Shown: positions 1 to 64,000 of the stretch, one piece after another
Layout: every line of letters starts with the position of its first letter
How positions within the stretch are numbered: position 1 is the stretch's first letter
Source: Desulfovibrio sp.
GTDB lineage: Bacteria > Desulfobacterota > Desulfovibrionia > Desulfovibrionales > Desulfovibrionaceae
Direction of reading: 5' to 3'
Assembly (NCBI GenBank): GCA_030145055.1
Contig: JAQYWK010000002.1
Coordinates: forward strand, 310,001 to 374,000
DNA length: 64,000 nucleotides
Program-made: the position numbers and the translations under genes
Notes under the pieces: generated by a model
The model's input: only the letters and a program-made list of their open reading frames with translations
Databases searched by the model: none
What the model was told of the DNA's origin: nothing

Positions 1-1649
1 CTTTGTCCATCGGGTAAAATGACAACAGCGGTTTTAAATTTGCGATGATATTTAGCTCGACCAGACATTTTTTTAGCTAACTTTTTGGCGAATTCAATTC
101 CGTCAGCTTCAACTACTAAATCTAAATCCAAATTCGGACGGGTAAGCAGTACATCGCGAACAAATCCTCCAACCACATAGGCCTCTGTGCCGGATTCTTC
201 CGCCATTTGGCCCGCAGTTTCCAAAATATCAAGGATCTGATTAGTGAGCCTATTCCGCATAATATTGCGAATATTGCGCTCTTGTTTATTTTCGGGAAAA
301 AGTGACTCGGGAATCCGCGCAGGGTCCTTAACAAGCATATTAATCAAATCAGTGCGTGTAATAACGGCCAAAACTTTATCATTCTCTACAACAGGCACAA
401 GGCGTTGCTTCTGCCCAAGAATAATCTCCATTACACGGTGCAATCCGCAATCTGTTTTTACAGATGAAAAAGGGTGCTGCATGTAAACTTCCACATCAAC
501 ATCACCAAGCTGGTGAGCAACCGCTTTATCCGCCGTTTTCTGCTCAAGTATCCCAACGCAACGCATATTCTCAAGGCTATCTACGACAGGTACCCCTTTC
601 AGACTGAACTGTGTCATGCGTTCAACAGCCTGCGTAATTGTCATGTCCCTAGGAATTGCAACAGCGGGCTTGGACATCAGGTTTTCAACATTAACCCTAG
701 GCGCAACCTTAGAATATAACATAGCAAAAAGTTCATCCCGAACTTCAGCAAGCGTCCTGTCTTTGATTGTAGCAGAAGCGGCATAGGCATGTCCGCCTCC
801 ACCAAAACTTGTACAGATTACTCCCACATCAACATCTTTTACCCTTGACCGTGCAACAAGATGAATTCGGTCATTCATTCTGCCAAGCGCGAAGAGAACT
901 TTAACATTTTCCATATCCATAAATTTATGAACAAGAACGGAAAAATCACCGACATATTCAGGAGTGCTAATTTCAGAAATAACAATATCAAGATCATTAA
1001 TAGTATGAGTCTGTGCGCCATCGAGAAGCTTGCTAAGCAATGAAATCTGTTGAGAAGTGAGATCGCGATGGAGCAGGTCGGTTACAACATCAAGTTCCAT
1101 TCCAGATTCAAGCAGCCATTTTCCAGCTTCAAAATCATGCTGAGTCGTCGAATTGAACATAAAGGAGCCAGTGTCTTCGTAAAGACCGAGACCAAGTATT
1201 GTTGCTTCTTCTTGAAGAAGCGTAATATCCTTTTTCCTAATTTCGTGAGAAAGAATAGCTACGCTCGATCCCCATGGTTTTTTTATGATTAGTTCCGGAT
1301 CAAGATCACAGTCAGACTGCATATGATGGTCATACACATGAATTCTTAGACCAGGATTATCAAGGATCGCTTTGACGTGAGTAATTCTGATTTTACGAGA
1401 GGTATCAACGACGACCAGAAGTTTTACATAATCCTTATCAATTTCTTTTAAGTTCTTAAAATTAAAGAAATAAGTAGCACTTTCCATATAAAACTTACGA
1501 AGATTCTTTTCCTGACTTCCGGGAAAAATAAGAGTTGCACCAGGGTATAATTTTCCGGCGGCAACTATAGCTGCAAGGCAATCAAAGTCAGCGTTGACGT
1601 GACCTGTTATGACTGTTTCAGCCCTTATGAGTTCATCATTTTTAGACAT
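1..1649 (-). CDS. DHH-CBS-CBS-nucleotidyltransferase fusion (tRNA CCA/A-adding type), 3' part cut by window edge
   Basis: Reading left from the ATG at 1647-1649 the frame stays open to base 1, so about 549 residues are visible and the C-terminus is missing. In order I see a DHH phosphoesterase domain (NADFD near residue 20, YDHH near 106, and a GGGGHAYAAS DHHA1 motif near 288), two CBS domains (about 310-440), and the start of a class II nucleotidyltransferase head (GGFVRD followed by DLDLVVE, about 490-510). This order is known from delta-proteobacterial and Aquifex-type proteins related to CCA- or A-adding enzymes and poly(A) polymerase. The head should transfer AMP/CMP to tRNA 3' ends; the role of the DHH part (possibly 3' trimming or nanoRNA cleavage) is inference. 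xerD lies 11 bp upstream on the same strand, so the two are probably cotranscribed. Confidence 0.88.
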   Translation of the reverse strand, partial: MSKNDELIRAETVITGHVNADFDCLAAIVAAGKLYPGATLIFPGSQEKNLRKFYMESATYFFNFKNLKEIDKDYVKLLVVVDTSRKIRITHVKAILDNPGLRIHVYDHHMQSDCDLDPELIIKKPWGSSVAILSHEIRKKDITLLQEEATILGLGLYEDTGSFMFNSTTQHDFEAGKWLLESGMELDVVTDLLHRDLTSQQISLLSKLLDGAQTHTINDLDIVISEISTPEYVGDFSVLVHKFMDMENVKVLFALGRMNDRIHLVARSRVKDVDVGVICTSFGGGGHAYAASATIKDRTLAEVRDELFAMLYSKVAPRVNVENLMSKPAVAIPRDMTITQAVERMTQFSLKGVPVVDSLENMRCVGILEQKTADKAVAHQLGDVDVEVYMQHPFSSVKTDCGLHRVMEIILGQKQRLVPVVENDKVLAVITRTDLINMLVKDPARIPESLFPENKQERNIRNIMRNRLTNQILDILETAGQMAEESGTEAYVVGGFVRDVLLTRPNLDLDLVVEADGIEFAKKLAKKMSGRAKYHRKFKTAVVILPDGQ

Positions 1650-1660
1650 ATTTTAATTAC

Positions 1661-2575
1661 TCACATTGCTGAGCGAGGGTGAAAACGTTTATGAAGTTGA
1701 ACCAGCCGTCCAGCCTGAATATGAGTATAAATCTCAGTAGCACTGATGTCAGAATGCCCAAGAAGCAGCTGGACTGTGCGCAAATCGGCGCCACCATCAA
1801 GTAGATGTGTAGCAAAAGAATGCCTGAAAGTATGTGGAGAGATTGATCTTTTTATACCAGCTTCCAATGTATATTTTTTGATCATTTTCCATACACCTTG
1901 TCTAGTTAAACCTTTACCTGAACGATTTAGAAAAATATTTTTTACCTGCGGATTAAAAGCTACACGCCATTCGTTAATGTATTGGTTTAAGAAATCTTGA
2001 GCCGCATAGTGAATAGGCACTAGTCGTTCCTTCGATCCTTTACCGAAAATAATGAGCACACCAGTTTGCGGATCAAAGTCTTCAACTTTTAATCCAATCA
2101 GCTCAGAAACTCTCATTCCAGCGGCATATAAAAGTTCCAGCATAACCTTATCCCTGAAACCGAGCTTTGTTGTCAAAATTGGTCTAGCAAGAACATTTGA
2201 AATTTCATCTCTTGTTAGGAATACGGGTAATTTTTTAGGTAATTTAGGATTTTCAAGTAAAATTGCGGGATTTTCTTTTAAAAAATCACGGGACGTACAA
2301 AAAGCAAAAAAACCTCGAAGTGAAGATAAATGGCGCGCAAGAGATGTGCTTTTGAGTGATCTTGATCTCAAATAAGTAAGATAGAGCAATAGAGTCTGAC
2401 TTGTTGTCACTTCAACGGTTGAGGATCTTTCATCCAAAAACGTCTGAAATGATTCCAAATCCCTCAGATATCCATCAAGACTGTTTTCTGAAAGACCTCT
2501 TTCTATGAGTAGATACTCAAGGTAGCGGTCAACCCATTCATGTTTTGGTGATTTATTGTTTTTGTTCTCATTCAT
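1661..2575 (-). CDS. xerD: Site-specific tyrosine recombinase XerD
   Basis: The 304-residue protein has an N-terminal SAM-like core-binding domain (about 12-100) and a C-terminal phage-integrase-type catalytic domain. The catalytic set is complete: R155 (AAGMRVSEL), a Lys in KGSKER near 179-182, H248 and R251 (SPHTFRH), H274 (LGHSD) and the nucleophile Y283 (EIYTH). Length and motifs fit housekeeping XerD, which with XerC resolves chromosome dimers at dif during division, rather than an integrase of a mobile element. No phage or transposon genes flank it. It shares strand and an 11-bp gap with the DHH-nucleotidyltransferase gene downstream. XerC and XerD are hard to separate by eye, so the D assignment is probable rather than certain. 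Confidence 0.9.
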   Translation of the reverse strand: MNENKNNKSPKHEWVDRYLEYLLIERGLSENSLDGYLRDLESFQTFLDERSSTVEVTTSQTLLLYLTYLRSRSLKSTSLARHLSSLRGFFAFCTSRDFLKENPAILLENPKLPKKLPVFLTRDEISNVLARPILTTKLGFRDKVMLELLYAAGMRVSELIGLKVEDFDPQTGVLIIFGKGSKERLVPIHYAAQDFLNQYINEWRVAFNPQVKNIFLNRSGKGLTRQGVWKMIKKYTLEAGIKRSISPHTFRHSFATHLLDGGADLRTVQLLLGHSDISATEIYTHIQAGRLVQLHKRFHPRSAM

Positions 2576-2691
2576 ATATATTAATCACTACACGGATGCT
2601 TCCGTCTGCTCAAGGTGATTGACAGAGCAAACAAGCCCCATTAAACAGTTCCAATAATAATCGAATAAAAACTTCAAGGAGAATATTAAAA

Positions 2692-3858
2692 ATGCCAGAT
2701 TTTAAACTTGCCGACAGGATTGCAACTCTTCCGCCTTACCTCTTCGCAGAGATTGACAGACTTAAAGCAGAAGTAGCTGCACAGGGCGTAGATATTATCA
2801 GTCTAGGTATCGGTGATCCAGATCTTCCAACTCCTAAGTTCATTATAGATGCACTCTATGAAGCAGCGAAACGTCCTGAAAATCACCAGTATCCTTCATA
2901 TGTTGGAATGTTGACTTTCCGTGAAGCTGTAGCGCAGTGGTACAAAGAAAGATTTAATGTTGAACTTGACGCTAAAAGTGAAGTTGTCAGTTTGATCGGT
3001 TCTAAAGAAGGCATAGCTCACTTCCCGCTCGCATTTGTAAATCCTGGCGACCTTGTCCTCGTAGCTTCTCCGAACTACCCGGTTTACCCCGTTGCTAGTA
3101 GCTTTGCAGGCGGCGTTGTTGAAATGATCCCGCTTCTCGAAGAAAATGACTTCCTTCCTGACCTTGACGCAATTGACGCTGCAACTTGGGACAAAGCAAA
3201 AGTTTTCTTCATCAACTACCCAAATAATCCAACATCAGCGACAGCAACTCCTGAATTTTTTGCGAAAATTGTTGATATTGCACACAAACATAATGTAATC
3301 ATCGTTCAGGACGCAGCTTACACCGAAGTTTATTATGATGAAAATAAAAAGCCTATCTCTATTTTAGAGACTCCAGGCGCGAAAGAAGTTGCTATCGAAT
3401 TCCACTCTCTGTCTAAGACTTATAATATGACTGGATGGCGCTGCGGAATGGCAGTAGGTAACGCGACTTTGGTTGGTGGACTTGGTAAAGTTAAGGAAAA
3501 CGTCGACTCTGGTATTTTCCAGGCTGTGCAGGAAGCAGGTATTGTTGCACTTCAGCAGGGCGAGCCTTATGTTAAAGAATTCCGTAAAATTTACAAAGAA
3601 CGCCGCGATGTAGTTGTTGAAGCTTTGCAGAAAATCAATATTTCCTGCAAGGTACCTGAAGCATCAATTTTTGTTTGGGCGAAAACTCCAGAAGGTTACA
3701 CTTCATCCGAGTTCGTTTCCAAACTTCTTAAAGAAACCGGCGTAGTAGTAACTCCCGGTAATGGTTTTGGTGATTCAGGAGAAGGATATTTCCGCATATC
3801 ACTAACGGTCGACACCGAAAGACTCAAGGAGGCAGTATCACGGATTTCCCAACTATAA
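2692..3858 (+). CDS. dapL: LL-diaminopimelate aminotransferase
   Basis: 388 residues, a fold-type I PLP aminotransferase. Visible features are the SLGIGDPDLPTP substrate loop near residue 38, NYPNNPT in the middle, and the Schiff-base lysine K242 in SLSKTYNMTGWRCG. The protein matches the DapL group, which turns tetrahydrodipicolinate directly into LL-diaminopimelate using glutamate and so bypasses the succinylase steps of lysine and peptidoglycan synthesis. DapL is known in sulfate reducers. An AAGGAG ribosome-binding site lies at about 2677-2682. The last codons contain the AAGGAGG that appears to serve as ribosome-binding site for folK, whose reading frame overlaps the dapL end, so the two are translationally linked. 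Confidence 0.92.
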   Translation: MPDFKLADRIATLPPYLFAEIDRLKAEVAAQGVDIISLGIGDPDLPTPKFIIDALYEAAKRPENHQYPSYVGMLTFREAVAQWYKERFNVELDAKSEVVSLIGSKEGIAHFPLAFVNPGDLVLVASPNYPVYPVASSFAGGVVEMIPLLEENDFLPDLDAIDAATWDKAKVFFINYPNNPTSATATPEFFAKIVDIAHKHNVIIVQDAAYTEVYYDENKKPISILETPGAKEVAIEFHSLSKTYNMTGWRCGMAVGNATLVGGLGKVKENVDSGIFQAVQEAGIVALQQGEPYVKEFRKIYKERRDVVVEALQKINISCKVPEASIFVWAKTPEGYTSSEFVSKLLKETGVVVTPGNGFGDSGEGYFRISLTVDTERLKEAVSRISQL

Positions 3859-4352
3859 AGGTCTTCGTCAGCATTGGCTCAAACATCGGGGATACCGATG
3901 AAAATTTGAATGAAGCTGTGGCGAGACTTGAAAAATACGAAGGCATTGATCCAGTCGTCTGGTCGGAAATTTACATGACCGAACCTCAAGGACTGAAAGA
4001 TCAAGAGTGGTTTGCAAATCAGATTGTTCGCTTTGCTGTAGATCCTGAACTTTGGTCACCGCACGGCTTTCTTTCAACGCTCCAAGCGGTGGAAGGGCAG
4101 ATGCAGCGAGTAAAAAAACAAATTAACGGTCCACGGATTATTGATTTGGATTTGATCTTGTTTGGAGACGAAGTCATAGAGAGCGGAGAATTTCTGACCG
4201 TTCCGCATGCGCGTGCAAAAGACCGGGCTTTTGTCCTTCATCCACTGGCAGAACTTGAATCGGAACTAACCTTCCCTGACGGGACCAAAGTCTCTGATGC
4301 TTTAGATAAAATTGATTACCGCATTGAAGGTAAGAAAATTTATCAGGATTAG
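3837..4352 (+). CDS. folK: 2-amino-4-hydroxy-6-hydroxymethyldihydropteridine pyrophosphokinase, no canonical start codon
   Basis: HPPK makes the pyrophosphorylated pterin for folate synthesis. The conserved first strand and loop, KVFVSIGSNIGDTDENL, reads from 3858 onward, followed by the central part of the family and the catalytic signature GPRIIDLDLILFGD near residue 100. The first ATG/GTG/TTG in frame is a TTG at 3906, which would cut off the conserved SIGSN strand. A strong AAGGAGG sits at 3826-3832 inside the dapL end. The codons at normal spacing from it are ATC (3837) and ACG (3840), so translation probably starts at one of these, giving about 171 residues. I mark 3837. A base error turning ATG into ACG at 3840 would explain it equally well. 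Confidence 0.82.
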   Translation: MTDFPTIKVFVSIGSNIGDTDENLNEAVARLEKYEGIDPVVWSEIYMTEPQGLKDQEWFANQIVRFAVDPELWSPHGFLSTLQAVEGQMQRVKKQINGPRIIDLDLILFGDEVIESGEFLTVPHARAKDRAFVLHPLAELESELTFPDGTKVSDALDKIDYRIEGKKIYQD

Positions 4353-4356
4353 TACT

Positions 4357-4398
4357 AGGTCATGTCTAAAAGCTGCATAAGCTTTCAGACATGACCTT
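4357..4398 (+). terminator. Hairpin terminator after folK
   Basis: A long inverted repeat with arms AGGTCATGTCT and AGACATGACCT, extended inward by AAAGCT/AGCTTT across one mismatch, followed by TTTAAAT. It sits 4 bp after the folK stop and probably ends the dapL-folK transcript. The T-tract is short. Confidence 0.7.
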
Positions 4399-4454
4399 TA
4401 AATTTCAAGCCCGTAAGAATAAATCGAACGAGCAAAATAAAGGTGGAACTGGAT

Positions 4455-4721
4455 ATGCTTAAGTTTGTTGTAATTGGTGCGGCTCTTTTTATTATGTGGA
4501 AATTGTTCACCGGAGAAAAACGAAATAAGCAGAATCAGGATAGTAAGCAGCAGGAAAAGAAAGTTAAGGCCGGAGAAATGGTTAAAGATCCTATCTGTGG
4601 AACTTATGTTCAGAAAGATAGTGATATACGTGTCAAAAACGGCGAAAACGTTGAATGTTTTTGTTCCTACGAATGCCGCGATAAGTACATCAAGCGCATC
4701 GAATCTGACAGCGGAGAATAG
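4455..4721 (+). CDS. Small membrane-anchored YHS/TRASH-like metal-binding protein
   Basis: 88 residues from the ATG at 4455, which has an AAGGTGG ribosome-binding site 9 bp upstream; a GTG at 4443 is possible but lies inside that site. One N-terminal transmembrane helix (about residues 1-17) is followed by a Lys/Gln-rich linker and a C-terminal YHS/TRASH-like module: DPICGTYVQ, then ECFCSYECRDKY. The four cysteines (one in PICG, three in CFCSYEC) suggest binding of a soft metal ion. YHS modules occur in copper and mercury handling proteins. The true role here is unknown. Terminators flank it on both sides, so it is probably monocistronic. Confidence 0.72.
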   Translation: MLKFVVIGAALFIMWKLFTGEKRNKQNQDSKQQEKKVKAGEMVKDPICGTYVQKDSDIRVKNGENVECFCSYECRDKYIKRIESDSGE

Positions 4722-4753
4722 CTAGCCGGACCTTCATCATAGTCGTATTTTAT

Positions 4754-4793
4754 GCACCCTTTAAGCTGTAACGGCTCAAAGGGTGCTCTTTTA
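4754..4793 (+). terminator. Rho-independent terminator after YHS-like gene
   Basis: Arms GCACCCTTT and AAAGGGTGC with an inner GC-rich loop, followed by TCTTTT, 32 bp after the stop codon. Confidence 0.8.
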
Positions 4794-4841
4794 TGGTTTG
4801 ATAGCTAGGTTTTTTAGTAGATGTAAAAAGGGGAGAGCAGC

Positions 4842-5444
4842 ATGCAAATTTTTCTGGAACCAATGACAATAGATGAAGTTGGCAATGCTCTTGATTATAA
4901 GCTGATTGACGGAGTGAACCTGCGCTCTGATCTAGAAACTATAGACCACTATTCTTTTAATGAAGCTGTAAAAGAAGTTGCCAAAATAATGAATGGGCCC
5001 GTATTCGTATCTATAACAGGTTCCACTGCTGATGAAATGCTAGAATCCGCAAGGAGAACGCTCAAATTAGGCCCGAACGTAGTTTTAAAAGTTAAAGCTA
5101 ACCTTGAAGGTCTCAAAACATTAAAAACTCTTTCAGAGCAAGATATAAGCGTAAACATGACTTCAATAGAAACCCCTGTTCAAGCAGCAATGGCAGTAAG
5201 AGCAGGTGCGAAGTTCGTGACGATTTACAATAAAAAAACAGACACAGATAAATGTGACACATTTGAACTCATTAAAAATACTTCTCAAATTTTTAATACC
5301 GAGCAGAATAAAATTCCAATCATCGTATCTGGTTTTGAATCGAGACTGACTGACAGCGACAAAGTGACCGAAGCAATTAAAACCGGTGCAAATTCAATTT
5401 CAGTTTCATATGAGTTGCTAATCGGATTAGCTCAAAACCAATAG
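4842..5444 (+). CDS. Transaldolase / fructose-6-phosphate aldolase-like protein
   Basis: 200 residues, close to the 220 of small FSA-type transaldolases. The order of strands can be followed: MQIFLEPMTIDEV aligns with the FSA start, VVLKVKANLEGLKTLK with the strand carrying the Schiff-base lysine (K83 here), and VRAGAKFVTIYNKK with the later barrel strand. The usual DT at the end of strand 1 reads EP, and the conserved TTNP loop reads VNLRSD, so substrate handling must differ from classical FSA. The start has a GGGGAGAG-type site upstream. I assign it to the superfamily; the substrate is unknown and catalytic activity is uncertain. Confidence 0.7.
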   Translation: MQIFLEPMTIDEVGNALDYKLIDGVNLRSDLETIDHYSFNEAVKEVAKIMNGPVFVSITGSTADEMLESARRTLKLGPNVVLKVKANLEGLKTLKTLSEQDISVNMTSIETPVQAAMAVRAGAKFVTIYNKKTDTDKCDTFELIKNTSQIFNTEQNKIPIIVSGFESRLTDSDKVTEAIKTGANSISVSYELLIGLAQNQ

Positions 5445-6011
5445 TTCGGAATTAGCAAAAAGCTCGTTTAAGAAAACCAGCTCATATCGAAGACAGGTTC
5501 CCAGAACAACGTCTAAGCACGAATTAAGTGCAATCCATATTCATCCTCATATTCACGAGTAAGACCAGCCCCAAGTCACTAAATGAGCTTCAAGCTAAGA
5601 AATGTAGTGTTTTAGCATTTTTTTGATCTCTAATTTAGACGATATGGTTAAGTTATTGTAATAATTCATTTTGTATGAGTGTCTCATAATGTAAATTATG
5701 TAAACTTTGAGAATAATCTAATCGATAAGTGTCGATCATTCACCAGTCTATCCAATTTAATCGTCAACTGATTTGTAATTTTAGTATTAAATTTAAGCAA
5801 TTTAGCACTTACCAATTATTAAGAATAATGACTTGTAAAAATGAATACAGTCACAAACACCTGCCACATCCATTTTCATAATAATTACGACCTTGAGTAT
5901 CAAATTTGAAAATAAAACGGACTGAGTGTTTGCCTCTTTGCGTGGTTTTCTTTATCTATTCGAGTAAATGTATTTTCCACTGTTCACTAATTTTGAATAA
6001 ATGAGGATTTC
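5445..6011. other. Gene-free AT-rich stretch
   Basis: 567 bp between the transaldolase-like gene and the TPR gene. I see no convincing ORF, RNA gene or terminator. On the minus strand at 5513-5578 a 20-codon stretch between stops looks protein-like but is too short to call. The right end presumably carries the promoter of the TPR gene. Confidence 0.5.
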
Positions 6012-8102
6012 ATGATTTCAAATAATTCTATCTATAAAATTCGCTCGGCGGTTCTTACTCTTGTCATATTTATTTTAGCAGCCTCAACTTCATTTGCTGC
6101 CAGTTCAAAGAAAGATGAATCTTTTGATTCATGGCTCGAAAAATATGGCGCGTGGGACATTTTAGAACAAAACTATTCAGGGAGCGGAGATTCTCCAGAA
6201 CTGATTATTAAGAGAGCTCAAACAGCATATAACCTTGGTAGATATTCAGCCTGCATGAATATTCTACAAGGGACCCCTGCTTTTGACGACAAAACACTTG
6301 AGACATCCAGGCTTTGGCTTGGTGGACAAACTCAGCGTGCACTTGGAGATCCAGTCAAAAGTATCATCTGGTTCAGCCAGTCCGCTAGGCTTATGGACCA
6401 AGCTGCAATTAAGACTCAATTCAGGGAAGAACCTAACTTGAAAACAGTCTGGTTTGATGTTTGGCGTTCAATGTTTTGGAGTGCTCAAGTAACTTCAGGA
6501 TCCGCAAGAGAAGCTCAAAACATGATTCTTACCCAATCATTTGAGCAAGCTGAAAAGGTTTGGCCCACCACTTACTTTGTAGTTAATACTAAGCCAGACT
6601 TTGCTACATCAGTCGAAAAAGGGCTTAACTTTAAACCGATCCAGCTTAATTCTACCATAATTAATGATGACGACCGCAAGCTGATAGCCATATCCATTGC
6701 TGCTTCCAGCCTTGGCGAATGGAGTAAATCCAAGTCCATACTTAATAATGTAAGCAATTCCACAGTTCAAACTTTCTGGACGTCTGTTGCGACTTACCTT
6801 GAGACGGGCTCAAACTCCAACGCAACCAACGTTTTCTATAATGATAATTTTGTCAGCGCTGCCGCGTTTTTAGAGGCAGGAGTTCTCGAGCCGGCGTTTA
6901 AGTCCCCTACCCTATGGAAAATGGCTGCTCCGCCGTCTCCAGCTTGGACAACTTTCCGCAACAAGCTGATGTCCATGACACCTGAAGAAGCTCTAGAAAC
7001 CATTGATCGCGAGACGGGTTCGCTACTTTTGTCGGACGATCTGGTTAGCGCTTTACAGAATTACAAATTAGCTTTTGCCTTTTTAACAGGAGATATGGTT
7101 CTAACTCAAAAAATATGGTCTGAACTTGATACCGACTTGCTACCGATCAGCCTAAGAATCGCATCAGGAATTGTTTTTGAACCTGATTTTTCTAAGATAC
7201 TTTCTAAAGATGATACCGGACAGGATTCGCACTTATTCATCATATCAGGGCTTTGCGGTGCTGCCGGAATAGATTACTTCAATGATATATATGCATCTTT
7301 CTGGACCCCTCTTTCTGGAAACAGTTTCAACAATCAAGTCAATGATAAGCCACTGGATAGACTGCTTTTATTCTCTGAGCTAGCACAGAATGCTGGTAAA
7401 AAAATGGACATGAATATTGCCCGTAGATGTGCTTATCTTTTCCCGCACTCTAAACTCGGAGCACAAAGCTTTATTTATTTAGCAGAAAAAGCGGCGCAAA
7501 ATAGAGATTTCAAGCTCTCAGCTTTTTACCTTAAAAGAGTTGATCCCAACGAATTCGGACCTGAAATGCACTTGAAATGGCTAATCGCAGCTGTCGAATA
7601 TGACTTAGCAGTCGGGAATGAAACAAAAGCTCTCAAAGCATACAACGAGATCCTAAGTTCCGGCGGCGCCCTGCCACCAGAAAAAGAACTTAAACTTGCT
7701 CTCTTAATACAGCAGAAAGGCGACTTAAAAAAAGCTCAAGCGATACTTGAAAGAATCTGGTCCAACCGTGATGCATTAAATGATGAGCTTAAAGCTGAGA
7801 TTTTATTTTGGATAGCCGAAGGAGAACAAGCCACTGGAAATAAAGAAGAAGCTTTGAAAAACTACCTAGAGCTTGCTTATAAATTTCCCGAGCAGAACAT
7901 TTGGGCTGTAACAGCAATGTACCGTGTTTCTATGATTTATGAGCGTAAAGGACAGTTTGAAACAGCCAAACGTTTTCTGAATACCGTAATTAAACGCGCT
8001 GATAGAAAAGCACAAAAAGAAGCTGCAAAAGCTAGGCTTAACGCAATTGATACTAAACTCGCGAAAGCTGGAGCTGGAAAAGGCGCCTCTTTTCCTTTTT
8101 AG
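6012..8102 (+). CDS. Exported tetratricopeptide-repeat protein, 696 aa
   Basis: The N-terminus is a signal peptide (basic NSIYKIR, a hydrophobic stretch, then a likely cleavage after SFAA near residue 30), so the protein is periplasmic or envelope-attached. The rest is alpha-helical. The C-terminal third (about 500-680) has clear TPR character: paired helices such as LLIQQKGDLKKAQAILE, ILFWIAEGEQATGNKEEAL and YRVSMIYERKGQFETAKRFL. There is no catalytic domain that I recognise. By analogy with other large periplasmic TPR proteins a scaffolding role in the envelope is likely, but no partner can be named from context. It is flanked by an empty stretch and a strong terminator, so it is probably transcribed alone. 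Confidence 0.8.
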   Translation: MISNNSIYKIRSAVLTLVIFILAASTSFAASSKKDESFDSWLEKYGAWDILEQNYSGSGDSPELIIKRAQTAYNLGRYSACMNILQGTPAFDDKTLETSRLWLGGQTQRALGDPVKSIIWFSQSARLMDQAAIKTQFREEPNLKTVWFDVWRSMFWSAQVTSGSAREAQNMILTQSFEQAEKVWPTTYFVVNTKPDFATSVEKGLNFKPIQLNSTIINDDDRKLIAISIAASSLGEWSKSKSILNNVSNSTVQTFWTSVATYLETGSNSNATNVFYNDNFVSAAAFLEAGVLEPAFKSPTLWKMAAPPSPAWTTFRNKLMSMTPEEALETIDRETGSLLLSDDLVSALQNYKLAFAFLTGDMVLTQKIWSELDTDLLPISLRIASGIVFEPDFSKILSKDDTGQDSHLFIISGLCGAAGIDYFNDIYASFWTPLSGNSFNNQVNDKPLDRLLLFSELAQNAGKKMDMNIARRCAYLFPHSKLGAQSFIYLAEKAAQNRDFKLSAFYLKRVDPNEFGPEMHLKWLIAAVEYDLAVGNETKALKAYNEILSSGGALPPEKELKLALLIQQKGDLKKAQAILERIWSNRDALNDELKAEILFWIAEGEQATGNKEEALKNYLELAYKFPEQNIWAVTAMYRVSMIYERKGQFETAKRFLNTVIKRADRKAQKEAAKARLNAIDTKLAKAGAGKGASFPF

Positions 8103-8153
8103 CTAATATGATAATTTAAGAGCTAAGCTTAGTTCTAAGAAATATTCGAGTTC

Positions 8154-8197
8154 AAACAAAACAGCCTGCATAATATTTATGCAGGCTGTTTTGTTAT
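8154..8197. terminator. Bidirectional terminator
   Basis: Arms AACAAAACAGCCTGCATAA and its exact complement, separated by a few bases, with A- and T-rich flanks on both sides. It serves the TPR gene from the left and the convergent amidohydrolase from the right. Confidence 0.9.
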
Positions 8198-8232
8198 CAG
8201 AGAAATTTAAAACTATAACTTTTAAGCTGCGC

Positions 8233-9492
8233 TTATTCTGCTCTCATAATTTTAATCGTCGTAGCTACCATAGTCGTGACTGCCGTAGATATTGTAGATT
8301 CTGGCGGAGGGAGAAATTTGCTATTATGCAGACCGGGCATTGTTATTCCGGATGAGTGAAATGATTCCATATCGGAAAGAGATGTTGCTCCCGCAAAAAA
8401 CAGACAGCAAGGTATCTCGTTCGAAGCTGCTTTTCTGAAGAGCGCGAAATCCTCGCTCCCCATAACCTTATCAACTTTTGAAATATTCCCCTCGCCCAAA
8501 TTATCAATCACTACAGATTTCACAATTTCAGCGAGATTCTTATCATTGATGGTTGCGGGCAGTTCATCCGCTTCATTTAGATCTATAATTGGGAGTAGGT
8601 TTTCGGGAATATCCATGGAAAGTGCTTCGTTTTTACAAATTCGCTTTATGGAATTCAATATTCGGTTCCGACTATCCGAATCAAAAAATCTAGCAGTAAC
8701 TTCCATCACCACTTCTTCAGGGATAATATTCGCCCTAGTTCCGCCATGAATAGATCCGACCGTGACTACTGCCGGATTTAAAGGGCTAATTTCCCGGCTA
8801 ACTACAGTCTGTAGAGATGTCACAATTCTTGCCGCAAGAACGACTGGGTCCCTAGCTTCATGAGGAAATGCCCCATGCCCCCCTACTCCGCGTACTATGA
8901 TTTTAAGCTGAAAAGTACCCGCCATAATCGGACCGGAACGTACTGCGATTGATCCGCTCGAAATCGTAGGAAACACATGCATGGCGAGGCAATAATCTGG
9001 AGTCCCACACTTTTCAAACAGTCCGTCCTCAAGCATCCCTTTCGCGCCAGACATCGATTCTTCAGCTGGCTGACCTACAAAAAGGATACTACCTTTCCAA
9101 ACGTTCTTCATTTGAGTGAGAATTTTTGCTACTCCGACAAATACAGCCATGTGAATATCATGACCGCAACCGTGCATAACCCCGCAGGACCTACCAGAGG
9201 AATCAAGCGTTTTAACCGTGCTAGCATAATCAGCGCCCGATGTTTCAATAATCGGCAAAGCGTCCATGTCGGTGCGAATCATGATCGTTGGGCCATCACC
9301 ATTTTTCAGCACGCCCGCAATCCCGAAGCCACCAATATTTCTAATAACTTCTATGCCGCACGCTTCTAAATGCTCAGCCAATAGCGACGACGTCTTTTCT
9401 TCTAAACCGGAAAGTTCAGGATTTGCATGCAGTCGCTTATAAAGCGTTACCAAAGAAGCCAGCTCTTGCTGGACAATTTTACATAACGTCAT
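8233..9492 (-). CDS. M20-family amidohydrolase (N-acyl-amino-acid hydrolase / hippurate hydrolase type)
   Basis: 419 residues. The M20D signature is clear: MIRTDMDALPI near 72-82, the metal-binding MHGCGHDIHMA near 105-115, an EES motif (QPAEESMSGA) and a C-terminal GSEDFALF. The Cys in HGCGHD is typical of the M20D/HipO group, which removes acyl groups from amino acids or peptides using a bound metal pair. It has no signal peptide, so it is cytoplasmic. The exact substrate (hippurate, N-acetyl amino acid, indole-acetyl conjugates) cannot be told. The 64-aa gene 33 bp upstream on the same strand is probably cotranscribed. Confidence 0.88.
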   Translation of the reverse strand: MTLCKIVQQELASLVTLYKRLHANPELSGLEEKTSSLLAEHLEACGIEVIRNIGGFGIAGVLKNGDGPTIMIRTDMDALPIIETSGADYASTVKTLDSSGRSCGVMHGCGHDIHMAVFVGVAKILTQMKNVWKGSILFVGQPAEESMSGAKGMLEDGLFEKCGTPDYCLAMHVFPTISSGSIAVRSGPIMAGTFQLKIIVRGVGGHGAFPHEARDPVVLAARIVTSLQTVVSREISPLNPAVVTVGSIHGGTRANIIPEEVVMEVTARFFDSDSRNRILNSIKRICKNEALSMDIPENLLPIIDLNEADELPATINDKNLAEIVKSVVIDNLGEGNISKVDKVMGSEDFALFRKAASNEIPCCLFFAGATSLSDMESFHSSGITMPGLHNSKFLPPPESTISTAVTTMVATTIKIMRAE

Positions 9493-9525
9493 GCAATTGA
9501 AATTCCCATAAAATTTAGCAATAAA

Positions 9526-9720
9526 CTAATCTTTTTGGCGCCCGGAGTTTAAGGCTGCAACTTCGGTTTGAGCGCGCTTCTTAGCATCTTCAATAAGCGG
9601 ATGCAGAAGGCCTACGATACTGCGAACATTCAGATTCTCGGCTTCTTTTGAACAAAGCAAAACATCAAGCGCATCAAGCCCGTGAAAAATATAATCGACA
9701 CTCTTTTTTACATCGCTCAT
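9526..9720 (-). CDS. Small conserved-looking protein of unknown function, 64 aa
   Basis: I do not recognise a family. The 64-residue protein is mostly helical, with a leucine-rich segment (FHGLDALDVLLCSKEAENL) and a charged second half. A ribosome-binding site GAGGAGAT precedes the ATG at 9720. It lies directly upstream of the amidohydrolase on the same strand. Good RBS, sensible codon use and the conserved strand arrangement support a real gene. Confidence 0.65.
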   Translation of the reverse strand: MSDVKKSVDYIFHGLDALDVLLCSKEAENLNVRSIVGLLHPLIEDAKKRAQTEVAALNSGRQKD

Positions 9721-9849
9721 CTATATCTCCTCAAATAAAATTTATATACTTAAAAACATCAAAATAGTATTGATAGCATGTACTGATGTCTATGAATAAT
9801 TGTTCTTTTTTAGATAAAATCTACAACATTTATGAATAAGGATATCAAA

Positions 9850-10200
9850 ATGAGTTATAAAGTCGTTTTTCATATTGATTGGGATGATGATAAAATTTTG
9901 AACATGGCGCTCGGTAATATTGAAAACTTAATCAAAGATCCGTCGGCTACAGGTTCTGAAATACATATTGTTTCAAATGGCAATTCTGTACGGTTATTTC
10001 GTACTGAATTCTGCGAGGAGAATATTGCCAGAATCAAGTCGCTTCATTCAGATGGAGTCAGATTTTGCCTTTGCAATAATTCACTAAACAAGCTTCATTT
10101 CAAACCAGAAGATATGATTGATATATGTGAAGTCGTGCCCGCAGGCATCATCGAAATCTGTAAGCTTCAAACGGCAGGATGCGCATATATAAAACCATAA
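9850..10200 (+). CDS. DsrE-like family protein
   Basis: 116 residues from the ATG at 9850, preceded by AAGGAT at good spacing; an upstream ATG at 9832 lacks such a site. The sequence follows the DsrE/DsrF-like alpha/beta fold seen in COG1416 proteins: KVVFHIDWDD, then a run of helices with EIHIVSNGNSVRLF, and a cysteine in FCLCNNSL before VPAGIIEICKLQTAGCAYIKP. The FCLCNNS position matches the conserved cysteine of the family, used in persulfide relay in DsrE and TusD. In a sulfate reducer a sulfur-trafficking role is plausible but unproven. Confidence 0.8.
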   Translation: MSYKVVFHIDWDDDKILNMALGNIENLIKDPSATGSEIHIVSNGNSVRLFRTEFCEENIARIKSLHSDGVRFCLCNNSLNKLHFKPEDMIDICEVVPAGIIEICKLQTAGCAYIKP

Positions 10201-10204
10201 TAGC

Positions 10205-10234
10205 AAAAAAGCCGGACCATTCCAGATCCGGCTT
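10205..10234 (-). terminator. Terminator after glutamate decarboxylase
   Basis: On the minus strand AAGCCGGA, a 10-nt loop and TCCGGCTT are followed by a T-tract. It lies 16 bp past the gad stop and may also act on the convergent DsrE-like gene. Confidence 0.82.
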
Positions 10235-10249
10235 ATGATAATTACATAT

Positions 10250-11653
10250 TTAACACTGTTTAAGAGTAGTTTTGTTGCTTTTTTGCGAAGAGTGATCCTC
10301 AGTTTGTAGGAACTCCAATATCCGACGCATATCTTCCATGAAAAGATGTGCCATATCCATGCTCATTCCTTCCTTAACAACTATTCGCAAAACCTTATCA
10401 TCCTCACAATTTTCAGGCATTGTATATGCTGGAACCAGCCATCCGCGATGCCTGAGCATTTCAGATATACGGAAAACATCAAAATCAGCATCTACATCAC
10501 GTCTAATACGGAAGGTGATCAGCGGCATGCGTAGCTGTTTAATAAGGGATTGAAATACTCCAGTTTCTTCAAGTTCTGCTTTAAGAAAACTAGCTGTATC
10601 CATACATGATTGCAAAATACGGGTGTACCCTTCTTTACCTAAACGTATGAAATTATAGTATTGTGCTACAATCTGATTTCCGGGACGTGAAAAGTTAAGC
10701 GCGAAGGTAGGCATTTCACCACCAAGGTAATTAACACGGAAAACTAAATCTTCCGGCAATTCTTCAGTGTCACGCCAGATCGCCCAGCCGACACCGGGGT
10801 AAACCAAACCATATTTATGGCCAGACACATTAATCGATTTTACCCACTTAAGTCTGAAATCCCATTCGAGAGCGGGAGTAAGGAAAGGAGCAATGAACCC
10901 ACCACTCGCAGCGTCAACATGTAGAGGTATTTCATATCCCGTTTCAGCGTTGAATTTATCAAGCGCATCGTTGTATTCTTTTACTGGCTCAAATTCCCCA
11001 GTATGAGTTGTGCCGAGAATTGCGACAACGCCGATGGTGTTTTCATCGCAGGCTTCTAAGACATCTTTAGTCTTCATGCTATAGTGATCATCGGAAACTG
11101 GCACCAAACGCGGCTCAACCTCCCAATATCTGCAAAATTTCTCCCAGCAGACCTGAACACTCGAGCTAATAACCATATTTGGTTTGTCAGTGGGCTTTCC
11201 CTTCGCTTTCATGCGATCACGCCATTTCCACTTTAATGCCATTCCACAAAGCATAGCAGCTTCGCTTGATCCAGTGGTGGAACAACCACAAGTGTCATTT
11301 TCATCCGGCGCATTAAAAAGCTCTGACAAAATATGTACGCAACGCTCTTCAAGCTCTGCGGTTTGTGGATATTCATCCTTATCAATCATATTTTTATCGA
11401 ATGTCTCGGTCATAAGCTGACGAGCTTCATCTTCCATCCAAGTGGTGACAAAGGTCGCCAGATTCAATCTGGAATTACCGTCCAACATTAATTCATCCTT
11501 AACTAATGCATACGCATGCCTTGGATCGATGCTGCCCTCCGGCATGGAATATTTGGGGATCGGTTCTTCAAGATCACGCGAACCATAGATTGGCATGATG
11601 AAATTCTTCTTATTGTCTTTATCTTTTTTCTTTTTTTGAACTTTATGTATCAT
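10250..11653 (-). CDS. gadB: Glutamate decarboxylase
   Basis: 467 residues, the usual length for bacterial GadA/GadB (466 in E. coli). PLP group II decarboxylase features are complete: CGCSTTGSSEAAMLCG, HVDAASGGFIAPF, and the Schiff-base lysine K280 in SINVSGHKYGLVYPGVGW. The enzyme converts glutamate to GABA with uptake of one proton, the core of glutamate-dependent acid resistance. No GadC-type glutamate/GABA antiporter is in the window. The N-terminus has an unusual lysine-rich run (QKKKKDKDNKK). It is divergent from the potassium channel gene across 251 bp, so the two promoters share one intergenic region. Confidence 0.95.
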   Translation of the reverse strand: MIHKVQKKKKDKDNKKNFIMPIYGSRDLEEPIPKYSMPEGSIDPRHAYALVKDELMLDGNSRLNLATFVTTWMEDEARQLMTETFDKNMIDKDEYPQTAELEERCVHILSELFNAPDENDTCGCSTTGSSEAAMLCGMALKWKWRDRMKAKGKPTDKPNMVISSSVQVCWEKFCRYWEVEPRLVPVSDDHYSMKTKDVLEACDENTIGVVAILGTTHTGEFEPVKEYNDALDKFNAETGYEIPLHVDAASGGFIAPFLTPALEWDFRLKWVKSINVSGHKYGLVYPGVGWAIWRDTEELPEDLVFRVNYLGGEMPTFALNFSRPGNQIVAQYYNFIRLGKEGYTRILQSCMDTASFLKAELEETGVFQSLIKQLRMPLITFRIRRDVDADFDVFRISEMLRHRGWLVPAYTMPENCEDDKVLRIVVKEGMSMDMAHLFMEDMRRILEFLQTEDHSSQKSNKTTLKQC

Positions 11654-11904
11654 TAGTTATCCCCTTATTTAATTGGTAAGTTGAAAAATAACGTTTATGA
11701 ACTTCTCTTAAACTTTATAACCTGAATCAATTTAATCTTGATATAAACATATTGGAATATTCGGTGCAAGATCATTGCGGAGTAAAGATTATATTCATAC
11801 AACAAGAAGGAATACTATTCGAAAATTATCATTTTCATTCGATGCGAACTTGTTTAATTTATGATAAGTTTTCAATACCTAATAAACTTTTACTTAATGA
11901 ATAA

Positions 11905-13284
11905 ATGACATCCAAAACACGCCCTCACTTACAATTACTTGTTGCCATTTTACTCGTTTTGCTTGTTGGAACGGTGGGCTATCTACTGCTTGAAGATGGG
12001 TGGACGGTGCTAGACGCCCTCTACATGACAGTCATAACCATCACAACTATCGGTTATGGTGAAATTCATGAGCTTTCATCAGCCAGTCGCATTTTTACGA
12101 TTGGACTTATTTTTACAGGCCTCGGGGTCGCGGCAGTATTTGCTACGCAAATTGCTAAAATGATAGTGCAATCCGGAATCAAAAACTTATACGAGAAACG
12201 TAAAATGAACGACAAAATTAACAAGCTTCAATCACACACCATTATTTGCGGTTATGGCCGTATCGGTCGATCCATTAGCCTGAAACTTTTCGAGCTTGGA
12301 CTAGATTTTGTTATTTTAGATACTAGCGAAGAAAAATTAAATGAAGCTGAACAACGCGGATACTTAACAATGCACGGAGACGCCGCTGTCGATGGAGTTC
12401 TGCTTTCAGCAGGCATCGGACGGGCTGAATACATTGTGCTGTGCATTAATAATGATGCGGACAATATTAATATTTCATTGGCTGCGCGTGAACTGAATCC
12501 CGATATATTCGTTGTAGCAAGAGGTTCTGACCCAACAATTGAATATAGAATGCTAAGAGCCGGAGCGAACACGGTAGTTTACCCCATGACCCTCGGCGGT
12601 GAGCAGATCGCACACATATTAGCTCGCCATGCAGGTGTTGCCCCAGCGAACAACAAAGGCACTGCTCCTCATGACGTAATGGGATACAGCCTTAAAATAT
12701 TTCCATATTTAGAAGATGAACAACTCACAGTTGCGGATGCTCTCAAACGGACAAATTCACAAAAAGCACTGGTATTACACCGCGTTGACGGAGAAGATAT
12801 AGAAGATCCTGATGATAATGAAGTGCTGGAGCATGGGGATTCGCTCTTAGTTCTGGTGCGTTGCGAGAAATCCACCAAGACCAATATTGAAGAAACCGTA
12901 ACGTGGTCAGAAGATCTACTTTTGGGCATCCCTTCGATTGACGCAGAACACCGGGTGCTTGTTAAATACGCAGAAGATTTTCAAAAGGCAGTAAACGAGG
13001 GGAAAGAAGGCGAAGCCATTGCAAGGCTGTTTGACAGATTACTGGAGTACACCACCAGCCATTTTGCGAGAGAAGAAGGATTCATGCAAAAGCGTGGGTA
13101 TCCGGATATTGAAGAGCACATGAAAGAACACCGCCGTATTACCCGCGAGGTTATGGAACTGAATCGTGATAAACGGTATGTATTCTCAGAAAGCGTTGAT
13201 AAATTTCTACAAGACTGGATTATCAATCATATTAATCATACTGATCGGAAGTATGTTAAGTTTATGTTGGAGAATAAGAAGTAG
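11905..13284 (+). CDS. Potassium channel with RCK domains fused to a C-terminal haemerythrin domain
   Basis: 459 residues with three parts. (1) A two-helix pore module at about 11-90 with the K+ selectivity filter TTIGYGE (47-53). (2) A cytosolic RCK unit: the Rossmann TrkA-N part with CGYGRIGRS (about 115-124) and D139 at the end of strand 2, then a TrkA-C part (about 258-322). (3) A haemerythrin domain at about 333-455 starting with the typical VTWSEDLLLGIPSIDAEH. The diiron ligands are all present at canonical spacing: H349, H386, E390, H405, H409, H442 and D447. The first two parts make a ligand-gated K+ channel. Haemerythrins bind O2 or NO, so gating by oxygen or NO is a natural inference. 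It is divergent from gadB. Confidence 0.92.
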   Translation: MTSKTRPHLQLLVAILLVLLVGTVGYLLLEDGWTVLDALYMTVITITTIGYGEIHELSSASRIFTIGLIFTGLGVAAVFATQIAKMIVQSGIKNLYEKRKMNDKINKLQSHTIICGYGRIGRSISLKLFELGLDFVILDTSEEKLNEAEQRGYLTMHGDAAVDGVLLSAGIGRAEYIVLCINNDADNINISLAARELNPDIFVVARGSDPTIEYRMLRAGANTVVYPMTLGGEQIAHILARHAGVAPANNKGTAPHDVMGYSLKIFPYLEDEQLTVADALKRTNSQKALVLHRVDGEDIEDPDDNEVLEHGDSLLVLVRCEKSTKTNIEETVTWSEDLLLGIPSIDAEHRVLVKYAEDFQKAVNEGKEGEAIARLFDRLLEYTTSHFAREEGFMQKRGYPDIEEHMKEHRRITREVMELNRDKRYVFSESVDKFLQDWIINHINHTDRKYVKFMLENKK

Positions 13285-13340
13285 TTGATTCGTTAAGATT
13301 AAGACGAGAGATTATTGCAGAAGATTACAGATTATTAGAA

Positions 13341-13373
13341 TCGCCGTGGCTCGTAAGAGCTGCGGCTTTTTTT
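13341..13373 (+). terminator. Terminator after the channel gene
   Basis: GCCG-TG-GCTC, loop GTAA, GAGC-TG-CGGC, then seven T residues; 57 bp after the channel stop. Confidence 0.8.
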
Positions 13374-13460
13374 ACGGCAAGAAAGCACTAGGTAAGGTCA
13401 CTAACATGAGTCAAGCCATCAAATAAAAGGACCTATTCAAGGGCAGGATATAGAACACAA

Positions 13461-13497
13461 AAAAGCCGCAACTTTTGCAAGCTGCGGCTTTTTATGC
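13461..13497. terminator. Terminator for the tRNA-Leu/secG transcript (bidirectional)
   Basis: AAAAGCCGCA and TGCGGCTTTT flank a loop with inner pairing CTT/AAG. On the minus strand it lies just past the 3' end of the first tRNA-Leu copy and is followed by a T-tract. It can also act rightward. Confidence 0.78.
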
Positions 13498-13502
13498 ACT
13501 CA

Positions 13503-13589
13503 TGGTGCCGAGGGGGGGACTCGAACCCCCACGGAATTTCTTCCACTAGCCCCTCAAGCTAGCGTGTCTACCAATTCCACCACCTCGGC
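13503..13589 (-). tRNA. tRNA-Leu (anticodon GAG), copy 2 in transcription order
   Basis: 87 nt including the encoded CCA. The acceptor stem is GCCGAGG/CCTCGGC with discriminator A, there is a long variable arm as in class II tRNAs, and the anticodon stem-loop is CTAGC-TTGAGGG-GCTAG, giving anticodon GAG (CUC/CUU codons). The sequence is identical to the copy at 13749-13835. Confidence 0.97.
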
Positions 13590-13748
13590 TGAGGTGAATT
13601 AATTCAAAGAACGATCCGACTTAGAGGGATGAATGTCTGCAACCGTTTCGCTAATGAGGTATTAGCGAGAATTGAATTTATTTGCAAGATGTTTTTGCAA
13701 ATAATTGCCCAGAATATTTAGACTTATCGTCTAGATATATTTTTCAGA

Positions 13749-13835
13749 TGGTGCCGAGGGGGGGACTCGAACCCCCACGGAATTTCTTCCACTAGCCCCT
13801 CAAGCTAGCGTGTCTACCAATTCCACCACCTCGGC
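13749..13835 (-). tRNA. tRNA-Leu (anticodon GAG), copy 1 in transcription order
   Basis: The same 87-nt class II tRNA with encoded CCA, 159 bp upstream of its twin and 54 bp downstream of secG on the same strand. The order secG then tRNA-Leu(GAG) matches secG-leuU of E. coli. Confidence 0.97.
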
Positions 13836-13889
13836 TCTGAAAAATCTGAGCTTATATTATCAAAGAACTATTTGAGGGCTATTAAATGA

Positions 13890-14231
13890 CTATTCTTTCA
13901 CTTCGGTTTCGCCAGCTGGGTTCTCAAAAGTAACCACTGGTTTTTCACCTTCTGGCATCGGAGTAACAATAGTGTCACCCTGAAGCATGATAGAATCATC
14001 GGAAACTTTATTTCCAGAAATGACGTTGTAGCTGAGTGATGTGATCAAGAAGACTGCTGCAAGAAAAGCAGTAATCTTAACTAGAACTCCACCAGCTCCG
14101 GTGCTACCGAAAACTGAGCCACTTCCTCCGCCGAAAATTACACCCATGTCTTCTTTACCGCTCTGTAAAAGAACGAAGATAATCAAGAAGATGCAGGCGA
14201 TAACGTGTACTGTAATTACTAGCGTTTGCAA
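13890..14231 (-). CDS. secG: Preprotein translocase subunit SecG
   Basis: 113 residues. Two transmembrane helices (about 3-20 and 50-70) flank the conserved cytosolic loop VLLQSGKEDMGVIFGGGSGSVFG, which is diagnostic of SecG, the small accessory subunit of the SecYEG channel. The start is a TTG at 14231 with AAGGA 9 bp upstream; no ATG is available at a sensible place. A Pro/Glu-rich cytoplasmic tail of about 30 residues extends the protein, as in many delta-proteobacteria. It lies 45 bp after tpiA and 54 bp before the tandem tRNA-Leu genes, all on one strand. Confidence 0.93.
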   Translation of the reverse strand: MQTLVITVHVIACIFLIIFVLLQSGKEDMGVIFGGGSGSVFGSTGAGGVLVKITAFLAAVFLITSLSYNVISGNKVSDDSIMLQGDTIVTPMPEGEKPVVTFENPAGETEVKE

Positions 14232-14276
14232 AGCTTTTATTTCCTTTTTTTTTAATCAAGCTTATGGCTGATTCAT

Positions 14277-15032
14277 TTATGCCAGAGCAATCTGGCTGAA
14301 ACTTTCGCCGTCCAAGCTCGCGCCTCCTACCAATACACCGTCGACATTGTCAAGCGATATAATCTGAGCGCAGTTAGCAGGTTTAACACTTCCACCATAT
14401 AAGATTCTGATTTCACTAGCTTTTTTAGGAAAAATATTTTTTAGCTTTTTTCTAACAAAACCATGAGCTTCAACAATTTCGTCCGTTCCGGCCACTTCTC
14501 CAGTACCAATTGCCCAGACAGGTTCGTAGGCAATTACGATGGATTCTGGCGCGAATTCTGCGGGCATTTCCGCAAGTCCGGCTTCAAGCTGTTCATCAAT
14601 AATCTGCTGAACTTTTCCAGCCTTTCTCTGCTCGATGGTTTCACCAATACAAAGAATCATGGAAAGTCCGGCTTTAAGCCCGAAGGCAACTTTTTTCCCA
14701 ACAAATTCGCTGGACTCACCCATAACGTGCCTACGCTCGGAATGTCCAGCCAAGGAGAACCCACATCCGACATCTTTTAGCATTTCCGGTGATATTTCCC
14801 CGGTAAACGCCCCTTCCTCAGCCGGATACATATTTTCGGCACATAGGTGGCATCCATCCCTTCCGGCGAGCACTGTCCCTACGCTTTCGAGAGCAGTAAA
14901 GGGAGCGGCAATAAGAACTTCCCTGTCAGCGGGCAGTTTTCCATCAATTCTCGAAATAAAATCCTGCGCAGTAGCCTTTGCTTCCGCACGGGTTTTGTAC
15001 ATCTTCCAGTTAGCGGCCATCAATTTTTTCAT
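14277..15032 (-). CDS. tpiA: Triosephosphate isomerase
   Basis: 251 residues, standard length. Signature elements: AANWKMYKT at the N-terminus (substrate-binding N and catalytic K), AGHSERRH (catalytic His loop), the catalytic Glu in VIAYEPVWAIGTG, which runs into loop 6, and ILYGGSVKPAN followed by GVLVGGASL. It interconverts dihydroxyacetone phosphate and glyceraldehyde 3-phosphate in glycolysis and gluconeogenesis. Its ATG overlaps the pgk stop by 4 bp (ATGA), so the two are translationally coupled, and secG follows 45 bp downstream. Confidence 0.97.
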   Translation of the reverse strand: MKKLMAANWKMYKTRAEAKATAQDFISRIDGKLPADREVLIAAPFTALESVGTVLAGRDGCHLCAENMYPAEEGAFTGEISPEMLKDVGCGFSLAGHSERRHVMGESSEFVGKKVAFGLKAGLSMILCIGETIEQRKAGKVQQIIDEQLEAGLAEMPAEFAPESIVIAYEPVWAIGTGEVAGTDEIVEAHGFVRKKLKNIFPKKASEIRILYGGSVKPANCAQIISLDNVDGVLVGGASLDGESFSQIALA

Positions 15033-16222
15033 TTATCCAAATTCTCCTTCAAGGCTTTGAAGGCAGGAAGTTCTTTTCCTTCGAGAAACTCGAGGAATGA
15101 ACCGCCTCCTGTGGATATAAAGGTAAAGTCGTCTTGCAGTCCAGCCTTGTGAACAACTGCATCGGTATCTCCCCCTCCAACGATGGTAATGCCGTCGGAC
15201 TCGGCCATGGCTTTACAAACTTTCATTGATCCATCGGCAAAAGCCGGTTTCTCGAAAAGTCCCATAGGTCCGTTCCAAACTATTGTCTGAGCCTCTGAAA
15301 TAACATCACAAAATTTTTGAACGGTAACAGGTCCGATATCAAGAAGCATTCCATCTTCAGGGACATTATCCCCCGTGCAGATACCGGAAGCTTCATCAGT
15401 GTTTACGCCCCATACAAAGTCTTCAGGTAAGTGCAGATCTGTACCAGACGCGGCAGCTTTAGTAATAATTTCACGGGCGGTATCAACAAGGGATTCTTCG
15501 ACTAAAGATTTACCGACACTCTTACCCTGTGCAAGTAGAAAAGTATTAGCCATTGCCCCGCCGATAATAAAGTGATCAACCTTTCCGATCAGATTATTAA
15601 GAATACCAAGCTTCGAGGAAACTTTAGCACCGCCGGAAATTGCAATATAAGGCTTCTTAGGAGCTTTAAGAGCTTCACCAAGGTTTTCCCACTCAAGCTT
15701 AAGTAAAAATCCAGCACAACACTGTTTAGCAGAATAAGGAACATCCACAACTGAGGCGTTAGGTCTGTGAGCAACTCCGAAAGCGTCATTCACGTATATA
15801 TCGGCGAGTGAAGCCAGCTTTGCGCCGAAATCGCCCCTATCTTCTGGAGTCTTACCCTCCTCTTCAGGATGGAAACGAAGATTCTCAAGCATAAGAACCT
15901 GCCCCGGCTTAAGCGCGGCAGCCATCTTTTCAACTTCAGGACCAACGCAATCAGGAGCAAGAACAACTTCTAGTCCTAGATATTCACCGAGGCGCTTGGC
16001 CACAGGACCAAGGCTGAACTTAGCTACCTTTTCACCTTTAGGCTTTCCAAGATGAGCCATAACTATAACCGCCGCGCCCTTATCAAGAGCATACTTAATA
16101 GTAGGAACTCCGGCTTTAATGCGGTTGTCGTCAGTAATTGTTTCACCATCAAGAGGAACATTAAAGTCCACTCTGATGAGAATCTTTTTACCGGTAATAT
16201 CAAGTTGATTAATGAAGCGCAT
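15029..16222 (-). CDS. pgk: Phosphoglycerate kinase
   Basis: 397 residues from the ATG at 16222; a GTG at 16228 is in frame but lies inside the GGAG ribosome-binding region, so the ATG is preferred. The family features are complete: RVDFNVPLD near 17-25, HLGKPKGE, ENLRFHPEEE, GGAKVSSKLGIL, the hinge WNGPMGLFE, and the C-terminal nucleotide-binding GGGDTDAVV. It catalyses the ATP-forming step between 1,3-bisphosphoglycerate and 3-phosphoglycerate. First gene of the pgk-tpiA-secG-tRNA-Leu series. Confidence 0.97.
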   Translation of the reverse strand: MRFINQLDITGKKILIRVDFNVPLDGETITDDNRIKAGVPTIKYALDKGAAVIVMAHLGKPKGEKVAKFSLGPVAKRLGEYLGLEVVLAPDCVGPEVEKMAAALKPGQVLMLENLRFHPEEEGKTPEDRGDFGAKLASLADIYVNDAFGVAHRPNASVVDVPYSAKQCCAGFLLKLEWENLGEALKAPKKPYIAISGGAKVSSKLGILNNLIGKVDHFIIGGAMANTFLLAQGKSVGKSLVEESLVDTAREIITKAAASGTDLHLPEDFVWGVNTDEASGICTGDNVPEDGMLLDIGPVTVQKFCDVISEAQTIVWNGPMGLFEKPAFADGSMKVCKAMAESDGITIVGGGDTDAVVHKAGLQDDFTFISTGGGSFLEFLEGKELPAFKALKENLDK

Positions 16223-16270
16223 GTTCACTCCGTTCTTTTGCGATTTATATTATATACTTAAACAAACAAT

Positions 16271-16732
16271 CTAAATTTCAAGATCATAAAGAAGCGCATC
16301 TTCTTTAGTGTCCGGGTAATATTTCTTACGCACCCCGACCTGTCTAAACCCTAAACTTTCATAAAGAGCTATAGCGGGAAAATTTGACCTTTTGACATCC
16401 AAAAGACCTTTTTTAACATCAGTCTCTTTACTTTGCTTAATCAGAAACTGCATTAGGTCTCTGCCAATCCCCCTTTTTCTAAAATCGGGGTGAACTCCTA
16501 AATTTAGAACTTCCATCTCATCTAACACTCTGGAATAAGCCAGATAACCCACAAGAAGTCCGTCAAGAACGTAGCCTAAAATATAAAACGCCCTTCTTTC
16601 AAGACCGAGCCGAAACTGATCCTCACTCCACGAATAATCGAAACAAACCTGCTCAAGAGCCCTCAATTCATTAAGAGACTCAAGCCCAAGTTCAATTATC
16701 TCGCAACAAGAGGTGACTTCTGTGCTTTTCAT
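16271..16732 (-). CDS. rimI: Ribosomal-protein-alanine N-acetyltransferase (GNAT family)
   Basis: 153 residues with a GNAT fold. The acetyl-CoA-binding motif HPDFRKRGIGRDLMQFLIK (R/Q-x-x-G-x-G/A type) and the C-terminal IALYESLGFRQVGVRKKYYPD...DALLYDLEI fit RimI, which acetylates the N-terminal alanine of ribosomal protein S18; rpsR itself is at 46248. Related GNATs acetylate other N-termini, so the target is inferred. It is upstream of pgk on the same strand, separated by 48 bp. Confidence 0.85.
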   Translation of the reverse strand: MKSTEVTSCCEIIELGLESLNELRALEQVCFDYSWSEDQFRLGLERRAFYILGYVLDGLLVGYLAYSRVLDEMEVLNLGVHPDFRKRGIGRDLMQFLIKQSKETDVKKGLLDVKRSNFPAIALYESLGFRQVGVRKKYYPDTKEDALLYDLEI

Positions 16733-16866
16733 ATTGTAAACTATCTGTCAGTAAAGCATGACTAGAGTGTGAAGTTCGTAATTAGTGTCAACTCGATTCT
16801 TTTACACACAATTCAGCCGAATTGGAAGAACGAGTGGCATAAAAATCTGATAGTAATTAGGAAAAA

Positions 16867-17382
16867 GTGAAGAATAAACTAAATTATGTCGAAGTTGTCG
16901 ACGATTTTGACCGTCCGCTCGCAAAAATGAAAATTGCCGAAGCTCATAGACAATCGTTAAAGCATCGCTCGGTCATTGTCCTACTATATAACAGCTGTGG
17001 ACAGCTTTATCTTCAGAAAAGAAGCACTGCAAAAAAACAATACCCCGCACGCTGGGACGTTTCAGCTAGCGGACATGTATTTGTAACAGAATCTAGGAAA
17101 GATGCGGCCCTTAGAATTTTGAGCAGGGAACTAGGAATACAAACTGGTCATATTAAAGAACTCGAAAAGATAGAAGCATCATCTGATACAGGGTACGAAT
17201 TCATAACCATTTATATTTTCAAGAAAATAAATGTAGTTTCGGGCCCCAATCCAGATGAAGTGGAACTGGGCTACTATTACTCGGCAAGTGAACTTGATTG
17301 GCTGATAAGAGAGTGCCGTGAACTACTTACTCCTACTCTCGTTTTTTTACATGATCTGGAAATGCTCTATAAAATGAAATAA
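16867..17382 (+). CDS. NUDIX hydrolase (isopentenyl-diphosphate isomerase-like)
   Basis: 171 residues, starting at a GTG with AGGA 4 bp upstream. The layout resembles Idi/YfcD-type Nudix proteins: VVDDFDRPLAKM, AEAHRQSLKHRSV, LYLQKRSTAKKQYPARWDVSASGH, then the Nudix helix. The Nudix box is degenerate: after G-x5-E-x7 the REUxEE core reads R-I-L-S-R-E, so two of the expected acidic residues are missing. That could change metal binding or reaction type. It ends 3 bp from the convergent inositol monophosphatase gene without a visible terminator. Confidence 0.82.
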   Translation: MKNKLNYVEVVDDFDRPLAKMKIAEAHRQSLKHRSVIVLLYNSCGQLYLQKRSTAKKQYPARWDVSASGHVFVTESRKDAALRILSRELGIQTGHIKELEKIEASSDTGYEFITIYIFKKINVVSGPNPDEVELGYYYSASELDWLIRECRELLTPTLVFLHDLEMLYKMK

Positions 17383-17385
17383 AGT

Positions 17386-18162
17386 CTAAAGACAGGATCT
17401 TATCATTTTTCCTAGAGGATCATGAAGCTTTGAGTTCGTAGCAAGAATATGCTGAGAATAAAGATTAAATGGCTCGTTTGTGTAATCAGTAACAGTACCA
17501 CCCGCCTCTTCCACAAGCAGCCATCCTGCCGCAGTATCCCACGGCCTAAGAGCATTCTCATAATATCCATCGTACCGACCGCAGGCAAGATATGCCAAAT
17601 CTAGTGCAGCAGCGCCGGGCCTGCGTACGCCTTGAGTACTGAGCAAAACCTTATTCAGTGCCTTGGTAATGAAATCTACATGATCTTCAATTGCGTAAGG
17701 AAAACCCGTAGCTATGAGCGATTCTTCCATATCTGCGCAATCGGAGACATGAATTTTATCACCATTCATGCACGCACCGCCACCTTTAACAGTGGTAAAG
17801 ATTTCATTCATGATAGGCAGATTAATAATACCGAGAGACACTTCTCCATCTATCCAAAGCGCAACGGAAGTCGCAACCATGGGCAACCCGTGCGCGAAAT
17901 TAGTTGTTCCATCAATAGGATCTATGATCCACGTCTGGTCAAAAAGTTTCGCATCACCCGCAGTTTCTTCAGCTAGAAAAGTTGATCCAGGAAGGATTTT
18001 TGAAAGTTCTTCTTTAAGAAATAGTTCCACGGCAAGATCGGTCTCAGTTACGAGATCAATACGACCTTTGCGCTTAATATTCTTAGGCTTCTTCCATCCT
18101 TCTTGAATTATACTACCGGCCTCAATAACAATTTTGGATGCTTTATCTAGGATAGAATTCAT
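17386..18162 (-). CDS. suhB: Inositol-1-monophosphatase family protein
   Basis: 258 residues. The metal-binding and catalytic motifs are complete: the EE pair in LAEETAG near 65, WIIDPIDGTTNFAHGLP near 77-93, and the C-terminal RPWDTAAGWLLVEEAGG. The family hydrolyses myo-inositol phosphates and related sugar phosphates using Mg2+; SuhB also acts in rRNA antitermination in some bacteria. It lies 17 bp downstream of mreB on the same strand and is probably cotranscribed with it. Confidence 0.92.
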   Translation of the reverse strand: MNSILDKASKIVIEAGSIIQEGWKKPKNIKRKGRIDLVTETDLAVELFLKEELSKILPGSTFLAEETAGDAKLFDQTWIIDPIDGTTNFAHGLPMVATSVALWIDGEVSLGIINLPIMNEIFTTVKGGGACMNGDKIHVSDCADMEESLIATGFPYAIEDHVDFITKALNKVLLSTQGVRRPGAAALDLAYLACGRYDGYYENALRPWDTAAGWLLVEEAGGTVTDYTNEPFNLYSQHILATNSKLHDPLGKMIRSCL

Positions 18163-18179
18163 AAATATATTGGTAAAAA

Positions 18180-19205
18180 TTAGTTGATATAGACTTTATC
18201 AAAGCCTTTATCTTTTTGGAGACTAAGCCCTGTTCCCCTGACAACAGTGGTCAACGGATCACTATCAATGATGACTTTCAGAGAGCTTTCGCGACTTATA
18301 AGAACATCAAGCCCCTTTAGAAGTGCGCCACCGCCAGCAAGTAGCAGCCCATTATTAGCAATATCGCTAACTAATTCCGGTTGAGTATGCTCGAGCGCAA
18401 CCCTAACAGAATGTACGATTGCGGCAACAGGATCAGCAATAGCTTCTCTAATATGTGCATCAGTAATTTCAATTGCTTTAGGCTTTCCATCGATCAAATT
18501 TCTACCGGAAACAGTCATTCTCAGAGTTTCGGGAAGTTCTATAGCAGAGCCCACAGTGATTTTAGCGCGCTCAGCAGTATTTTCACCGATCAGCAATTTA
18601 AATTCATCCTGCATATAGCGCATAATTGCCAAGTTCATTTCATCGCCCGCAACACGCACGGACTGGCTGTGCGCAATGGATGAAAGAGTAATGACAGCGA
18701 CTTCGGTAGTACCACCACCGATATCAACAACCATGTTTCCTTCAGGCTCGTGAATGTTCAGCCCGGCACCGATTGCTGCGGCCATAGGCTCCTCAATTAA
18801 GCGAACTTCTCTGGCTCCAGCCTGCTGACCGGATTCGATAACAGCACGTTTTTCAACCTGAGTAATACCTGTGGGAACACAAATAATAATTTTAGGCTTA
18901 ACCAAGTTACGTTTGTTGATAACTTTCTGAATAAAAAAAGAAATCATTTTTTTGGTAACTTCAAAGTCAGCGATAACCCCGTCTTTCATAGGGCGAATAG
19001 CTTTAATTTTATCAGGAGTTCTTCCGAGATATTCTTTGGCTTCTTTACCGACAGCTATAACGGAATCGTCACGGGCATCAAGCGCAACAACAGACGGCTC
19101 ATTTAATACGATTCCGTCTTTGGGAGTGTAAAGCAAAGTATTGGCAGTACCGAGATCCATTGCAAGGTCTTTGCCTAAAAAGCTCATTAATCTAGCCCAT
19201 AACAT
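18180..19205 (-). CDS. mreB: Rod shape-determining protein MreB
   Basis: 341 residues, an actin-like ATPase. Nucleotide-binding motifs are visible: DLAMDLGTANTLLY (phosphate 1), VVDIGGGTTEVAVI (phosphate 2) and LLAGGGALLKGLD (adenosine). MreB filaments guide peptidoglycan synthesis along the side wall of rod or vibrioid cells. The ATG at 19205 has AAGAGG upstream at 9 bp; a later in-frame ATG (MSFLGKDL) is possible. mreC, mreD and pbp2 are not adjacent; instead a GAF-domain gene lies 26 bp upstream and suhB downstream, all on the minus strand. Confidence 0.95.
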   Translation of the reverse strand: MLWARLMSFLGKDLAMDLGTANTLLYTPKDGIVLNEPSVVALDARDDSVIAVGKEAKEYLGRTPDKIKAIRPMKDGVIADFEVTKKMISFFIQKVINKRNLVKPKIIICVPTGITQVEKRAVIESGQQAGAREVRLIEEPMAAAIGAGLNIHEPEGNMVVDIGGGTTEVAVITLSSIAHSQSVRVAGDEMNLAIMRYMQDEFKLLIGENTAERAKITVGSAIELPETLRMTVSGRNLIDGKPKAIEITDAHIREAIADPVAAIVHSVRVALEHTQPELVSDIANNGLLLAGGGALLKGLDVLISRESSLKVIIDSDPLTTVVRGTGLSLQKDKGFDKVYIN

Positions 19206-19231
19206 ATATAAAAGCCTCTTACGTGAAGGGG

Positions 19232-20257
19232 TTAATTTTCATTCATTAAAATAGGATTTGTTTTAGCCGGACTAGCTTTCTGCAAGGCGGTCCTAGCTTC
19301 AGCAAGTCTACTTTTCAAGAAAAGATTTTCAAGGAATTGAGACAGATATTCAGAAACCATAAACAAAAAGTCTTTTAAATCTTCTGAGATTCTCATAGGT
19401 TCGCTATTTGCCAGAACCAATACACCCCGAGTCTTTTTCTGGAAAACAAGTGGCAAACATATCACACTTAAGAATTCCTGGGTAGCAGCACTAGCTCCAA
19501 GCAAACTTGAGCTTGCCTGTCCTTGGCTGTTTTCGTCAATAAAAATAGCTTCCTGATTTTTATAAACCCAACCAACAAGACCACTTCCAACGGGAAAAGC
19601 TATTGATTTAGAGTCACCCTTTTGCAAGATAGGTTCGTTCTCGCCTTCCACATAAAAGGACGATCCTCTTTGATCAATTACAGTAAGAAAAGCATGCGAA
19701 TATCCACTTGTTCCTGCTATCATGCCTAGAAGATTATTAAGAAAAGCATCCCACTTAGGTTGGCGTTTACGTAGATCATGCAGCAGCTTGAGAGTCATGA
19801 AATACTCGTTCTTCTTCCCTTCTGCATCAGCAGAACGGATGCAACCCATCATAGATGTAATCATCTTTCCAAACTGTGAAAGAATTTTCAAATCTTTGGT
19901 ACTAAAAGAGTATGTGCGTTTACTGTCGAGACATATCACCCCGAGAGCCTGATCAAGGGGAGTTCCCATGAACGCTTTAATTTTACCATCTTCTTTAGAA
20001 TCATAGTAACCGAGAGATGTAGCTCCCTTCTTATCCATATTATTGATAAAAAGAGGTTCATCCTTAGCTATAACAATGCCCGACAAACTTTTTTTCTGTA
20101 GCGGGCTTCCTATTGGCTTAACATCATCACCAAGACTGAAAAAGGTCGACAGTGCATATCCATGTTGACCATCAGGCAAATATAAAACGACAGTATGTGC
20201 CTCGAATACATTACAAACAATGCTAAGAATATTAATTAATATTTCGTTTCTGGGCAT
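19232..20257 (-). CDS. Two-GAF-domain protein
   Basis: 341 residues with no signal peptide or membrane helix. Two GAF-like units can be followed: about 5-125 (EAHTVVLYLPDG...DEPLFINNMDKKG...AFMGTPLDQALGVICLDSKRTYSFSTKDLKIL) and about 165-315 (GTSGYSHAFLTVIDQRGSSFYVEGE...VGWVYKNQEAIFIDENS...VICLPLVFQKKTRGVLVLANSEP). No output domain is attached, so it may act by protein contact. It sits between mreB and a DUF6485-like gene on the same strand, gaps 26 and 3 bp, which suggests one operon; a link to cell shape is only positional. Confidence 0.82.
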   Translation of the reverse strand: MPRNEILINILSIVCNVFEAHTVVLYLPDGQHGYALSTFFSLGDDVKPIGSPLQKKSLSGIVIAKDEPLFINNMDKKGATSLGYYDSKEDGKIKAFMGTPLDQALGVICLDSKRTYSFSTKDLKILSQFGKMITSMMGCIRSADAEGKKNEYFMTLKLLHDLRKRQPKWDAFLNNLLGMIAGTSGYSHAFLTVIDQRGSSFYVEGENEPILQKGDSKSIAFPVGSGLVGWVYKNQEAIFIDENSQGQASSSLLGASAATQEFLSVICLPLVFQKKTRGVLVLANSEPMRISEDLKDFLFMVSEYLSQFLENLFLKSRLAEARTALQKASPAKTNPILMNEN

Positions 20258-20260
20258 TTT

Positions 20261-20467
20261 TTACTTGGTCCTACACTCGATGAAAAAATCAATGTTTCGA
20301 TTATAAGTCTTTTCCTGTTCCGCTGTAAAATAGCAAGCTGGGAGCTGATCTTTTTTACGATGGTACTGTACACACTCACAGCAAAGACCGTGCTTATCAC
20401 AATTAGCGTAAGTACACGGACAGCTCTGAGCATTCTTCACTTTATTACTACAATTCTCAAGACTCAA
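20261..20467 (-). CDS. Small cysteine-rich protein, DUF6485-like
   Basis: 68 residues with seven cysteines in the N-terminal two thirds: CPCTYANCDKHGLCCECVQYHRKK, then LPACYF. This spacing matches small cytosolic DUF6485 proteins common in anaerobes; the function is unknown but metal or Fe-S binding is likely from the cysteine pattern. It is the first gene of the apparent DUF6485-GAF-mreB-suhB transcript, ending 3 bp before the GAF gene. Confidence 0.75.
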   Translation of the reverse strand: MSLENCSNKVKNAQSCPCTYANCDKHGLCCECVQYHRKKDQLPACYFTAEQEKTYNRNIDFFIECRTK

Positions 20468-20837
20468 AATTTCTCACCTTTATTTATATTGCGCTAGATT
20501 ATTTCTCGACTAAACCGAATCCGTATCATTCTTATTTGAAAGAGGCATGACGGTCAATAAGTTCAGCTTTTAGTTTATATATTTTTTTTCACGAAAAAGT
20601 CTATGACACTTGATTTAATTACTTAAATGAGATTAAATTAAAATTAAGAAGTAAAATTTATAGAAATAGCATTTTTTATGTAGAAAATATTGCTTTCTAT
20701 ACAAAATCTAGAAAAAATTCATTGTAATTCACAGCAGTTCGATATAATAATAATAACAAATTATTACATGTTTTTGTTTTGTGTAACATTCGGTGCGGAT
20801 TAAGTTTTCAAATCTTCGTTATTCTGTAGGGTTATAT
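20468..20837. other. AT-rich divergent promoter region
   Basis: 370 bp between the leftward DUF6485-GAF-mreB set and the rightward 581-aa gene. Very AT-rich, with several TATAAT-like hexamers but no pair I can assign with confidence. No ORF, RNA or terminator seen. An in-frame GTG at 20793 exists but has no ribosome-binding site. Confidence 0.5.
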
Positions 20838-22583
20838 ATGTGGCAGAAAGCTTTTTCTCAATATGCCGGTAAAAGTCCTGAAGAGGTAGCCAGAAATGGA
20901 GGGAAGCTCTACGACCTTAAAACTATAGAAGGCCTCAGAGTCTACCTTGACCATGTTCATATAAAAAACTGCCTATTACGCCCTTACTTTGAGAATCACG
21001 GAAATTACCCTCTTGTTGAAGCCCGTGAGCTACTCCCCTCTTTTGAAGTTGACTTGTATGAACACAAAAAACTTCCAGGCTTTAGTATGGTTGCACTAGA
21101 GCGTCCACTTAATATATTTCAAGAAATATTCCAGTTTGACATCTTGCACAGCCCTAGCGTTTTAGATGAAATAGATACAGAGAAATCTTGCCCGCTGATT
21201 AGTTCTGTACTCAAAAGCAATATTGAATCATTTGAAAGCAGACTTCCTAAAAGATCCCACAAAGATTTTCAAAATGAATATGGAACTTCTGACATATCCA
21301 ATATTGAAGGCTACGGAAAACTTCTCCCTCACCTACTTGAAATTGAGCGTGCCCATGTCATGGCTCAAGACAGCTCAGGTAAATTCTATCTTTCAGGGGT
21401 TTTTGGTTCACTACCTTCTGACCTCGACACGGAACTGAAAAGGTTTGGTATTAAGATTGGCAAATTTAAGCCGGGCGATAACAAACTTTATGAAATAAAC
21501 AGACTTTTCGTTTATACATTTTTAATGGAACTACACGGTTTTCCTATCGTTTCTGAGCGTAGAACCTCATCTGCCCTTTTTGCGCGTCGTCTGTTTAGAA
21601 TGGGCGAAAAATTCATGGTCAGAGTTCTAGGGCAATCAGATAGAACCATCACGTCTTTATTTTCACATCCAAAATCAAAACAATATCCACGAGTTGAAAA
21701 AGTAGCACTAGTACAAGTCAGCCGTGACAACAAAGAGACTCTTGCCGCACTCAAAAAAGGCGGTTTCCTTGTTGATAAAAAAAATAGAGTTGTAATTTTA
21801 AAAGTGCGCTATCGTCAGCACAAATTCAACATGGAAAACGTTCGCGAAGATCGCGCTCTGTCCGTCTATAAGCAAGAAGTAATTCATCCCATCACAGGTG
21901 AATGTTCAACGAAATTTAATATCATTAAAGATGCAACAAGCATGACCTTGTTACTTAATGATATCGTGCGTGGTGAGTATGCAGGCAATATTGTCTACAA
22001 ACGAAATGAACTTATTCAGGATACTGAAACTCACGAAAAACGTTTAAAATTTCTATTTGCCTGGCTTTCAAAACATCAACGGAGAATTGTCGGTTACTCC
22101 GAAGAATTCTATTCTGGCGTTGTAAAAGTACTTGATAGTTACCTACTGGCCCCCGATAACTATGAACCTTTTAATGACTTATCTGATTTGTATCAGGAAG
22201 TTTGGTCCAAATATAGTTACATCCAGCAAGCTAGAAAACTTAAAATCCTTGAAGATCTTAAGGATAGGGTGTACCGCGGTAAAAAGGTCAGTTACTTAGT
22301 CATGCTTGAAGAAATGAACTCAATTATGAACGATCTTAAGTTCGAAATTGTAAACTATTTTGATAAGCTGGTAGCAACGACTCTTAGCATCGGAGAACGG
22401 GTTTTAAATGACCCTTATCTCAGGCGCGAATATATTGAACGAGCTGATGATGATCTGACTGAATACGGACTTAAAGTAAAAAAATATTATGGTCGACTAG
22501 TTGTTGTTTTAGATGAATTTAAATCCATCCGTAAGAGTCGCACTCAATATGCAGATGGAACCGTTGTAAGCGGAATGTTTTAA
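20838..22583 (+). CDS. Protein of unknown function, 581 aa
   Basis: I do not recognise a family. The chosen ATG at 20838 has TAGGG 7-8 bp upstream, whereas the in-frame GTG at 20793 has none. There is no signal peptide and no transmembrane segment. The protein is charged, with alternating helices and strands in the first 400 residues (for example VEKVALVQVSRDNKETLAALKKGGFLVDKKNRVVILKVRYR) and a long helical C-terminus (about 430-570) that may form coiled coil. No nucleotide-binding or catalytic motif stands out. It ends 19 bp before gcvT on the same strand, so they may share a transcript. Codon use and length leave no doubt that it is a real gene. Confidence 0.75.
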   Translation: MWQKAFSQYAGKSPEEVARNGGKLYDLKTIEGLRVYLDHVHIKNCLLRPYFENHGNYPLVEARELLPSFEVDLYEHKKLPGFSMVALERPLNIFQEIFQFDILHSPSVLDEIDTEKSCPLISSVLKSNIESFESRLPKRSHKDFQNEYGTSDISNIEGYGKLLPHLLEIERAHVMAQDSSGKFYLSGVFGSLPSDLDTELKRFGIKIGKFKPGDNKLYEINRLFVYTFLMELHGFPIVSERRTSSALFARRLFRMGEKFMVRVLGQSDRTITSLFSHPKSKQYPRVEKVALVQVSRDNKETLAALKKGGFLVDKKNRVVILKVRYRQHKFNMENVREDRALSVYKQEVIHPITGECSTKFNIIKDATSMTLLLNDIVRGEYAGNIVYKRNELIQDTETHEKRLKFLFAWLSKHQRRIVGYSEEFYSGVVKVLDSYLLAPDNYEPFNDLSDLYQEVWSKYSYIQQARKLKILEDLKDRVYRGKKVSYLVMLEEMNSIMNDLKFEIVNYFDKLVATTLSIGERVLNDPYLRREYIERADDDLTEYGLKVKKYYGRLVVVLDEFKSIRKSRTQYADGTVVSGMF

Positions 22584-22602
22584 AAATATATCGGAGAAAA
22601 CT

Positions 22603-23664
22603 TTGTCGAATTTACGCATCACTCCCCTAACAGAATGGCATCGTGAAAACGGAGCGAAACTAGTTCCTTTTGCAGGATTTGAAATGCCTGTTCAATATAA
22701 AGGCATAATCGTTGAGCACAAACACACCCGCGAAAAGGTAGGTGTCTTTGATATCAGCCACATGGGCGAATTTCTTGTTTCAGGCGAAGGAGCCAAAGAC
22801 GCGCTCAACAAAATAGTAACTCAGAATCTTGACACACTCGCACCGGGTAAATGTCGTTACGGTTTCTTGCCAGATGAAGAAGGCGGAGTATTAGATGACT
22901 TGATCATCTATTGCCTTGCAGAAGATTCATACATGCTCGTTATTAATGGATCACGTGAAGAAACCGACTTCAACTGGATTGACTGCCATCTGCCGGAAAG
23001 TGTTAATTTTGAAAACGTTTCTTACGAAACAGCTAAAATAGACCTTCAGGGGCCACTCGCTCTTGATGTTTTGGAATCTGTTTTCGGACGAGAATTTAAG
23101 CAGCTAAAATATTTCAATTTCGGTCAGGCTGAATTTGAAGGAACCCAATTACTAATCAGCAGAACGGGCTACACTGGTGAGCTAGGATACGAATTCTACG
23201 TTCCATCTGATAAGGCACTTGCACTATGGGAAAAGCTTGTTGCGCATGAAGATGTCGAGCCAATCGGTCTCGGCGCTCGCGACACACTTCGCCTTGAAAT
23301 GGGCTACCCACTTTACGGGCAGGATCTTGATACAGATCACAATCCCCGTGAAGGCGGATATTCGTTCGTACTTGCTGACGATGCTTTCACCGATGTAAAA
23401 GAAATGCTGATTCCTCTAAAAATAGACGGACGCCGCTCATCAAGGCATGGCGATAAAGTGTTTCTTGACGGCAAAGAAGTCGGAGTAGTCACAAGTGGCT
23501 CATTCTCACCCACTCTGGGATTTTCAATCGCACTTGCTTACGTTAAGGCTGACGCAGCTGAGGCTGATGAATTTATCGTAAAAGGTGCGCGCGCCGACTT
23601 TAAGGCTATGAAGAGTGATCTTCCATTCTATAAAGAAGGTACTGCTCGCAAGAAACTGGACTAA
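22603..23664 (+). CDS. gcvT: Aminomethyltransferase (glycine cleavage system T protein)
   Basis: 353 residues (E. coli 364), starting at a TTG with GGAG 7 bp upstream. Family features: LTEWHRENGAKLVPFAGFEMP at the start, GVFDISHMGEF near 48-58, the catalytic Asp region GLGARDTLRLEMGYPLYGQDL near 225-245 and PYKEGTARK-like PFYKEGTARKK at the end. It moves the methylene group of glycine from the H-protein lipoyl arm to tetrahydrofolate. No gcvH or gcvP follows: a terminator comes 40 bp later, so the other subunits must be elsewhere. Confidence 0.94.
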   Translation: MSNLRITPLTEWHRENGAKLVPFAGFEMPVQYKGIIVEHKHTREKVGVFDISHMGEFLVSGEGAKDALNKIVTQNLDTLAPGKCRYGFLPDEEGGVLDDLIIYCLAEDSYMLVINGSREETDFNWIDCHLPESVNFENVSYETAKIDLQGPLALDVLESVFGREFKQLKYFNFGQAEFEGTQLLISRTGYTGELGYEFYVPSDKALALWEKLVAHEDVEPIGLGARDTLRLEMGYPLYGQDLDTDHNPREGGYSFVLADDAFTDVKEMLIPLKIDGRRSSRHGDKVFLDGKEVGVVTSGSFSPTLGFSIALAYVKADAAEADEFIVKGARADFKAMKSDLPFYKEGTARKKLD

Positions 23665-23701
23665 CATAAATTCACTGCAAACTTATTTACTGATTCCATG
23701 T

Positions 23702-23746
23702 AAACTCCCGCAAATGGCTAACCGCCTGTTTTGCGGGAGTTTTTTC
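23702..23746 (+). terminator. Terminator after gcvT
   Basis: Arms AAACTCCCGCAAA and TTTGCGGGAGTTT with a 15-nt loop, ending in a T-tract. Confidence 0.92.
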
Positions 23747-23955
23747 ATTATTTTTGGATAGTTCCTACACCACAGAATTGCCCACACTTCTTATTATGTC
23801 CTATTTGTTATAATAAAACTTGCAGAGATTAAAAACATATAAATTCAATAAAATCAGCACAATAGATGTCTTATATAATCTTAAAATATTTATAATATAT
23901 TTTACTCCGCTATCTTAATTTAAAAATTAAAAATGCCCCCACAGAAAATAACATC

Positions 23956-23971
23956 AACATACTAGTATGTT
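23956..23971. promoter_or_regulatory. 16-bp perfect palindrome upstream of the fdh operon
   Basis: AACATACTAGTATGTT is a perfect dyad, 478 bp before fdhA and 38 bp before the orphan terminator hairpin. The size and symmetry fit a regulator operator; no matching regulator can be named. Confidence 0.4.
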
Positions 23972-24008
23972 ACACAAACAATCACTACGTATAAGATTAA
24001 TAACAACT

Positions 24009-24050
24009 ACTTGCCGTTGTGTCAGTCACACAACAAGCAAGTTTTTTTTT
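24009..24050 (+). terminator. Orphan terminator hairpin upstream of fdhA
   Basis: ACTTGC-C-GTTGTGT, loop of five, ACACAAC-AA-GCAAGT, then nine T residues. This is a well-formed rightward Rho-independent terminator, but no gene ends before it: gcvT already has its own terminator 260 bp earlier. It probably ends a short untranslated transcript, or acts as an attenuator in the fdh leader. Confidence 0.7.
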
Positions 24051-24173
24051 AATCTTTTTCTCTATGTGTATAGTTTGAGTTTAGGGAAAAGAACAAAACA
24101 CTACGTCCCTATTTCTGTTCCACCAACAATTGAAGGATTTAATGGCTCTTAACTTTAATAGATCTGATCAGAG

Positions 24174-24425
24174 ATGAATGAACACATGAAAATTCTGAAT
24201 GGTTCTAAAAAATCAATTAAGGTCATGACGTTTCAATTGCCCTTTAGTGGTCTAGGCATTTCGCTTAAAACTTGCGCTGATAAAGCTGAGGAAATGAATG
24301 TATGTTACAACTCATATCCCTCATTTCCTCAAGTGTTTGGGGACGCTGAGTTCAGCACAGTTTATATCGGTTTATCCGGATACGATTTGCAAGTGACTCT
24401 CGGGCAAGAAATTCGTGGAAGATAA
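24174..24425 (+). CDS. Possible small protein upstream of fdhA
   Basis: 83 residues (or 79 from the second ATG at 24186). It ends 23 bp before fdhA on the same strand. Codon use resembles the neighbours, but there is no good ribosome-binding site and I recognise no family or motif. It may be a real small gene of the fdh transcript or a chance ORF in the leader. Confidence 0.35.
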   Translation: MNEHMKILNGSKKSIKVMTFQLPFSGLGISLKTCADKAEEMNVCYNSYPSFPQVFGDAEFSTVYIGLSGYDLQVTLGQEIRGR

Positions 24426-24448
24426 CTCAAACAAAATTTTAAGGAGCG

Positions 24449-27400
24449 ATGATGAGAATGAATCGTAGAGATTTTGTGAAACTTACTACTGTTGCAGCCG
24501 CCGGGCTTGCTGCGGTTCCTGCCTTTGGCGGACTCAGTAAAGCTTTCGCAGCTCCAGCAGTCGATCGGGCTAAAGCACTTGATCCTAAATGGACCAAGCA
24601 AACCACATCAGTCTGTGCATATTGTTCAGTTGGTTGTGGTCTTTTAGTTAACACCTCACTTGAGACAAAACGTGCTGTCAATGTTGAAGGTAACCCTGAT
24701 CATCCAATTAATGAAGGTTCACTCTGTGCTAAGGGTGCAAGCTCAATTCAGATGACAGAAAATCCGGAACGTCCGGGTAAGTTCATGTATCGCGCTCCTT
24801 ACAGCGAAGAATACGTCGAAAAAGACTGGGATTTCTGTAAGAAACGCATTGCCCGTCTTATCAAAGATTCTCGCGACAAAAGTTTTGAAAAGAAAAATGC
24901 TAAGGGACAGACCGTTAACCGTACAATGGGTATCGCCTCTCTTGGTTCAGCTGCGCTTGACAATGAAGAATGTTATGCGATGCACAGCTTCATGCGTTCT
25001 TTAGGCCTGGTATATGTAGAACACCAGGCCAGGATCTGACACAGCGCAACAGTTGCGGCTCTGGTAGAGTCGTTCGGGCGCGGTGCGATGACAAATCACT
25101 GGAATGATCTCCAGAACAGTGATTGTATTTTGATTATGGGTAGCAATGCTGCCGAAAATCATCCAATTTCCTTCAAATGGGCTGTAAAAGCACAGCAGCG
25201 CGGCGGCAAGATTATTCATGTCGATCCTCGCTTCACACGTACATCAGCTAGATCTGATGCTTATATTGCTTTACGCTCAGGTACTGATATCGCTGTCCTC
25301 GGCGGTATGATCAACTACATCATTAAGAACAAGAAGTTCTTCCAAGAATACATGGTCGACTACACCAACGCATCTTTCATAGTTGGTAAAGACTACGGAT
25401 TCAATGATGGCTTATTCTCCGGCTTCGATGCGGAAACAAATTCATACGACAAGTCCAAATGGGCTTTCGAAATGGATGACAAGGGTATTCCAAAGCAGGA
25501 TAAGACACTCAAAGACCCTCAGTGTGTGTTCAATATTCTTAAAAAGCATTACGCTCGTTACACTCCTGAAAAAGTATCTACAATCTCCGGTGTTTCTACT
25601 GAAGATTTAGAACTGCTTTACAAAACATACACAGCTACAGGCGTGAAAGGCAAAGCCGGAACTATCATGTACGCAATGGGGTGGACTCAGCATTCAGTTG
25701 GGGTTCAGAACATTCGCGCCATGGCTATGATTCAGCTTATGCTCGGTAACATCGGTATTGCCGGTGGTGGTGTTAACGCACTCCGCGGTGAGTGTAACGT
25801 TCAGGGTTCAACTGACTACGCTCTGCTTTACCATATCCTTCCCGGATATCTTAAAACTCCGCTCGCAGGTCAGGACACACTTGATCAGTACAATAAAAAA
25901 TACACCCCAGTAAGCAACGACCCAGAAAGTGCTAACTGGTGGCAGCATTATCCAAAATACTCTGCAAGTCTTCTAAAGGCTATGTATTCCGAAGACAGTC
26001 CGGCAGATTCTTACCAGTATCTCCCACGTCTCGATTCACATAAAGCAAGCGTATACTCTTGGATTCCACTAATCGACAGAATGTACAATGACGGATTCTC
26101 CGGTGCTTTGATCTGGGGCATGAACCCAGCTTGTTCCAGCTCTGACGCTGTTAAAACTCGTAAAGCTCTCGGTAAACTCGACTGGATGGTTAACGTTAAC
26201 CTCTTCCGTTGTGAAACAAGTGATTTCTGGAAAGGTCCTGACATGGATCCGAAGAAAATCAAAACTGAAACATTCTTTATCCCTTGTGCATCAGCCATCG
26301 AAAAAGAAGGTTCTGTTTCCAACTCCGGTCGCTGGATGCAGTGGCGTTACAAAGGTCCAGATACCTTCGAAGATGTAATGACAGATGGTCACTACTTCCA
26401 CGAAATCTGGGAAGAGCTTGCTCACCTTTATGAAACTGAAGGCGGCGTATACCCAGAACCGATCACACATCTTAGCTTTAATAACATGTGTGAGAAGAAC
26501 GAAAAAGGTCATTACGAGTTCAGTGCTCAGAAGACCGCTAAGCTATGTAACGGTTGGTTCACCAAAGATACTGTCGTAAAGGGTAAAACCTTTAAGAAAG
26601 GACAGCAGGTTCCAAGTTTTGCATACTTGCAGGATGACGGTTCCACCACCTCTGGTAACTGGCTGTACTGTAACTCAGTTACTGACGAAGGTAATAAATC
26701 CGAACGTCACGACTCCACCCAGACCAAAGAACAGGCAAAAATTGGCTTGTTCCCGAACTGGACATGGTGTTGGCCCGTTAACCGCCGTATTCTCTATAAC
26801 CGCGCTTCCGTTGACTCTAAGGGTAATCCTTGGAATCCAGAAAAGCCTGTTATCGCATGGAACGGTTCCAAATGGGTCGGAGATGTTCCTGATGGTGGCT
26901 GGAAACCAGGCACCAAGCATCCATTTATCATGCGCAAAAATGGTTTCGGACAGCTGTTCGGACCGGGCCGTGCTGATGGACCGCTTCCTGAATACTACGA
27001 ACCACTCGAGTGTCCAGTATCAGATCATCCTTTCTCCAAGCGTTTGCACAACCCAACAGCTGTGCAGATCAAGAGCGAAGAGAAAGCCGTATGTGATCCA
27101 CGCTACCCGTTCGTTGGAACAACTTACCGCGTAACCGAACATTGGCAGACTGGTTCAATGACTCGCTGGTGTTCATGGTTAGTAGAAGCCGAGCCACAGA
27201 TGTTCATTGAGATCAGCCCAGAACTAGCTGAACTTCGCGGAATCAAGAACGGCGATAAGTGTACTGTAGAAAGCCTTCGTGGCTCACTATGGGCCATCGC
27301 AATGGTAACTGAAAGAATTAGTCCATACCTTGTTCAGGGACAACAAATTCACATGGTCGGAATGCCTTGGCACTTCGGCTGGGTAACACCGGTTAACGGC

Positions 27401-27511
27401 GGAGACTCTGCTAACATCGTTACCCCGAACGTTGGTGACCCGAACACTGGTATTCCAGAATACAAAGCCTTTATGGTCAATCTGCGTAAGTGGAAGGAGG
27501 GTGACAAGTAA
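24449..27511 (+). CDS. fdhA: Formate dehydrogenase alpha subunit, selenocysteine-containing, Tat-exported
   Basis: One gene of 1021 codons, read through the UGA at 25037-25039 as selenocysteine (residue 197, in HQARI-U-HSATVAAL). It catalyses formate oxidation to CO2 at a Mo or W bis-pyranopterin. The N-terminus is a twin-arginine signal (MNRRDFVKL, hydrophobic stretch, KAFAAPA), so the enzyme is periplasmic. A [4Fe-4S] site follows: CAYCSVGC then CAKG. The Sec plus following His is the known active-site pair, and a SECIS-like hairpin lies 18 nt after the UGA. The C-terminal molybdopterin-binding domain starts near residue 880. AAGGAG precedes three close ATGs (24449, 24452, 24458). fdhB overlaps the stop by 1 bp. 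Confidence 0.96.
25057..25071 (+). promoter_or_regulatory. Bacterial SECIS-like hairpin in fdhA
   Basis: GGCTCT, loop GGT, AGAGTC: a six-pair stem (one G-U) with a GGU loop, starting 18 nt after the Sec UGA. Position and a GU-containing apical loop agree with the SelB-binding hairpins known from fdhF-type genes. It is read as codons as well. Confidence 0.75.
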
Positions 27512-28269
27512 TGAACGGTAAAAGCTTTTTCGTAGACCTCACCCTTTGTACCGCTTGCCGCGGTTGTCAGGTGGCTTGCAAGCAGTGGAAAAAACTCCCT
27601 GCTGAAAAGACACGCAATATGGGTTCTCACCAGAACCCGCAGGATCTATCATCTAAAACTATTCGTCTTGTTCGTTTCAATGAAACAATGGACGATAAAG
27701 GTAAACTGAGCTGGAACTTCTTCCCTGAGCAGTGCAGACATTGCATTGAGCCGCCTTGTAAGTACGTGGTAAACATGTACGCTCCTGGCGGAGTTGTTCA
27801 GGACCCAGAAACTGGCGCAGTTGAAATGACAGATAAAGCTATTATCAAACCAGGCCGTTTAGATAGCTGGGAACTATGTCCTTACAATGTTCCACGTCAG
27901 GATCCTGAAACAGGACTTTGGAACAAATGTGACATGTGTATTGATCGCGTAAAGATCGGTATGCTCCCATCTTGTGTACAGAGTTGTCCGACCGGCACCA
28001 TGAACTTTGGTGATCGTGAAGATATGTTGGCTCTTGCAAATAAACGTCTGGCTGAAGTTCAAAAGACCAAGCCTAAAGCGTTCTTAGCTGACCCTGAAGA
28101 TGTTCGCGTAATTTATCTGTGTGAAACAGATCCTGAAAATTACGCAGAGCACCTAGTAGCTTCGGTTGATCAACGCAAAACGGTTATGACGGCTAGCGGA
28201 CCTGCTCAGACAAAGAGTTCGCGTCGCGGATTTTTGTCAGCAGCTCTTGGCAAAAACAAGAAAGCCTAA
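27511..28269 (+). CDS. fdhB: Formate dehydrogenase beta subunit, four-cluster ferredoxin type
   Basis: 252 residues with four cysteine groups for [4Fe-4S] clusters: CTACRGCQVACKQW (10-23), CRHCIEPPC, CPYN...CDMC, and CVQSCPTG. It takes electrons from FdhA and passes them to the c-type cytochrome. It has no signal peptide of its own, so it should be exported with FdhA through Tat, as in other periplasmic FDHs, and there is no C-terminal membrane helix, so the complex is soluble. The last residues contain SSRRGFLSAALG, which looks like a twin-arginine motif at the wrong end of the protein. The ATG overlaps the fdhA stop. Confidence 0.94.
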   Translation: MNGKSFFVDLTLCTACRGCQVACKQWKKLPAEKTRNMGSHQNPQDLSSKTIRLVRFNETMDDKGKLSWNFFPEQCRHCIEPPCKYVVNMYAPGGVVQDPETGAVEMTDKAIIKPGRLDSWELCPYNVPRQDPETGLWNKCDMCIDRVKIGMLPSCVQSCPTGTMNFGDREDMLALANKRLAEVQKTKPKAFLADPEDVRVIYLCETDPENYAEHLVASVDQRKTVMTASGPAQTKSSRRGFLSAALGKNKKA

Positions 28270-28295
28270 ACAGACACACACAAAGAGGAAATAAA

Positions 28296-28715
28296 ATGAA
28301 AAACTTATTCATCGTGTGCCTACTCTGTATGGGCATGACGGTTATAGCCATGGCAGCTAATGCTGAGGAAGCTCCTGAAGCACCTCAAGATGAAATTATG
28401 ATTAACTTCATCAAAGGCAATAGCAAAGACGACCTCGGAGTTGCTTTCAATCATACTAGTCATGAAAATTATGAATGTATTGATTGTCATCACGATCTTA
28501 AAAAATCCAAGGTTCCAACTAGTTGTTCGACTTGTCACACTGACTTCGCACCAGTGCCTACGAAAGGTTACAAGTCCTACTTCAAGGCAATGCATAAAAA
28601 ACGTCTCAACGCTAAGCGCCCTTCATGCTTATCGTGTCACGTTAAAGAATTCGGAAATGATCCTTCAATGACCGGGTGTACATCCTCCTCATGTCATCCG
28701 GACGGAATAAAGTAA
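28296..28715 (+). CDS. Tetrahaem c3-type cytochrome of the fdh operon
   Basis: 139 residues. A signal peptide (about 1-23, ending AMAANA) sends it to the periplasm. Four haem-attachment motifs are visible: C61-x2-C64-H, C77-x2-C80-H, C111-x2-C114-H and C128-x4-C133-H; the last with four spacer residues is typical of c3 cytochromes. Candidate distal histidines are H53, H56, H66 and H100. It is the expected electron acceptor for FdhAB. It starts 26 bp after fdhB with GAGG upstream, and a strong terminator follows, closing the operon. Confidence 0.92.
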   Translation: MKNLFIVCLLCMGMTVIAMAANAEEAPEAPQDEIMINFIKGNSKDDLGVAFNHTSHENYECIDCHHDLKKSKVPTSCSTCHTDFAPVPTKGYKSYFKAMHKKRLNAKRPSCLSCHVKEFGNDPSMTGCTSSSCHPDGIK

Positions 28716-28770
28716 CCTAGGTTACAGTCTCCCGCATCAGACCTTCAAAGGTCCGTAGCACTCCACATGA

Positions 28771-28809
28771 AAGCCCGTTTACACTTAGTGTAAACGGGCT
28801 TCTTGTTTT
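28771..28809 (+). terminator. Terminator of the fdh operon
   Basis: Arms AAGCCCGTTTACAC and GTGTAAACGGGCTT around loop TTA, followed by TCTTGTTTTG. Confidence 0.9.
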
Positions 28810-28923
28810 GATTGGGGCGGGAACCTTCAGCGAATCAAGGCATATTTTTTAATATAAACGGTTGGTTCCACCAACGCCATATTCCATTGTCAGACATAAT
28901 ATCCCTATTTAGAAGTTAGTCTT

Positions 28924-29673
28924 TTATTCAAGTGACCAAATCAACTTCAAAGCCATCAAAATCAACACACAACCAAGCATTTTCTTAACAGACTCAGGAC
29001 GCATTCTATGGTGCATCACTCTGGTTCCAAGATATCCACCAGCCCATGCTGCTAGCCCAGCAAAAATCAAAATTTTAATTGAAACAGAGCCCATCGCAAG
29101 ATAGGCCATAAAAGCTGAGAAAGAGGAGAAAGGCACAGCAAAGGCCGTCACTGTTGCAACTTTTTTAGGATTAAAACCCTGTAAAATCATCAATGGCGAA
29201 ATTATCCCACCACCACCGACACCGAGCAAACCGGAGAAAAATCCAGCGACAACTCCAACCAATAAAGGACCAATTACAGGTCGGTCTTCCCGGTACTGAT
29301 CTTTATATTTAGATCTTTTAAAAAAAAGCATCATACAACCGGAAAAAAGAAGGAACCCGATAAACACAAAAAAAATTACACGAGTACTGAGATAATGCCC
29401 TGCCCATGCCCCCACTGGAGCTAAAAGTATAGATGAAACAATAATAGGCAGCCCGAGCTTGAAATCCAAACGCTTAGCCTTGATATTGGAATATGTTGCA
29501 CCAAGCATGCTCAGACAGTTTACAAAAAGACCAGTCGGACGAGCTAAATTGAAAGGTATGCCCAACCATGTCAGAGAGGGAATAAGAACCAGCGCTGAAC
29601 CAACACCACCCAGAGCAAATATGAAACTCAGCACAAAAGAAATACACGCAATAACGATTGTTAAATCAAACAT
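28924..29673 (-). CDS. TauE/SafE (TSUP) family membrane permease
   Basis: 249 residues with about eight hydrophobic segments. Two related halves show the family pattern: GGVGSALVLIPSLTWLGIPF in the first, and LGVGGGGIISPLMIL near residue 155 in the second. Members export sulfite, sulfoacetate or other small organosulfur anions, or take up thiosulfate; the substrate here cannot be told. A rhodanese-domain gene lies 75 bp upstream on the same strand, with a hairpin between them. The pairing suggests sulfur-anion handling. Confidence 0.86.
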   Translation of the reverse strand: MFDLTIVIACISFVLSFIFALGGVGSALVLIPSLTWLGIPFNLARPTGLFVNCLSMLGATYSNIKAKRLDFKLGLPIIVSSILLAPVGAWAGHYLSTRVIFFVFIGFLLFSGCMMLFFKRSKYKDQYREDRPVIGPLLVGVVAGFFSGLLGVGGGGIISPLMILQGFNPKKVATVTAFAVPFSSFSAFMAYLAMGSVSIKILIFAGLAAWAGGYLGTRVMHHRMRPESVKKMLGCVLILMALKLIWSLE

Positions 29674-29703
29674 TATGATATGCCTATTTTAAATACTTAA
29701 AAG

Positions 29704-29741
29704 CATGTCGTGCCCTCCCACCACATTGGAATAGGCACGAC
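29704..29741 (-). repeat. Hairpin between rhodanese and TauE genes
   Basis: Perfect 11-bp arms CATGTCGTGCC and GGCACGACATG with a loop of about 16 nt. On the minus strand it is followed by CTTTTAAG, a weak T-tract. It may be a partial terminator or mRNA-processing hairpin within the pair. Confidence 0.6.
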
Positions 29742-29748
29742 ATGAAAA

Positions 29749-30123
29749 CTACATCTTTGCAAGAGGGCCAGGTTTAAAAAGACCAATCAGATCTTCCAAC
29801 GGAGCAGCCAATCCCTTGACTTCATCATACCCATTTGCCCGCAAATAAGTGTACGCCACAGCGCTGCGGAAAATTGAAGTACAAAAAGTAATAATAAATT
29901 TATCCTTTGGAAGCTCATTTATTCTTTTTGGAAGTTCGTGCAGTGGAATATTGGTTGCGAAAGGAAAAACCACATAACTCTGCTCAAGCTCAGTACGCAC
30001 ATCCAAAAAAATAAACTTATCATTTCCGAGAATCTTGCGAACCCCATCAACACTTATGACGTGCTGACCGGAACCTAAAAAATCAAAATCCATCTCCTCT
30101 AAAACATGATCAAAATCTTTCAT
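29749..30123 (-). CDS. Rhodanese-like domain protein, single domain
   Basis: 124 residues, cytoplasmic. The rhodanese fold can be followed: ISVDGVRKIL, FIFLDVRTELEQSYV, ATNIPLHELPKRI, and the active-site loop FCTSIFRSAVAYTYL with the catalytic Cys followed five residues later by Arg. It could transfer sulfane sulfur to a thiol acceptor. About 25 residues precede the domain. It is followed on the same strand by the TauE-like permease, and such pairs are seen in sulfur-metabolising bacteria. Confidence 0.85.
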   Translation of the reverse strand: MKDFDHVLEEMDFDFLGSGQHVISVDGVRKILGNDKFIFLDVRTELEQSYVVFPFATNIPLHELPKRINELPKDKFIITFCTSIFRSAVAYTYLRANGYDEVKGLAAPLEDLIGLFKPGPLAKM

Positions 30124-30524
30124 TTTACTCTCCGTTTTAACAACATTATTGTCTGATCTTAAAATCTTCTAATTAGAAATCACCCGCAGCATTGTGAAGG
30201 AGTACTACTCTTAAGCAATTTGCGTAATTGGCAAAACAACCAACTAGTTTTCAAAAAAAAATGTACCCCAAACCCAAAACAACACTTTTACACCGCAGCT
30301 ATTATCTTTACCACCTCTGGAAATAACGCCGAATAAAAGTCAATGTCAACAAATTATATAAATATAACAGATAGAAGATGTATATAAATTAAGGAGATAA
30401 GTTAGCTTCACAAGGCTCAAAGTAACATCCTTTTTATCTATAAAGACCGTTGAGTGATGTAAAATATTTCCATTCTATGTAACCATTTACAAAATTAAAA
30501 AAAACTCACCTGCGAAAGTTGTTC
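30124..30524. other. Gene-free AT-rich stretch
   Basis: About 400 bp between the rhodanese gene and the PPC-domain gene, both on the minus strand. The left end must hold the rhodanese-TauE promoter. I see no ORF, RNA or clear terminator. Confidence 0.5.
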
Positions 30525-30944
30525 TTAATATTTCAACAAATTCAAACCAATCTCTTCACTAAACTCTCTACCGACTGTTCCAGAAACGATATCAATCCAA
30601 ATCTCACCAGTTGCGCTAACTGTTGCTGCATTAAGATGTCCGCCGAATGCATTGTAATCGATGTCACTTAGGGTTGCGTGCAGGTGTAAATAGACCTCAC
30701 CATTCATTCTCGAAATGTTACCAATCAGGCTGGTAATCTCAAAATGCTTCTCCAAAGTCGTAGAAAAATACTTCTTTGTTTCGGGGTTAAACAGCCCAAC
30801 AGTCGCTTTATTAATAGCTCCGATTCCAGAAACACAACCGAGTTCAATATTTTCCTTGCTGCAAATTTCACTTAAGCATGCAATAATTTCTTCGCCCGGG
30901 TCCAATCTCACGAGCACTTTAGATCCATAGTTCTTGTATTCCAT
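30525..30944 (-). CDS. PPC (DUF296) domain protein
   Basis: 139 residues from the ATG at 30944, which has AAGGTGG 7 bp upstream; the frame runs open to 31010 but without a site. The sequence fits the PPC/DUF296 trimeric fold: VLVRLDPGEEIIACLSEICSKENIELGCVSGIGAINKATVGLF, then HLHATLSDIDYNAFGGHLNAATVSATGEIWI with the conserved HLH and GGHL histidines that bind a metal ion. Bacterial stand-alone PPC proteins have unknown roles; plant relatives bind DNA through an added AT-hook, absent here. It is divergent from a FadR-type regulator 170 bp away, which may control it. Confidence 0.82.
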   Translation of the reverse strand: MEYKNYGSKVLVRLDPGEEIIACLSEICSKENIELGCVSGIGAINKATVGLFNPETKKYFSTTLEKHFEITSLIGNISRMNGEVYLHLHATLSDIDYNAFGGHLNAATVSATGEIWIDIVSGTVGREFSEEIGLNLLKY

Positions 30945-31114
30945 TACAAATACCACCTTTATTTCATTGTTATTAGCTTTTAAAACAGCCACTTGTATAC
31001 ATATAAACATCTTAACATCTGACGTTTATACTAGTTGTAACTCTCATATAATTATTCTGTCAACCAAAAACAGATTCTTGAGTATCTCCCGTAATTCTCT
31101 TAAGGTCGCAAACT

Positions 31115-31825
31115 ATGAAAAAGAATCCTCTCAAGGCCCAACGCAAACGTCTGAGTGATCAAGTTGTTGAAATGTTAATTTCAATGATTGTTAGTGGAGA
31201 TTTGAAACCAGGCGAAAAGCTCCCACCTGAACCAGTGCTTATGGAGCAATTCGGAGTAGGCAGGAGTTCTATTCGCGAAGCCGTAGGCGCGCTTGAATTA
31301 ATAGGGGTGCTTTCTGTTCGCCCGGGAGATGGAACTCGCGTCACAGATTGGGCAAGTAACGTCGAACCGAAATCGGTTGGTTTATCACTGCTCACCATTG
31401 GGCATGATAAAATTAATGACTTGATGGAGGCTAGATTAGAACTTGAGCAATCTATTGCTAAATTTGCCGCTAGACGGGCAACCGTGGATGATATCGAAGA
31501 GATTCAAAAGCAGCATAAAAGTTTCTTGCAAGCCAAAAAAAGCGGCCGCAAAATGATTACCGCAGATTTAGCATTTCATTCAGCGGTAGTGAAAGCCTGC
31601 CATAATACCGTGCTAATAAGATTTTTTTCTGAAATGCGTCAGCCAGTTCGATTATGGATGGAGCAAAAAGCGAAATATGACTGGGGCTTTGAACAAGTAG
31701 CTGAAGAGCACGAAATTATTTTGAACGCAATTAAATCACACGATGAAACAGCAGCCCAGACCGCAATGTGTTCACACATTAAACTAGCTGGCGAAAAACT
31801 AATTTCTGCAATGGCAGGTTCTTAA
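31115..31825 (+). CDS. FadR-subfamily GntR transcriptional regulator
   Basis: 236 residues. N-terminal winged helix (about 8-75): LSDQVVEMLISMIVSGDLKPGEKLPPE, then MEQFGVGRSSIREAVGALELIGVLSVRPGDGTRV. The C-terminal FCD domain (about 95-230) is all helical with metal-binding candidates: D/E in LMEARLELEQ, H in LAFHSAVVKACHN, and H in EEHEIILNAI and CSHIKLA. FCD regulators sense carboxylic acids such as lactate, pyruvate or gluconate. The target is unknown; it lies next to a divergent PPC-domain gene and convergent with the S41 peptidase. Confidence 0.9.
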   Translation: MKKNPLKAQRKRLSDQVVEMLISMIVSGDLKPGEKLPPEPVLMEQFGVGRSSIREAVGALELIGVLSVRPGDGTRVTDWASNVEPKSVGLSLLTIGHDKINDLMEARLELEQSIAKFAARRATVDDIEEIQKQHKSFLQAKKSGRKMITADLAFHSAVVKACHNTVLIRFFSEMRQPVRLWMEQKAKYDWGFEQVAEEHEIILNAIKSHDETAAQTAMCSHIKLAGEKLISAMAGS

Positions 31826-31845
31826 AGTGAAAACAACTCTTGGAT

Positions 31846-33027
31846 TTACAGCGTTTGCAAATATGCAACCGCAGCGTCTAATTCGACATCGTCTGTGGCG
31901 TCCTTTTTCGCATATGTTAACATATTTGCTGAGGTCTTAGGGACACGAATATCTGGAGTTACACAGCCGAGGCCATCCTTACTATCAACCTGAATTACTT
32001 TATATTTATCCAAGGAGCGTCCCATAGGAAAAGAGATCGAATAACCAAGTGGAAGTGAAGCTTTTCCGCCTACTATACCAAACGATCCGTTGGTACCATA
32101 AAAGCTCACCACATGACCTAGATCCAATCTTTTAATAGCCATAGCTATGCCTTCTGCAGAACTGATGGAATCAGGATTTACAATAACAACTACCGGTTTG
32201 GTAATGTACTGAGGACTTTGCGGTTCAATATTCAATGGAACATTTCGTTTGACGACTGAATTATCTTCTGGATCATCAGGAACAGTATCAAATATTCCTG
32301 TATATTCATTGTAGACGCTTTGGTATTCATAAATAGTTTGTTCAGAATAGAAATAACCCACAATATTGGCAGCTAGTGCATCAGTTCCACCAAGGTTCCC
32401 GCGGACATCAATAATGATTCCCGGGACGTTTCTACCTACTAAGAATTCCATTGCCTCTTTGAATTTAGCAGCAAGCGCATGCTCATCACCACCTAATGCC
32501 AAAGAATGGGTCGTAGGACTCCACAGGGTTGAAAGCAGTGCTAAAGCTGTTGCGATTGGTACGTCATTCCATTCTAAAATCATATCACCTAGTACCATTC
32601 CAAAACCATAGCTTCCATCAGAATGTTTTAGCATGATATTTGTTGTGACATTATCACTCCAAAAAACATGCCCATCAGGAATGGATTTAGTATATTCTAA
32701 GAATGCAGTAATATATTCATCTTCGCTAGAATTGACTTCAGCTAGAACAATTTTTGGACGAGTATTACTGTTTAACGTAGCATAATCTAAATCTTTCCAC
32801 TCTGTAAAAGCATACTGTTCTATCATTTGCGCATGAATTGCATCATATGCTTCGACCCAGCCCATTTCACTATAATCTGCCGCAGAGGCCGCTTTAAATA
32901 CATAACTATTATCATCATCCAGCCGACCACAACCTGCATTACCACAAAGCACAAATGTAGATAAACAGACGAGGACAATCAAGATACTACGTACCCGGTA
33001 AGACATCTTTAGAGAAATATATAACAT
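31846..33027 (-). CDS. S41-family (C-terminal-processing-like) peptidase, exported
   Basis: 393 residues. An N-terminal hydrophobic export segment (about 12-32) ends in CGNAGC; the Cys context is only a poor lipobox. The S41 core follows: GIIIDVRGNLGGTDALAANI, then VVVIVNPDSISSAEGIAMAIK, where the Ser before AEG is the expected nucleophile, and YGTNGSFGIVGGKASLPLGYSISFP. A short linker joins the region around WNDVPIATAL, which resembles the end of a PDZ-like domain, directly to the helix before IIIDVRGN; the usual middle strands appear shorter than in typical members. No clear terminator separates it from the convergent regulator gene. Confidence 0.82.
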   Translation of the reverse strand: MLYISLKMSYRVRSILIVLVCLSTFVLCGNAGCGRLDDDNSYVFKAASAADYSEMGWVEAYDAIHAQMIEQYAFTEWKDLDYATLNSNTRPKIVLAEVNSSEDEYITAFLEYTKSIPDGHVFWSDNVTTNIMLKHSDGSYGFGMVLGDMILEWNDVPIATALALLSTLWSPTTHSLALGGDEHALAAKFKEAMEFLVGRNVPGIIIDVRGNLGGTDALAANIVGYFYSEQTIYEYQSVYNEYTGIFDTVPDDPEDNSVVKRNVPLNIEPQSPQYITKPVVVIVNPDSISSAEGIAMAIKRLDLGHVVSFYGTNGSFGIVGGKASLPLGYSISFPMGRSLDKYKVIQVDSKDGLGCVTPDIRVPKTSANMLTYAKKDATDDVELDAAVAYLQTL

Positions 33028-33130
33028 TAATAAAACCTGATTATATATTACTAATTACTCTCGTGAATGAATTTATAGACGCTATACCACCTAAGATTCC
33101 AAAACAAACGACTTTTGAATGGAACAAAAA

Positions 33131-33158
33131 AGGACCAGCCTCAAAAGAGACTGGCCCA
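33131..33158 (-). terminator. Terminator after the exported amidotransferase-like gene
   Basis: On the minus strand GGGCCAGTCTC, loop TTTT, GAGGCTGGTCC, then six T residues; pairing includes two G-U pairs. Confidence 0.85.
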
Positions 33159-33190
33159 ATATCAAAAGTCAAATTAATAAAGCTTAATGT

Positions 33191-34384
33191 CTATTTAACC
33201 GCAGCAGCCTTCTCAACTAAGTAATCAAACACAGCCGAAGTCTGTAAGCTGTCATAGGTATACTGTGGATGATATTGAAATCCTAAGAGAGTCTTATACT
33301 TAAATAGATCAACAATGACGCCCCTGCGCAGTGCTTTATTAAATACCTCGCGGTTTGCGTCTTGTACCTGTGGATATCCGGGAACCTCACCTTTTATTTC
33401 ATAATTATCAACCTGTCCTTTCTTTAGGCTAAGAGGATGATATGAGAGAACTTCAAAATCATCGATTGTCGGCACAGGTTCAGTCATGCCTAGAGTATGA
33501 TTCAAATCCTTATTCACATATGCCTGACCGACAACGCCGCCTTTGCCGAACATTTCAGGTAAGGGGTACTTAAGCATACCAAAATCTGAGCGATCCTTCT
33601 GATCACGCGCATTTAGCATCTGATCAATTGCCCAGATCTCAGGAGGTGCTCCATAAGGATTTTTGCGAGCATAGAGAGGTTTAACCTTCCATTCTTTAAC
33701 AGGAGGGAAAAGCCTGATCAGCCCGCCACCTGCATACAAATATCCAAGCTGTGCTCCATGACAAGTTCCGAAAACAGGCTTACCCTGCTCAAAAGCGGCA
33801 TCTAGAAAGAAAAGTCCATACAAAGTATCATTCACATCATTCGCAGTTGCATAACCTACTTCAAGCTCTTTCACTTCGGGATTGTAAAAAATGGGGTGAA
33901 GAACAGTTAACCCCGTAGATTCAATGATTAGCAGATTGTAATCCATCATCAACTTACCAATTGCCGCGTGAGCTTTTGCAAGCGGAGATTTAGGATTGGC
34001 TTTAATATCAGCCATGATCAGCTCAAACAGCTTTTCACCATCTTTGATATTCTTTTTCTTTTTGACGACTGAAGCTCTACCAGCTTCTAAGTCTTTTAGT
34101 ATTTCTTTTTGAACACCAGTAGGTTCTTTTGTTAGGTAAGGATTAAAAATGCGGAATTTAATATCCAAATCTTTTTCTACTTTTGAGCGATGAGCCGATG
34201 TTTTGAATGAGTAAAAAATCGCAGGTTGCATATTAGACTGTGCTCTGTCCGGCACAACCATTGTTTTTATAGTCCGGGAAAATGCTGGTACAGGTTGAAG
34301 CACTAATCCCGCAAAAACAATCAATGCGACAAAAGCTAAGGTTAACCGAGGTAAAAGACTATTGCACTTGTGGTTTCTCATCAT
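33191..34384 (-). CDS. Exported class I glutamine-amidotransferase-like (peptidase C26-like) protein
   Basis: 397 residues. A signal peptide (basic start, hydrophobic 15-30, VPAFS near 32-36) predicts periplasmic location, unusual for a GATase. The domain begins around 145 (DYNLLIIESTGLT); the nucleophile elbow is KPVFGTCHGAQLGY with C208, and the catalytic His is H372 in GFQYHPQY. The position two after His, normally Glu (HPE), is Gln (Q374). The region 60-140 is a charged helical insertion with a KKKK run. Gamma-glutamyl hydrolases (C26) are the closest functional guess, since some are exported; the substrate is unknown. An RBS and a terminator frame it as a single gene. Confidence 0.75.
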   Translation of the reverse strand: MMRNHKCNSLLPRLTLAFVALIVFAGLVLQPVPAFSRTIKTMVVPDRAQSNMQPAIFYSFKTSAHRSKVEKDLDIKFRIFNPYLTKEPTGVQKEILKDLEAGRASVVKKKKNIKDGEKLFELIMADIKANPKSPLAKAHAAIGKLMMDYNLLIIESTGLTVLHPIFYNPEVKELEVGYATANDVNDTLYGLFFLDAAFEQGKPVFGTCHGAQLGYLYAGGGLIRLFPPVKEWKVKPLYARKNPYGAPPEIWAIDQMLNARDQKDRSDFGMLKYPLPEMFGKGGVVGQAYVNKDLNHTLGMTEPVPTIDDFEVLSYHPLSLKKGQVDNYEIKGEVPGYPQVQDANREVFNKALRRGVIVDLFKYKTLLGFQYHPQYTYDSLQTSAVFDYLVEKAAAVK

Positions 34385-34574
34385 TCAACTCTCCTTGAGC
34401 AAGGCCTCCCTCACATCATGAGCTATGTTATTTTATTACGTTAGAAAATTTCATTAATACGATTCGCACAAAATAGTTAGTTTAGCTGCAACCTAAAATA
34501 GTACCTATTCACATATCATTAATTTGTTAAATTGGGGATTCTTTTTTTATTCATATTTTGTCGATAAACGAAAG

Positions 34575-34608
34575 AAGCCCCCGCAACTTGTTGAAGTTAC
34601 GGGGGCTT
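34575..34608 (-). terminator. Terminator after nhaC-like gene
   Basis: AAGCCCCCG-CAACTT, GTTG loop, AAGTTA-CGGGGGCTT, 28 bp past the antiporter stop on the minus strand; the following T-tract is interrupted. Confidence 0.8.
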
Positions 34609-34635
34609 ATCATTTTATACAAAAAGCGCTTAAAA

Positions 34636-35940
34636 TTAGGACTTAGCTCTCGGAAATCCAATGAGAATGCTTATGATCGCGACAAATCCGAGTATATAAC
34701 AGTAATACATGTTGCCAACTATTTCGAGTGGCGACAGCTGCGAGATTGAACCTGCCAGCAGAATTTGTGCTCCGTAAGGAATAAGTCCCTGTATAATACA
34801 TGAGAATATATCTAAAAGACTGGCGCTGCGACGCGGATCAACATTATGGCTCTTGGCTATTTCTTTTGCCATGCCACCTGTCAGGATGATGGCGACAGTA
34901 TTGTTCGCTGTACATAGATCAGAAAAAACGGACAAAGCGCCGATGCTGAACTCTCCTGCTCTTGTTGATTTGGTACCGCGAGTCAATTTTCCTATAAAAT
35001 TAATGATATAGGTTATTCCACCGTGATATTTAATCAACTCACCAAGTCCACCAATCAAGAGTGATAAAACCAAAATTTCCTGCATTCCGGTGAATCCTGA
35101 ATAAATATCCTGCGAAAATTTAAGCATACCGAAATCAGTAACAGATATTAATCCGACAATTCCTGTGAAAACGATGCCTGATGCCAGAACAATGAATACA
35201 TTAATTCCAATCACAGCCATCACAAGAATCATGAAGTACGGAAGAACTTTAATCAGACTGTAACTGCCTTCCTGCAATACCTGACCACCCTCGCCTAACA
35301 TATATAATATGACAATAGTCATTAACGCGGCGGGCATGGCGATCAAGAAATTCATCTTAAATTTATCACCCATTTCACAACCCTGAGTTCTGGTCGCCGC
35401 AATTGTCGTATCAGAAATCATGGAAAGATTATCCCCGAACATTGCACCACCGACAACGGAGCCCATAAGCAAGGCTGATGGAATATCTGTTTTGGTCGCA
35501 ACACCGACGGCAATAGGTGCAATGGCGGCAATTGTTCCCATGGAAGTACCCATGGCAGTAGCAATAAACGCGGCGATAATGAACAGACCAGGAAGAACCA
35601 TGGAGGCAGGAACAACGGACAAGCCTAGGTTAACTGTCGACTCGACTCCTCCAATGGCTTTGGCAACGGATGCAAACCCGCCAGCCAGCAGATAAATCAT
35701 ACACATTGTTATGATTCCAGAATCACCTGCGCCGCTGAGAAAAACATTAATCTTATCTTTTATTTTACCACTGCCCATCCAAACAGCCCAAGCAATTGCG
35801 GGTAAGATAGCAACGGTTGCAGACAACTGATAAAAAGCCATATTGGTTCCGCCCATGGTGAGAGAAAAACCAGTACCTATAAATATCACCAAAAATAAGG
35901 CCAGTGGGGCTAAAGCCCATCCGTTAGCTTCCTGTTTCAT
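34636..35940 (-). CDS. NhaC-family Na+/H+ antiporter
   Basis: 434 residues from the ATG at 35940, which has AAGGA 10 bp upstream. About 11-12 hydrophobic segments. Family markers are GTSMGTIAAIAPIAVGVA near 140, LLMGSVVGGAMFGDNLSMISDTTIAATRTQGCEM near 170-200 and FSDLCTANNTVAIILTGGMAKEIA near 350. These resemble NhaC-type carriers that exchange sodium for protons (or malate/lactate in relatives). The many conserved Asp and Thr residues in GDNLSMISDTT are in place. A sodium-dependent marine lifestyle fits. Confidence 0.88.
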   Translation of the reverse strand: MKQEANGWALAPLALFLVIFIGTGFSLTMGGTNMAFYQLSATVAILPAIAWAVWMGSGKIKDKINVFLSGAGDSGIITMCMIYLLAGGFASVAKAIGGVESTVNLGLSVVPASMVLPGLFIIAAFIATAMGTSMGTIAAIAPIAVGVATKTDIPSALLMGSVVGGAMFGDNLSMISDTTIAATRTQGCEMGDKFKMNFLIAMPAALMTIVILYMLGEGGQVLQEGSYSLIKVLPYFMILVMAVIGINVFIVLASGIVFTGIVGLISVTDFGMLKFSQDIYSGFTGMQEILVLSLLIGGLGELIKYHGGITYIINFIGKLTRGTKSTRAGEFSIGALSVFSDLCTANNTVAIILTGGMAKEIAKSHNVDPRRSASLLDIFSCIIQGLIPYGAQILLAGSISQLSPLEIVGNMYYCYILGFVAIISILIGFPRAKS

Positions 35941-36102
35941 GATTAACAATCCTTATATTAACAAAAAAATCTCGATTTCACGAAAAAACAAAAAAGAACA
36001 ACACTTATCCCTTTAACACATCAAAAGAAGATCAATTCTCCCTTTAACGCAAAATGTCAATCCTGATCGCTCACTCAATATGAATAAGACTATTATTGCC
36101 AT

Positions 36103-36152
36103 AAAAAAGATCAAATCTCAGCGCACATAAAATGCGTTAAGATTTGATCTTT
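36103..36152 (-). terminator. Terminator after purT
   Basis: On the minus strand AGATCAAATCT and AGATTTGATCT form the outer stem with an inner GCGCA/TGCGT stem, then TTTTTT. Confidence 0.88.
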
Positions 36153-36198
36153 AATTTATAATTGTTCGAAACTATATTTATCTAGGTAGCTTGAATTC

Positions 36199-37380
36199 TT
36201 AATATTTAACTTCTACAGCTGATGAAGCTTTGATAGCGCGTTTTTTAGCATCATCAATATCTTTACCAAGCGCAAGAGCTACGCCTAGTCTGCGTACTCC
36301 GTCACATTCGCCCTTTCCGAAGATCAATATTTTCGTATCAGGACCTTCCAATGCTTTATCAACATTTACGAAGGAAGGGGATGTGGATTTACCATTTGAA
36401 AGAATTACGCTGGAAGCCGCTGGTCCGTACTGGCGAATAGCTGGAACAGGTAGCCCCATAATAGCGCGGACGTGCAATGCAAACTGGCTCATATCCTGAG
36501 AAATAACGGTAACAAGGCCGGTATCATGTGGACGAGGTGAAACTTCGCTAAAGAAAATTTCATCACCCTTAATAAAAAGCTCCACACCGAACAAACCGCG
36601 TCCGCCAAGTGCATTTGTAATTCTAAGAGCATAATCCTGCGCTTTCTCAAGAGCAATGGCGCTCATAGGCTGTGGCTGCCATGACTCCCGGTAATCGCCG
36701 TCTTCCTGTCTGTGACCAATAGGCTGGCAGTAGGAGGTTCCGTCTTTGTGGCGAACTGTGAGCAAGGTGATTTCGTAGTCGAATTCAACGAATGCTTCTA
36801 CAATAATGCGTCCTTCGCCAGTTCTTCCGCCAGACTGCGAATATTCCCATGAATAGTCGATATCGCTTTCGCTCTTTACTGTGCTCTGCCCTTTGCCGGA
36901 CGAGCTCATAACTGGCTTGATTACGCAAGGAATGCCGATTTCTTTTACGGCTGCGAGATATTCTTCTTTAGTATCAGCAAATTTATATGGAGATGTTTTG
37001 AGACCGATCTCTTCAGCTGCAAGTCTGCGGATACCTTCGCGGTCCATAGTCAATCTAGCTGCGATGGCAGTAGGGATTACGTTGAATCCTTCCTTTTCAA
37101 GATCAACAAGAGTCTGCGTAGCAATAGCCTCAATTTCTGGTACAATAAAATCAGGTTTTTCAGTTTCAACAACTTTACGGAGAGCATCTGCATCGAGCAT
37201 AGAAATAACATAGCTACGATGGGCAACCTGCATAGCAGGAGTGTTTGCATATCTGTCGACAACAATAACTTCTACCCCTAACCGCTGAGCTTCGATTACG
37301 ACTTCTTTGCCTAGCTCACCACCGCCAAGAAGCATCATCTTACGAGCAGAACTAGTTCCGGCTGTTCCAAGAGTTACCAT
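36199..37380 (-). CDS. purT: Formate-dependent phosphoribosylglycinamide formyltransferase
   Basis: 393 residues from the ATG at 37380 (GGAG 8 bp upstream), the same length as E. coli PurT. An ATP-grasp enzyme: [31 protein letters not shown] at the start, [11 protein letters not shown], the ATP-binding SSSGKGQS loop near 160, [20 protein letters not shown], and [14 protein letters not shown] near 285. It makes formyl-GAR from formate and ATP, skipping 10-formyl-THF. This fits an organism that handles formate, with the FDH genes nearby, though no operon link exists. It is monocistronic, with a terminator downstream. Confidence 0.96.
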
Positions 37381-37584
37381 ACTGTTTTCTCCGTCGGGTA
37401 AAAATTGTATACGTGATTTCTTCAAGTATTGAATTAAGGTTTGTTTCTACTCGCATAAGCTAGTTAAAATTTCAAGTCTCACACGAACGTCCCTTGTAAA
37501 CTTCTACCCCCTGTTGTATTTATATTTTTTAACACAGCTCAATAATAAGGCTCATGCCACTCGAAAGGATCTAGGCATTTAATT

Positions 37585-38163
37585 ATGGATAAAAAAAGAA
37601 TTGTCCTTGCTATCACGGGTGCAAGCGGCACAATTTACTCTGCTCTTTTAGCCGAAACATTAGGCAAAATGGATGATGTTGAACTGCATCTTATTTTATC
37701 CAATGCGTCGCTGAAAGTCATGGAACTTGAAACAGACTTACAGCCCGAAGACTTAACAGGTCACGCTGACTTTGTTTACCCGCAGGATTTAATCTCCGCA
37801 CCTCCCGCAAGCGGATCATGGCAACATGACGGCATGATAGTATGCCCTTGCTCAATGGCCTCACTTGCAGCCATCGCACAGGGATTCGGCTCGAATCTTA
37901 TTCACAGAGCCGCCGACGTATGTCTTAAAGAACGCAACAAATTAGTATTAGTAACCCGCGAAACTCCACTTAGCCTGATTCATATCAGGAACATGGAAAC
38001 AATAACATTAGCTGGTGGAACCATAATGCCGGCCTCGCCAGGATTTTATCACGGGCCTCAGAGTATTAACGATCTCGCCGCCCATATGGCTGGCAGAGTG
38101 CTAGAACAATTAAATATCCCCCACGATCTATATCAACGCTGGGGAGAAAACTCACAGAGGTAA
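37585..38163 (+). CDS. ubiX: UbiX-family flavin prenyltransferase
   Basis: 192 residues, flavoprotein fold: IVLAITGASGTIYSALLAETL with the FMN-binding GASG, then MIVCPCSMASLAAIAQGFGSNLIHRAADVCLKER, and LVLVTRETPLSLIHIRNM. UbiX joins dimethylallyl phosphate to FMN to make prenylated FMN for UbiD-type decarboxylases. No ubiD is in the window. The start is an ATG at 37585. It ends 2 bp before the MBL hydrolase gene on the same strand, so the two form an operon. Confidence 0.9.
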   Translation: MDKKRIVLAITGASGTIYSALLAETLGKMDDVELHLILSNASLKVMELETDLQPEDLTGHADFVYPQDLISAPPASGSWQHDGMIVCPCSMASLAAIAQGFGSNLIHRAADVCLKERNKLVLVTRETPLSLIHIRNMETITLAGGTIMPASPGFYHGPQSINDLAAHMAGRVLEQLNIPHDLYQRWGENSQR

Positions 38164-38165
38164 TT

Positions 38166-38852
38166 ATGAACCATATTTTTACTTGGAACGGCCATTCAAA
38201 CTTTGTCATTGAATCCGGCGACAAAACTGTGGTCATCGACCCTTTCTTTGAAGGAAACCCATCCACTACAGCTAAATGGACATCTATTCGCAAAGCGGAT
38301 GTGGTGCTGATTACTCACGACCATGGCGATCATGTTGGACAAGCCGCAGAAATATGCAACACCACAGGCGCAACGCTCGTTTGCATATTCGATTTCGTGC
38401 CCAGTATGATTGATCAGGGCATAGCTTCTGATAAAATCATCGGCATGAACATGGGTGGAACTGTTGAAGTGGCCGGAATCAAAATCAAAATGGTGCAAGC
38501 GGCCCATTCCTGCTCTGAGGGAGCACCTGCTGGCTTTATTTTAACATACGAAGATGATTTTTGCATATATTGTGCTGGTGACACCGCATTATTCTCAACC
38601 ATGGAATTGTTCGGTAAATTCAATGACATTGATGTGGCAATGCTACCTACAGGAGGATGGTTCACAATGGATTCAAATGATGCCGCCTACGCTTGCAAAC
38701 TTCTCGGATGCAAAAACGCTATCCCTATGCATTGGGGAACTTTCCCGATTCTAGAGCAGGACACCGTAAACTTTACAACAGAAGTCGCCAAGCACGCGCC
38801 TGACTGCAAAGTAACCGAACTGGTCATCGGCGAACCTACTGAAATTGCGTAA
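38166..38852 (+). CDS. UPF0173-type metallo-beta-lactamase-fold hydrolase
   Basis: 228 residues. The MBL-fold metal ligands are present: TWNGHSNFVIE at the start, LITHDHGDH near 52-60, AAHSCSEG near 115 and GDTALF with Asp near 138, plus MHWGTFP near 194. The layout matches the UPF0173 / YtkL-like group of metal-dependent hydrolases, whose substrates are mostly unknown (one relative acts on N-acyl phosphatidylethanolamine-type lipids). It follows the UbiX-like gene by 2 bp. The convergent uvrC ends 70 bp further on. Confidence 0.88.
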   Translation: MNHIFTWNGHSNFVIESGDKTVVIDPFFEGNPSTTAKWTSIRKADVVLITHDHGDHVGQAAEICNTTGATLVCIFDFVPSMIDQGIASDKIIGMNMGGTVEVAGIKIKMVQAAHSCSEGAPAGFILTYEDDFCIYCAGDTALFSTMELFGKFNDIDVAMLPTGGWFTMDSNDAAYACKLLGCKNAIPMHWGTFPILEQDTVNFTTEVAKHAPDCKVTELVIGEPTEIA

Positions 38853-38900
38853 AGTTTACTAAATCATAGTGAAAAATTAGAAAGATTTTTAAATATGATT

Positions 38901-38934
38901 GAGCTTGGTTAGGCAGTATAACCTAACCAAGCTC
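38901..38934 (-). terminator. Hairpin at the uvrC 3' end, overlapping the last codons
   Basis: Perfect 13-bp arms GAGCTTGGTTAGG and CCTAACCAAGCTC with an 8-nt loop. The upstream arm on the minus strand contains the last two sense codons and the stop of uvrC. The T-tract after it is weak (ATTTAAAAATC), so it may be a terminator or a 3'-stabilising hairpin. Confidence 0.65.
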
Positions 38935-40728
38935 CTGAAACGCCTTATATATTTGCTTAGCACGAACCTTACCTATGCCCGGAACTTGAGAAAGTTCTGC
39001 GGAGGTGGCTTCTTTCATCTTCTGCACGGAACCATATTCGTCCCACAAAAGTCGTGCGGTTTTCGGACCGATACCGGGCAAACTCAGCACCTCACTTTGC
39101 AAAGCTTTCTTCTTGCGCGATTTTCGCTGCCTACCAATTACAAACCTGTGCGCTTCATCCCTCAACCGCTGCAAAAACAGCAAAGCAGGACTACCACCTT
39201 TAAGCGGCAGGTGATTTTTTCGGCCCGGTGTAAAAATTCTATCTTCAAGTTCACCCGCTCTACGCGTTGGCCCCTTTGCAATTGAAGAGAGTTGCGGAAT
39301 TGGTGTATCTAACTTCCAATTATCGGCAAAAGCCTTTTCAACTGAGCTAAGTTGCCCCTTCCCCCCATCTATTAAGATAAGGTCGGCCCATGGCGGCCCC
39401 GAATCAATTCTCTTGAGCACCCAGTGATATAGCGCGGCGTAATCATCAGAAGAATGCTCAAGCTCCGGAAAAACGTAAGTGCGATACTGCGATTTTTCAG
39501 GCTTACCAAGCTCATAAACAACCATCCCTACACGCATACCTTCGCCGCCAAGGTGTGAGGCATCAATGCACTCAATCCGCTCAGGCCGTGCAGGAAGATT
39601 TAATTTCGCGAAAAGTATATCAAGAATGTCGTCATTCTTTTTTTCCAGTGCCCCGATAGCCGCATTTTTACGGGCAAGATCTAAAAGCCGTTTCTCTTCA
39701 GTTGTTTGCGGAGTACTGATTCGAACCGGTGATTTGCTCCGCTCAGCAAGAACCTCAGACGAACCTTGCATATCAAACTCAAACGGCACGAGAAGTTTTG
39801 GCGGAATGTATTTTGTGGACGAGTAAAATTGGTTGATAAAGCTGTGCAAAATTTCTTCACCATCCTCGAGACTTAATCCCGCCCAAAAGAAATCTTTTTT
39901 ATCAAGTAAACGACCTTTTCGAACAAAAAGTAACCCCAAACCGACCCCGCGCGGCGACTCCGCAATGGCAATAACATCAATGTCAGACCTGTCATCAATG
40001 ACAACAGCCTGCTTTTCAATTGTTTTGCTAATAGCTGTAATCTGATCGCGAATCTTTGCGGCTTGCTCGTATGCAAGTTCAGCCGCTGCATCTTCCATTT
40101 CATGACGCAAATCCGAAATCAAATCTGCCGCCTTACCGGAAAGAAGCATCTCAACTTGCTTTACCAATGCCATATACTGCTCACGGGGAACAAAATTGAC
40201 GCATGGCCCAAGGCACTGCCCTATATCATGATACAAGCACGGCCTTGTTCTATTTCTAAAAGCGGAATCAGAACATTTACGCAAGGGAAATACTTTACCT
40301 AGAATTTTCAATGTTTCGCGAGCAAAAAAGCTGGAGGTGTACGGACCGAAATATACTGAACCATCGCGCACAACTTTCCGCGTCATGCGGAGTCTGGGAT
40401 ATTCAGCACGCTTATCAAGCCTGAAAAGAACATATTGCTTATCATCGCGCAAAACCACGTTATATCGCGGCCTATGCTTCTTGATAAGACTGGCTTCTAA
40501 AAGCAAAGCTTCCTTCTCAGTGGCGGTAACCAGTGTATCTATTGATGCAATCTTTGAAACCATAACCTTTGTCTTAGGCGTATGCTTATCAATGGACCTG
40601 AAATATGATGAAATACGTTTACGAAGAATTCGAGCTTTCCCTACATATATAATAAGGCCGGTAGAATCTTTCATAAGATACACACCGGGAGATGTCGGAA
40701 AATCGACAGCATCAAACTCAAAACTCAT
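38923..40728 (-). CDS. uvrC: UvrABC excinuclease subunit C
   Basis: 601 residues, complete. N-terminal GIY-YIG nuclease (SPGVYLMKDSTGLIIYVGKARILRKRISSYF, 13-43), a cysteine-rich motif (CSDSAFRNRTRPCLYHDIGQCLGPC, about 158-182), a UVR domain (near 198-235), the RNase-H-like C-terminal nuclease (CIDASHLGGEGMRVGMVVYE and LILIDGGKGQLSS), and a C-terminal helix-hairpin-helix pair (LPGIGPKTARLLW, VPGIGKVRAKQIY). With UvrA and UvrB it cuts on both sides of a DNA lesion in nucleotide excision repair. The Cys pattern suggests an Fe-S cluster, as reported for UvrC. Confidence 0.97.
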   Translation of the reverse strand: MSFEFDAVDFPTSPGVYLMKDSTGLIIYVGKARILRKRISSYFRSIDKHTPKTKVMVSKIASIDTLVTATEKEALLLEASLIKKHRPRYNVVLRDDKQYVLFRLDKRAEYPRLRMTRKVVRDGSVYFGPYTSSFFARETLKILGKVFPLRKCSDSAFRNRTRPCLYHDIGQCLGPCVNFVPREQYMALVKQVEMLLSGKAADLISDLRHEMEDAAAELAYEQAAKIRDQITAISKTIEKQAVVIDDRSDIDVIAIAESPRGVGLGLLFVRKGRLLDKKDFFWAGLSLEDGEEILHSFINQFYSSTKYIPPKLLVPFEFDMQGSSEVLAERSKSPVRISTPQTTEEKRLLDLARKNAAIGALEKKNDDILDILFAKLNLPARPERIECIDASHLGGEGMRVGMVVYELGKPEKSQYRTYVFPELEHSSDDYAALYHWVLKRIDSGPPWADLILIDGGKGQLSSVEKAFADNWKLDTPIPQLSSIAKGPTRRAGELEDRIFTPGRKNHLPLKGGSPALLFLQRLRDEAHRFVIGRQRKSRKKKALQSEVLSLPGIGPKTARLLWDEYGSVQKMKEATSAELSQVPGIGKVRAKQIYKAFQELG

Positions 40729-40741
40729 GAACAGGACCTCT

Positions 40742-40757
40742 GTATAATTTTTTATAC
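40742..40757. promoter_or_regulatory. 16-bp inverted repeat element, copy 1
   Basis: GTATAATTTTTTATAC: arms GTATAA/TTATAC around TTTT. It lies 14 bp upstream of the uvrC start on the plus strand side and may be an operator for uvrC or the porin gene. Confidence 0.4.
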
Positions 40758-40873
40758 TAATGCTAAAAATGTTTTAAAAGGACTAACCAACCCCAATATC
40801 CCTGTCAATAAAGGGCTTGTACAGTATTATTACAAGTATATAAACTTTCTATGTAATTTCTGAGCCTAGCAAG

Positions 40874-40889
40874 GTATAATTTTTTATAC
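40874..40889. promoter_or_regulatory. 16-bp inverted repeat element, copy 2
   Basis: Exact copy of the element at 40742, 132 bp downstream, 140 bp before the porin start. Confidence 0.4.
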
Positions 40890-41029
40890 GGTAAAAAAAA
40901 TTTAACTTTAGTCAAAAAAATGTACTTTTCACTTGCCATCAATGCCACGAGTCTGTAGAACTATCCCTGAAGGTAGGTGTCAGGCAATTTTGCCACAGTT
41001 TTATTTATTCAGCAAAAGAAGGAAAAATA

Positions 41030-42421
41030 ATGAAAAAATTAATCGTCCTCGCTATCCTAGCTACTCTAGTACTAGCTATGGCAGGAACCGCTTCTGCGGT
41101 TGATCTCGAAGCTAAAGGTAAATTCCAGTTCCAGGCTAACTTCATGGACAACAGCGACTTCCTATCCGCTAAAAAACATGGACAGCAAGAAGATGACATG
41201 AACTTCTGGTTCAGAGCTCGTACTCAGTTCCGTTTCATTGCAAACGAAAACTTGATGTCAGAATTGTACGTTGAGTACAAAACTCGCGTTGGTTCTGCTG
41301 ACTCTGACCTCACAACTGGTTCTGCCAATCGTGATCTCGGAATCAAACGTGTATTCTTGCAGTACCGTTTCCCAGAAACTGAAGTATTGACCACTGCTGG
41401 TATCTTCTCCATCAACCTTCCTGGCGCTGCTGCTGGTTCCATGGTTCTTGGTGACCTCGATGCTGGCGCTCTTACTATCAGCACACCTATCACAGACGTT
41501 ATCTCTGCTGCAGTTGGTTACGTTCGTGCATACGATGCTAACCAGAACGATACAGCTGGATACCAGGTTGCTGGCGCAAACTCTAAAGATGAGCTTGACC
41601 TCTTCTATGCTGCTCTTCCAGTAACAATCGACGGTCTTGAAGCAACTCCTTACTTCATGTACGGTCTTATCGGTAAAGACACATACGCAGCAGTAGCAAC
41701 ACTTCCTGGTTTGACTGCTCCTTCCCCTGCAGCTTTCACTAAGAGCGTAAGCTCATACTGGGCTGGTACTTCTTTCGGAATGACCATGTTCGATCCTATC
41801 GTTCTTAAAGCTGACTTCGCATACGGTGATCTTGATGCTAAACAGAAACGCAACGACCGTTCCGGTTGGGGCGCTGACTTGTCTCTTGCTTACACAGGTA
41901 TGGACTTCATGCAGCCTAAATTTGTTTTCGCATACACCTCTGGTGAAGATGACAAAACATCCAACGGTTCAGAACGTCTTCCTGTTGTAAACAATGACTT
42001 CGCTTTCGGTACTTACTACTACGGTGGTTCTGCTCTAACTTCTGCTGACCTTAACAGCAATCAGCAGGTTGGTCAGATGGTAATGGGTCTGTCTTTCGAA
42101 GATATCTCTTTCCTCGACAAACTGACTCATGACTTCCACTTCTTGTACATCAAAGGTACAAACGATAAAGATCTTATCAGAAACAACACTGGCCTGACTA
42201 ACATCAGCGCTGATGGTAACTTCTTGACTACTAAAGACCAGGCTTTTGAAATTGACTTCAACACAAACTACCAGATCTACGACGAACTGGCTGCTATCGT
42301 TGAATTCGGTTACATCGGAATGGATCTTGATAAAGACACATGGTCTGCTTACAACACAACTCGTGATGGTAAAGAAGATCCTGCTCTCAAACTCGCAGTT
42401 GGCCTTGTTTACGAATTCTAA
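41030..42421 (+). CDS. Outer-membrane homotrimeric porin, Desulfovibrio type
   Basis: 463 residues. A signal peptide (MKKLIVLAILATLVLAMAGTASA, cleavage after residue 23) is followed by VDLEAKGKFQFQANFMDN and alternating amphipathic beta strands to a C-terminal phenylalanine (LAVGLVYEF), the outer-membrane targeting signature. The pattern WFRARTQFRFIANENLMSELYVEYKTR is typical of the abundant homotrimeric porins of Desulfovibrio. Codon choice is strongly biased (TTC, AAC, GGT, GCT), as expected for a highly expressed gene. It is transcribed alone, with its own promoter region and a strong terminator. Confidence 0.93.
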   Translation: MKKLIVLAILATLVLAMAGTASAVDLEAKGKFQFQANFMDNSDFLSAKKHGQQEDDMNFWFRARTQFRFIANENLMSELYVEYKTRVGSADSDLTTGSANRDLGIKRVFLQYRFPETEVLTTAGIFSINLPGAAAGSMVLGDLDAGALTISTPITDVISAAVGYVRAYDANQNDTAGYQVAGANSKDELDLFYAALPVTIDGLEATPYFMYGLIGKDTYAAVATLPGLTAPSPAAFTKSVSSYWAGTSFGMTMFDPIVLKADFAYGDLDAKQKRNDRSGWGADLSLAYTGMDFMQPKFVFAYTSGEDDKTSNGSERLPVVNNDFAFGTYYYGGSALTSADLNSNQQVGQMVMGLSFEDISFLDKLTHDFHFLYIKGTNDKDLIRNNTGLTNISADGNFLTTKDQAFEIDFNTNYQIYDELAAIVEFGYIGMDLDKDTWSAYNTTRDGKEDPALKLAVGLVYEF

Positions 42422-42465
42422 GAATTCTTAGACCAGTCTTACTAGCAATTTATACCTGACACCGG

Positions 42466-42498
42466 GGCCGGAAGTTGATACTTCCGGCCTTTTTTTAT
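42466..42498 (+). terminator. Porin terminator
   Basis: GGCCGGAAG, loop TTGATA, CTTCCGGCC, then seven T residues. Confidence 0.93.
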
Positions 42499-42626
42499 TG
42501 CCCTTTGCACTGTCTATTCTTCTCGACTTTACAACCACATTACGATACTGATCAAACTCACATTAATTAATACACAGCGTTAAAAACAAACAACTATTTC
42601 ACTTTCTTCAAGTTAAGGATATTTCA

Positions 42627-43931
42627 ATGCCTTGCAAGAATATAGACTATCCCGGCCAAGATTCATGGCCTGAAATCAAAAAATGGCTAGACCTGCGCAA
42701 AAACCCAGATCAAAAAGTAGATGGTATCGTCAGAGAGATTCTTGATGATGTAAAATCTGACGGAGATCAGGCTCTCATTAAATATACACAGAAATTCGAC
42801 TGCCCCACTTTCAACATAGATATGCTTAAAGTTACTGCGGATGATCGCAGTCTTGCATATGCCGAAGTTCAAAGTGAAGACCTCGAAATAATTGAAGAAG
42901 CTATCCGCAATGTGAAAAACTTTCATCGCAGACAGGTTCAGGAATCATGGTGGACAGCTGACGAAGACGGAACAATTCTCGGCCAGCTTGTCAGGCCAGT
43001 TGACCGCGTTGGATTATATGTTCCCGGCGGGCAAGGCGGCGAAACACCGCTTATTTCCAGCATGATTATGAACGCAGTTCCTGCACAAGTTGCCGGAGTT
43101 AAGCAAATAGCGGTCATTTCTCCTCCGAGAAAAGACGGCACACTTAATCCATATATTCTTGCTACAGCGCAGGAACTTGGAATTAATGAAATTTACGCAG
43201 GCGGTTCTGCATGGGCCATTGGCGCTCTTGCTTATGGGACTGATACCATCAAGCCGTGCGATGTAATTGCCGGACCTGGTAATATTTTTGTTGCGACAGC
43301 CAAAGGCCAGCTTGTTGGTGAAGTCGGTATTGATATGATTGCCGGACCTAGCGAAGTGGCAATTTTAGCTGACGAATCTGCAAATCCTGTATGGATTGCC
43401 GCAGATATGCTTTCACAAGCTGAACATGATCCACTCGCAGCTGCAATCTTAATCACCTGGGATAAGACTCTGGGTGACAAGGTAAAAGAAGAGCTAAGAA
43501 TTCAGGCTAAAAAACTACCACGTGGTGAAATAGCCCTGCAATCATTAGATTCATGGGGTGCTATCGTAAATGTTCCAGACAGAAATGCTGGAATCGAATT
43601 TTCTAACAATATGGCTCCTGAACATTTAGAATTGGCATTTGATGATCCATGGTCCGCCATCGGACTAATCAAACATGCCGGCGCAATTTTTATGGGTCAC
43701 CACACCCCTGAGCCTATCGGAGATTATTTTGCTGGCCCTAATCACGTTTTACCGACAGTAGGTACAGCTAGATTTTCATCTGCTCTTTCAGTAGATACAT
43801 TTTGCAAAAAATCCAGTTTGATTTATACAGACCAGAACTATGTTTCCAGACATGGCGCTAAAATTGCCAGACTGGCCAGACTTGAAGGACTAGAGGCGCA
43901 CGCCCGTTCCGTTGAATCCCGTTACAAATAA
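42627..43931 (+). CDS. hisD: Histidinol dehydrogenase
   Basis: 434 residues. Signature regions: [11 protein letters not shown] near 127-137, [23 protein letters not shown], and the catalytic/zinc signature [43 protein letters not shown] with Gln and His zinc ligands, plus [18 protein letters not shown]. It performs the last two oxidations from histidinol to histidine. No other his genes flank it; purC follows after 13 bp, so the two probably share a transcript. Histidine and purine synthesis are linked through AICAR, which makes the pairing sensible. Confidence 0.96.
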
Positions 43932-43944
43932 AGAGGTAACCCAA

Positions 43945-44847
43945 ATGTCTAAAGTACATATGCTCGATACAGATATTAAGGAATTGAATCTTCTCTCTAA
44001 AGGGAAAGTTCGCGATATTTACGAAGTTGATGCTGAAACACTTCTCATTATTACAACTGACAGAATCTCTGCCTATGATGTAATCATGCCCAACGCTATC
44101 GAAGATAAGGGTAAAATCCTAAACCAGATAACCTTGTTCTGGATGGAAATGTGCAAAGACATCGTACCCAATCATTTGATTGCTTCAAATGTTGATGAGT
44201 ACCCAGAAGTTCTTCATAAGTATAAAGACCAGCTTCAGGGCCGCAGTGTGCTTGTAAAAAAAGCTAAGCCTCTTCCAATCGAGTGTATCGTTCGCGGGTA
44301 CATCACCGGATCAGGCTGGAAAGACTACCTTGCAACAGGTAAAGTTTCGGGACATGAGCTCCCTAAGGGACTTCAAGAATCTGAAATGCTTGAACAGCCT
44401 CTGTTTACGCCTTCAACGAAAGCAGATTTAGGCGAACATGATGAAAACATCACAGTCGATAAAGCGATGGAAATGCTTGGCAGCGATCTTCTTGAAAAAG
44501 TCCAAGATGTAACCCTCTCCATTTACCGCCGTGCTAGAGACTTCGCTAAAGAGCGCGGAATCATCATTGCTGACACAAAATTTGAATTCGGTCTTGTGGG
44601 TGACGAACTAATCATAATTGACGAAGTTCTAACTCCTGACTCCTCAAGATTCTGGCCCATGGAAGGATATAAAGCAGGACAATCACAGCCAAGCTTCGAT
44701 AAACAGTTCTTGCGCGACTGGCTGACTGACATTAATTTCAATAAACAGCCCCCTGCTCCTGAAATTCCAGAAAACATTGCATCAAAAACACGTGAGAAGT
44801 ACCTTGAAGCGTTTAAGCTCTTGACCAGTTCCGAACTTGATGCTTAA
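43945..44847 (+). CDS. purC: SAICAR synthetase (phosphoribosylaminoimidazole-succinocarboxamide synthase)
   Basis: 300 residues from the ATG at 43945, with AGAGG 9 bp upstream; an earlier in-frame start would overlap hisD. The length matches the roughly 300-residue purC type (yeast ADE1-like) rather than the 237-residue E. coli type. Features: [58 protein letters not shown] and [13 protein letters not shown]. It joins aspartate to CAIR in purine synthesis. The AAGAGG-linked spacing to hisD suggests cotranscription. Confidence 0.96.
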
Positions 44848-44992
44848 AACTGCTTAACTAAATAATTAAATTCGACAGAAGCTTAGTTTCTTCTGAATAT
44901 TGGCATACTGATTGAGGGCTGTCCCTAAAATATGTCTGAGAAATTTTGACTCTGTCTACAGATTAATATCTTTTATCTACAAGGAGTAATTA

Positions 44993-45757
44993 ATGCTGCT
45001 GGAAGGAAAAAAAGCTCTAATTTTCGGCGTGGCAAACGAAAAAAGTATTGCCTACGGAATTGCTCAACAGTTTAAAAAGCAAGGCGCAAAGCTTGCTTTC
45101 AGTTATGTTAATGATGCTATAAAAAAACGCGTTGAGCCTATCAGTGAAGAGCTTGGCGGAGAATTTATATTCCCTTGTGACGTCAGCAGTGATGAAGACG
45201 TAGCAAAGTCGGCTGAAATCGTTAAAGAACAGTGGGGAGACGTTGATATCGTCGTTCACTCGGTTGCTTTTGCAAACCGTGACGATCTAAAAAAACGTTA
45301 CATTGAAACTTCCCGCGACGGCTTCCACCTCGCAATGGACGTTTCAGCTTACTCGCTTGTTTCTCTCTGTAATGCATTTGAACCACTCATGAGCGAAGGT
45401 GGATCAGTTATGGCTATGACTTACCTTGGATCCTCTAAGGTAATCACTAACTATAATGTTATGGGCGTAGCTAAAGCGGCTCTTGAAGCTAGCGTACGCT
45501 ATCTTGCTTGCGACATGGGTGCTAAAGGCATCAGAGTTAACGCTCTAAGTGCAGGTCCGATTAAGACTCTGGCTTCATCCGGAATATCTGGCTTTAAGAC
45601 CATATTCTCACGCATCGAGGAGAGTGCTCCTCTTCATAAGAATGTGACCACAGAAGAAGTTGGAAAGACAGCCACCTACCTTGCCTCTGATTTGTCTAGC
45701 GGTGTTACCGGAGAAGTTCTCTTCGTTGATTGCGGCTACAACATCATGGGAATTTAG
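44993..45757 (+). CDS. fabI: Enoyl-[acyl-carrier-protein] reductase, NADH type
   Basis: 254 residues, short-chain dehydrogenase fold. The NAD-binding region reads KALIFGVANEKSIAYGIAQQF, as in FabI (in place of the classical TGxxxGxG). The catalytic Tyr and Lys are Y156 and K163 (NYNVMGVAKAALE), and the C-terminus is VDCGYNIMGI, typical for FabI. It reduces the enoyl-ACP double bond in the last step of each fatty-acid elongation round. It has its own ribosome-binding site (AAGGAG) and a terminator downstream, so is monocistronic. Confidence 0.95.
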   Translation: MLLEGKKALIFGVANEKSIAYGIAQQFKKQGAKLAFSYVNDAIKKRVEPISEELGGEFIFPCDVSSDEDVAKSAEIVKEQWGDVDIVVHSVAFANRDDLKKRYIETSRDGFHLAMDVSAYSLVSLCNAFEPLMSEGGSVMAMTYLGSSKVITNYNVMGVAKAALEASVRYLACDMGAKGIRVNALSAGPIKTLASSGISGFKTIFSRIEESAPLHKNVTTEEVGKTATYLASDLSSGVTGEVLFVDCGYNIMGI

Positions 45758-45780
45758 TTTTTTATCACAAAACTTAATTA

Positions 45781-45818
45781 AAAAGCTGGGATCGAGAATT
45801 TCGTTTCCAGCTTTTTAT
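45781..45818 (+). terminator. Terminator after fabI
   Basis: AAAAGCTGG and CCAGCTTTTT arms with a 17-nt loop, ending in a T-tract. Confidence 0.85.
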
Positions 45819-45930
45819 TTTAAAATAATCTCTCGAAACTTGACAGATGTTCATAAAGGGACTAAACATCCCTTCTTTCGCCTTGCCCTAAATTTTAAGG
45901 AAAGGGCCATAGACCATAAGGAGGTTTTTA

Positions 45931-46245
45931 ATGCTCAGAAAGTACGAAGCACTATTGCTTTTAAGCCCCGAGCTTGCGAGCGACAGCCGTAAAGCTATCG
46001 TTGAAGGGGTTGTAGCCATCATTGATCGTGAAGGCGGCAATCTTGAGGAAATAGACGATTGGGGATCACGCCAGTTGGCTTACCCTGTCCAGAACCAGTC
46101 CCGTGGGTACTACGTTCGTGTAGTTTTCAAAGCACCAGCACCGTTGGTAGCAGAACTCGAACGCAACATCCGCATCACTGAAGGCATCTTCAAGTTTGTT
46201 ACAGTTAAACTTGACGACACCGTACAGGCTAAGGAGGAAGCTTAA
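45931..46245 (+). CDS. rpsF: 30S ribosomal protein S6
   Basis: 104 residues with the S6 pattern: [16 protein letters not shown], then [27 protein letters not shown] and [21 protein letters not shown] perfect AAGGAGG lies 8 bp upstream of the ATG. First gene of the rpsF-rpsR-rplI-dnaB series; rpsR follows after 2 bp. Confidence 0.97.
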
Positions 46246-46247
46246 TC

Positions 46248-46508
46248 ATGGCATTCAAGAGAAAATTCACACCAAAAAGGAAGTTCTGTCGTTTTTGCGC
46301 AGATAAAGCACTTCCACTCGATTATAAACGTCCTGACATTCTTAAGGACTTTGTTACCGAACGCGGCAAAATTATTGCCCGCAGAATTACTGGTACATGT
46401 GCAAAGCACCAACGCCGCCTGACTACTGAAATTAAACGTTCAAGACAGATGGCTCTAATGCTTTACACCACCGTGCATAGCACTGACGTTAAGAAGAGAA
46501 GCATCTAG
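46248..46508 (+). CDS. rpsR: 30S ribosomal protein S18, zinc-binding type
   Basis: 86 residues. The core [28 protein letters not shown] is diagnostic. A CxxC (CRFC near 13-16) plus C-x2-H (CAKH near 51-54) make up a zinc-binding C+ type S18. S6 and S18 bind 16S rRNA together, which agrees with their adjacency. rplI follows after 10 bp. Confidence 0.97.
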
Positions 46509-46518
46509 GAGGCATGAT

Positions 46519-47013
46519 ATGAAACTTATTTTACGTGCCGATGTAGACGCTCTTGGTACCCTTGGAGAAATCGTTTCAGTTAAAGCCGGTTACGGTCGCA
46601 ACTACTTGATTCCACAGGGACTTGCTATGCCTGCTTCCGCAGCTAATCTCAAGCAGTTCGAGCTTGAAAAGAGAAAGCTTCAGGAACAGGCTGACAGCCT
46701 ACGCGCTCAGGCTCAGGGACTTAAAGACAGACTTGCTGAAATTGAAGTCCGTGTTGAAGTTCGTGTTGGTGAAGGCGACAAACTCTACGGTTCCGTTACC
46801 GCAGTTAATGTTGCTGATGCTCTTGCTGAACAGGGTTTTGATATTGATCGCAGAAAAATTCTGCTTTCAGATCCTCTCCGTTCACTAGGAACAGTTACTC
46901 TAGAAGTTAAACTTCACCCGGAAGTTCGTGGTGAAATCAAAGTGACCGTTGCTAAAAAAGGTCACGTAGTAGAAGAAGAAGCTCCTGCAGAACCAGAAGC
47001 AGAAGAGGCGTAA
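46519..47013 (+). CDS. rplI: 50S ribosomal protein L9
   Basis: 164 residues. The N-domain MKLILRADVDALGTLGEIVSVKAGYGRNYLIPQGLAMPAS and long central helix are typical of L9; the C-domain ends in an acidic, Ala/Pro/Glu-rich tail (EEEAPAEPEAEEA). GGAGG precedes the ATG. The dnaB frame starts within or just after the rplI 3' end. Confidence 0.97.
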   Translation: MKLILRADVDALGTLGEIVSVKAGYGRNYLIPQGLAMPASAANLKQFELEKRKLQEQADSLRAQAQGLKDRLAEIEVRVEVRVGEGDKLYGSVTAVNVADALAEQGFDIDRRKILLSDPLRSLGTVTLEVKLHPEVRGEIKVTVAKKGHVVEEEAPAEPEAEEA

Positions 47014-48415
47014 GCCCGGCTCCACTTATAATTCAGGCGGAGCATCTTCAGATGCTCCGTCTGATCTATTAAGGAAAGTACCACCACACAATCTGGAAGC
47101 GGAACAGGCTGTGCTCGGCGGAGTTTTTTTAAGTAATACTATATTCAATGATCTTGTTGATATAGTCCACTCAGACGATTTCTACTCCCCTTCCCATCAA
47201 GAAATTTTCAGAGCTTTTGAAGCTCTTTATGCCAAAAACGCACCGATAGATATCGTAACTGTAAATGAATACCTAACCATTACAGGTCATATTGATACGA
47301 TTGGTGGTCCAGTCTACCTTGCGGACCTTGCCAACTCCGTTGTCAGTGCTGCAAACGCTCTCCATCATGCTGAAATTGTAGCTGAAAAAAAAATCCAACG
47401 CAGCCTGATAGACGCTGCCGCCACAATTATCACTGATAGTTTTGAAGCTCAAAACGTCAAAGAATTACTTGATCATTCCGAACAGGCAATTTTTGAAATT
47501 ACTGACGCCAAAAAAACTACCACTATTAAAGGTAGTAAAGAGCTGATTAAAGAAGTCTTTCAAGAACTCGAACTAAGAGTCGAACAAAAGTCTCTAGTAA
47601 CCGGCATACCAACGACTTACACCAAATTTGATGAAATGACGGCAGGACTTCAAAACTCTGAGCTAGTCATTATTGCTGGACGACCGAGTATGGGTAAAAC
47701 AGCTTTCGCTCTTAACGTTGCCATGCGCGCCGCACTTAACAGCGGCGTTCCAACTGCCGTATTCTCGCTTGAAATGGCTATGGGCCAGCTCATGACAAGA
47801 ATGCTCGCCTGTCATGGTAAAGTTGACCTTGCGAGACTTCGTACCGGACAGCTAGACGATGAAGACTGGGCTAAGCTTTATGACGCAGCACAAGACTTGA
47901 CAGACGCTCCAATCTTTATTGATGATACACCCTCACTTTCCACCATGGAATTAAGAGCTAGATGTCGACGACTTAAATCCCAGCACAATCTTGGACTGGT
48001 TATGGTCGACTACCTCCAGCTTATGCGTTCAAGCGCAAGAACGGATTCTCGTGAGCAGGAAATTGCTGACATTTCACGTTCTTTAAAAGCGCTTGCAAAA
48101 GAATTAAAAATACCAGTTCTCGCACTGTCTCAGCTTAACCGTAAAGTTGAAGAGCGTACGGACAAACGTCCTATGATGTCTGACTTACGTGAGTCTGGAG
48201 CTATCGAGCAGGATGCGGATATTATTCTATTCCTCTACCGGGAAGATTTTTATAATAAAAAAGAAGACAAGCCTATCAACAACAAGGCTGAAGTCATTAT
48301 CGGTAAACAGCGTAACGGTCCTACCGGTAGCGTTGAACTAGCATTTTTTGGACAGTATACGTCCTTTGAAAACCTTGCCGCAGAGCCTTATCCGTCTGAG
48401 TATGGCGATGAATAA
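46985..48415 (+). CDS. dnaB: Replicative DNA helicase DnaB, start codon unclear
   Basis: The helicase has the N-terminal helical domain and the RecA-like C-terminal domain with Walker A GRPSMGKTAF (near 200 from the GTG), the Walker B-like VMVDYLQLM and the SRSLKALAKEL/ALSQLNRKVEER region. It unwinds DNA at the replication fork. The conserved start LRKVPPHNLEAEQAVLGG reads in frame from 47069, but the only ATG/GTG/TTG downstream of the stop at 46970 is the GTG at 47111, inside this conserved motif. The likely start is therefore a rare CTG at 46985 (giving QNQKQKRRKPG...) overlapping rplI, or the sequence has an error. The minimum form is 47111-48415 (434 aa). Confidence 0.9.
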   Translation: MQNQKQKRRKPGSTYNSGGASSDAPSDLLRKVPPHNLEAEQAVLGGVFLSNTIFNDLVDIVHSDDFYSPSHQEIFRAFEALYAKNAPIDIVTVNEYLTITGHIDTIGGPVYLADLANSVVSAANALHHAEIVAEKKIQRSLIDAAATIITDSFEAQNVKELLDHSEQAIFEITDAKKTTTIKGSKELIKEVFQELELRVEQKSLVTGIPTTYTKFDEMTAGLQNSELVIIAGRPSMGKTAFALNVAMRAALNSGVPTAVFSLEMAMGQLMTRMLACHGKVDLARLRTGQLDDEDWAKLYDAAQDLTDAPIFIDDTPSLSTMELRARCRRLKSQHNLGLVMVDYLQLMRSSARTDSREQEIADISRSLKALAKELKIPVLALSQLNRKVEERTDKRPMMSDLRESGAIEQDADIILFLYREDFYNKKEDKPINNKAEVIIGKQRNGPTGSVELAFFGQYTSFENLAAEPYPSEYGDE

Positions 48416-48469
48416 TCGAAGCTCACAAATAGACGAGAATCAATGAAAAACAACTAGCTGGAGAATAAT

Positions 48470-49768
48470 ATGTATTTCGATAAAGTTGAAGAACTCGATA
48501 GAAATGAACTGGAAAAGCTTCAAGTAGAAAGACTTAAAAAAACAATCGAGCAAGCCTCCAATTCTCCGTATTATAGTGAAGTTTTCAAAAATAATAACAT
48601 TGATTCATCATTAATAAAAACTGCTGACGATATCAAAAAACTTCCTTTTACAACAAAAGAAGACCTTCGTTCGCAATATCCATACGGTTTACTTACAAAA
48701 TCTCTTGACGAATTTGTCCGTCTCCACGCTTCTTCCGGCACAACCGGTACCCCTACTGCTGTTTTTTACACTCAAAAAGATCTCGATACATGGGCAGACC
48801 TCATGGCTCGTTCAATGTACGCAGTTGGAGTCAGGCGTTCTGACGTGTTGCAAAATATGTCCGGATATGGACTTTTCACTGGCGGACTCGGCATTCATTA
48901 CGGTTCAGAACGTCTTGGATGTCTAACAGTTCCAGCCGGCGCAGGTAACACCAAGCGTCAGATCAAGCTTATTCGCGATTTCAATGTGACCACACTCCAC
49001 ATTATCCCGTCCTTTGCACTTTACTTCGCAGGCAAGGTAAAAGCAGAGGGATACGATCCTGCTGAAATGCCTTGGAAAATAGCTCTTATAGGAGCTGAGC
49101 CGCACACCGAACTCACTCGAAAAAAGATCGAAGAAATGCTTCATATTAAAGCATACAATTCGTATGGCCTTTCAGAAATGAACGGCCCCGGAGTTGCATT
49201 TGAGTGCACCGAGCAAGACGGCATGCATATATGGGAAGATTCTTTCATCGCAGAAATAATTAATCCTGAAACGGGTGAACATGTTCCTGACGGTGAAATT
49301 GGTGAACTCGTTATGACCACCATTACCCGCGAGGGAATGCCGATCATTCGCTACAGAACACGCGACCTGACCCGCTTTATTCCAGGTAAATGTAAATGCG
49401 GCAGAACATCCCGTCGTATTGACAGAATAGCTGGCCGCGCCGATGATATGCTCATTATTAAGGGTGTTAATATTTACCCCATGCAGATTGAAAAGATCAT
49501 TATGGCAATTCCTGAGGTTGGTGAAAACTACCTGATTGAGCTTTACAGAGAAGGGTTCATCGACCAAATCAAAGTTAAAGTAGAAATTAAAGAACAGTAT
49601 TTTGTTGAAGATATGAGAGCGTTGCAGGGTTTACAGAAACTTATTGCAAACAAGCTCAGAGATGAAATTCTAGTTACTCCTAGAGTAGAACTTGTTCAGC
49701 ATAATTCTATTGAGAAATCTGAAGGCAAAGCTCAACGCGTAATCGACACAAGAGAAGTTGAGAAATAA
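48470..49768 (+). CDS. Phenylacetate-CoA ligase family protein
   Basis: 432 residues, AMP-forming acyl-CoA ligase of the PaaK type: HASSGTTGTPTAVFYTQ (ATP-binding P-loop near 84), SYGLSEMNGPGVAFEC near 225, YRTRDLTRF near 300 and the C-terminal KSEGKAQRVIDTRE with the adenylation lysine. It activates an aromatic or other acid with CoA. Related ligases in sulfate reducers work on phenylacetate or indole-acetate from amino-acid breakdown; the substrate is inferred. It lies 54 bp after dnaB, and DUF456 follows after 3 bp. Confidence 0.88.
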   Translation: MYFDKVEELDRNELEKLQVERLKKTIEQASNSPYYSEVFKNNNIDSSLIKTADDIKKLPFTTKEDLRSQYPYGLLTKSLDEFVRLHASSGTTGTPTAVFYTQKDLDTWADLMARSMYAVGVRRSDVLQNMSGYGLFTGGLGIHYGSERLGCLTVPAGAGNTKRQIKLIRDFNVTTLHIIPSFALYFAGKVKAEGYDPAEMPWKIALIGAEPHTELTRKKIEEMLHIKAYNSYGLSEMNGPGVAFECTEQDGMHIWEDSFIAEIINPETGEHVPDGEIGELVMTTITREGMPIIRYRTRDLTRFIPGKCKCGRTSRRIDRIAGRADDMLIIKGVNIYPMQIEKIIMAIPEVGENYLIELYREGFIDQIKVKVEIKEQYFVEDMRALQGLQKLIANKLRDEILVTPRVELVQHNSIEKSEGKAQRVIDTREVEK

Positions 49769-49771
49769 GAG

Positions 49772-50275
49772 ATGATTACTGCCTTAGCGGTATTGGTCAT
49801 CCTTTTAATGCTTTGTTCCTTGGCACTGCATATTTTTGGATTGCCTGCAAACTGGCTCATATTAGGTCTTGTCATCGGCTGGAAATTATTTCTGCCGGAG
49901 ACCATGACTTGGGATTTCATCATGGTACTAGGAGCAATTGCTCTTGTCGGTGAAATTTTAGAATTTGCAGCACAATATTTTGGCGGTAAAAAATACGGAG
50001 CTACAGGCCGAGGCAGTATAGGCGCATTCGTTGGTGCCATTGCCGGGGCAATTTTAGGAGCACCGTTTTTTTTCGGACTGGGAGCACTTCCAGGCGCCCT
50101 ACTAGGCTCATTCGGGGGCTGTTTAGTACTTGAACTTTCACATGGTAGATCTTTCGCTGAAGCCCAACACTCCGCATGGGGTGCGTTCTGGGGTAAAGCA
50201 TTTGGTTTGGCAATTAAGGTCAGTCTCGGCGTTTGGATGTTCGTTATGAGCATTCCAAAGATCTGGCCTTCGTAA
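49772..50275 (+). CDS. DUF456-family membrane protein
   Basis: 167 residues with four or five transmembrane segments and several glycine-rich loops: LALHIFGLPANWLILGLVIGWKL, GEILEFAAQYFGGKKYGATGRGSIGAFVGAIAGAILGAPFFFGLGALPGALLGSFGGCLVLEL. The EFAAQYFGGKKYGAT region is the conserved DUF456 core. Function unknown. It starts 3 bp after the paaK-like gene. Confidence 0.85.
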   Translation: MITALAVLVILLMLCSLALHIFGLPANWLILGLVIGWKLFLPETMTWDFIMVLGAIALVGEILEFAAQYFGGKKYGATGRGSIGAFVGAIAGAILGAPFFFGLGALPGALLGSFGGCLVLELSHGRSFAEAQHSAWGAFWGKAFGLAIKVSLGVWMFVMSIPKIWPS

Positions 50276-50312
50276 TATTTACCGCTATTTATGAAAACCT
50301 CGCGGAGGACTT

Positions 50313-51764
50313 ATGTCTCAGGCTAATACTTTCCCTAAATATAGGGGAAAGATGGAATACCACTGTCTCGGTTGCGGACAGCACTACGGAATTGACGAAT
50401 TACACTACACCTGCCCTGAATGTGGTTCCGTCTTTATTCTACAGGATCTCACATTTGACGAGCTAAAAAAAACATCAGGTCAGGAATGGCGCGATTTGTT
50501 TGACGCACGTACTGCCACCAAAAAAGACAGCCTCAGAGGTATTTTCAGATTCTACGAACTATTTGCCCCAGTTCTTGAAGAAGATGACATCTTATACCTT
50601 GGCGAAGGCAACACTCCGATTGTTGCGTCGAGTCCAAATTTAAATAAAGTTGTCGGAGTTAATACCTCCTACAAAAATGATGGGCAGAATCCAAGCGCCT
50701 CTTTTAAAGATAGAGGGATGGCTTGTGCATTCAGTTACATAAATGCCCTACTCGCGAAAAATAATTGGGATGAAATACTCACAGTTTGTGCTTCAACGGG
50801 TGATACTTCAGCCGCCGCAGCCCTTTACGCTTCATACATAGGCGGACCTGTTAAATCAGTTGTAATTCTGCCCGAAGGAAAAGTTACCCCTCAGCAGTTG
50901 GCTCAGCCCCTAGGTAGCGGCGCAAAAGTACTTGAAGTCCCTGGTGTATTTGATGACTGCATGAAAGTAGTTGAGCACTTAGCCGACAACTACAGAGTCG
51001 CCCTGCTTAACTCCAAGAACTCTTGGAGAATCCTTGGACAGGAATCTTACGCCTTTGAAGTAGCGCAGTGGTATGACTGGGATCTTAAAGGAAAATGTAT
51101 TTTCGTCCCTATTGGTAATGCTGGAAACGTCACCGCCATTATGGCTGGTTTCCTAAAACTATACGAACTTGATATCATTAAAGAACTTCCGCGCATCTTC
51201 GGCGTTCAGTCAGCTCATGCTGATCCTGTCTACCGTTACTATTCAGTAGACGATCCGAAAGAGCGCAAGTACAAACCTGTCGTTGTACAGCCTTCTGTTG
51301 CGCAAGCGGCAATGATAGGTAATCCCGTATCATTCCCTAGAGTTCAATATTTCGCAGATAAATACGAAGCTATCGGAGGCAAGGAATCATTTCAAGTGAT
51401 TCAGGTTTCCGAACAGTCCATCATGGACAGTATGCTTCTCGCCAACTCACATGGGCACATTGCATGTACGCAGGGCGGCGAATGTTTAGCTGGGCTCATC
51501 AGAGCAAAAGAGCTTGGCATCATCAGTGATGAAGAATGTGCTGTGCTCGATTCTACAGCGCATCAGCTTAAGTTTGTCGGCTTTCAGGACATGTACTACC
51601 AAAATGCATTCCCACCAGAATACGAAGTTACGCCTGATGCATCCAAAGCGAATGCACCTGAGCTTGTAATTGAGTCTGCATTGAAGGATTCAATGTCAGA
51701 AGCGGAATACATTACTAAAGCAGCTAATAACGTCGTTTCCATGCTCGGCCTGGAGAAAAAATAA
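50313..51764 (+). CDS. thrC: Threonine synthase
   Basis: 483 residues, PLP fold-type II. The N-terminus carries a zinc-ribbon-like pair of CxxC motifs (CLGC near 17-20 and CPEC near 33-36), found in one class of threonine synthases. The PLP lysine is in NPSASFKDRGMA, and CASTGDTSAAAALYASY follows. It converts O-phosphohomoserine to threonine. The start has GGAGG 8 bp upstream. Its stop directly abuts the tlyA start (0-bp gap), so they are cotranscribed. Confidence 0.94.
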   Translation: MSQANTFPKYRGKMEYHCLGCGQHYGIDELHYTCPECGSVFILQDLTFDELKKTSGQEWRDLFDARTATKKDSLRGIFRFYELFAPVLEEDDILYLGEGNTPIVASSPNLNKVVGVNTSYKNDGQNPSASFKDRGMACAFSYINALLAKNNWDEILTVCASTGDTSAAAALYASYIGGPVKSVVILPEGKVTPQQLAQPLGSGAKVLEVPGVFDDCMKVVEHLADNYRVALLNSKNSWRILGQESYAFEVAQWYDWDLKGKCIFVPIGNAGNVTAIMAGFLKLYELDIIKELPRIFGVQSAHADPVYRYYSVDDPKERKYKPVVVQPSVAQAAMIGNPVSFPRVQYFADKYEAIGGKESFQVIQVSEQSIMDSMLLANSHGHIACTQGGECLAGLIRAKELGIISDEECAVLDSTAHQLKFVGFQDMYYQNAFPPEYEVTPDASKANAPELVIESALKDSMSEAEYITKAANNVVSMLGLEKK

Positions 51765-52508
51765 GTGGCGAAAAAAGAACGCGCGGATCAAATGCTTTTC
51801 GCTCAGGGACTTTCAGAAAGTCGCGAACAGGCAAAACGTATGATCATGGCGGGACAAGCCCACTATATTCTGAACGGGCAGAAAACTCCTATTACCAAGC
51901 CGGGTATGCAACTTTTACCCGATCTTGAAATAGTAGTTAAAGGCAAAGACAGATTTGTAAGTCGCGGTGGGTATAAACTGCTCACCGCAATTGAAGAACT
52001 GGGACTTGATCCCAAAGGTAAAGTTGCGCTCGATGCCGGAGCCTCCACAGGCGGATTCACTGATTGCATGCTTCAATTCGGAGCTGTCAAAGTGTATGCA
52101 GCAGATGTTGGTTACGGTCAGCTTCACTGGAAGCTTCAAAAAGATGAACGCGTTATTAATTTAGAAAGAATCAACCTGCGTCATGCCGAAAAAAGCCTAA
52201 TCCCCGAGGATGTTGATCTTGTTGTGTGTGATGTATCTTTTATATCACTTACAAAGGTACTTCCCGCATTAGTGCGATTTTTGAAAGATACAGGTGAAAT
52301 AGTTTGCCTTATTAAGCCGCAATTTGAAGTTGGACCAGGCCAGACAGATAAAGGAATTGTCCGGGACGAAGCACTGCGCCAGCAAACCGTTGATATGATC
52401 GTAGACTTTGCAGCCTCGGAACTACAATTATCACTTAAAGGACTTGTTCCTTCTAGTATTAAAGGCCCAAAAGGAAATCAGGAGTATCTTGCTTACTTCG
52501 TAAGATAG
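51765..52508 (+). CDS. tlyA: TlyA-family rRNA methyltransferase
   Basis: 247 residues starting at a GTG that abuts the thrC stop. An S4 RNA-binding domain (about 5-65: RADQMLFAQGLSESREQAKRMIMAG) is followed by an FtsJ-like methyltransferase: KVALDAGASTGGFTDCMLQFGAVKVYAADVG, VDLVVCDVSFISLTKVLPAL and ICLIKPQFEVGP. TlyA 2'-O-methylates rRNA cytidines (positions in 16S and 23S) and was named as a haemolysin. Last gene of the cluster, with a strong terminator downstream. Confidence 0.93.
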   Translation: MAKKERADQMLFAQGLSESREQAKRMIMAGQAHYILNGQKTPITKPGMQLLPDLEIVVKGKDRFVSRGGYKLLTAIEELGLDPKGKVALDAGASTGGFTDCMLQFGAVKVYAADVGYGQLHWKLQKDERVINLERINLRHAEKSLIPEDVDLVVCDVSFISLTKVLPALVRFLKDTGEIVCLIKPQFEVGPGQTDKGIVRDEALRQQTVDMIVDFAASELQLSLKGLVPSSIKGPKGNQEYLAYFVR

Positions 52509-52530
52509 TCATCGTTGCAATCCAAGAATA

Positions 52531-52568
52531 GTAGGGCCGCTTGAGTAATCAAGCGGCCCTACTACTTT
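52531..52568 (+). terminator. Terminator after tlyA
   Basis: Arms GTAGGGCCGCTTGA and TCAAGCGGCCCTAC, loop GTAA, then TACTTTTA. Confidence 0.93.
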
Positions 52569-52817
52569 TATTAAACCTTTAAGGATGTTGGTTGCAATTA
52601 TGATGCAAAGTAACACCACATCAAACATACACCAATGTATCTTTACTTAAAGTGCTTTAATTAATTATTACAATACCCAAAGCACTATTTAGATATCTTA
52701 AATTATCTTTACTTACACTATTAATCGATATAGTGATTAATCGCTTTAATATGGTCAATATCGTTGTTTTTGACCTTATTTTGAGGGTTACGCATATTTT
52801 TGCTTTAAGGAGTTACA

Positions 52818-54110
52818 ATGAAAATCAAATTTACAATATGTTTAAGCATGCTACTTGCCCTAGTAGGACTTGCTTTATCATCAAGCCTATGCGGAAGAGC
52901 TCAAGCATCCGGATTTGCTCTTTATGAATGGAGTGCACGTGGTAATGCTCTTGGGGGAGCAATGATTGCCAAAGCAGATGATGCTTCTGCCATTGCGTGG
53001 AATGCGGCCGGTATTACTCAGCTTGAAGGAACTCAAACACTAGCTGGAGTTTCATTAATTTCTCCTTCAAATGATATCACGACTAGTTACAACGGAGTTG
53101 ATACTGAAGAAAGTATAAACAAAAAAGTATTCGTCCCACCCCACGCATATATTTCACATCAGGTTAACGACAGCCTCTGGCTTGGAGTGGGAACATTCAC
53201 CCGCTTCGGACTAGGAACCTCTTTCGACCAGAACTGGAGCGGAAGATATTCATCATATGACACTGAAATTAACAGTTTCTCAGTCAATCCAAACCTTGCT
53301 TACAAGATCAACGATTATATTTCTTTCGCCCTGGGTGTTGAACTCATGTATGTTCGCGCCGATCTCCGCAAAAAGATTGACCCTACAGGCGCAAACGATC
53401 CCTACAATACGACAAACGACGTTGATCAGCGCATCATCGTTGATACAGTTAGTCCCGGTTTCAACGCAGGACTAAGAATCACACCAAACGATGAATGGGC
53501 TATCGGATTCTCATATCGAAGTGAAATGCTTCACCACGCAAGTGGATCTGCAAGCTATAATGTTCCTGATGGAGTAAGCACAGCAACAAGATTTAACGAC
53601 GCCTCGATTACAATGTCGATGAATACGCCAAGCATGTATATGCTTGGCGTTGAATATAAACCTATTCCTAATCTCAGTCTTGAGGCTGACGCCATTTACT
53701 CCGCATGGAGCGCATACAGCGACATTAGCTACAACTTTGCAGATTCCAAAGCAATAGGAATATCGAGCGTAACTGTTAATAAGAAATGGGAAGATGTATG
53801 GAGATTTCAGTTAGGAGTGGAATACCTTCCTCTTGATGACTTCGACTTAGCCCTCAGAGCCGGTTATGTTTATGATCAAAGCCCAATTCGCGAAGGTTAC
53901 GCAGACTACATGCTGCCAACCAATGATCGTCAGATGGTCTCGACTGGTTTGGGCATGACTTTTGACAACTTCGTTGTCGACGTCTCCTACAACTACCTCT
54001 GGATGAAAGACCGTACAATAGAGGCAAGAGCAGGAACCGGCATTCTTGATACCAAAACAGCCAACGGGTTGACCCACATTGTAGGACTCAGTCTAGGTTA
54101 CAATTTCTAA
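52818..54110 (+). CDS. OmpP1/FadL-family outer-membrane transporter
   Basis: 430 residues. A signal peptide (cleavage after SLCGRAQA, about residue 31) leads to SGFALYEWSARGNALGGAMIAKADDASAIAWNAAGITQLEGTQTLAG, the diagnostic N-terminal hatch of FadL/TodX channels. Beta strands follow, ending in ...THIVGLSLGYNF with terminal Phe. Such channels let hydrophobic compounds (fatty acids, aromatics) cross the outer membrane. The ATG has AAGGAG upstream. Terminators lie on both sides, so it is transcribed alone. Confidence 0.93.
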   Translation: MKIKFTICLSMLLALVGLALSSSLCGRAQASGFALYEWSARGNALGGAMIAKADDASAIAWNAAGITQLEGTQTLAGVSLISPSNDITTSYNGVDTEESINKKVFVPPHAYISHQVNDSLWLGVGTFTRFGLGTSFDQNWSGRYSSYDTEINSFSVNPNLAYKINDYISFALGVELMYVRADLRKKIDPTGANDPYNTTNDVDQRIIVDTVSPGFNAGLRITPNDEWAIGFSYRSEMLHHASGSASYNVPDGVSTATRFNDASITMSMNTPSMYMLGVEYKPIPNLSLEADAIYSAWSAYSDISYNFADSKAIGISSVTVNKKWEDVWRFQLGVEYLPLDDFDLALRAGYVYDQSPIREGYADYMLPTNDRQMVSTGLGMTFDNFVVDVSYNYLWMKDRTIEARAGTGILDTKTANGLTHIVGLSLGYNF

Positions 54111-54150
54111 TAATTATTTTTGATATAAGCATAAAACCTATCGAAACGCA

Positions 54151-54180
54151 AAAGGCCCGCTTCAATTGAAGCGGGCCTTT
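54151..54180. terminator. Bidirectional terminator between fadL-like and muiA-like genes
   Basis: A perfect 30-bp palindrome AAAGGCCCGCTTCAA/TTGAAGCGGGCCTTT with T-tract beyond, between two convergent genes. Confidence 0.95.
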
Positions 54181-54206
54181 CTTGTTTATAAACCTAAATA
54201 TCTAAA

Positions 54207-55745
54207 CTAATTTCCTGAGCCTAAGTCAATATCCATATCATCCGGTGCATTTAATTTTACGCCGTACTCAATTTCAGATTTTTGCCCCGCATCAACTTCA
54301 ACAAGCCACTCAAAATTATTATCTTTAATTTTAGCTTCTGGCTTAGAGGTGTCTACAAGCTTAATTCTCTTATCACCTGCTCTAGGAGCTGGTTCTTGAA
54401 CCTTAATCATAACCTTATTTTTACGTGCATTAGATAATGTTATTAAATAGTCCCAGTCATAAGTCTGCTTAGATCCGAACAAACCTTTCTCTCCAGACTG
54501 TTTCGATACAATTTTATGCTTAGCATTCAGTAGTGGATCAGCACCAAAGAACGCAGTTTTCTCTTTACCTGAAAAGGAGAAATTAACTTTTCCGAGCACT
54601 GCTCCTTCCATCAAAACTAAAGCCTGACCGGGCCGGTAATCTCTTGCCTCTCTAAGCTCAACCTTGGCAGACACAAACACATCTGAGCTTCTTGAAGGAC
54701 GAGCTAAATATGTGAATTCAGAGCTCCAATTCTCGGAAGAGATTGCGTACTTTCTAGCGGGACCAGCCAGAATAGTCTTAATACCAAGCTCCCATATAGA
54801 ATAGGTCGATTTTCGTACCTGCCTAGGGGCTGGTGGAGGAAGAGCTGAGTCATTCATCGGAGCAGATTCCATCACCATCATGGACCGCGCGTACTTTTTA
54901 GGCTGGGAAGTCTCCGGTTCTAGGGGCTTGATAACCCACGGAACAAGATCAGGAGGAGACATGCGCGAATTCTGTTTAACCGTTGCCAGTGCCACATCGT
55001 AATTCTTGAAATCCTGACCACTGCCCTGCCAGATTTCCGCCTCAAAGGAGAACTTTATCTGCTGGAGATCAGGGTACGCATCAAGCTTATATTTTGGTCG
55101 CCAGCCGCAATTGCGAAGCATATAGCCTATTTTAAATGAACCACTTTTAACTCCATCGCCAGCTACAGAAACTGTGACTAACCAGCGATTTTTTCCTTGT
55201 CCTGAAATTTCATTGAGCTTTCTTTTCTGCTCATCAATCAACTCTTTCAAATCTTGGCTCTGAACATTTAACTTTACCGCTTGGTTGTACAGCTTTGTAA
55301 GATTTGAAACGACCAGGCCCGCAATTTTATTAACGTCATCAGCCTTAGTTTGCTGTACCTTGCCCCTTTCCTTCCAGAAAAGAATACCACCCTCAACAGC
55401 TTGAGCCTGGGCATTTACAGCCGCTAATTTTGAACTAAGCAAATCAATATTTTTTTCAATGTCCACAGCAGCCGGAGATTCAGACAAATCGTCCCTGATC
55501 CATGAAACATCATTAACGGAAATACCATTCGTAAGGGGCGCTATGGAAAAAGATTCAGGCGAAGCCTGACCAGGCAAAACAAACACAACTCTTTCGCCAT
55601 AACTGGTTGTTTTTAAATCAACTTTTACCTGCCTCGACACATCAGCTCCTGAAGGATAGAAGACTACCCGATCAGAAGACGCAAACGCATAGCAAGCCGA
55701 CATCATGGAAATAAGCAACGTCATCAATATAGTTTTTCTTAACAA
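54207..55745 (-). CDS. DUF4139 / mucoidy-inhibitor MuiA-like exported protein
   Basis: 512 residues. A signal peptide (MLRKTILMTLLISMMSACYAFA) leads to an N-terminal beta domain (DUF4140-like, about 25-100: VVFYPSGADVSRQVKVDL), a coiled-coil stretch (about 90-180) and a DUF4139 domain (about 190-512: GYMLRNCGWRPKYKLDAYPDLQQIKFSFEAEIWQGSGQDFKNYDVALATVK...). The family was named after an A. vinelandii-type mucoidy inhibitor; its biochemistry is not settled. The Ala-Cys-Tyr in the signal does not form a proper lipobox. Convergent with the fadL-like gene. Confidence 0.85.
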   Translation of the reverse strand: MLRKTILMTLLISMMSACYAFASSDRVVFYPSGADVSRQVKVDLKTTSYGERVVFVLPGQASPESFSIAPLTNGISVNDVSWIRDDLSESPAAVDIEKNIDLLSSKLAAVNAQAQAVEGGILFWKERGKVQQTKADDVNKIAGLVVSNLTKLYNQAVKLNVQSQDLKELIDEQKRKLNEISGQGKNRWLVTVSVAGDGVKSGSFKIGYMLRNCGWRPKYKLDAYPDLQQIKFSFEAEIWQGSGQDFKNYDVALATVKQNSRMSPPDLVPWVIKPLEPETSQPKKYARSMMVMESAPMNDSALPPPAPRQVRKSTYSIWELGIKTILAGPARKYAISSENWSSEFTYLARPSRSSDVFVSAKVELREARDYRPGQALVLMEGAVLGKVNFSFSGKEKTAFFGADPLLNAKHKIVSKQSGEKGLFGSKQTYDWDYLITLSNARKNKVMIKVQEPAPRAGDKRIKLVDTSKPEAKIKDNNFEWLVEVDAGQKSEIEYGVKLNAPDDMDIDLGSGN

Positions 55746-56018
55746 GCAAGCACCCTCTTTTATCTGTGAAAATCAATAATAAATATCAACTCCATTTAAA
55801 CCATCATTGGCTTACTATATCAAAAAAAGCATCAAAATATAATCACATAAAAAAATAAAATAACAAGGATTCCCCCAACTCAAAAAAACAAAGTTGAGCG
55901 ATTGTGAGTAATGATATATTTATTTACTTAGTAAAAAACTCTCGTTCTCGACAAAACCCCAAAATTATTAAATAATAAGTTGGTTAACTATTTTAATATT
56001 CAAACTCACGGAGACGTG

Positions 56019-57014
56019 ATGAGCAGTTCCAACAATAAATTGTCACTACTAGTTTGCGGAGGAGCCGGATATATAGGCTCACATATGTCAAGAATGCTTA
56101 GTGATTACGGTCATGAAGTAACCGTTTTTGACAATCTTTCAACGGGTTACGCAGACGCTTTAAAGTGGGGCGAATTTATTCAGGGCGACCTTAGAAACCC
56201 TGATGATCTGAACAAAGCTCTCAGTTCAAAAAAATTCGACGCAGTATTTCACTTTTCCGGGTTAATTGTTGTCAGCGACTCCGTACAACAACCCTACGAA
56301 TACTACGATAACAATGTTACCGGCACGTTAAACCTGTTGCAGGCAATGCGTAATTACGATGTTAAAAACTTCGTTTTTTCATCAACTGCGGCTGTATACG
56401 GCGACCCTGTCATGGATATAATCACTGAGGATCACCCCCTAGCTCCGCTTAATCCTTACGGACGATCCAAACTTTACGTAGAAGAAATTCTTGCAGATTA
56501 TGCCAAAGCATACAATTTCAATTCAGTATGTTTCAGATATTTTAATGCAGCAGGAGCGCACCCTGACGCACTTATTGGTGAAGCTCATAAACCAGAAACT
56601 CACCTCATCCCGAACATTTTATTAAGCAGCATAGACCAAGGGCGGAAGTTAAAAATATTTGGCAGTGACTATCCCACGCCGGACGGAACTTGCGTCAGAG
56701 ATTACATCCATATTCAAGATATTTGTGAAGCCCACCTTGCCGCCGTTGATTATCTAACAAAGTCGCAAGGAGCACACATATTCAACCTTGGTAATGGCAA
56801 TGGATTCAGCGTCTTAGATGTTATCAACGCGGCAAGTGAAGTCACAGGACGTAAAATTCCGTACGATTTTGAGCCGAAACGAGAAGGCGATTCTCCGAGG
56901 CTTGTTGCCGATAGTACAAAGGCGCACAATCTGTTAGGATGGACCCCTAAATACGATGACCTTCGCGAAATAATTGAGACAGCATATCGCTGGCACAAAA
57001 ACCCCGCCTATTAA
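56019..57014 (+). CDS. galE: UDP-glucose 4-epimerase
   Basis: 331 residues from the ATG at 56019, with GGAG upstream; a TTG at 55980 and GTG at 56016 are in frame but less likely. NAD-binding CGGAGYIGSHM at the start, FDNLSTGYADAL, FSSTAAVYGDP, the Tyr-x3-Lys pair in NPYGRSKLYVEEI, and FRYFNAAGAHPDALIGEAHKPETHLIPNIL match GalE. It interconverts UDP-glucose and UDP-galactose for envelope polysaccharides. Close to the downstream larC gene (44 bp), perhaps cotranscribed. Confidence 0.94.
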   Translation: MSSSNNKLSLLVCGGAGYIGSHMSRMLSDYGHEVTVFDNLSTGYADALKWGEFIQGDLRNPDDLNKALSSKKFDAVFHFSGLIVVSDSVQQPYEYYDNNVTGTLNLLQAMRNYDVKNFVFSSTAAVYGDPVMDIITEDHPLAPLNPYGRSKLYVEEILADYAKAYNFNSVCFRYFNAAGAHPDALIGEAHKPETHLIPNILLSSIDQGRKLKIFGSDYPTPDGTCVRDYIHIQDICEAHLAAVDYLTKSQGAHIFNLGNGNGFSVLDVINAASEVTGRKIPYDFEPKREGDSPRLVADSTKAHNLLGWTPKYDDLREIIETAYRWHKNPAY

Positions 57015-57058
57015 TTTTTAACTCTGCTGATATGTAAATCAGTGTATGAGGGCTAAAA

Positions 57059-58285
57059 ATGAAATCCTTGTTAATTGATCCTAGAATGGCTGGTGTTGCC
57101 GGAGACATGCTACTTGCTTCTCTGCTCGACCTGACAGGTGATGAGGAATGCCTTCCGCTGCTGAGCAAAGCTGTTTGTGAATTAACTCATTGCACAGCAT
57201 CTATTGAAGCGCTGGAAACCACATCCATGGGAATTGGCGCTATTAAAATGCACATCGGCCTCAAAGGTGAAAGATTTGCTTCTGCCGAAGATCTTGCCGG
57301 AGCGTTCAAAAATATTTCAAATTTCATGGAGATGACTCCAACTGTCATAGATAAGGGGCTGGAAATTATTTCAGTACTTGCAGAAGCAGAATCAGCAATT
57401 CACAAAGAAGATTTTCATCTGCACGAAATCGGGTCAGTAGACACCGTAATTGATATCGCCGGAACTCTTTGGCTGCTCGACAAACATGAATTTCTAGAAG
57501 GCCACATTTCATGCCTTCCTGTTGCTGTGGGCAATGGTGTTATCTGTATGGATCATGGAGAAATTCCATCACCAGCTCCAGCAGCTCTCGAGATTTTATG
57601 CAAAAGATCTATTCCTATAGCATCTTCACCAGAACAGTTTGAACTAGCCACCCCTACAGGTGTCGCCATTCTTGCGTGTGTCGTTGACGATTTTATAAAA
57701 GTTTACCCGACATCAACCCCGCTTAGTACAGGCCGCGGAGCGGGTAACGCTACGTTAAAATCTTCACCCAATATTTTACGCATTATTGAAAACATTCCCT
57801 CACACGAGAATAATGAACAAGCTGTAATCCTCGAAACTCTTGTCGATGACGTAAGCGGCGAAGTTTTAGGTCACGCACTAAATGAGATGCTTGACGCTGG
57901 CGCCCTTGATGCCTACATCACACCAGCAACAGGCAAGAAGAACCGTCCGGCTCACCTTGTGTCTATTATGTGTGTTCCGGGCGAAGAAAGAGAAATGTGC
58001 CGCAAGCTGATGCAGCAAACGGGATCAATAGGTGTACGCACCCGCATTGTGGACAGGTTCATAGCCAAGCGTCACTTTGATAAATATAAGGTTGAAATAA
58101 ACGGCCAAAAATATTCTGTACGCATCAAAATTTCAACATTTGATGACCACCTGATCAGCCGCAAACCCGAATTTGATGACTTAGTAGAAATATCAAAATT
58201 GACTGATTTATCGCCGCGAATAATTTCAGAAGAGGTAAAACGACAATGCTTTTTACCTATAAAGGACTCAAATGAGCGAGATTGA
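57059..58285 (+). CDS. larC: Nickel-pincer-cofactor biosynthesis protein LarC
   Basis: 408 residues, one uninterrupted frame, whereas in Lactobacillus LarC is read through a ribosomal frameshift (LarC1-LarC2). The family features are visible: MAGVAGDMLLASLLDL at the start, DFHLHEIGSVDTVIDIAGTLWLL, ELATPTGVAILACVVDDF, and the C-terminal TGSIGVRTRIVDRF. LarC is the CTP-dependent cyclometallase that inserts nickel into the pincer cofactor of lactate racemase-type enzymes. It overlaps larB by 14 bp, so they form an operon. larA and larE are not in the window. Confidence 0.92.
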   Translation: MKSLLIDPRMAGVAGDMLLASLLDLTGDEECLPLLSKAVCELTHCTASIEALETTSMGIGAIKMHIGLKGERFASAEDLAGAFKNISNFMEMTPTVIDKGLEIISVLAEAESAIHKEDFHLHEIGSVDTVIDIAGTLWLLDKHEFLEGHISCLPVAVGNGVICMDHGEIPSPAPAALEILCKRSIPIASSPEQFELATPTGVAILACVVDDFIKVYPTSTPLSTGRGAGNATLKSSPNILRIIENIPSHENNEQAVILETLVDDVSGEVLGHALNEMLDAGALDAYITPATGKKNRPAHLVSIMCVPGEEREMCRKLMQQTGSIGVRTRIVDRFIAKRHFDKYKVEINGQKYSVRIKISTFDDHLISRKPEFDDLVEISKLTDLSPRIISEEVKRQCFLPIKDSNERD

Positions 58286-59030
58286 ATTAATTAAATTGCT
58301 TCAGCTCTATAAGGAAGGACAGATTGATGATTCTGAAATTCTGGAAACTATTTCACAGCTCCCCTTTCAAGACTTAGGCTGTGCAAAGCTTGATACACAT
58401 CGCGGACTTAGATGCGGTGTCGAGGAAGTAATTTTCTGCCCTGGCAAAAGTCCTGAACATTTGACGACCATATGTAAAGCCGCGCTAGATATGAAGGGAC
58501 TACTCATTTTCACGAGAGTTTCAGACGATCAGGCAGCTTTGATTTTACACGAACTTCCTCAGGCTAAGCACTACCCCGAACCATCAATTATAGCACTGTG
58601 TAAAACCGTTCCCACGCAATTAGAAGGCATCGCCGTTGTAACGGGCGGCACATCTGATATTAAGGTGGCAGAAGAAGCCGCTGTCACGGCAGAGCTTATG
58701 GGGAACAAAGTTGAGCGCATTTATGATGTGGGTGTTGCCGGAATTCATAGACTTTTCCCCTACATAGAAACATTGCGCAAAGCCAATGCCATAGTCGTTG
58801 TGGCTGGAATGGAAGGCGCACTTGTCACCGTAGTTGGCGGATTAGTATCAGCCCCCGTTATTGCAGTCCCTACAAGCGTCGGTTACGGCGCAAATCTAGG
58901 TGGCATGACTACCATGCTTTCCATGCTAAACTGCTGCGTACCGGGCGTAAGTGTCGTAAATATAGATAACGGATTCGGAGGCGGAGTTGCAGCCCACCTC
59001 ATCAATAGAAAAGTACACGGGAAAAGATGA
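58272..59030 (+). CDS. larB: Nickel-pincer-cofactor biosynthesis protein LarB
   Basis: 252 residues, with a PurE-like C-terminal domain: GIAVVTGGTSDIKVAEEAAVTAELMGNKVERIYDVGVAGIHRL, IVVVAGMEGALVTVVGGLVSAPVIAVPTSVGYGANLGGMTTMLSMLNCCVPGVSVVNIDNGFGGG. LarB carboxylates and hydrolyses nicotinic acid adenine dinucleotide in the first step of the nickel-pincer cofactor. It overlaps the larC end by 14 bp. A short N-terminal domain of about 60 residues precedes the catalytic part. Confidence 0.93.
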   Translation: MSEIELIKLLQLYKEGQIDDSEILETISQLPFQDLGCAKLDTHRGLRCGVEEVIFCPGKSPEHLTTICKAALDMKGLLIFTRVSDDQAALILHELPQAKHYPEPSIIALCKTVPTQLEGIAVVTGGTSDIKVAEEAAVTAELMGNKVERIYDVGVAGIHRLFPYIETLRKANAIVVVAGMEGALVTVVGGLVSAPVIAVPTSVGYGANLGGMTTMLSMLNCCVPGVSVVNIDNGFGGGVAAHLINRKVHGKR

Positions 59031-59032
59031 TT

Positions 59033-59767
59033 TTAACGCGTAAGCAAAACAATATCTTGATGATTAATTGATTTGCGCCCGCACCAATTTCCAAACATTA
59101 CTTCTTGAACCTTAAAACCATGTTTCTCAAAAATATTGTACACAAATTTATCATCGTAACCGACGGCATCCATCGGGTCTTTAGGATCTGCGGTATAAAA
59201 AATGCCAAACTTATAAAAGTCATGAACACTTTTGCCTTGATTCATAAGTTCAAGCGAGTCCTTATTAATCAAGAAGAAAGTCGCAAAAATCCTACCGCCA
59301 TCATTTAAAACTCTTTTTATTTCAGAAATATAGTGAATGATATCATCCGGCATCATGTGCGTAAAAACTGAATTGAGTATAACCAGATCAAAGCTATTAT
59401 CTTCATATGGAAAAACAAACTCAGATCCCTTTACCTGCCCGCTAGGATTGTAAGTTGTATTGAAAATATCTACTAATGAGAAGTTGAAATTAGGGAACTC
59501 CGGCGTAATGTTCTCAGCGCACCAATTAACGCCCACAGGAAAAGTATCAAATCCATCATAGCCGCCGCTTTCGTCTAAATATTCAAGCAATGGAAAGGCC
59601 AGCCGCCCGATCCCACACCCTATATCTAAAACTTTTTCATGAGGCTTCAGACGAAGTTTATCCTTACACGTGGCTATCATTTTGTTTCCGATTGCCCGGA
59701 AATTTCCGCCACCAAAACATATGTGCAAATCTTCAGGAGGCTCGACGATTTTATTTACATCTCTCAT
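59033..59767 (-). CDS. Class I SAM-dependent methyltransferase
   Basis: 244 residues. The SAM-binding motif VLDIGCGIGRLAFPLLEYLDE lies near 46-66, followed by GYDGFD, and FDLVILNSVFTHMMPDDIIHYISEIKRVLNDGGRIFATFFL near 128-168 (motifs II and III). Cytoplasmic; no accessory domain points to a substrate. Its 3' end lies 2 bp from the convergent larB, with no visible terminator. Confidence 0.85.
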   Translation of the reverse strand: MRDVNKIVEPPEDLHICFGGGNFRAIGNKMIATCKDKLRLKPHEKVLDIGCGIGRLAFPLLEYLDESGGYDGFDTFPVGVNWCAENITPEFPNFNFSLVDIFNTTYNPSGQVKGSEFVFPYEDNSFDLVILNSVFTHMMPDDIIHYISEIKRVLNDGGRIFATFFLINKDSLELMNQGKSVHDFYKFGIFYTADPKDPMDAVGYDDKFVYNIFEKHGFKVQEVMFGNWCGRKSINHQDIVLLTR

Positions 59768-59787
59768 GCTAATACTCTGAAATAAAA

Positions 59788-60603
59788 TTACATTTTATTA
59801 AGACAATCTTCACATACTTCACCATCGACAGGTTCCTTCTGAGAACTTTTTTCGAGAATAACACCAATCAACATTTCAAATTTATCAGCCGGAACATATC
59901 CACGAATTGAAACCCCGTTAATCAAAAAAGTAGGGGTCGCATTCAAGCCGAATGCTTCTGCTTCAGCTTCATCATTTGCAAGGTTTTCAGCAATTTTTTT
60001 AGACTGTAGAACTTCCTGCAATTTATCGAGATCAATATCAAGACCAAGTAATATTCTGCCTAAAACCTTGCCCTCAGGATCTTTGTACAACTCTTTTTGC
60101 AGTTTAAATGCTTCATCATGGAATTTAAAAGCCTTATCTTTATCAATGAGTGCAATCGCTTCGAAAACGGCTGACAGCTTCTTAGACTCAGCCTTTAATG
60201 GAAGGTGCTTGTATATCAATCTATACTTTTCAGGATTACTCTCTACAAGATCGCGAGCAACTTTGGCTCCTTTACCACAATAGGGACAGAGAAAGTCAGA
60301 ATACTCAACAATTGTAACGGGAGCATCAGGGTTACCAATGCTGGCCCTGTCTGCAGAAATAATAGGCTTCAACGGATTATCAATTTCTTCCTGAAATCTA
60401 TCCTGCTGAGTTTTTTCACGGCGCGAGTCGAGTCCGCTTTCAACTATGGTAAGTACTTCTATATTGTTTTCACGCATAACATCCAGAAGAAGCTGCGGAT
60501 TTTCTTTTATCACTTCAGCAATTTGCTGTTTCAGCATTTGTTTATTGGCACAACCAGAGGCAAAAACCAGTAACGAGATGAAAAGTATTATATTTTTGAG
60601 CAT
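59788..60603 (-). CDS. DsbA/DsbG-like thioredoxin-fold lipoprotein
   Basis: 271 residues from the ATG at 60603; the frame runs open upstream but this start gives a good lipoprotein signal (MLKNIILFISLLVFASGC). The mature part has a helical dimerisation-type region (about 20-90) and a thioredoxin fold with active-site CPYC in YSDFLCPYCGKGAKV, a long helical insert, and the cis-Pro in NATPTFLINGVSIRGYVPADKF. A C-terminal C-x2-C (CEDCLNKM) adds a second thiol pair. It probably oxidises or isomerises protein thiols in the envelope. Confidence 0.88.
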   Translation of the reverse strand: MLKNIILFISLLVFASGCANKQMLKQQIAEVIKENPQLLLDVMRENNIEVLTIVESGLDSRREKTQQDRFQEEIDNPLKPIISADRASIGNPDAPVTIVEYSDFLCPYCGKGAKVARDLVESNPEKYRLIYKHLPLKAESKKLSAVFEAIALIDKDKAFKFHDEAFKLQKELYKDPEGKVLGRILLGLDIDLDKLQEVLQSKKIAENLANDEAEAEAFGLNATPTFLINGVSIRGYVPADKFEMLIGVILEKSSQKEPVDGEVCEDCLNKM

Positions 60604-60635
60604 AACAACCCTTATGTCCTGTTTGTTTATAACAA

Positions 60636-60673
60636 TAAAACCCTCCAACAGAAAAATCCTGCGGAGGGTTTAG
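60636..60673 (-). terminator. Terminator after TIGR04073-like gene
   Basis: AAACCCTCC and GGAGGGTTT with a 16-nt loop. On the minus strand it follows the 146-aa lipoprotein gene and ends in TTTTATTG, upstream of the DsbA-like gene. Confidence 0.8.
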
Positions 60674-60708
60674 TAAATATCAAACTACCTTAAAAATCTA
60701 GATAAAAA

Positions 60709-61149
60709 TTAATTTAGCGGCATGGATGTGACATCAAGAAAACTATCATTAGTAGTTTCTGTTTTGTAAACAAATTCAGATGTAATAAACTCGTCTTCCA
60801 TTGTAGGTCCGGCCGGTCCGCCAAAAGGAGAGGTAACGATGTCATATGTTCCGGAAACAATGCGACCGGCTCCGTATGCTACTCCGACAAAAAAACCGCC
60901 AAAGTAACCTGCGAATTGCTCTACAGGACCATCACTTTCCGCAGCCATATCAACAGCTTGATTCGGAATTTCTAATACGGATGAGAAAACATTTGTCATA
61001 CCACGTCCAAGCTTACGAGGAGCTCTGGAACCATAAGATTCCTGACTTCCAACATAATTATCAGACTTCATTGAACATCCGCTAAGCATCAGCATAGCTA
61101 AGCTGATTACTATGATCATTATTTTTGTAAACTGTTTATAATAGTGCAT
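60709..61149 (-). CDS. TIGR04073-like lipoprotein
   Basis: 146 residues. Signal with lipobox LMLSGC near residues 20-25. The mature part begins SRAPRKLGRGMTNVFSSVLEIPNQAVDMA, then GYFGGFFVGVAYGAGRIVSGTYDIVTSPFGGPAG, matching the TIGR04073 family (KLgRGltN-vl..-EIP, tandem glycine-rich hydrophobic stretch, then EFI), described as exosortase-associated in some genomes. No exosortase is in the window. The glycine-rich part may insert in or contact a membrane. Own terminator downstream. Confidence 0.82.
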   Translation of the reverse strand: MHYYKQFTKIMIIVISLAMLMLSGCSMKSDNYVGSQESYGSRAPRKLGRGMTNVFSSVLEIPNQAVDMAAESDGPVEQFAGYFGGFFVGVAYGAGRIVSGTYDIVTSPFGGPAGPTMEDEFITSEFVYKTETTNDSFLDVTSMPLN

Positions 61150-61239
61150 TACGCCTCCTCATATACTGCGAATATGCCTTTGTACATGCCTTCTGTCAAG
61201 GTCAGCGCGGATTCATAATCATTAAGAAATATGTGAAAA

Positions 61240-61268
61240 AAGGTCGCCCTTTTACAGGACGACCTTCC
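61240..61268 (-). terminator. Terminator after the PEP-synthase-like gene
   Basis: On the minus strand AAGGTCGTCC, loop TGTAAAA, GGGCGACCTT then six T residues. Confidence 0.88.
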
Positions 61269-61284
61269 GATATCTATCTTATTT

Positions 61285-64000
61285 TTACCATTTTTTGGTA
61301 TACTGCTCTTTCAAGGCAGTTTCCTGATCTTCAAAAGTAGCAAAACCAGCATGATGCATTGCATCTTCAACGGTCTGACTCCAATTCCAAGCAGAATAAA
61401 TCACAGGCTTATGGAATGTCCCACGGAAGGTGTTCATTTCCTGTCTGTAAAAGTCTTCCTTTGGAGTATCAATATTATCGCGAAGTTGCTCATTGAGTCT
61501 TCTTATTTCACCTTCGTACCAATCTTCCAAGTCCTCAGGTGTTTTGTATTTCTTGCTGATATGACCATAGCCATTACCATCCATAAGCACTGCAAGCCTT
61601 TCAAAATGTCTATCGTTGATCCATTTTCCAAGCTTGCTGACCTTGATATTCTCAGCTTCAATAGCAGCCATATCTAGCTTAGTCTGGAGATACGTATCAG
61701 GTACAACCGAAGCTGAAACGATACCTGCAATACAAACAACCCCGCGTAAAATGACGCTGTTTGAAACCCCCTGACCACAAAAGCCGATCTTCTTACCGAA
61801 TTTCTGACCAGTAAATATGGTTGAAAGGATCGCCCACACAACAGCGGGATCCTCTTCATCATATATATGCTGAAGTCTCGAATTATCTCTATCAGTTCCG
61901 AGAACAAGCTGAGTCATATCATTGGAGCCGATTGAGAACCCGTCGACCTCTTTAATAAATTCTTTACTAAGAATCGCATTACTTGGAATTTCAGACATCA
62001 AAATAAGCTTCAACCCATCTTTACCGGACTCAAGATTATGAACCTGAGCAAGGTACCGCTTCATGCTGCGAGCTTCTTCGATTGTTCTCACGAACGGCAA
62101 CATCAAGTGTAAGTTGGTTCCGCCGAAAACCCCGCGAGACAGTTTGAACGCCTCGAGTTCCCAATCATGAACATCTCTTGAAACACCGCGATACCCAAGC
62201 ATAGGATTATCTTCATGGTTTTCAAAAAGAAGTCCGCCAAGCAGGTTATGATATTCGTTGGTTTTAAAATCTGTTGTCCGGTAAATGATATCTTTACCAT
62301 AAAAAGCCATGGAAAATAGAGCAAGACCCTGCGATAGAGTTTGAATATAATTCTCTTTACCAGAACGGAGTCCACGTGATTGAAGGAGAGAAAAGATGCG
62401 CTGACGTAAAGTGCGGACTTCATCCATTTCGGATTTAAGTCCCATCTTAAGCGCAACTTCTTCACGTAAAGCTTTAATATTTTCATTAATCTCAATGACC
62501 ATCGGATTCTCGGAGGCTTTCGCAACCATGTCAGAAATTTCATCCGACGACTCCGAGCGTCTGAAAATAAACTTGGAATCTGTAACTTCTTCCGCCCCGG
62601 GCTGAATACCTAGTGCAGCCCTAACATGATCCTCTATTTTCACAGAGGTTTTTAAGACATATAAACTTTCAGCCGCATGTTCGAGGTAATGATCAAGCTT
62701 TTTATCAAGCTCTCTAAGCTTACGATGCATTGCAAGAACTTCTTCCGTGCCGCGAGCCGTGTCACCGCTGGCAAGAGCATCCATCTCGACGGACAGCCCA
62801 GTAAGTGCGCCTACATATTCCCTTAACTTAAGATTCAGTGAAATAAGCCCTGAATCAAGCTGAGATTTCATAACAGTGGTAAGTCTGCCATCCAGCTCAT
62901 CAAGCTTATGCTGAACAAGTTTATCGAGTTCTCCGTTATCGTACGCTTCAAGAGCAAGTGGATGTGCACCAACATTGCCGAGCATGAATTCTGCTCTAAG
63001 CAGACCGACTTCGAAATCAGGAACTTCTCTCAGACGGGACAAAAACAGCGACTGACCAACATCCGCAAGAATAAGTCCGACCTTAGTCTTTGTTTCCGGC
63101 AGAGTTGAGGTATCAATAGTACCGCCAACTTCTCTAAGAGGAAGTAATCCGCGGTAGACCTTGCCTCTTGAGCCATCAACAGTAATCTCCTGTCCATCTA
63201 GAGAACGGAGAATTTCAAGGCGCTGAATTCCGATAATTGCCGGAATTCCCAGTTCGCGCGAAGTAATCGCAGCATGACTGGTATCACCGCCAACATCCGC
63301 CAGAATCCCTGCAGCAATACGCATACCCGGAACCATATCAGGATCTGTGCGTTCAGCCGCCAGAATATCACCTTTATTAATTTTGTTAAGCTCAAGAGCA
63401 GATCGTAAATATTTAACAGTCCCCTGCCCAGCTCCACGAGAAGCTCCATTACCTTCAAGAATAACTTCCGCATCCTCGAGAGCCTTTGGATCAACTTCAA
63501 GCCTGCGCATAAAGATGGTATCAGGATGATGCTCGAAGTCTTCATTCCAGCGAGTTTCCGGACGAGCCTGTACGAACCACAGCCGGTCCGATGCATCGAG
63601 ACAAAACTCGGTATCCATGATCATGCCATCATACGCATGACTGATGGAGCGAACGCCTTTGGCAACCTCTTCAGCCTGAGCCAAAGACAAAGACCATCGG
63701 TAAACTTCATTAGGCTGAACCTTTACGACCTTAGTCCCGCCCTTCTCGCTGTAAACAATCTTTTTATCCTTACTACCCATATAACGGACAACAACCTCTG
63801 AGCCGTCATCACGCTGGAAAACATAAAATTTATCTGGAGTAACCATTCCGCCAACAACAGCTTCGCCGAGACCGTAACTAGCATCAATAGATACAAGGTC
63901 CTTACGGTCAGTTCCACGGCAACCTGTGGAGGTATCAGCGCTAAACGCAGTACCTGAAATAACGGGATTAATCATGCGCATGATACAAACGGAAAGGGAG
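61285..64000 (-). CDS. Phosphoenolpyruvate-synthase-like protein with an enlarged barrel domain, 5' end cut by window edge
   Basis: The frame is open to the window end; 898 residues are visible from the ATG at 63981, and family alignment shows more upstream. The visible part has the end of the ATP-grasp pyruvate-binding domain (ASYGLGEAVVGG, WFVQARPET near 135-143), the phospho-His domain with H236 (GGDTSHAAITSRELGIPAIIG), and the PEP-binding barrel with RAEFM near 329, RTTDFKTNEYHNLLGG near 568-583 and the catalytic Cys C735 (GFCGQGVSN). Between RAEFM and the DFK motif about 200 residues appear where PpsA has about 45, mostly charged helix. About 130 residues extend the C-terminus beyond the barrel. 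PEP synthesis from pyruvate, or a related transfer, is inferred. Confidence 0.88.
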   Translation of the reverse strand, partial: SLSVCIMRMINPVISGTAFSADTSTGCRGTDRKDLVSIDASYGLGEAVVGGMVTPDKFYVFQRDDGSEVVVRYMGSKDKKIVYSEKGGTKVVKVQPNEVYRWSLSLAQAEEVAKGVRSISHAYDGMIMDTEFCLDASDRLWFVQARPETRWNEDFEHHPDTIFMRRLEVDPKALEDAEVILEGNGASRGAGQGTVKYLRSALELNKINKGDILAAERTDPDMVPGMRIAAGILADVGGDTSHAAITSRELGIPAIIGIQRLEILRSLDGQEITVDGSRGKVYRGLLPLREVGGTIDTSTLPETKTKVGLILADVGQSLFLSRLREVPDFEVGLLRAEFMLGNVGAHPLALEAYDNGELDKLVQHKLDELDGRLTTVMKSQLDSGLISLNLKLREYVGALTGLSVEMDALASGDTARGTEEVLAMHRKLRELDKKLDHYLEHAAESLYVLKTSVKIEDHVRAALGIQPGAEEVTDSKFIFRRSESSDEISDMVAKASENPMVIEINENIKALREEVALKMGLKSEMDEVRTLRQRIFSLLQSRGLRSGKENYIQTLSQGLALFSMAFYGKDIIYRTTDFKTNEYHNLLGGLLFENHEDNPMLGYRGVSRDVHDWELEAFKLSRGVFGGTNLHLMLPFVRTIEEARSMKRYLAQVHNLESGKDGLKLILMSEIPSNAILSKEFIKEVDGFSIGSNDMTQLVLGTDRDNSRLQHIYDEEDPAVVWAILSTIFTGQKFGKKIGFCGQGVSNSVILRGVVCIAGIVSASVVPDTYLQTKLDMAAIEAENIKVSKLGKWINDRHFERLAVLMDGNGYGHISKKYKTPEDLEDWYEGEIRRLNEQLRDNIDTPKEDFYRQEMNTFRGTFHKPVIYSAWNWSQTVEDAMHHAGFATFEDQETALKEQYTKKW

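Follow-up and report, generated by a model that had tools for sequence, protein, structure and literature searches.

A Potassium Channel Joined to an RCK Domain and a Haemerythrin: A Candidate Oxygen-Linked Ion Channel

Introduction

Could a potassium channel be regulated through a non-haem diiron centre? This question is raised by a single reading frame in the window (i.e., the whole 64,000-nucleotide stretch of DNA analysed here), which joins a K+ pore, an RCK domain, and a haemerythrin in one protein (Table 1). Known haemerythrin sensors act on a chemotaxis receptor and on c-di-GMP enzymes, the latter being redox-responsive; how such sensors signal to their partner domain is called unclear in a review, in part because full-length DcrH, the chemotaxis receptor of Desulfovibrio vulgaris, is difficult to purify (PMC9388753). 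Searches of the open-licence full-text literature under the spellings "hemerythrin" and "bacteriohemerythrin" found no account of a K+ channel with a haemerythrin; a 2016 survey reports 56 architectures of long haemerythrins (PMC4919030), and the architecture described here may be tabulated in its supplementary figure. While the pore, RCK, and haemerythrin parts are already known, what is new is that an ion channel would serve as the output of a haemerythrin sensor. An O2-linked regulatory role is the best reading of this protein.

Domain Composition of the Fusion Protein

A first-pass annotation of this locus had described one frame containing a K+ pore, TrkA-N and TrkA-C regulatory domains, and a complete haemerythrin. 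Pfam searches of the 459-aa protein identified Ion_trans_2 (residues 14–88; E = 8.9e-18), TrkA_N (113–227; E = 5.8e-29), and Hemerythrin (342–451; E = 2.9e-12), all above cut-off, and the NCBIfam bacteriohemerythrin model NF033749 matched residues 332–454 (E = 3.2e-33), also above cut-off. The translation carries the filter TTIGYGE at residues 47–53 and seven diiron ligands (H349, H386, E390, H405, H409, H442, and D447) at canonical spacing, in agreement with that annotation; all seven ligands are invariant among the 12 intact fusions that we identified. The channel/haemerythrin combination is present in one protein, with Pfam domains scanned in six of the fusions. The TrkA-C assignment fared less well than TrkA-N, which is clear; TrkA_C gave no match at E ≤ 1 in the Pfam scan of the whole protein, and the isolated C-lobe segment scored 14.7 bits (E = 0.028) against a cut-off of 27. 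Three plain channels aligned with this segment do score as TrkA_C (E = 7e-12, 7e-14, and 3e-11), and both this alignment and the predicted model place a C-lobe there; we read the segment as a diverged C-lobe and not as a scoring TrkA_C domain.

Table 1. Positions in the window of the fusion gene, its parts, and the adjacent terminator.
Feature	Position	Strand	Basis
Whole gene, K+ channel–RCK–haemerythrin fusion	11905..13284	+	459 aa, ATG start, TAG stop; ORF list and translation
TM1 (residues 6–29)	11920..11991	+	AlphaFold2 helix; Ion_trans_2 14–88
Pore helix and selectivity filter (35–53)	12007..12063	+	Pfam, AlphaFold2; filter TTIGYGE (47–53) at 12043–12063
TM2 extending into RCK linker (59–107)	12079..12225	+	Single unbroken helix in model
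RCK N-lobe / TrkA_N Rossmann domain (113–227)	12241..12585	+	Pfam E 5.8e-29; GxGxxG 116–121, acidic D139
Diverged RCK C-lobe (about 241–318)	12625..12858	+	TrkA_C E 0.028, below cut-off; alignment with TrkA_C of plain channels
Linker and start of haemerythrin N-terminal loop (319–333)	12859..12903	+	Model; low confidence at 320–325
Haemerythrin domain (332–454), four-helix bundle	12898..13266	+	NCBIfam E 3.2e-33; domain model matching DcrH
Diiron ligand H349	12949..12951	+	Invariant 12/12
Diiron ligands H386 and E390 (HxxxE)	13060..13074	+	Invariant 12/12
Diiron ligands H405 and H409 (HxxxH)	13117..13131	+	Invariant 12/12
Fusion-specific short loop NRDKRYVF (420–427), third to fourth helix	13162..13185	+	H409–H442 distance
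Diiron ligands H442 and D447 (HxxxxD)	13228..13245	+	Invariant 12/12
Likely intrinsic terminator	13343..13376	+	10-pair stem 13343–13366 and T-rich tail

The same annotation had named, as a way in which it could be wrong, a base error around position 12870 that fused two neighbouring genes. This explanation is refuted, as is any other assembly error or chance joining, because the intact fusion recurs in other genomes; the same in-frame arrangement with no internal stop is present in 11 other genomes, and the 12 together represent six genera. The initiating methionine lies in the same column in 8 of the 11 aligned fusion rows.

Distribution and Evolutionary History of the Fusion

Of 348 genomes of the class, 11 carry the intact fusion, the window's own genome among them; within the genus, it is present in 7 of 17 genomes and was not found in the other 10. 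One further intact fusion, 41% identical, is present in another class (genome G510), where it occurs in 1 of the 22 genomes of that order and class; in a phylum sample of 395 genomes, G510 was the only carrier besides the window's own genome. Channels of related sequence that lack the haemerythrin, most of them about 340 aa long, are common across the phylum. A short-peptide contig scan restricted to near relatives returned four loci with one fusion (L009), the record of which is a Desulfovibrio sp. MAG; this one named MAG suggests that the carriers are relatives of Desulfovibrio, and the nearest named relative suggests that the host is an anaerobe. Broken copies, interrupted by a stop or frame change that may represent decay or assembly error, were seen at loci L044 (G243) and L045 (G144).

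Genome-by-genome searches outside the phylum covered the phyla of G726, G727, and G728 and used cut-offs of 1e-62 and 1e-75, at which a fusion like that of G510 (1.4e-114) is detectable and a more distant one could be missed. No fusion was found in 247 genomes of the G728 phylum at the cut-off used, in a search run with no positive control, nor by profile search in 247 genomes of the G727 phylum, which overlap those of the G728 search and gave a single match (G957; residues 12–325 in a 338-aa frame), nor in 149 genomes of the G726 phylum, where the single match (G1007) covers residues 8–321. Plasmid records gave four matches, none of which covered >80% of the query.

In a channel-half tree built on residues 1–318, all 12 fused proteins split from 23 plain channels with support of 100/100; a long-branch warning applies to L055, which adjoins the fused clade. 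In the haemerythrin tree, from which the broken G144 copy was omitted, the fused domains split from 20 other haemerythrins with support of 94/93 and in 92% of bootstrap trees, a bootstrap just under the starred level, and several long branches are unsure. Both trees group the genus together and place G510 and G023 far out, with weak support for the deep order. Because the channel halves and the haemerythrin halves each form one clade, the simplest reading, and a likely one, is a single old fusion passed on in one piece.

At locus L068 of G186, a genome without the channel, a DNA-alkylation-repair gene (660–1370, minus strand) starts with approximately the first 12 codons of the channel. We read this as a deletion scar at the syntenic place, downstream of the lost channel, which would mean that the channel gene was lost at least once.

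We compared five segments of the protein for selection and conservation. For the pairs with G007 and G157, dN/dS was lowest in the haemerythrin among the five segments, at 0.040 and 0.015, as compared to 0.051 and 0.033 in the RCK N-lobe and 0.137 and 0.106 in the pore; the haemerythrin values come from two of four pairs, as dS was saturated in the other two. Haemerythrin dN (0.044 and 0.029) was not below that of the N-lobe (0.027 and 0.028), and the low haemerythrin dN/dS owes partly to a high dS. Mean pairwise identity among 11 fusions was 0.76 in the N-lobe, 0.69 in the pore, 0.67 in the haemerythrin, and 0.43 in the C-lobe, which adjoins the haemerythrin and is the least conserved of the five segments. 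The haemerythrin is under purifying selection and is conserved about like the pore, not exceptionally.

The Channel Half Resembles MthK and GsuK

The selectivity filter reads TT[IV]G[YF]GE in all 12 fusions, with the tyrosine replaced by phenylalanine in five. In the Rossmann lobe, the three glycines of the GxGxxG motif are invariant in the 12 fusions and the acidic residue (D/E) at the end of the second strand is conserved, D139 being replaced by glutamate in G510 only. An AlphaFold2 model of the full-length monomer (mean pLDDT 77.9, pTM 0.40) contains TM1, a pore helix (residues 35–47), and one long TM2/linker helix with the limits given in Table 1, followed by the Rossmann lobe, a short C-lobe, and four long haemerythrin helices (343–364, 369–397, 402–419, and 430–456); with a pTM of 0.40, it leaves the placement of the haemerythrin relative to the RCK lobe unfixed, and whole-chain fits to MthK gave rmsd values near 15 and TM-scores of 0.26–0.40. 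The modelled N-lobe matched the MthK RCK domain (2aef_B) with Z = 20.7 and rmsd 1.6 over 119 aligned residues.

The channel half resembles MthK and GsuK by both sequence and fold, the likeness extending over the pore, the TM2-linker, and the RCK N-lobe. Both differ from the fusion, which adds a C-terminal haemerythrin and has a diverged RCK C-lobe; in addition, GsuK contains two RCK domains per subunit, whereas the fusion contains one. The nucleotide motif of the fusion is that of the second RCK domain of GsuK, where GxGxxG...D/E has been described as nucleotide-binding, and ADP and NAD+ both activate GsuK and have been crystallised with it (PMC3510474). The Rossmann lobe of the fusion therefore probably binds an adenine nucleotide, as judged from this motif.

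A channel in which only nucleotide binding at the RCK lobe controls gating, with the haemerythrin serving as a local scavenger of O2 or peroxide or as an assembly domain, would be consistent with the conserved Rossmann motif, with the diverged C-lobe, and with the common occurrence in the phylum of related channels that do without a haemerythrin. However, a scavenger has no need to be tied to one channel family, while here the halves were kept together in 12 genomes of six genera and the haemerythrin carries a fusion-specific loop (see below); we consider this alternative unlikely.

The Haemerythrin Half Resembles DcrH

The best solved relative of the haemerythrin half by sequence is DcrH (E = 2e-17). 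The domain modelled alone matched DcrH with Z = 18.3 and rmsd 2.0 over 128 aligned residues; the Z-score was 18.3 for the met-azido form and 17.3 for the deoxy form. The pattern H-HxxxE-HxxxH-HxxxxD, i.e., the conserved ligands of bacterial haemerythrin sensors, is present in all 12 fusions and unchanged even in the most distant of them (39–41% identical); I443, at the position of DcrH I119, is invariant in the 12 fusions as well. Conserved iron ligands are listed among the traits of bacterial haemerythrin-domain sensors, together with fusion to an N- or C-terminal domain, a larger substrate tunnel, and rapid autoxidation (PMC9388753). Like the fusion, DcrH carries a haemerythrin with the same ligands at the C-terminus, behind a membrane-anchored signalling protein; the output is an MCP in DcrH but a K+ channel in the fusion, and the fusion has three fewer residues in the loop that connects helices three and four.

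This shorter loop sets the fused domains apart. The H409–H442 distance is 33 in all 13 measurable fused copies (the 12 intact ones and that of G243), as compared to a corresponding distance of 36 (18 proteins), 37 (one), or 49 (one) in 20 other haemerythrins. The motif of the short loop, which reads NRDKRYVF in the window's protein, is conserved and lies outside the iron site, suggesting an adaptation to the channel context; we suspect that this fusion-only loop contacts the channel.

DcrH binds O2 with a Kd of 0.3 µM, autoxidises fast, and has been discussed as an O2/redox sensor; the met and azidomet forms show an ordered N-terminal loop, which is disordered in the deoxy form, and azide binding by itself produces no change in the review's account (PMC9388753). 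Among sensors in which the canonical ligands are joined to an effector, as in the fusion, activity is redox-dependent in Bhr-DGC, where the diferrous form is 10-fold more active than the diferric form, and in Bhr-HD-GYP, which is active only in the diferrous form; the same review reports that no oxy adduct was seen with either (PMC9388753). These proteins are enzymes and not channels, and the effector is C-terminal in Bhr-DGC but N-terminal in the fusion.

Haemerythrins bind NO at the diferrous site, and NO or nitrosative stress could be the physiological signal that gates the channel, as the same ligand set would serve. YtfE, a di-iron protein, has been reported as a nitrite reductase under nitrosative stress (PMC9052748). 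However, DcrH, the closest characterised domain, is discussed as an O2/redox sensor (PMC9388753), and inspection by eye of the genes flanking the fusion revealed none recognisable as an NO gene, which counts only weakly against this reading. We regard an NO signal as distinctly unlikely.

The P1B-5-ATPases resemble the fusion as membrane cation transporters with a haemerythrin-like domain at the C-terminus. For that domain, iron sensing has been left open (PMC9388753), and the haemerythrin of the fusion could by the same token report iron supply, a filled site stabilising the bundle and setting the channel while an empty site would not. The P1B-5-ATPases, however, are active metal pumps with a ligand motif altered to H-HxxxE-HxE-HxxxxD, whereas the canonical set is kept in 12 of 12 fusions and their HxE is absent, the H405–H409 spacing being 4 in all intact copies; an iron sensor thus seems improbable.

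Proposed Mechanism

We give a probability of about 0.6 to an MthK-like channel with a DcrH-type haemerythrin in which O2-driven oxidation of the diiron centre is relayed to the gating ring. A tetrameric two-helix K+ channel would sit in the inner membrane with its RCK gating ring in the cytoplasm, and the ring would bear C-terminal haemerythrins, each with a diiron centre; the diiron binding, the tetramer, and the coupling are features that we infer. O2 entering the cell would be bound by the diferrous site and quickly oxidise it, the oxidation would alter the haemerythrin N-terminal loop that connects the domain to the RCK C-lobe, and the altered loop would shift the gating ring and the open probability, with a nucleotide at the Rossmann lobe as a second input beside the O2/redox signal. 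Because DcrH binds O2, simple reversible O2 binding would be a possible trigger instead, but by analogy to the known sensors we favour oxidation. The first-pass annotation had proposed that O2 or NO binding at the diiron site gates K+ flux directly; the analysis bears out the architecture and the ligand set behind that proposal, whereas the gating itself is a hypothesis. The broader statement that a non-haem diiron centre, oxidised or bound by O2, gates the channel, with the ring setting K+ flux and a nucleotide as second input, is in our judgement evenly balanced.

In favour of relayed oxidation, we count the invariant ligands, I443, the low haemerythrin dN/dS, the fold match to DcrH, the match to MthK and GsuK, the fusion-only short loop, and the fact that the redox-ordered loop of DcrH corresponds to the junction segment of the fusion. 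The low conservation of the C-lobe (0.43) counts against it, because it is odd for a coupling surface; so do the 10 genomes of the genus in which the gene was not found and the possibility that the haemerythrin handles O2 with no relay. As for direction, Kef provides an analogy, being responsible for K+ efflux triggered by stress. If the host is an anaerobe, an open resting state would be implausible for such a channel, and we lean weakly towards oxidation opening rather than closing it.

The genome holds eight haemerythrin domains, which include the C-terminal domain of an MCP (L002) and that of a PAS-GGDEF protein (L005), both assigned by Pfam; the channel would be the third haemerythrin signalling output of this genome. 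A plain RCK channel is encoded elsewhere in it (C3:108886; a 354-aa frame, match over residues 15–319). If the proposed mechanism is true, relatives of Desulfovibrio would have a fast ionic or electrical response to O2 beside their MCP- and PAS-GGDEF-linked haemerythrins. In lipid bilayers, MthK-like channels allow activity to be recorded from single molecules; should the coupling prove real, haemerythrin-to-partner signalling would become directly measurable, and a non-haem diiron input would join Ca2+ and nucleotides in the gating of RCK channels.

Gene Neighbourhood

Neighbour families in the window were assigned by Pfam. In five of the seven carriers of the genus, the gene is flanked by an M20 peptidase gene on one side and secG-tpiA-pgk on the other; for G117 and G327, the view extended to the M20 side alone. 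The likely terminator listed in Table 1 is one of four terminator-type sites found, as compared to 1.7 in shuffled sequences. It is followed on the minus strand by two tRNA-Leu genes (anticodon gag; 13503–13589 and 13749–13835), approximately 160 bases apart.

A functional link with the divergent upstream gene for a pyridoxal-dependent decarboxylase (Pfam Pyridoxal_deC), which we take to be a glutamate decarboxylase, was considered, as K+ and glutamate are counter-ions. This link was dropped. The decarboxylase is adjacent to the fusion in four of the seven carriers of the genus (G000, G007, G117, and G179) and was absent from the parts of the neighbourhood viewed in G157, G105, and G327; similar genes (83–86%) are present in the fusion-less genomes G165, G186, G140, and G129.

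A DNA-alkylation-repair gene (PF08713) directly follows the channel in G117 (L049, 6459–7148) and G105 (L083, 5510–6199), and the two genes probably form one operon, with an overlapping ATGA in G117. In G031 (L047), the genes at 5485–6882 and 6879–9197 overlap, the channel gene overlapping the end of the upstream gene by 4 bases, and these probably represent one operon as well. The upstream gene encodes a 772-aa protein in which a PALP enzyme with a cysteine-synthase-like start is joined to a tRNA synthetase of class I whose C-terminal domain is that of a cysteinyl-tRNA ligase, an odd second fusion.

A stretch like ATATAAACATATTGGAA(A/T)AT was identified at window positions 11735–11770 and also upstream in G007, G105, G327, G117, and G186; it lies approximately 130 bases before the start in G000 and G007 and just before it in the others, and is looser in G327. 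A small DsrE/DsrF-like protein (PF02635) is encoded at window positions 9832–10200; this gene lies close to the fusion in G000, G007, and G157, and in G165 it is found near the decarboxylase.
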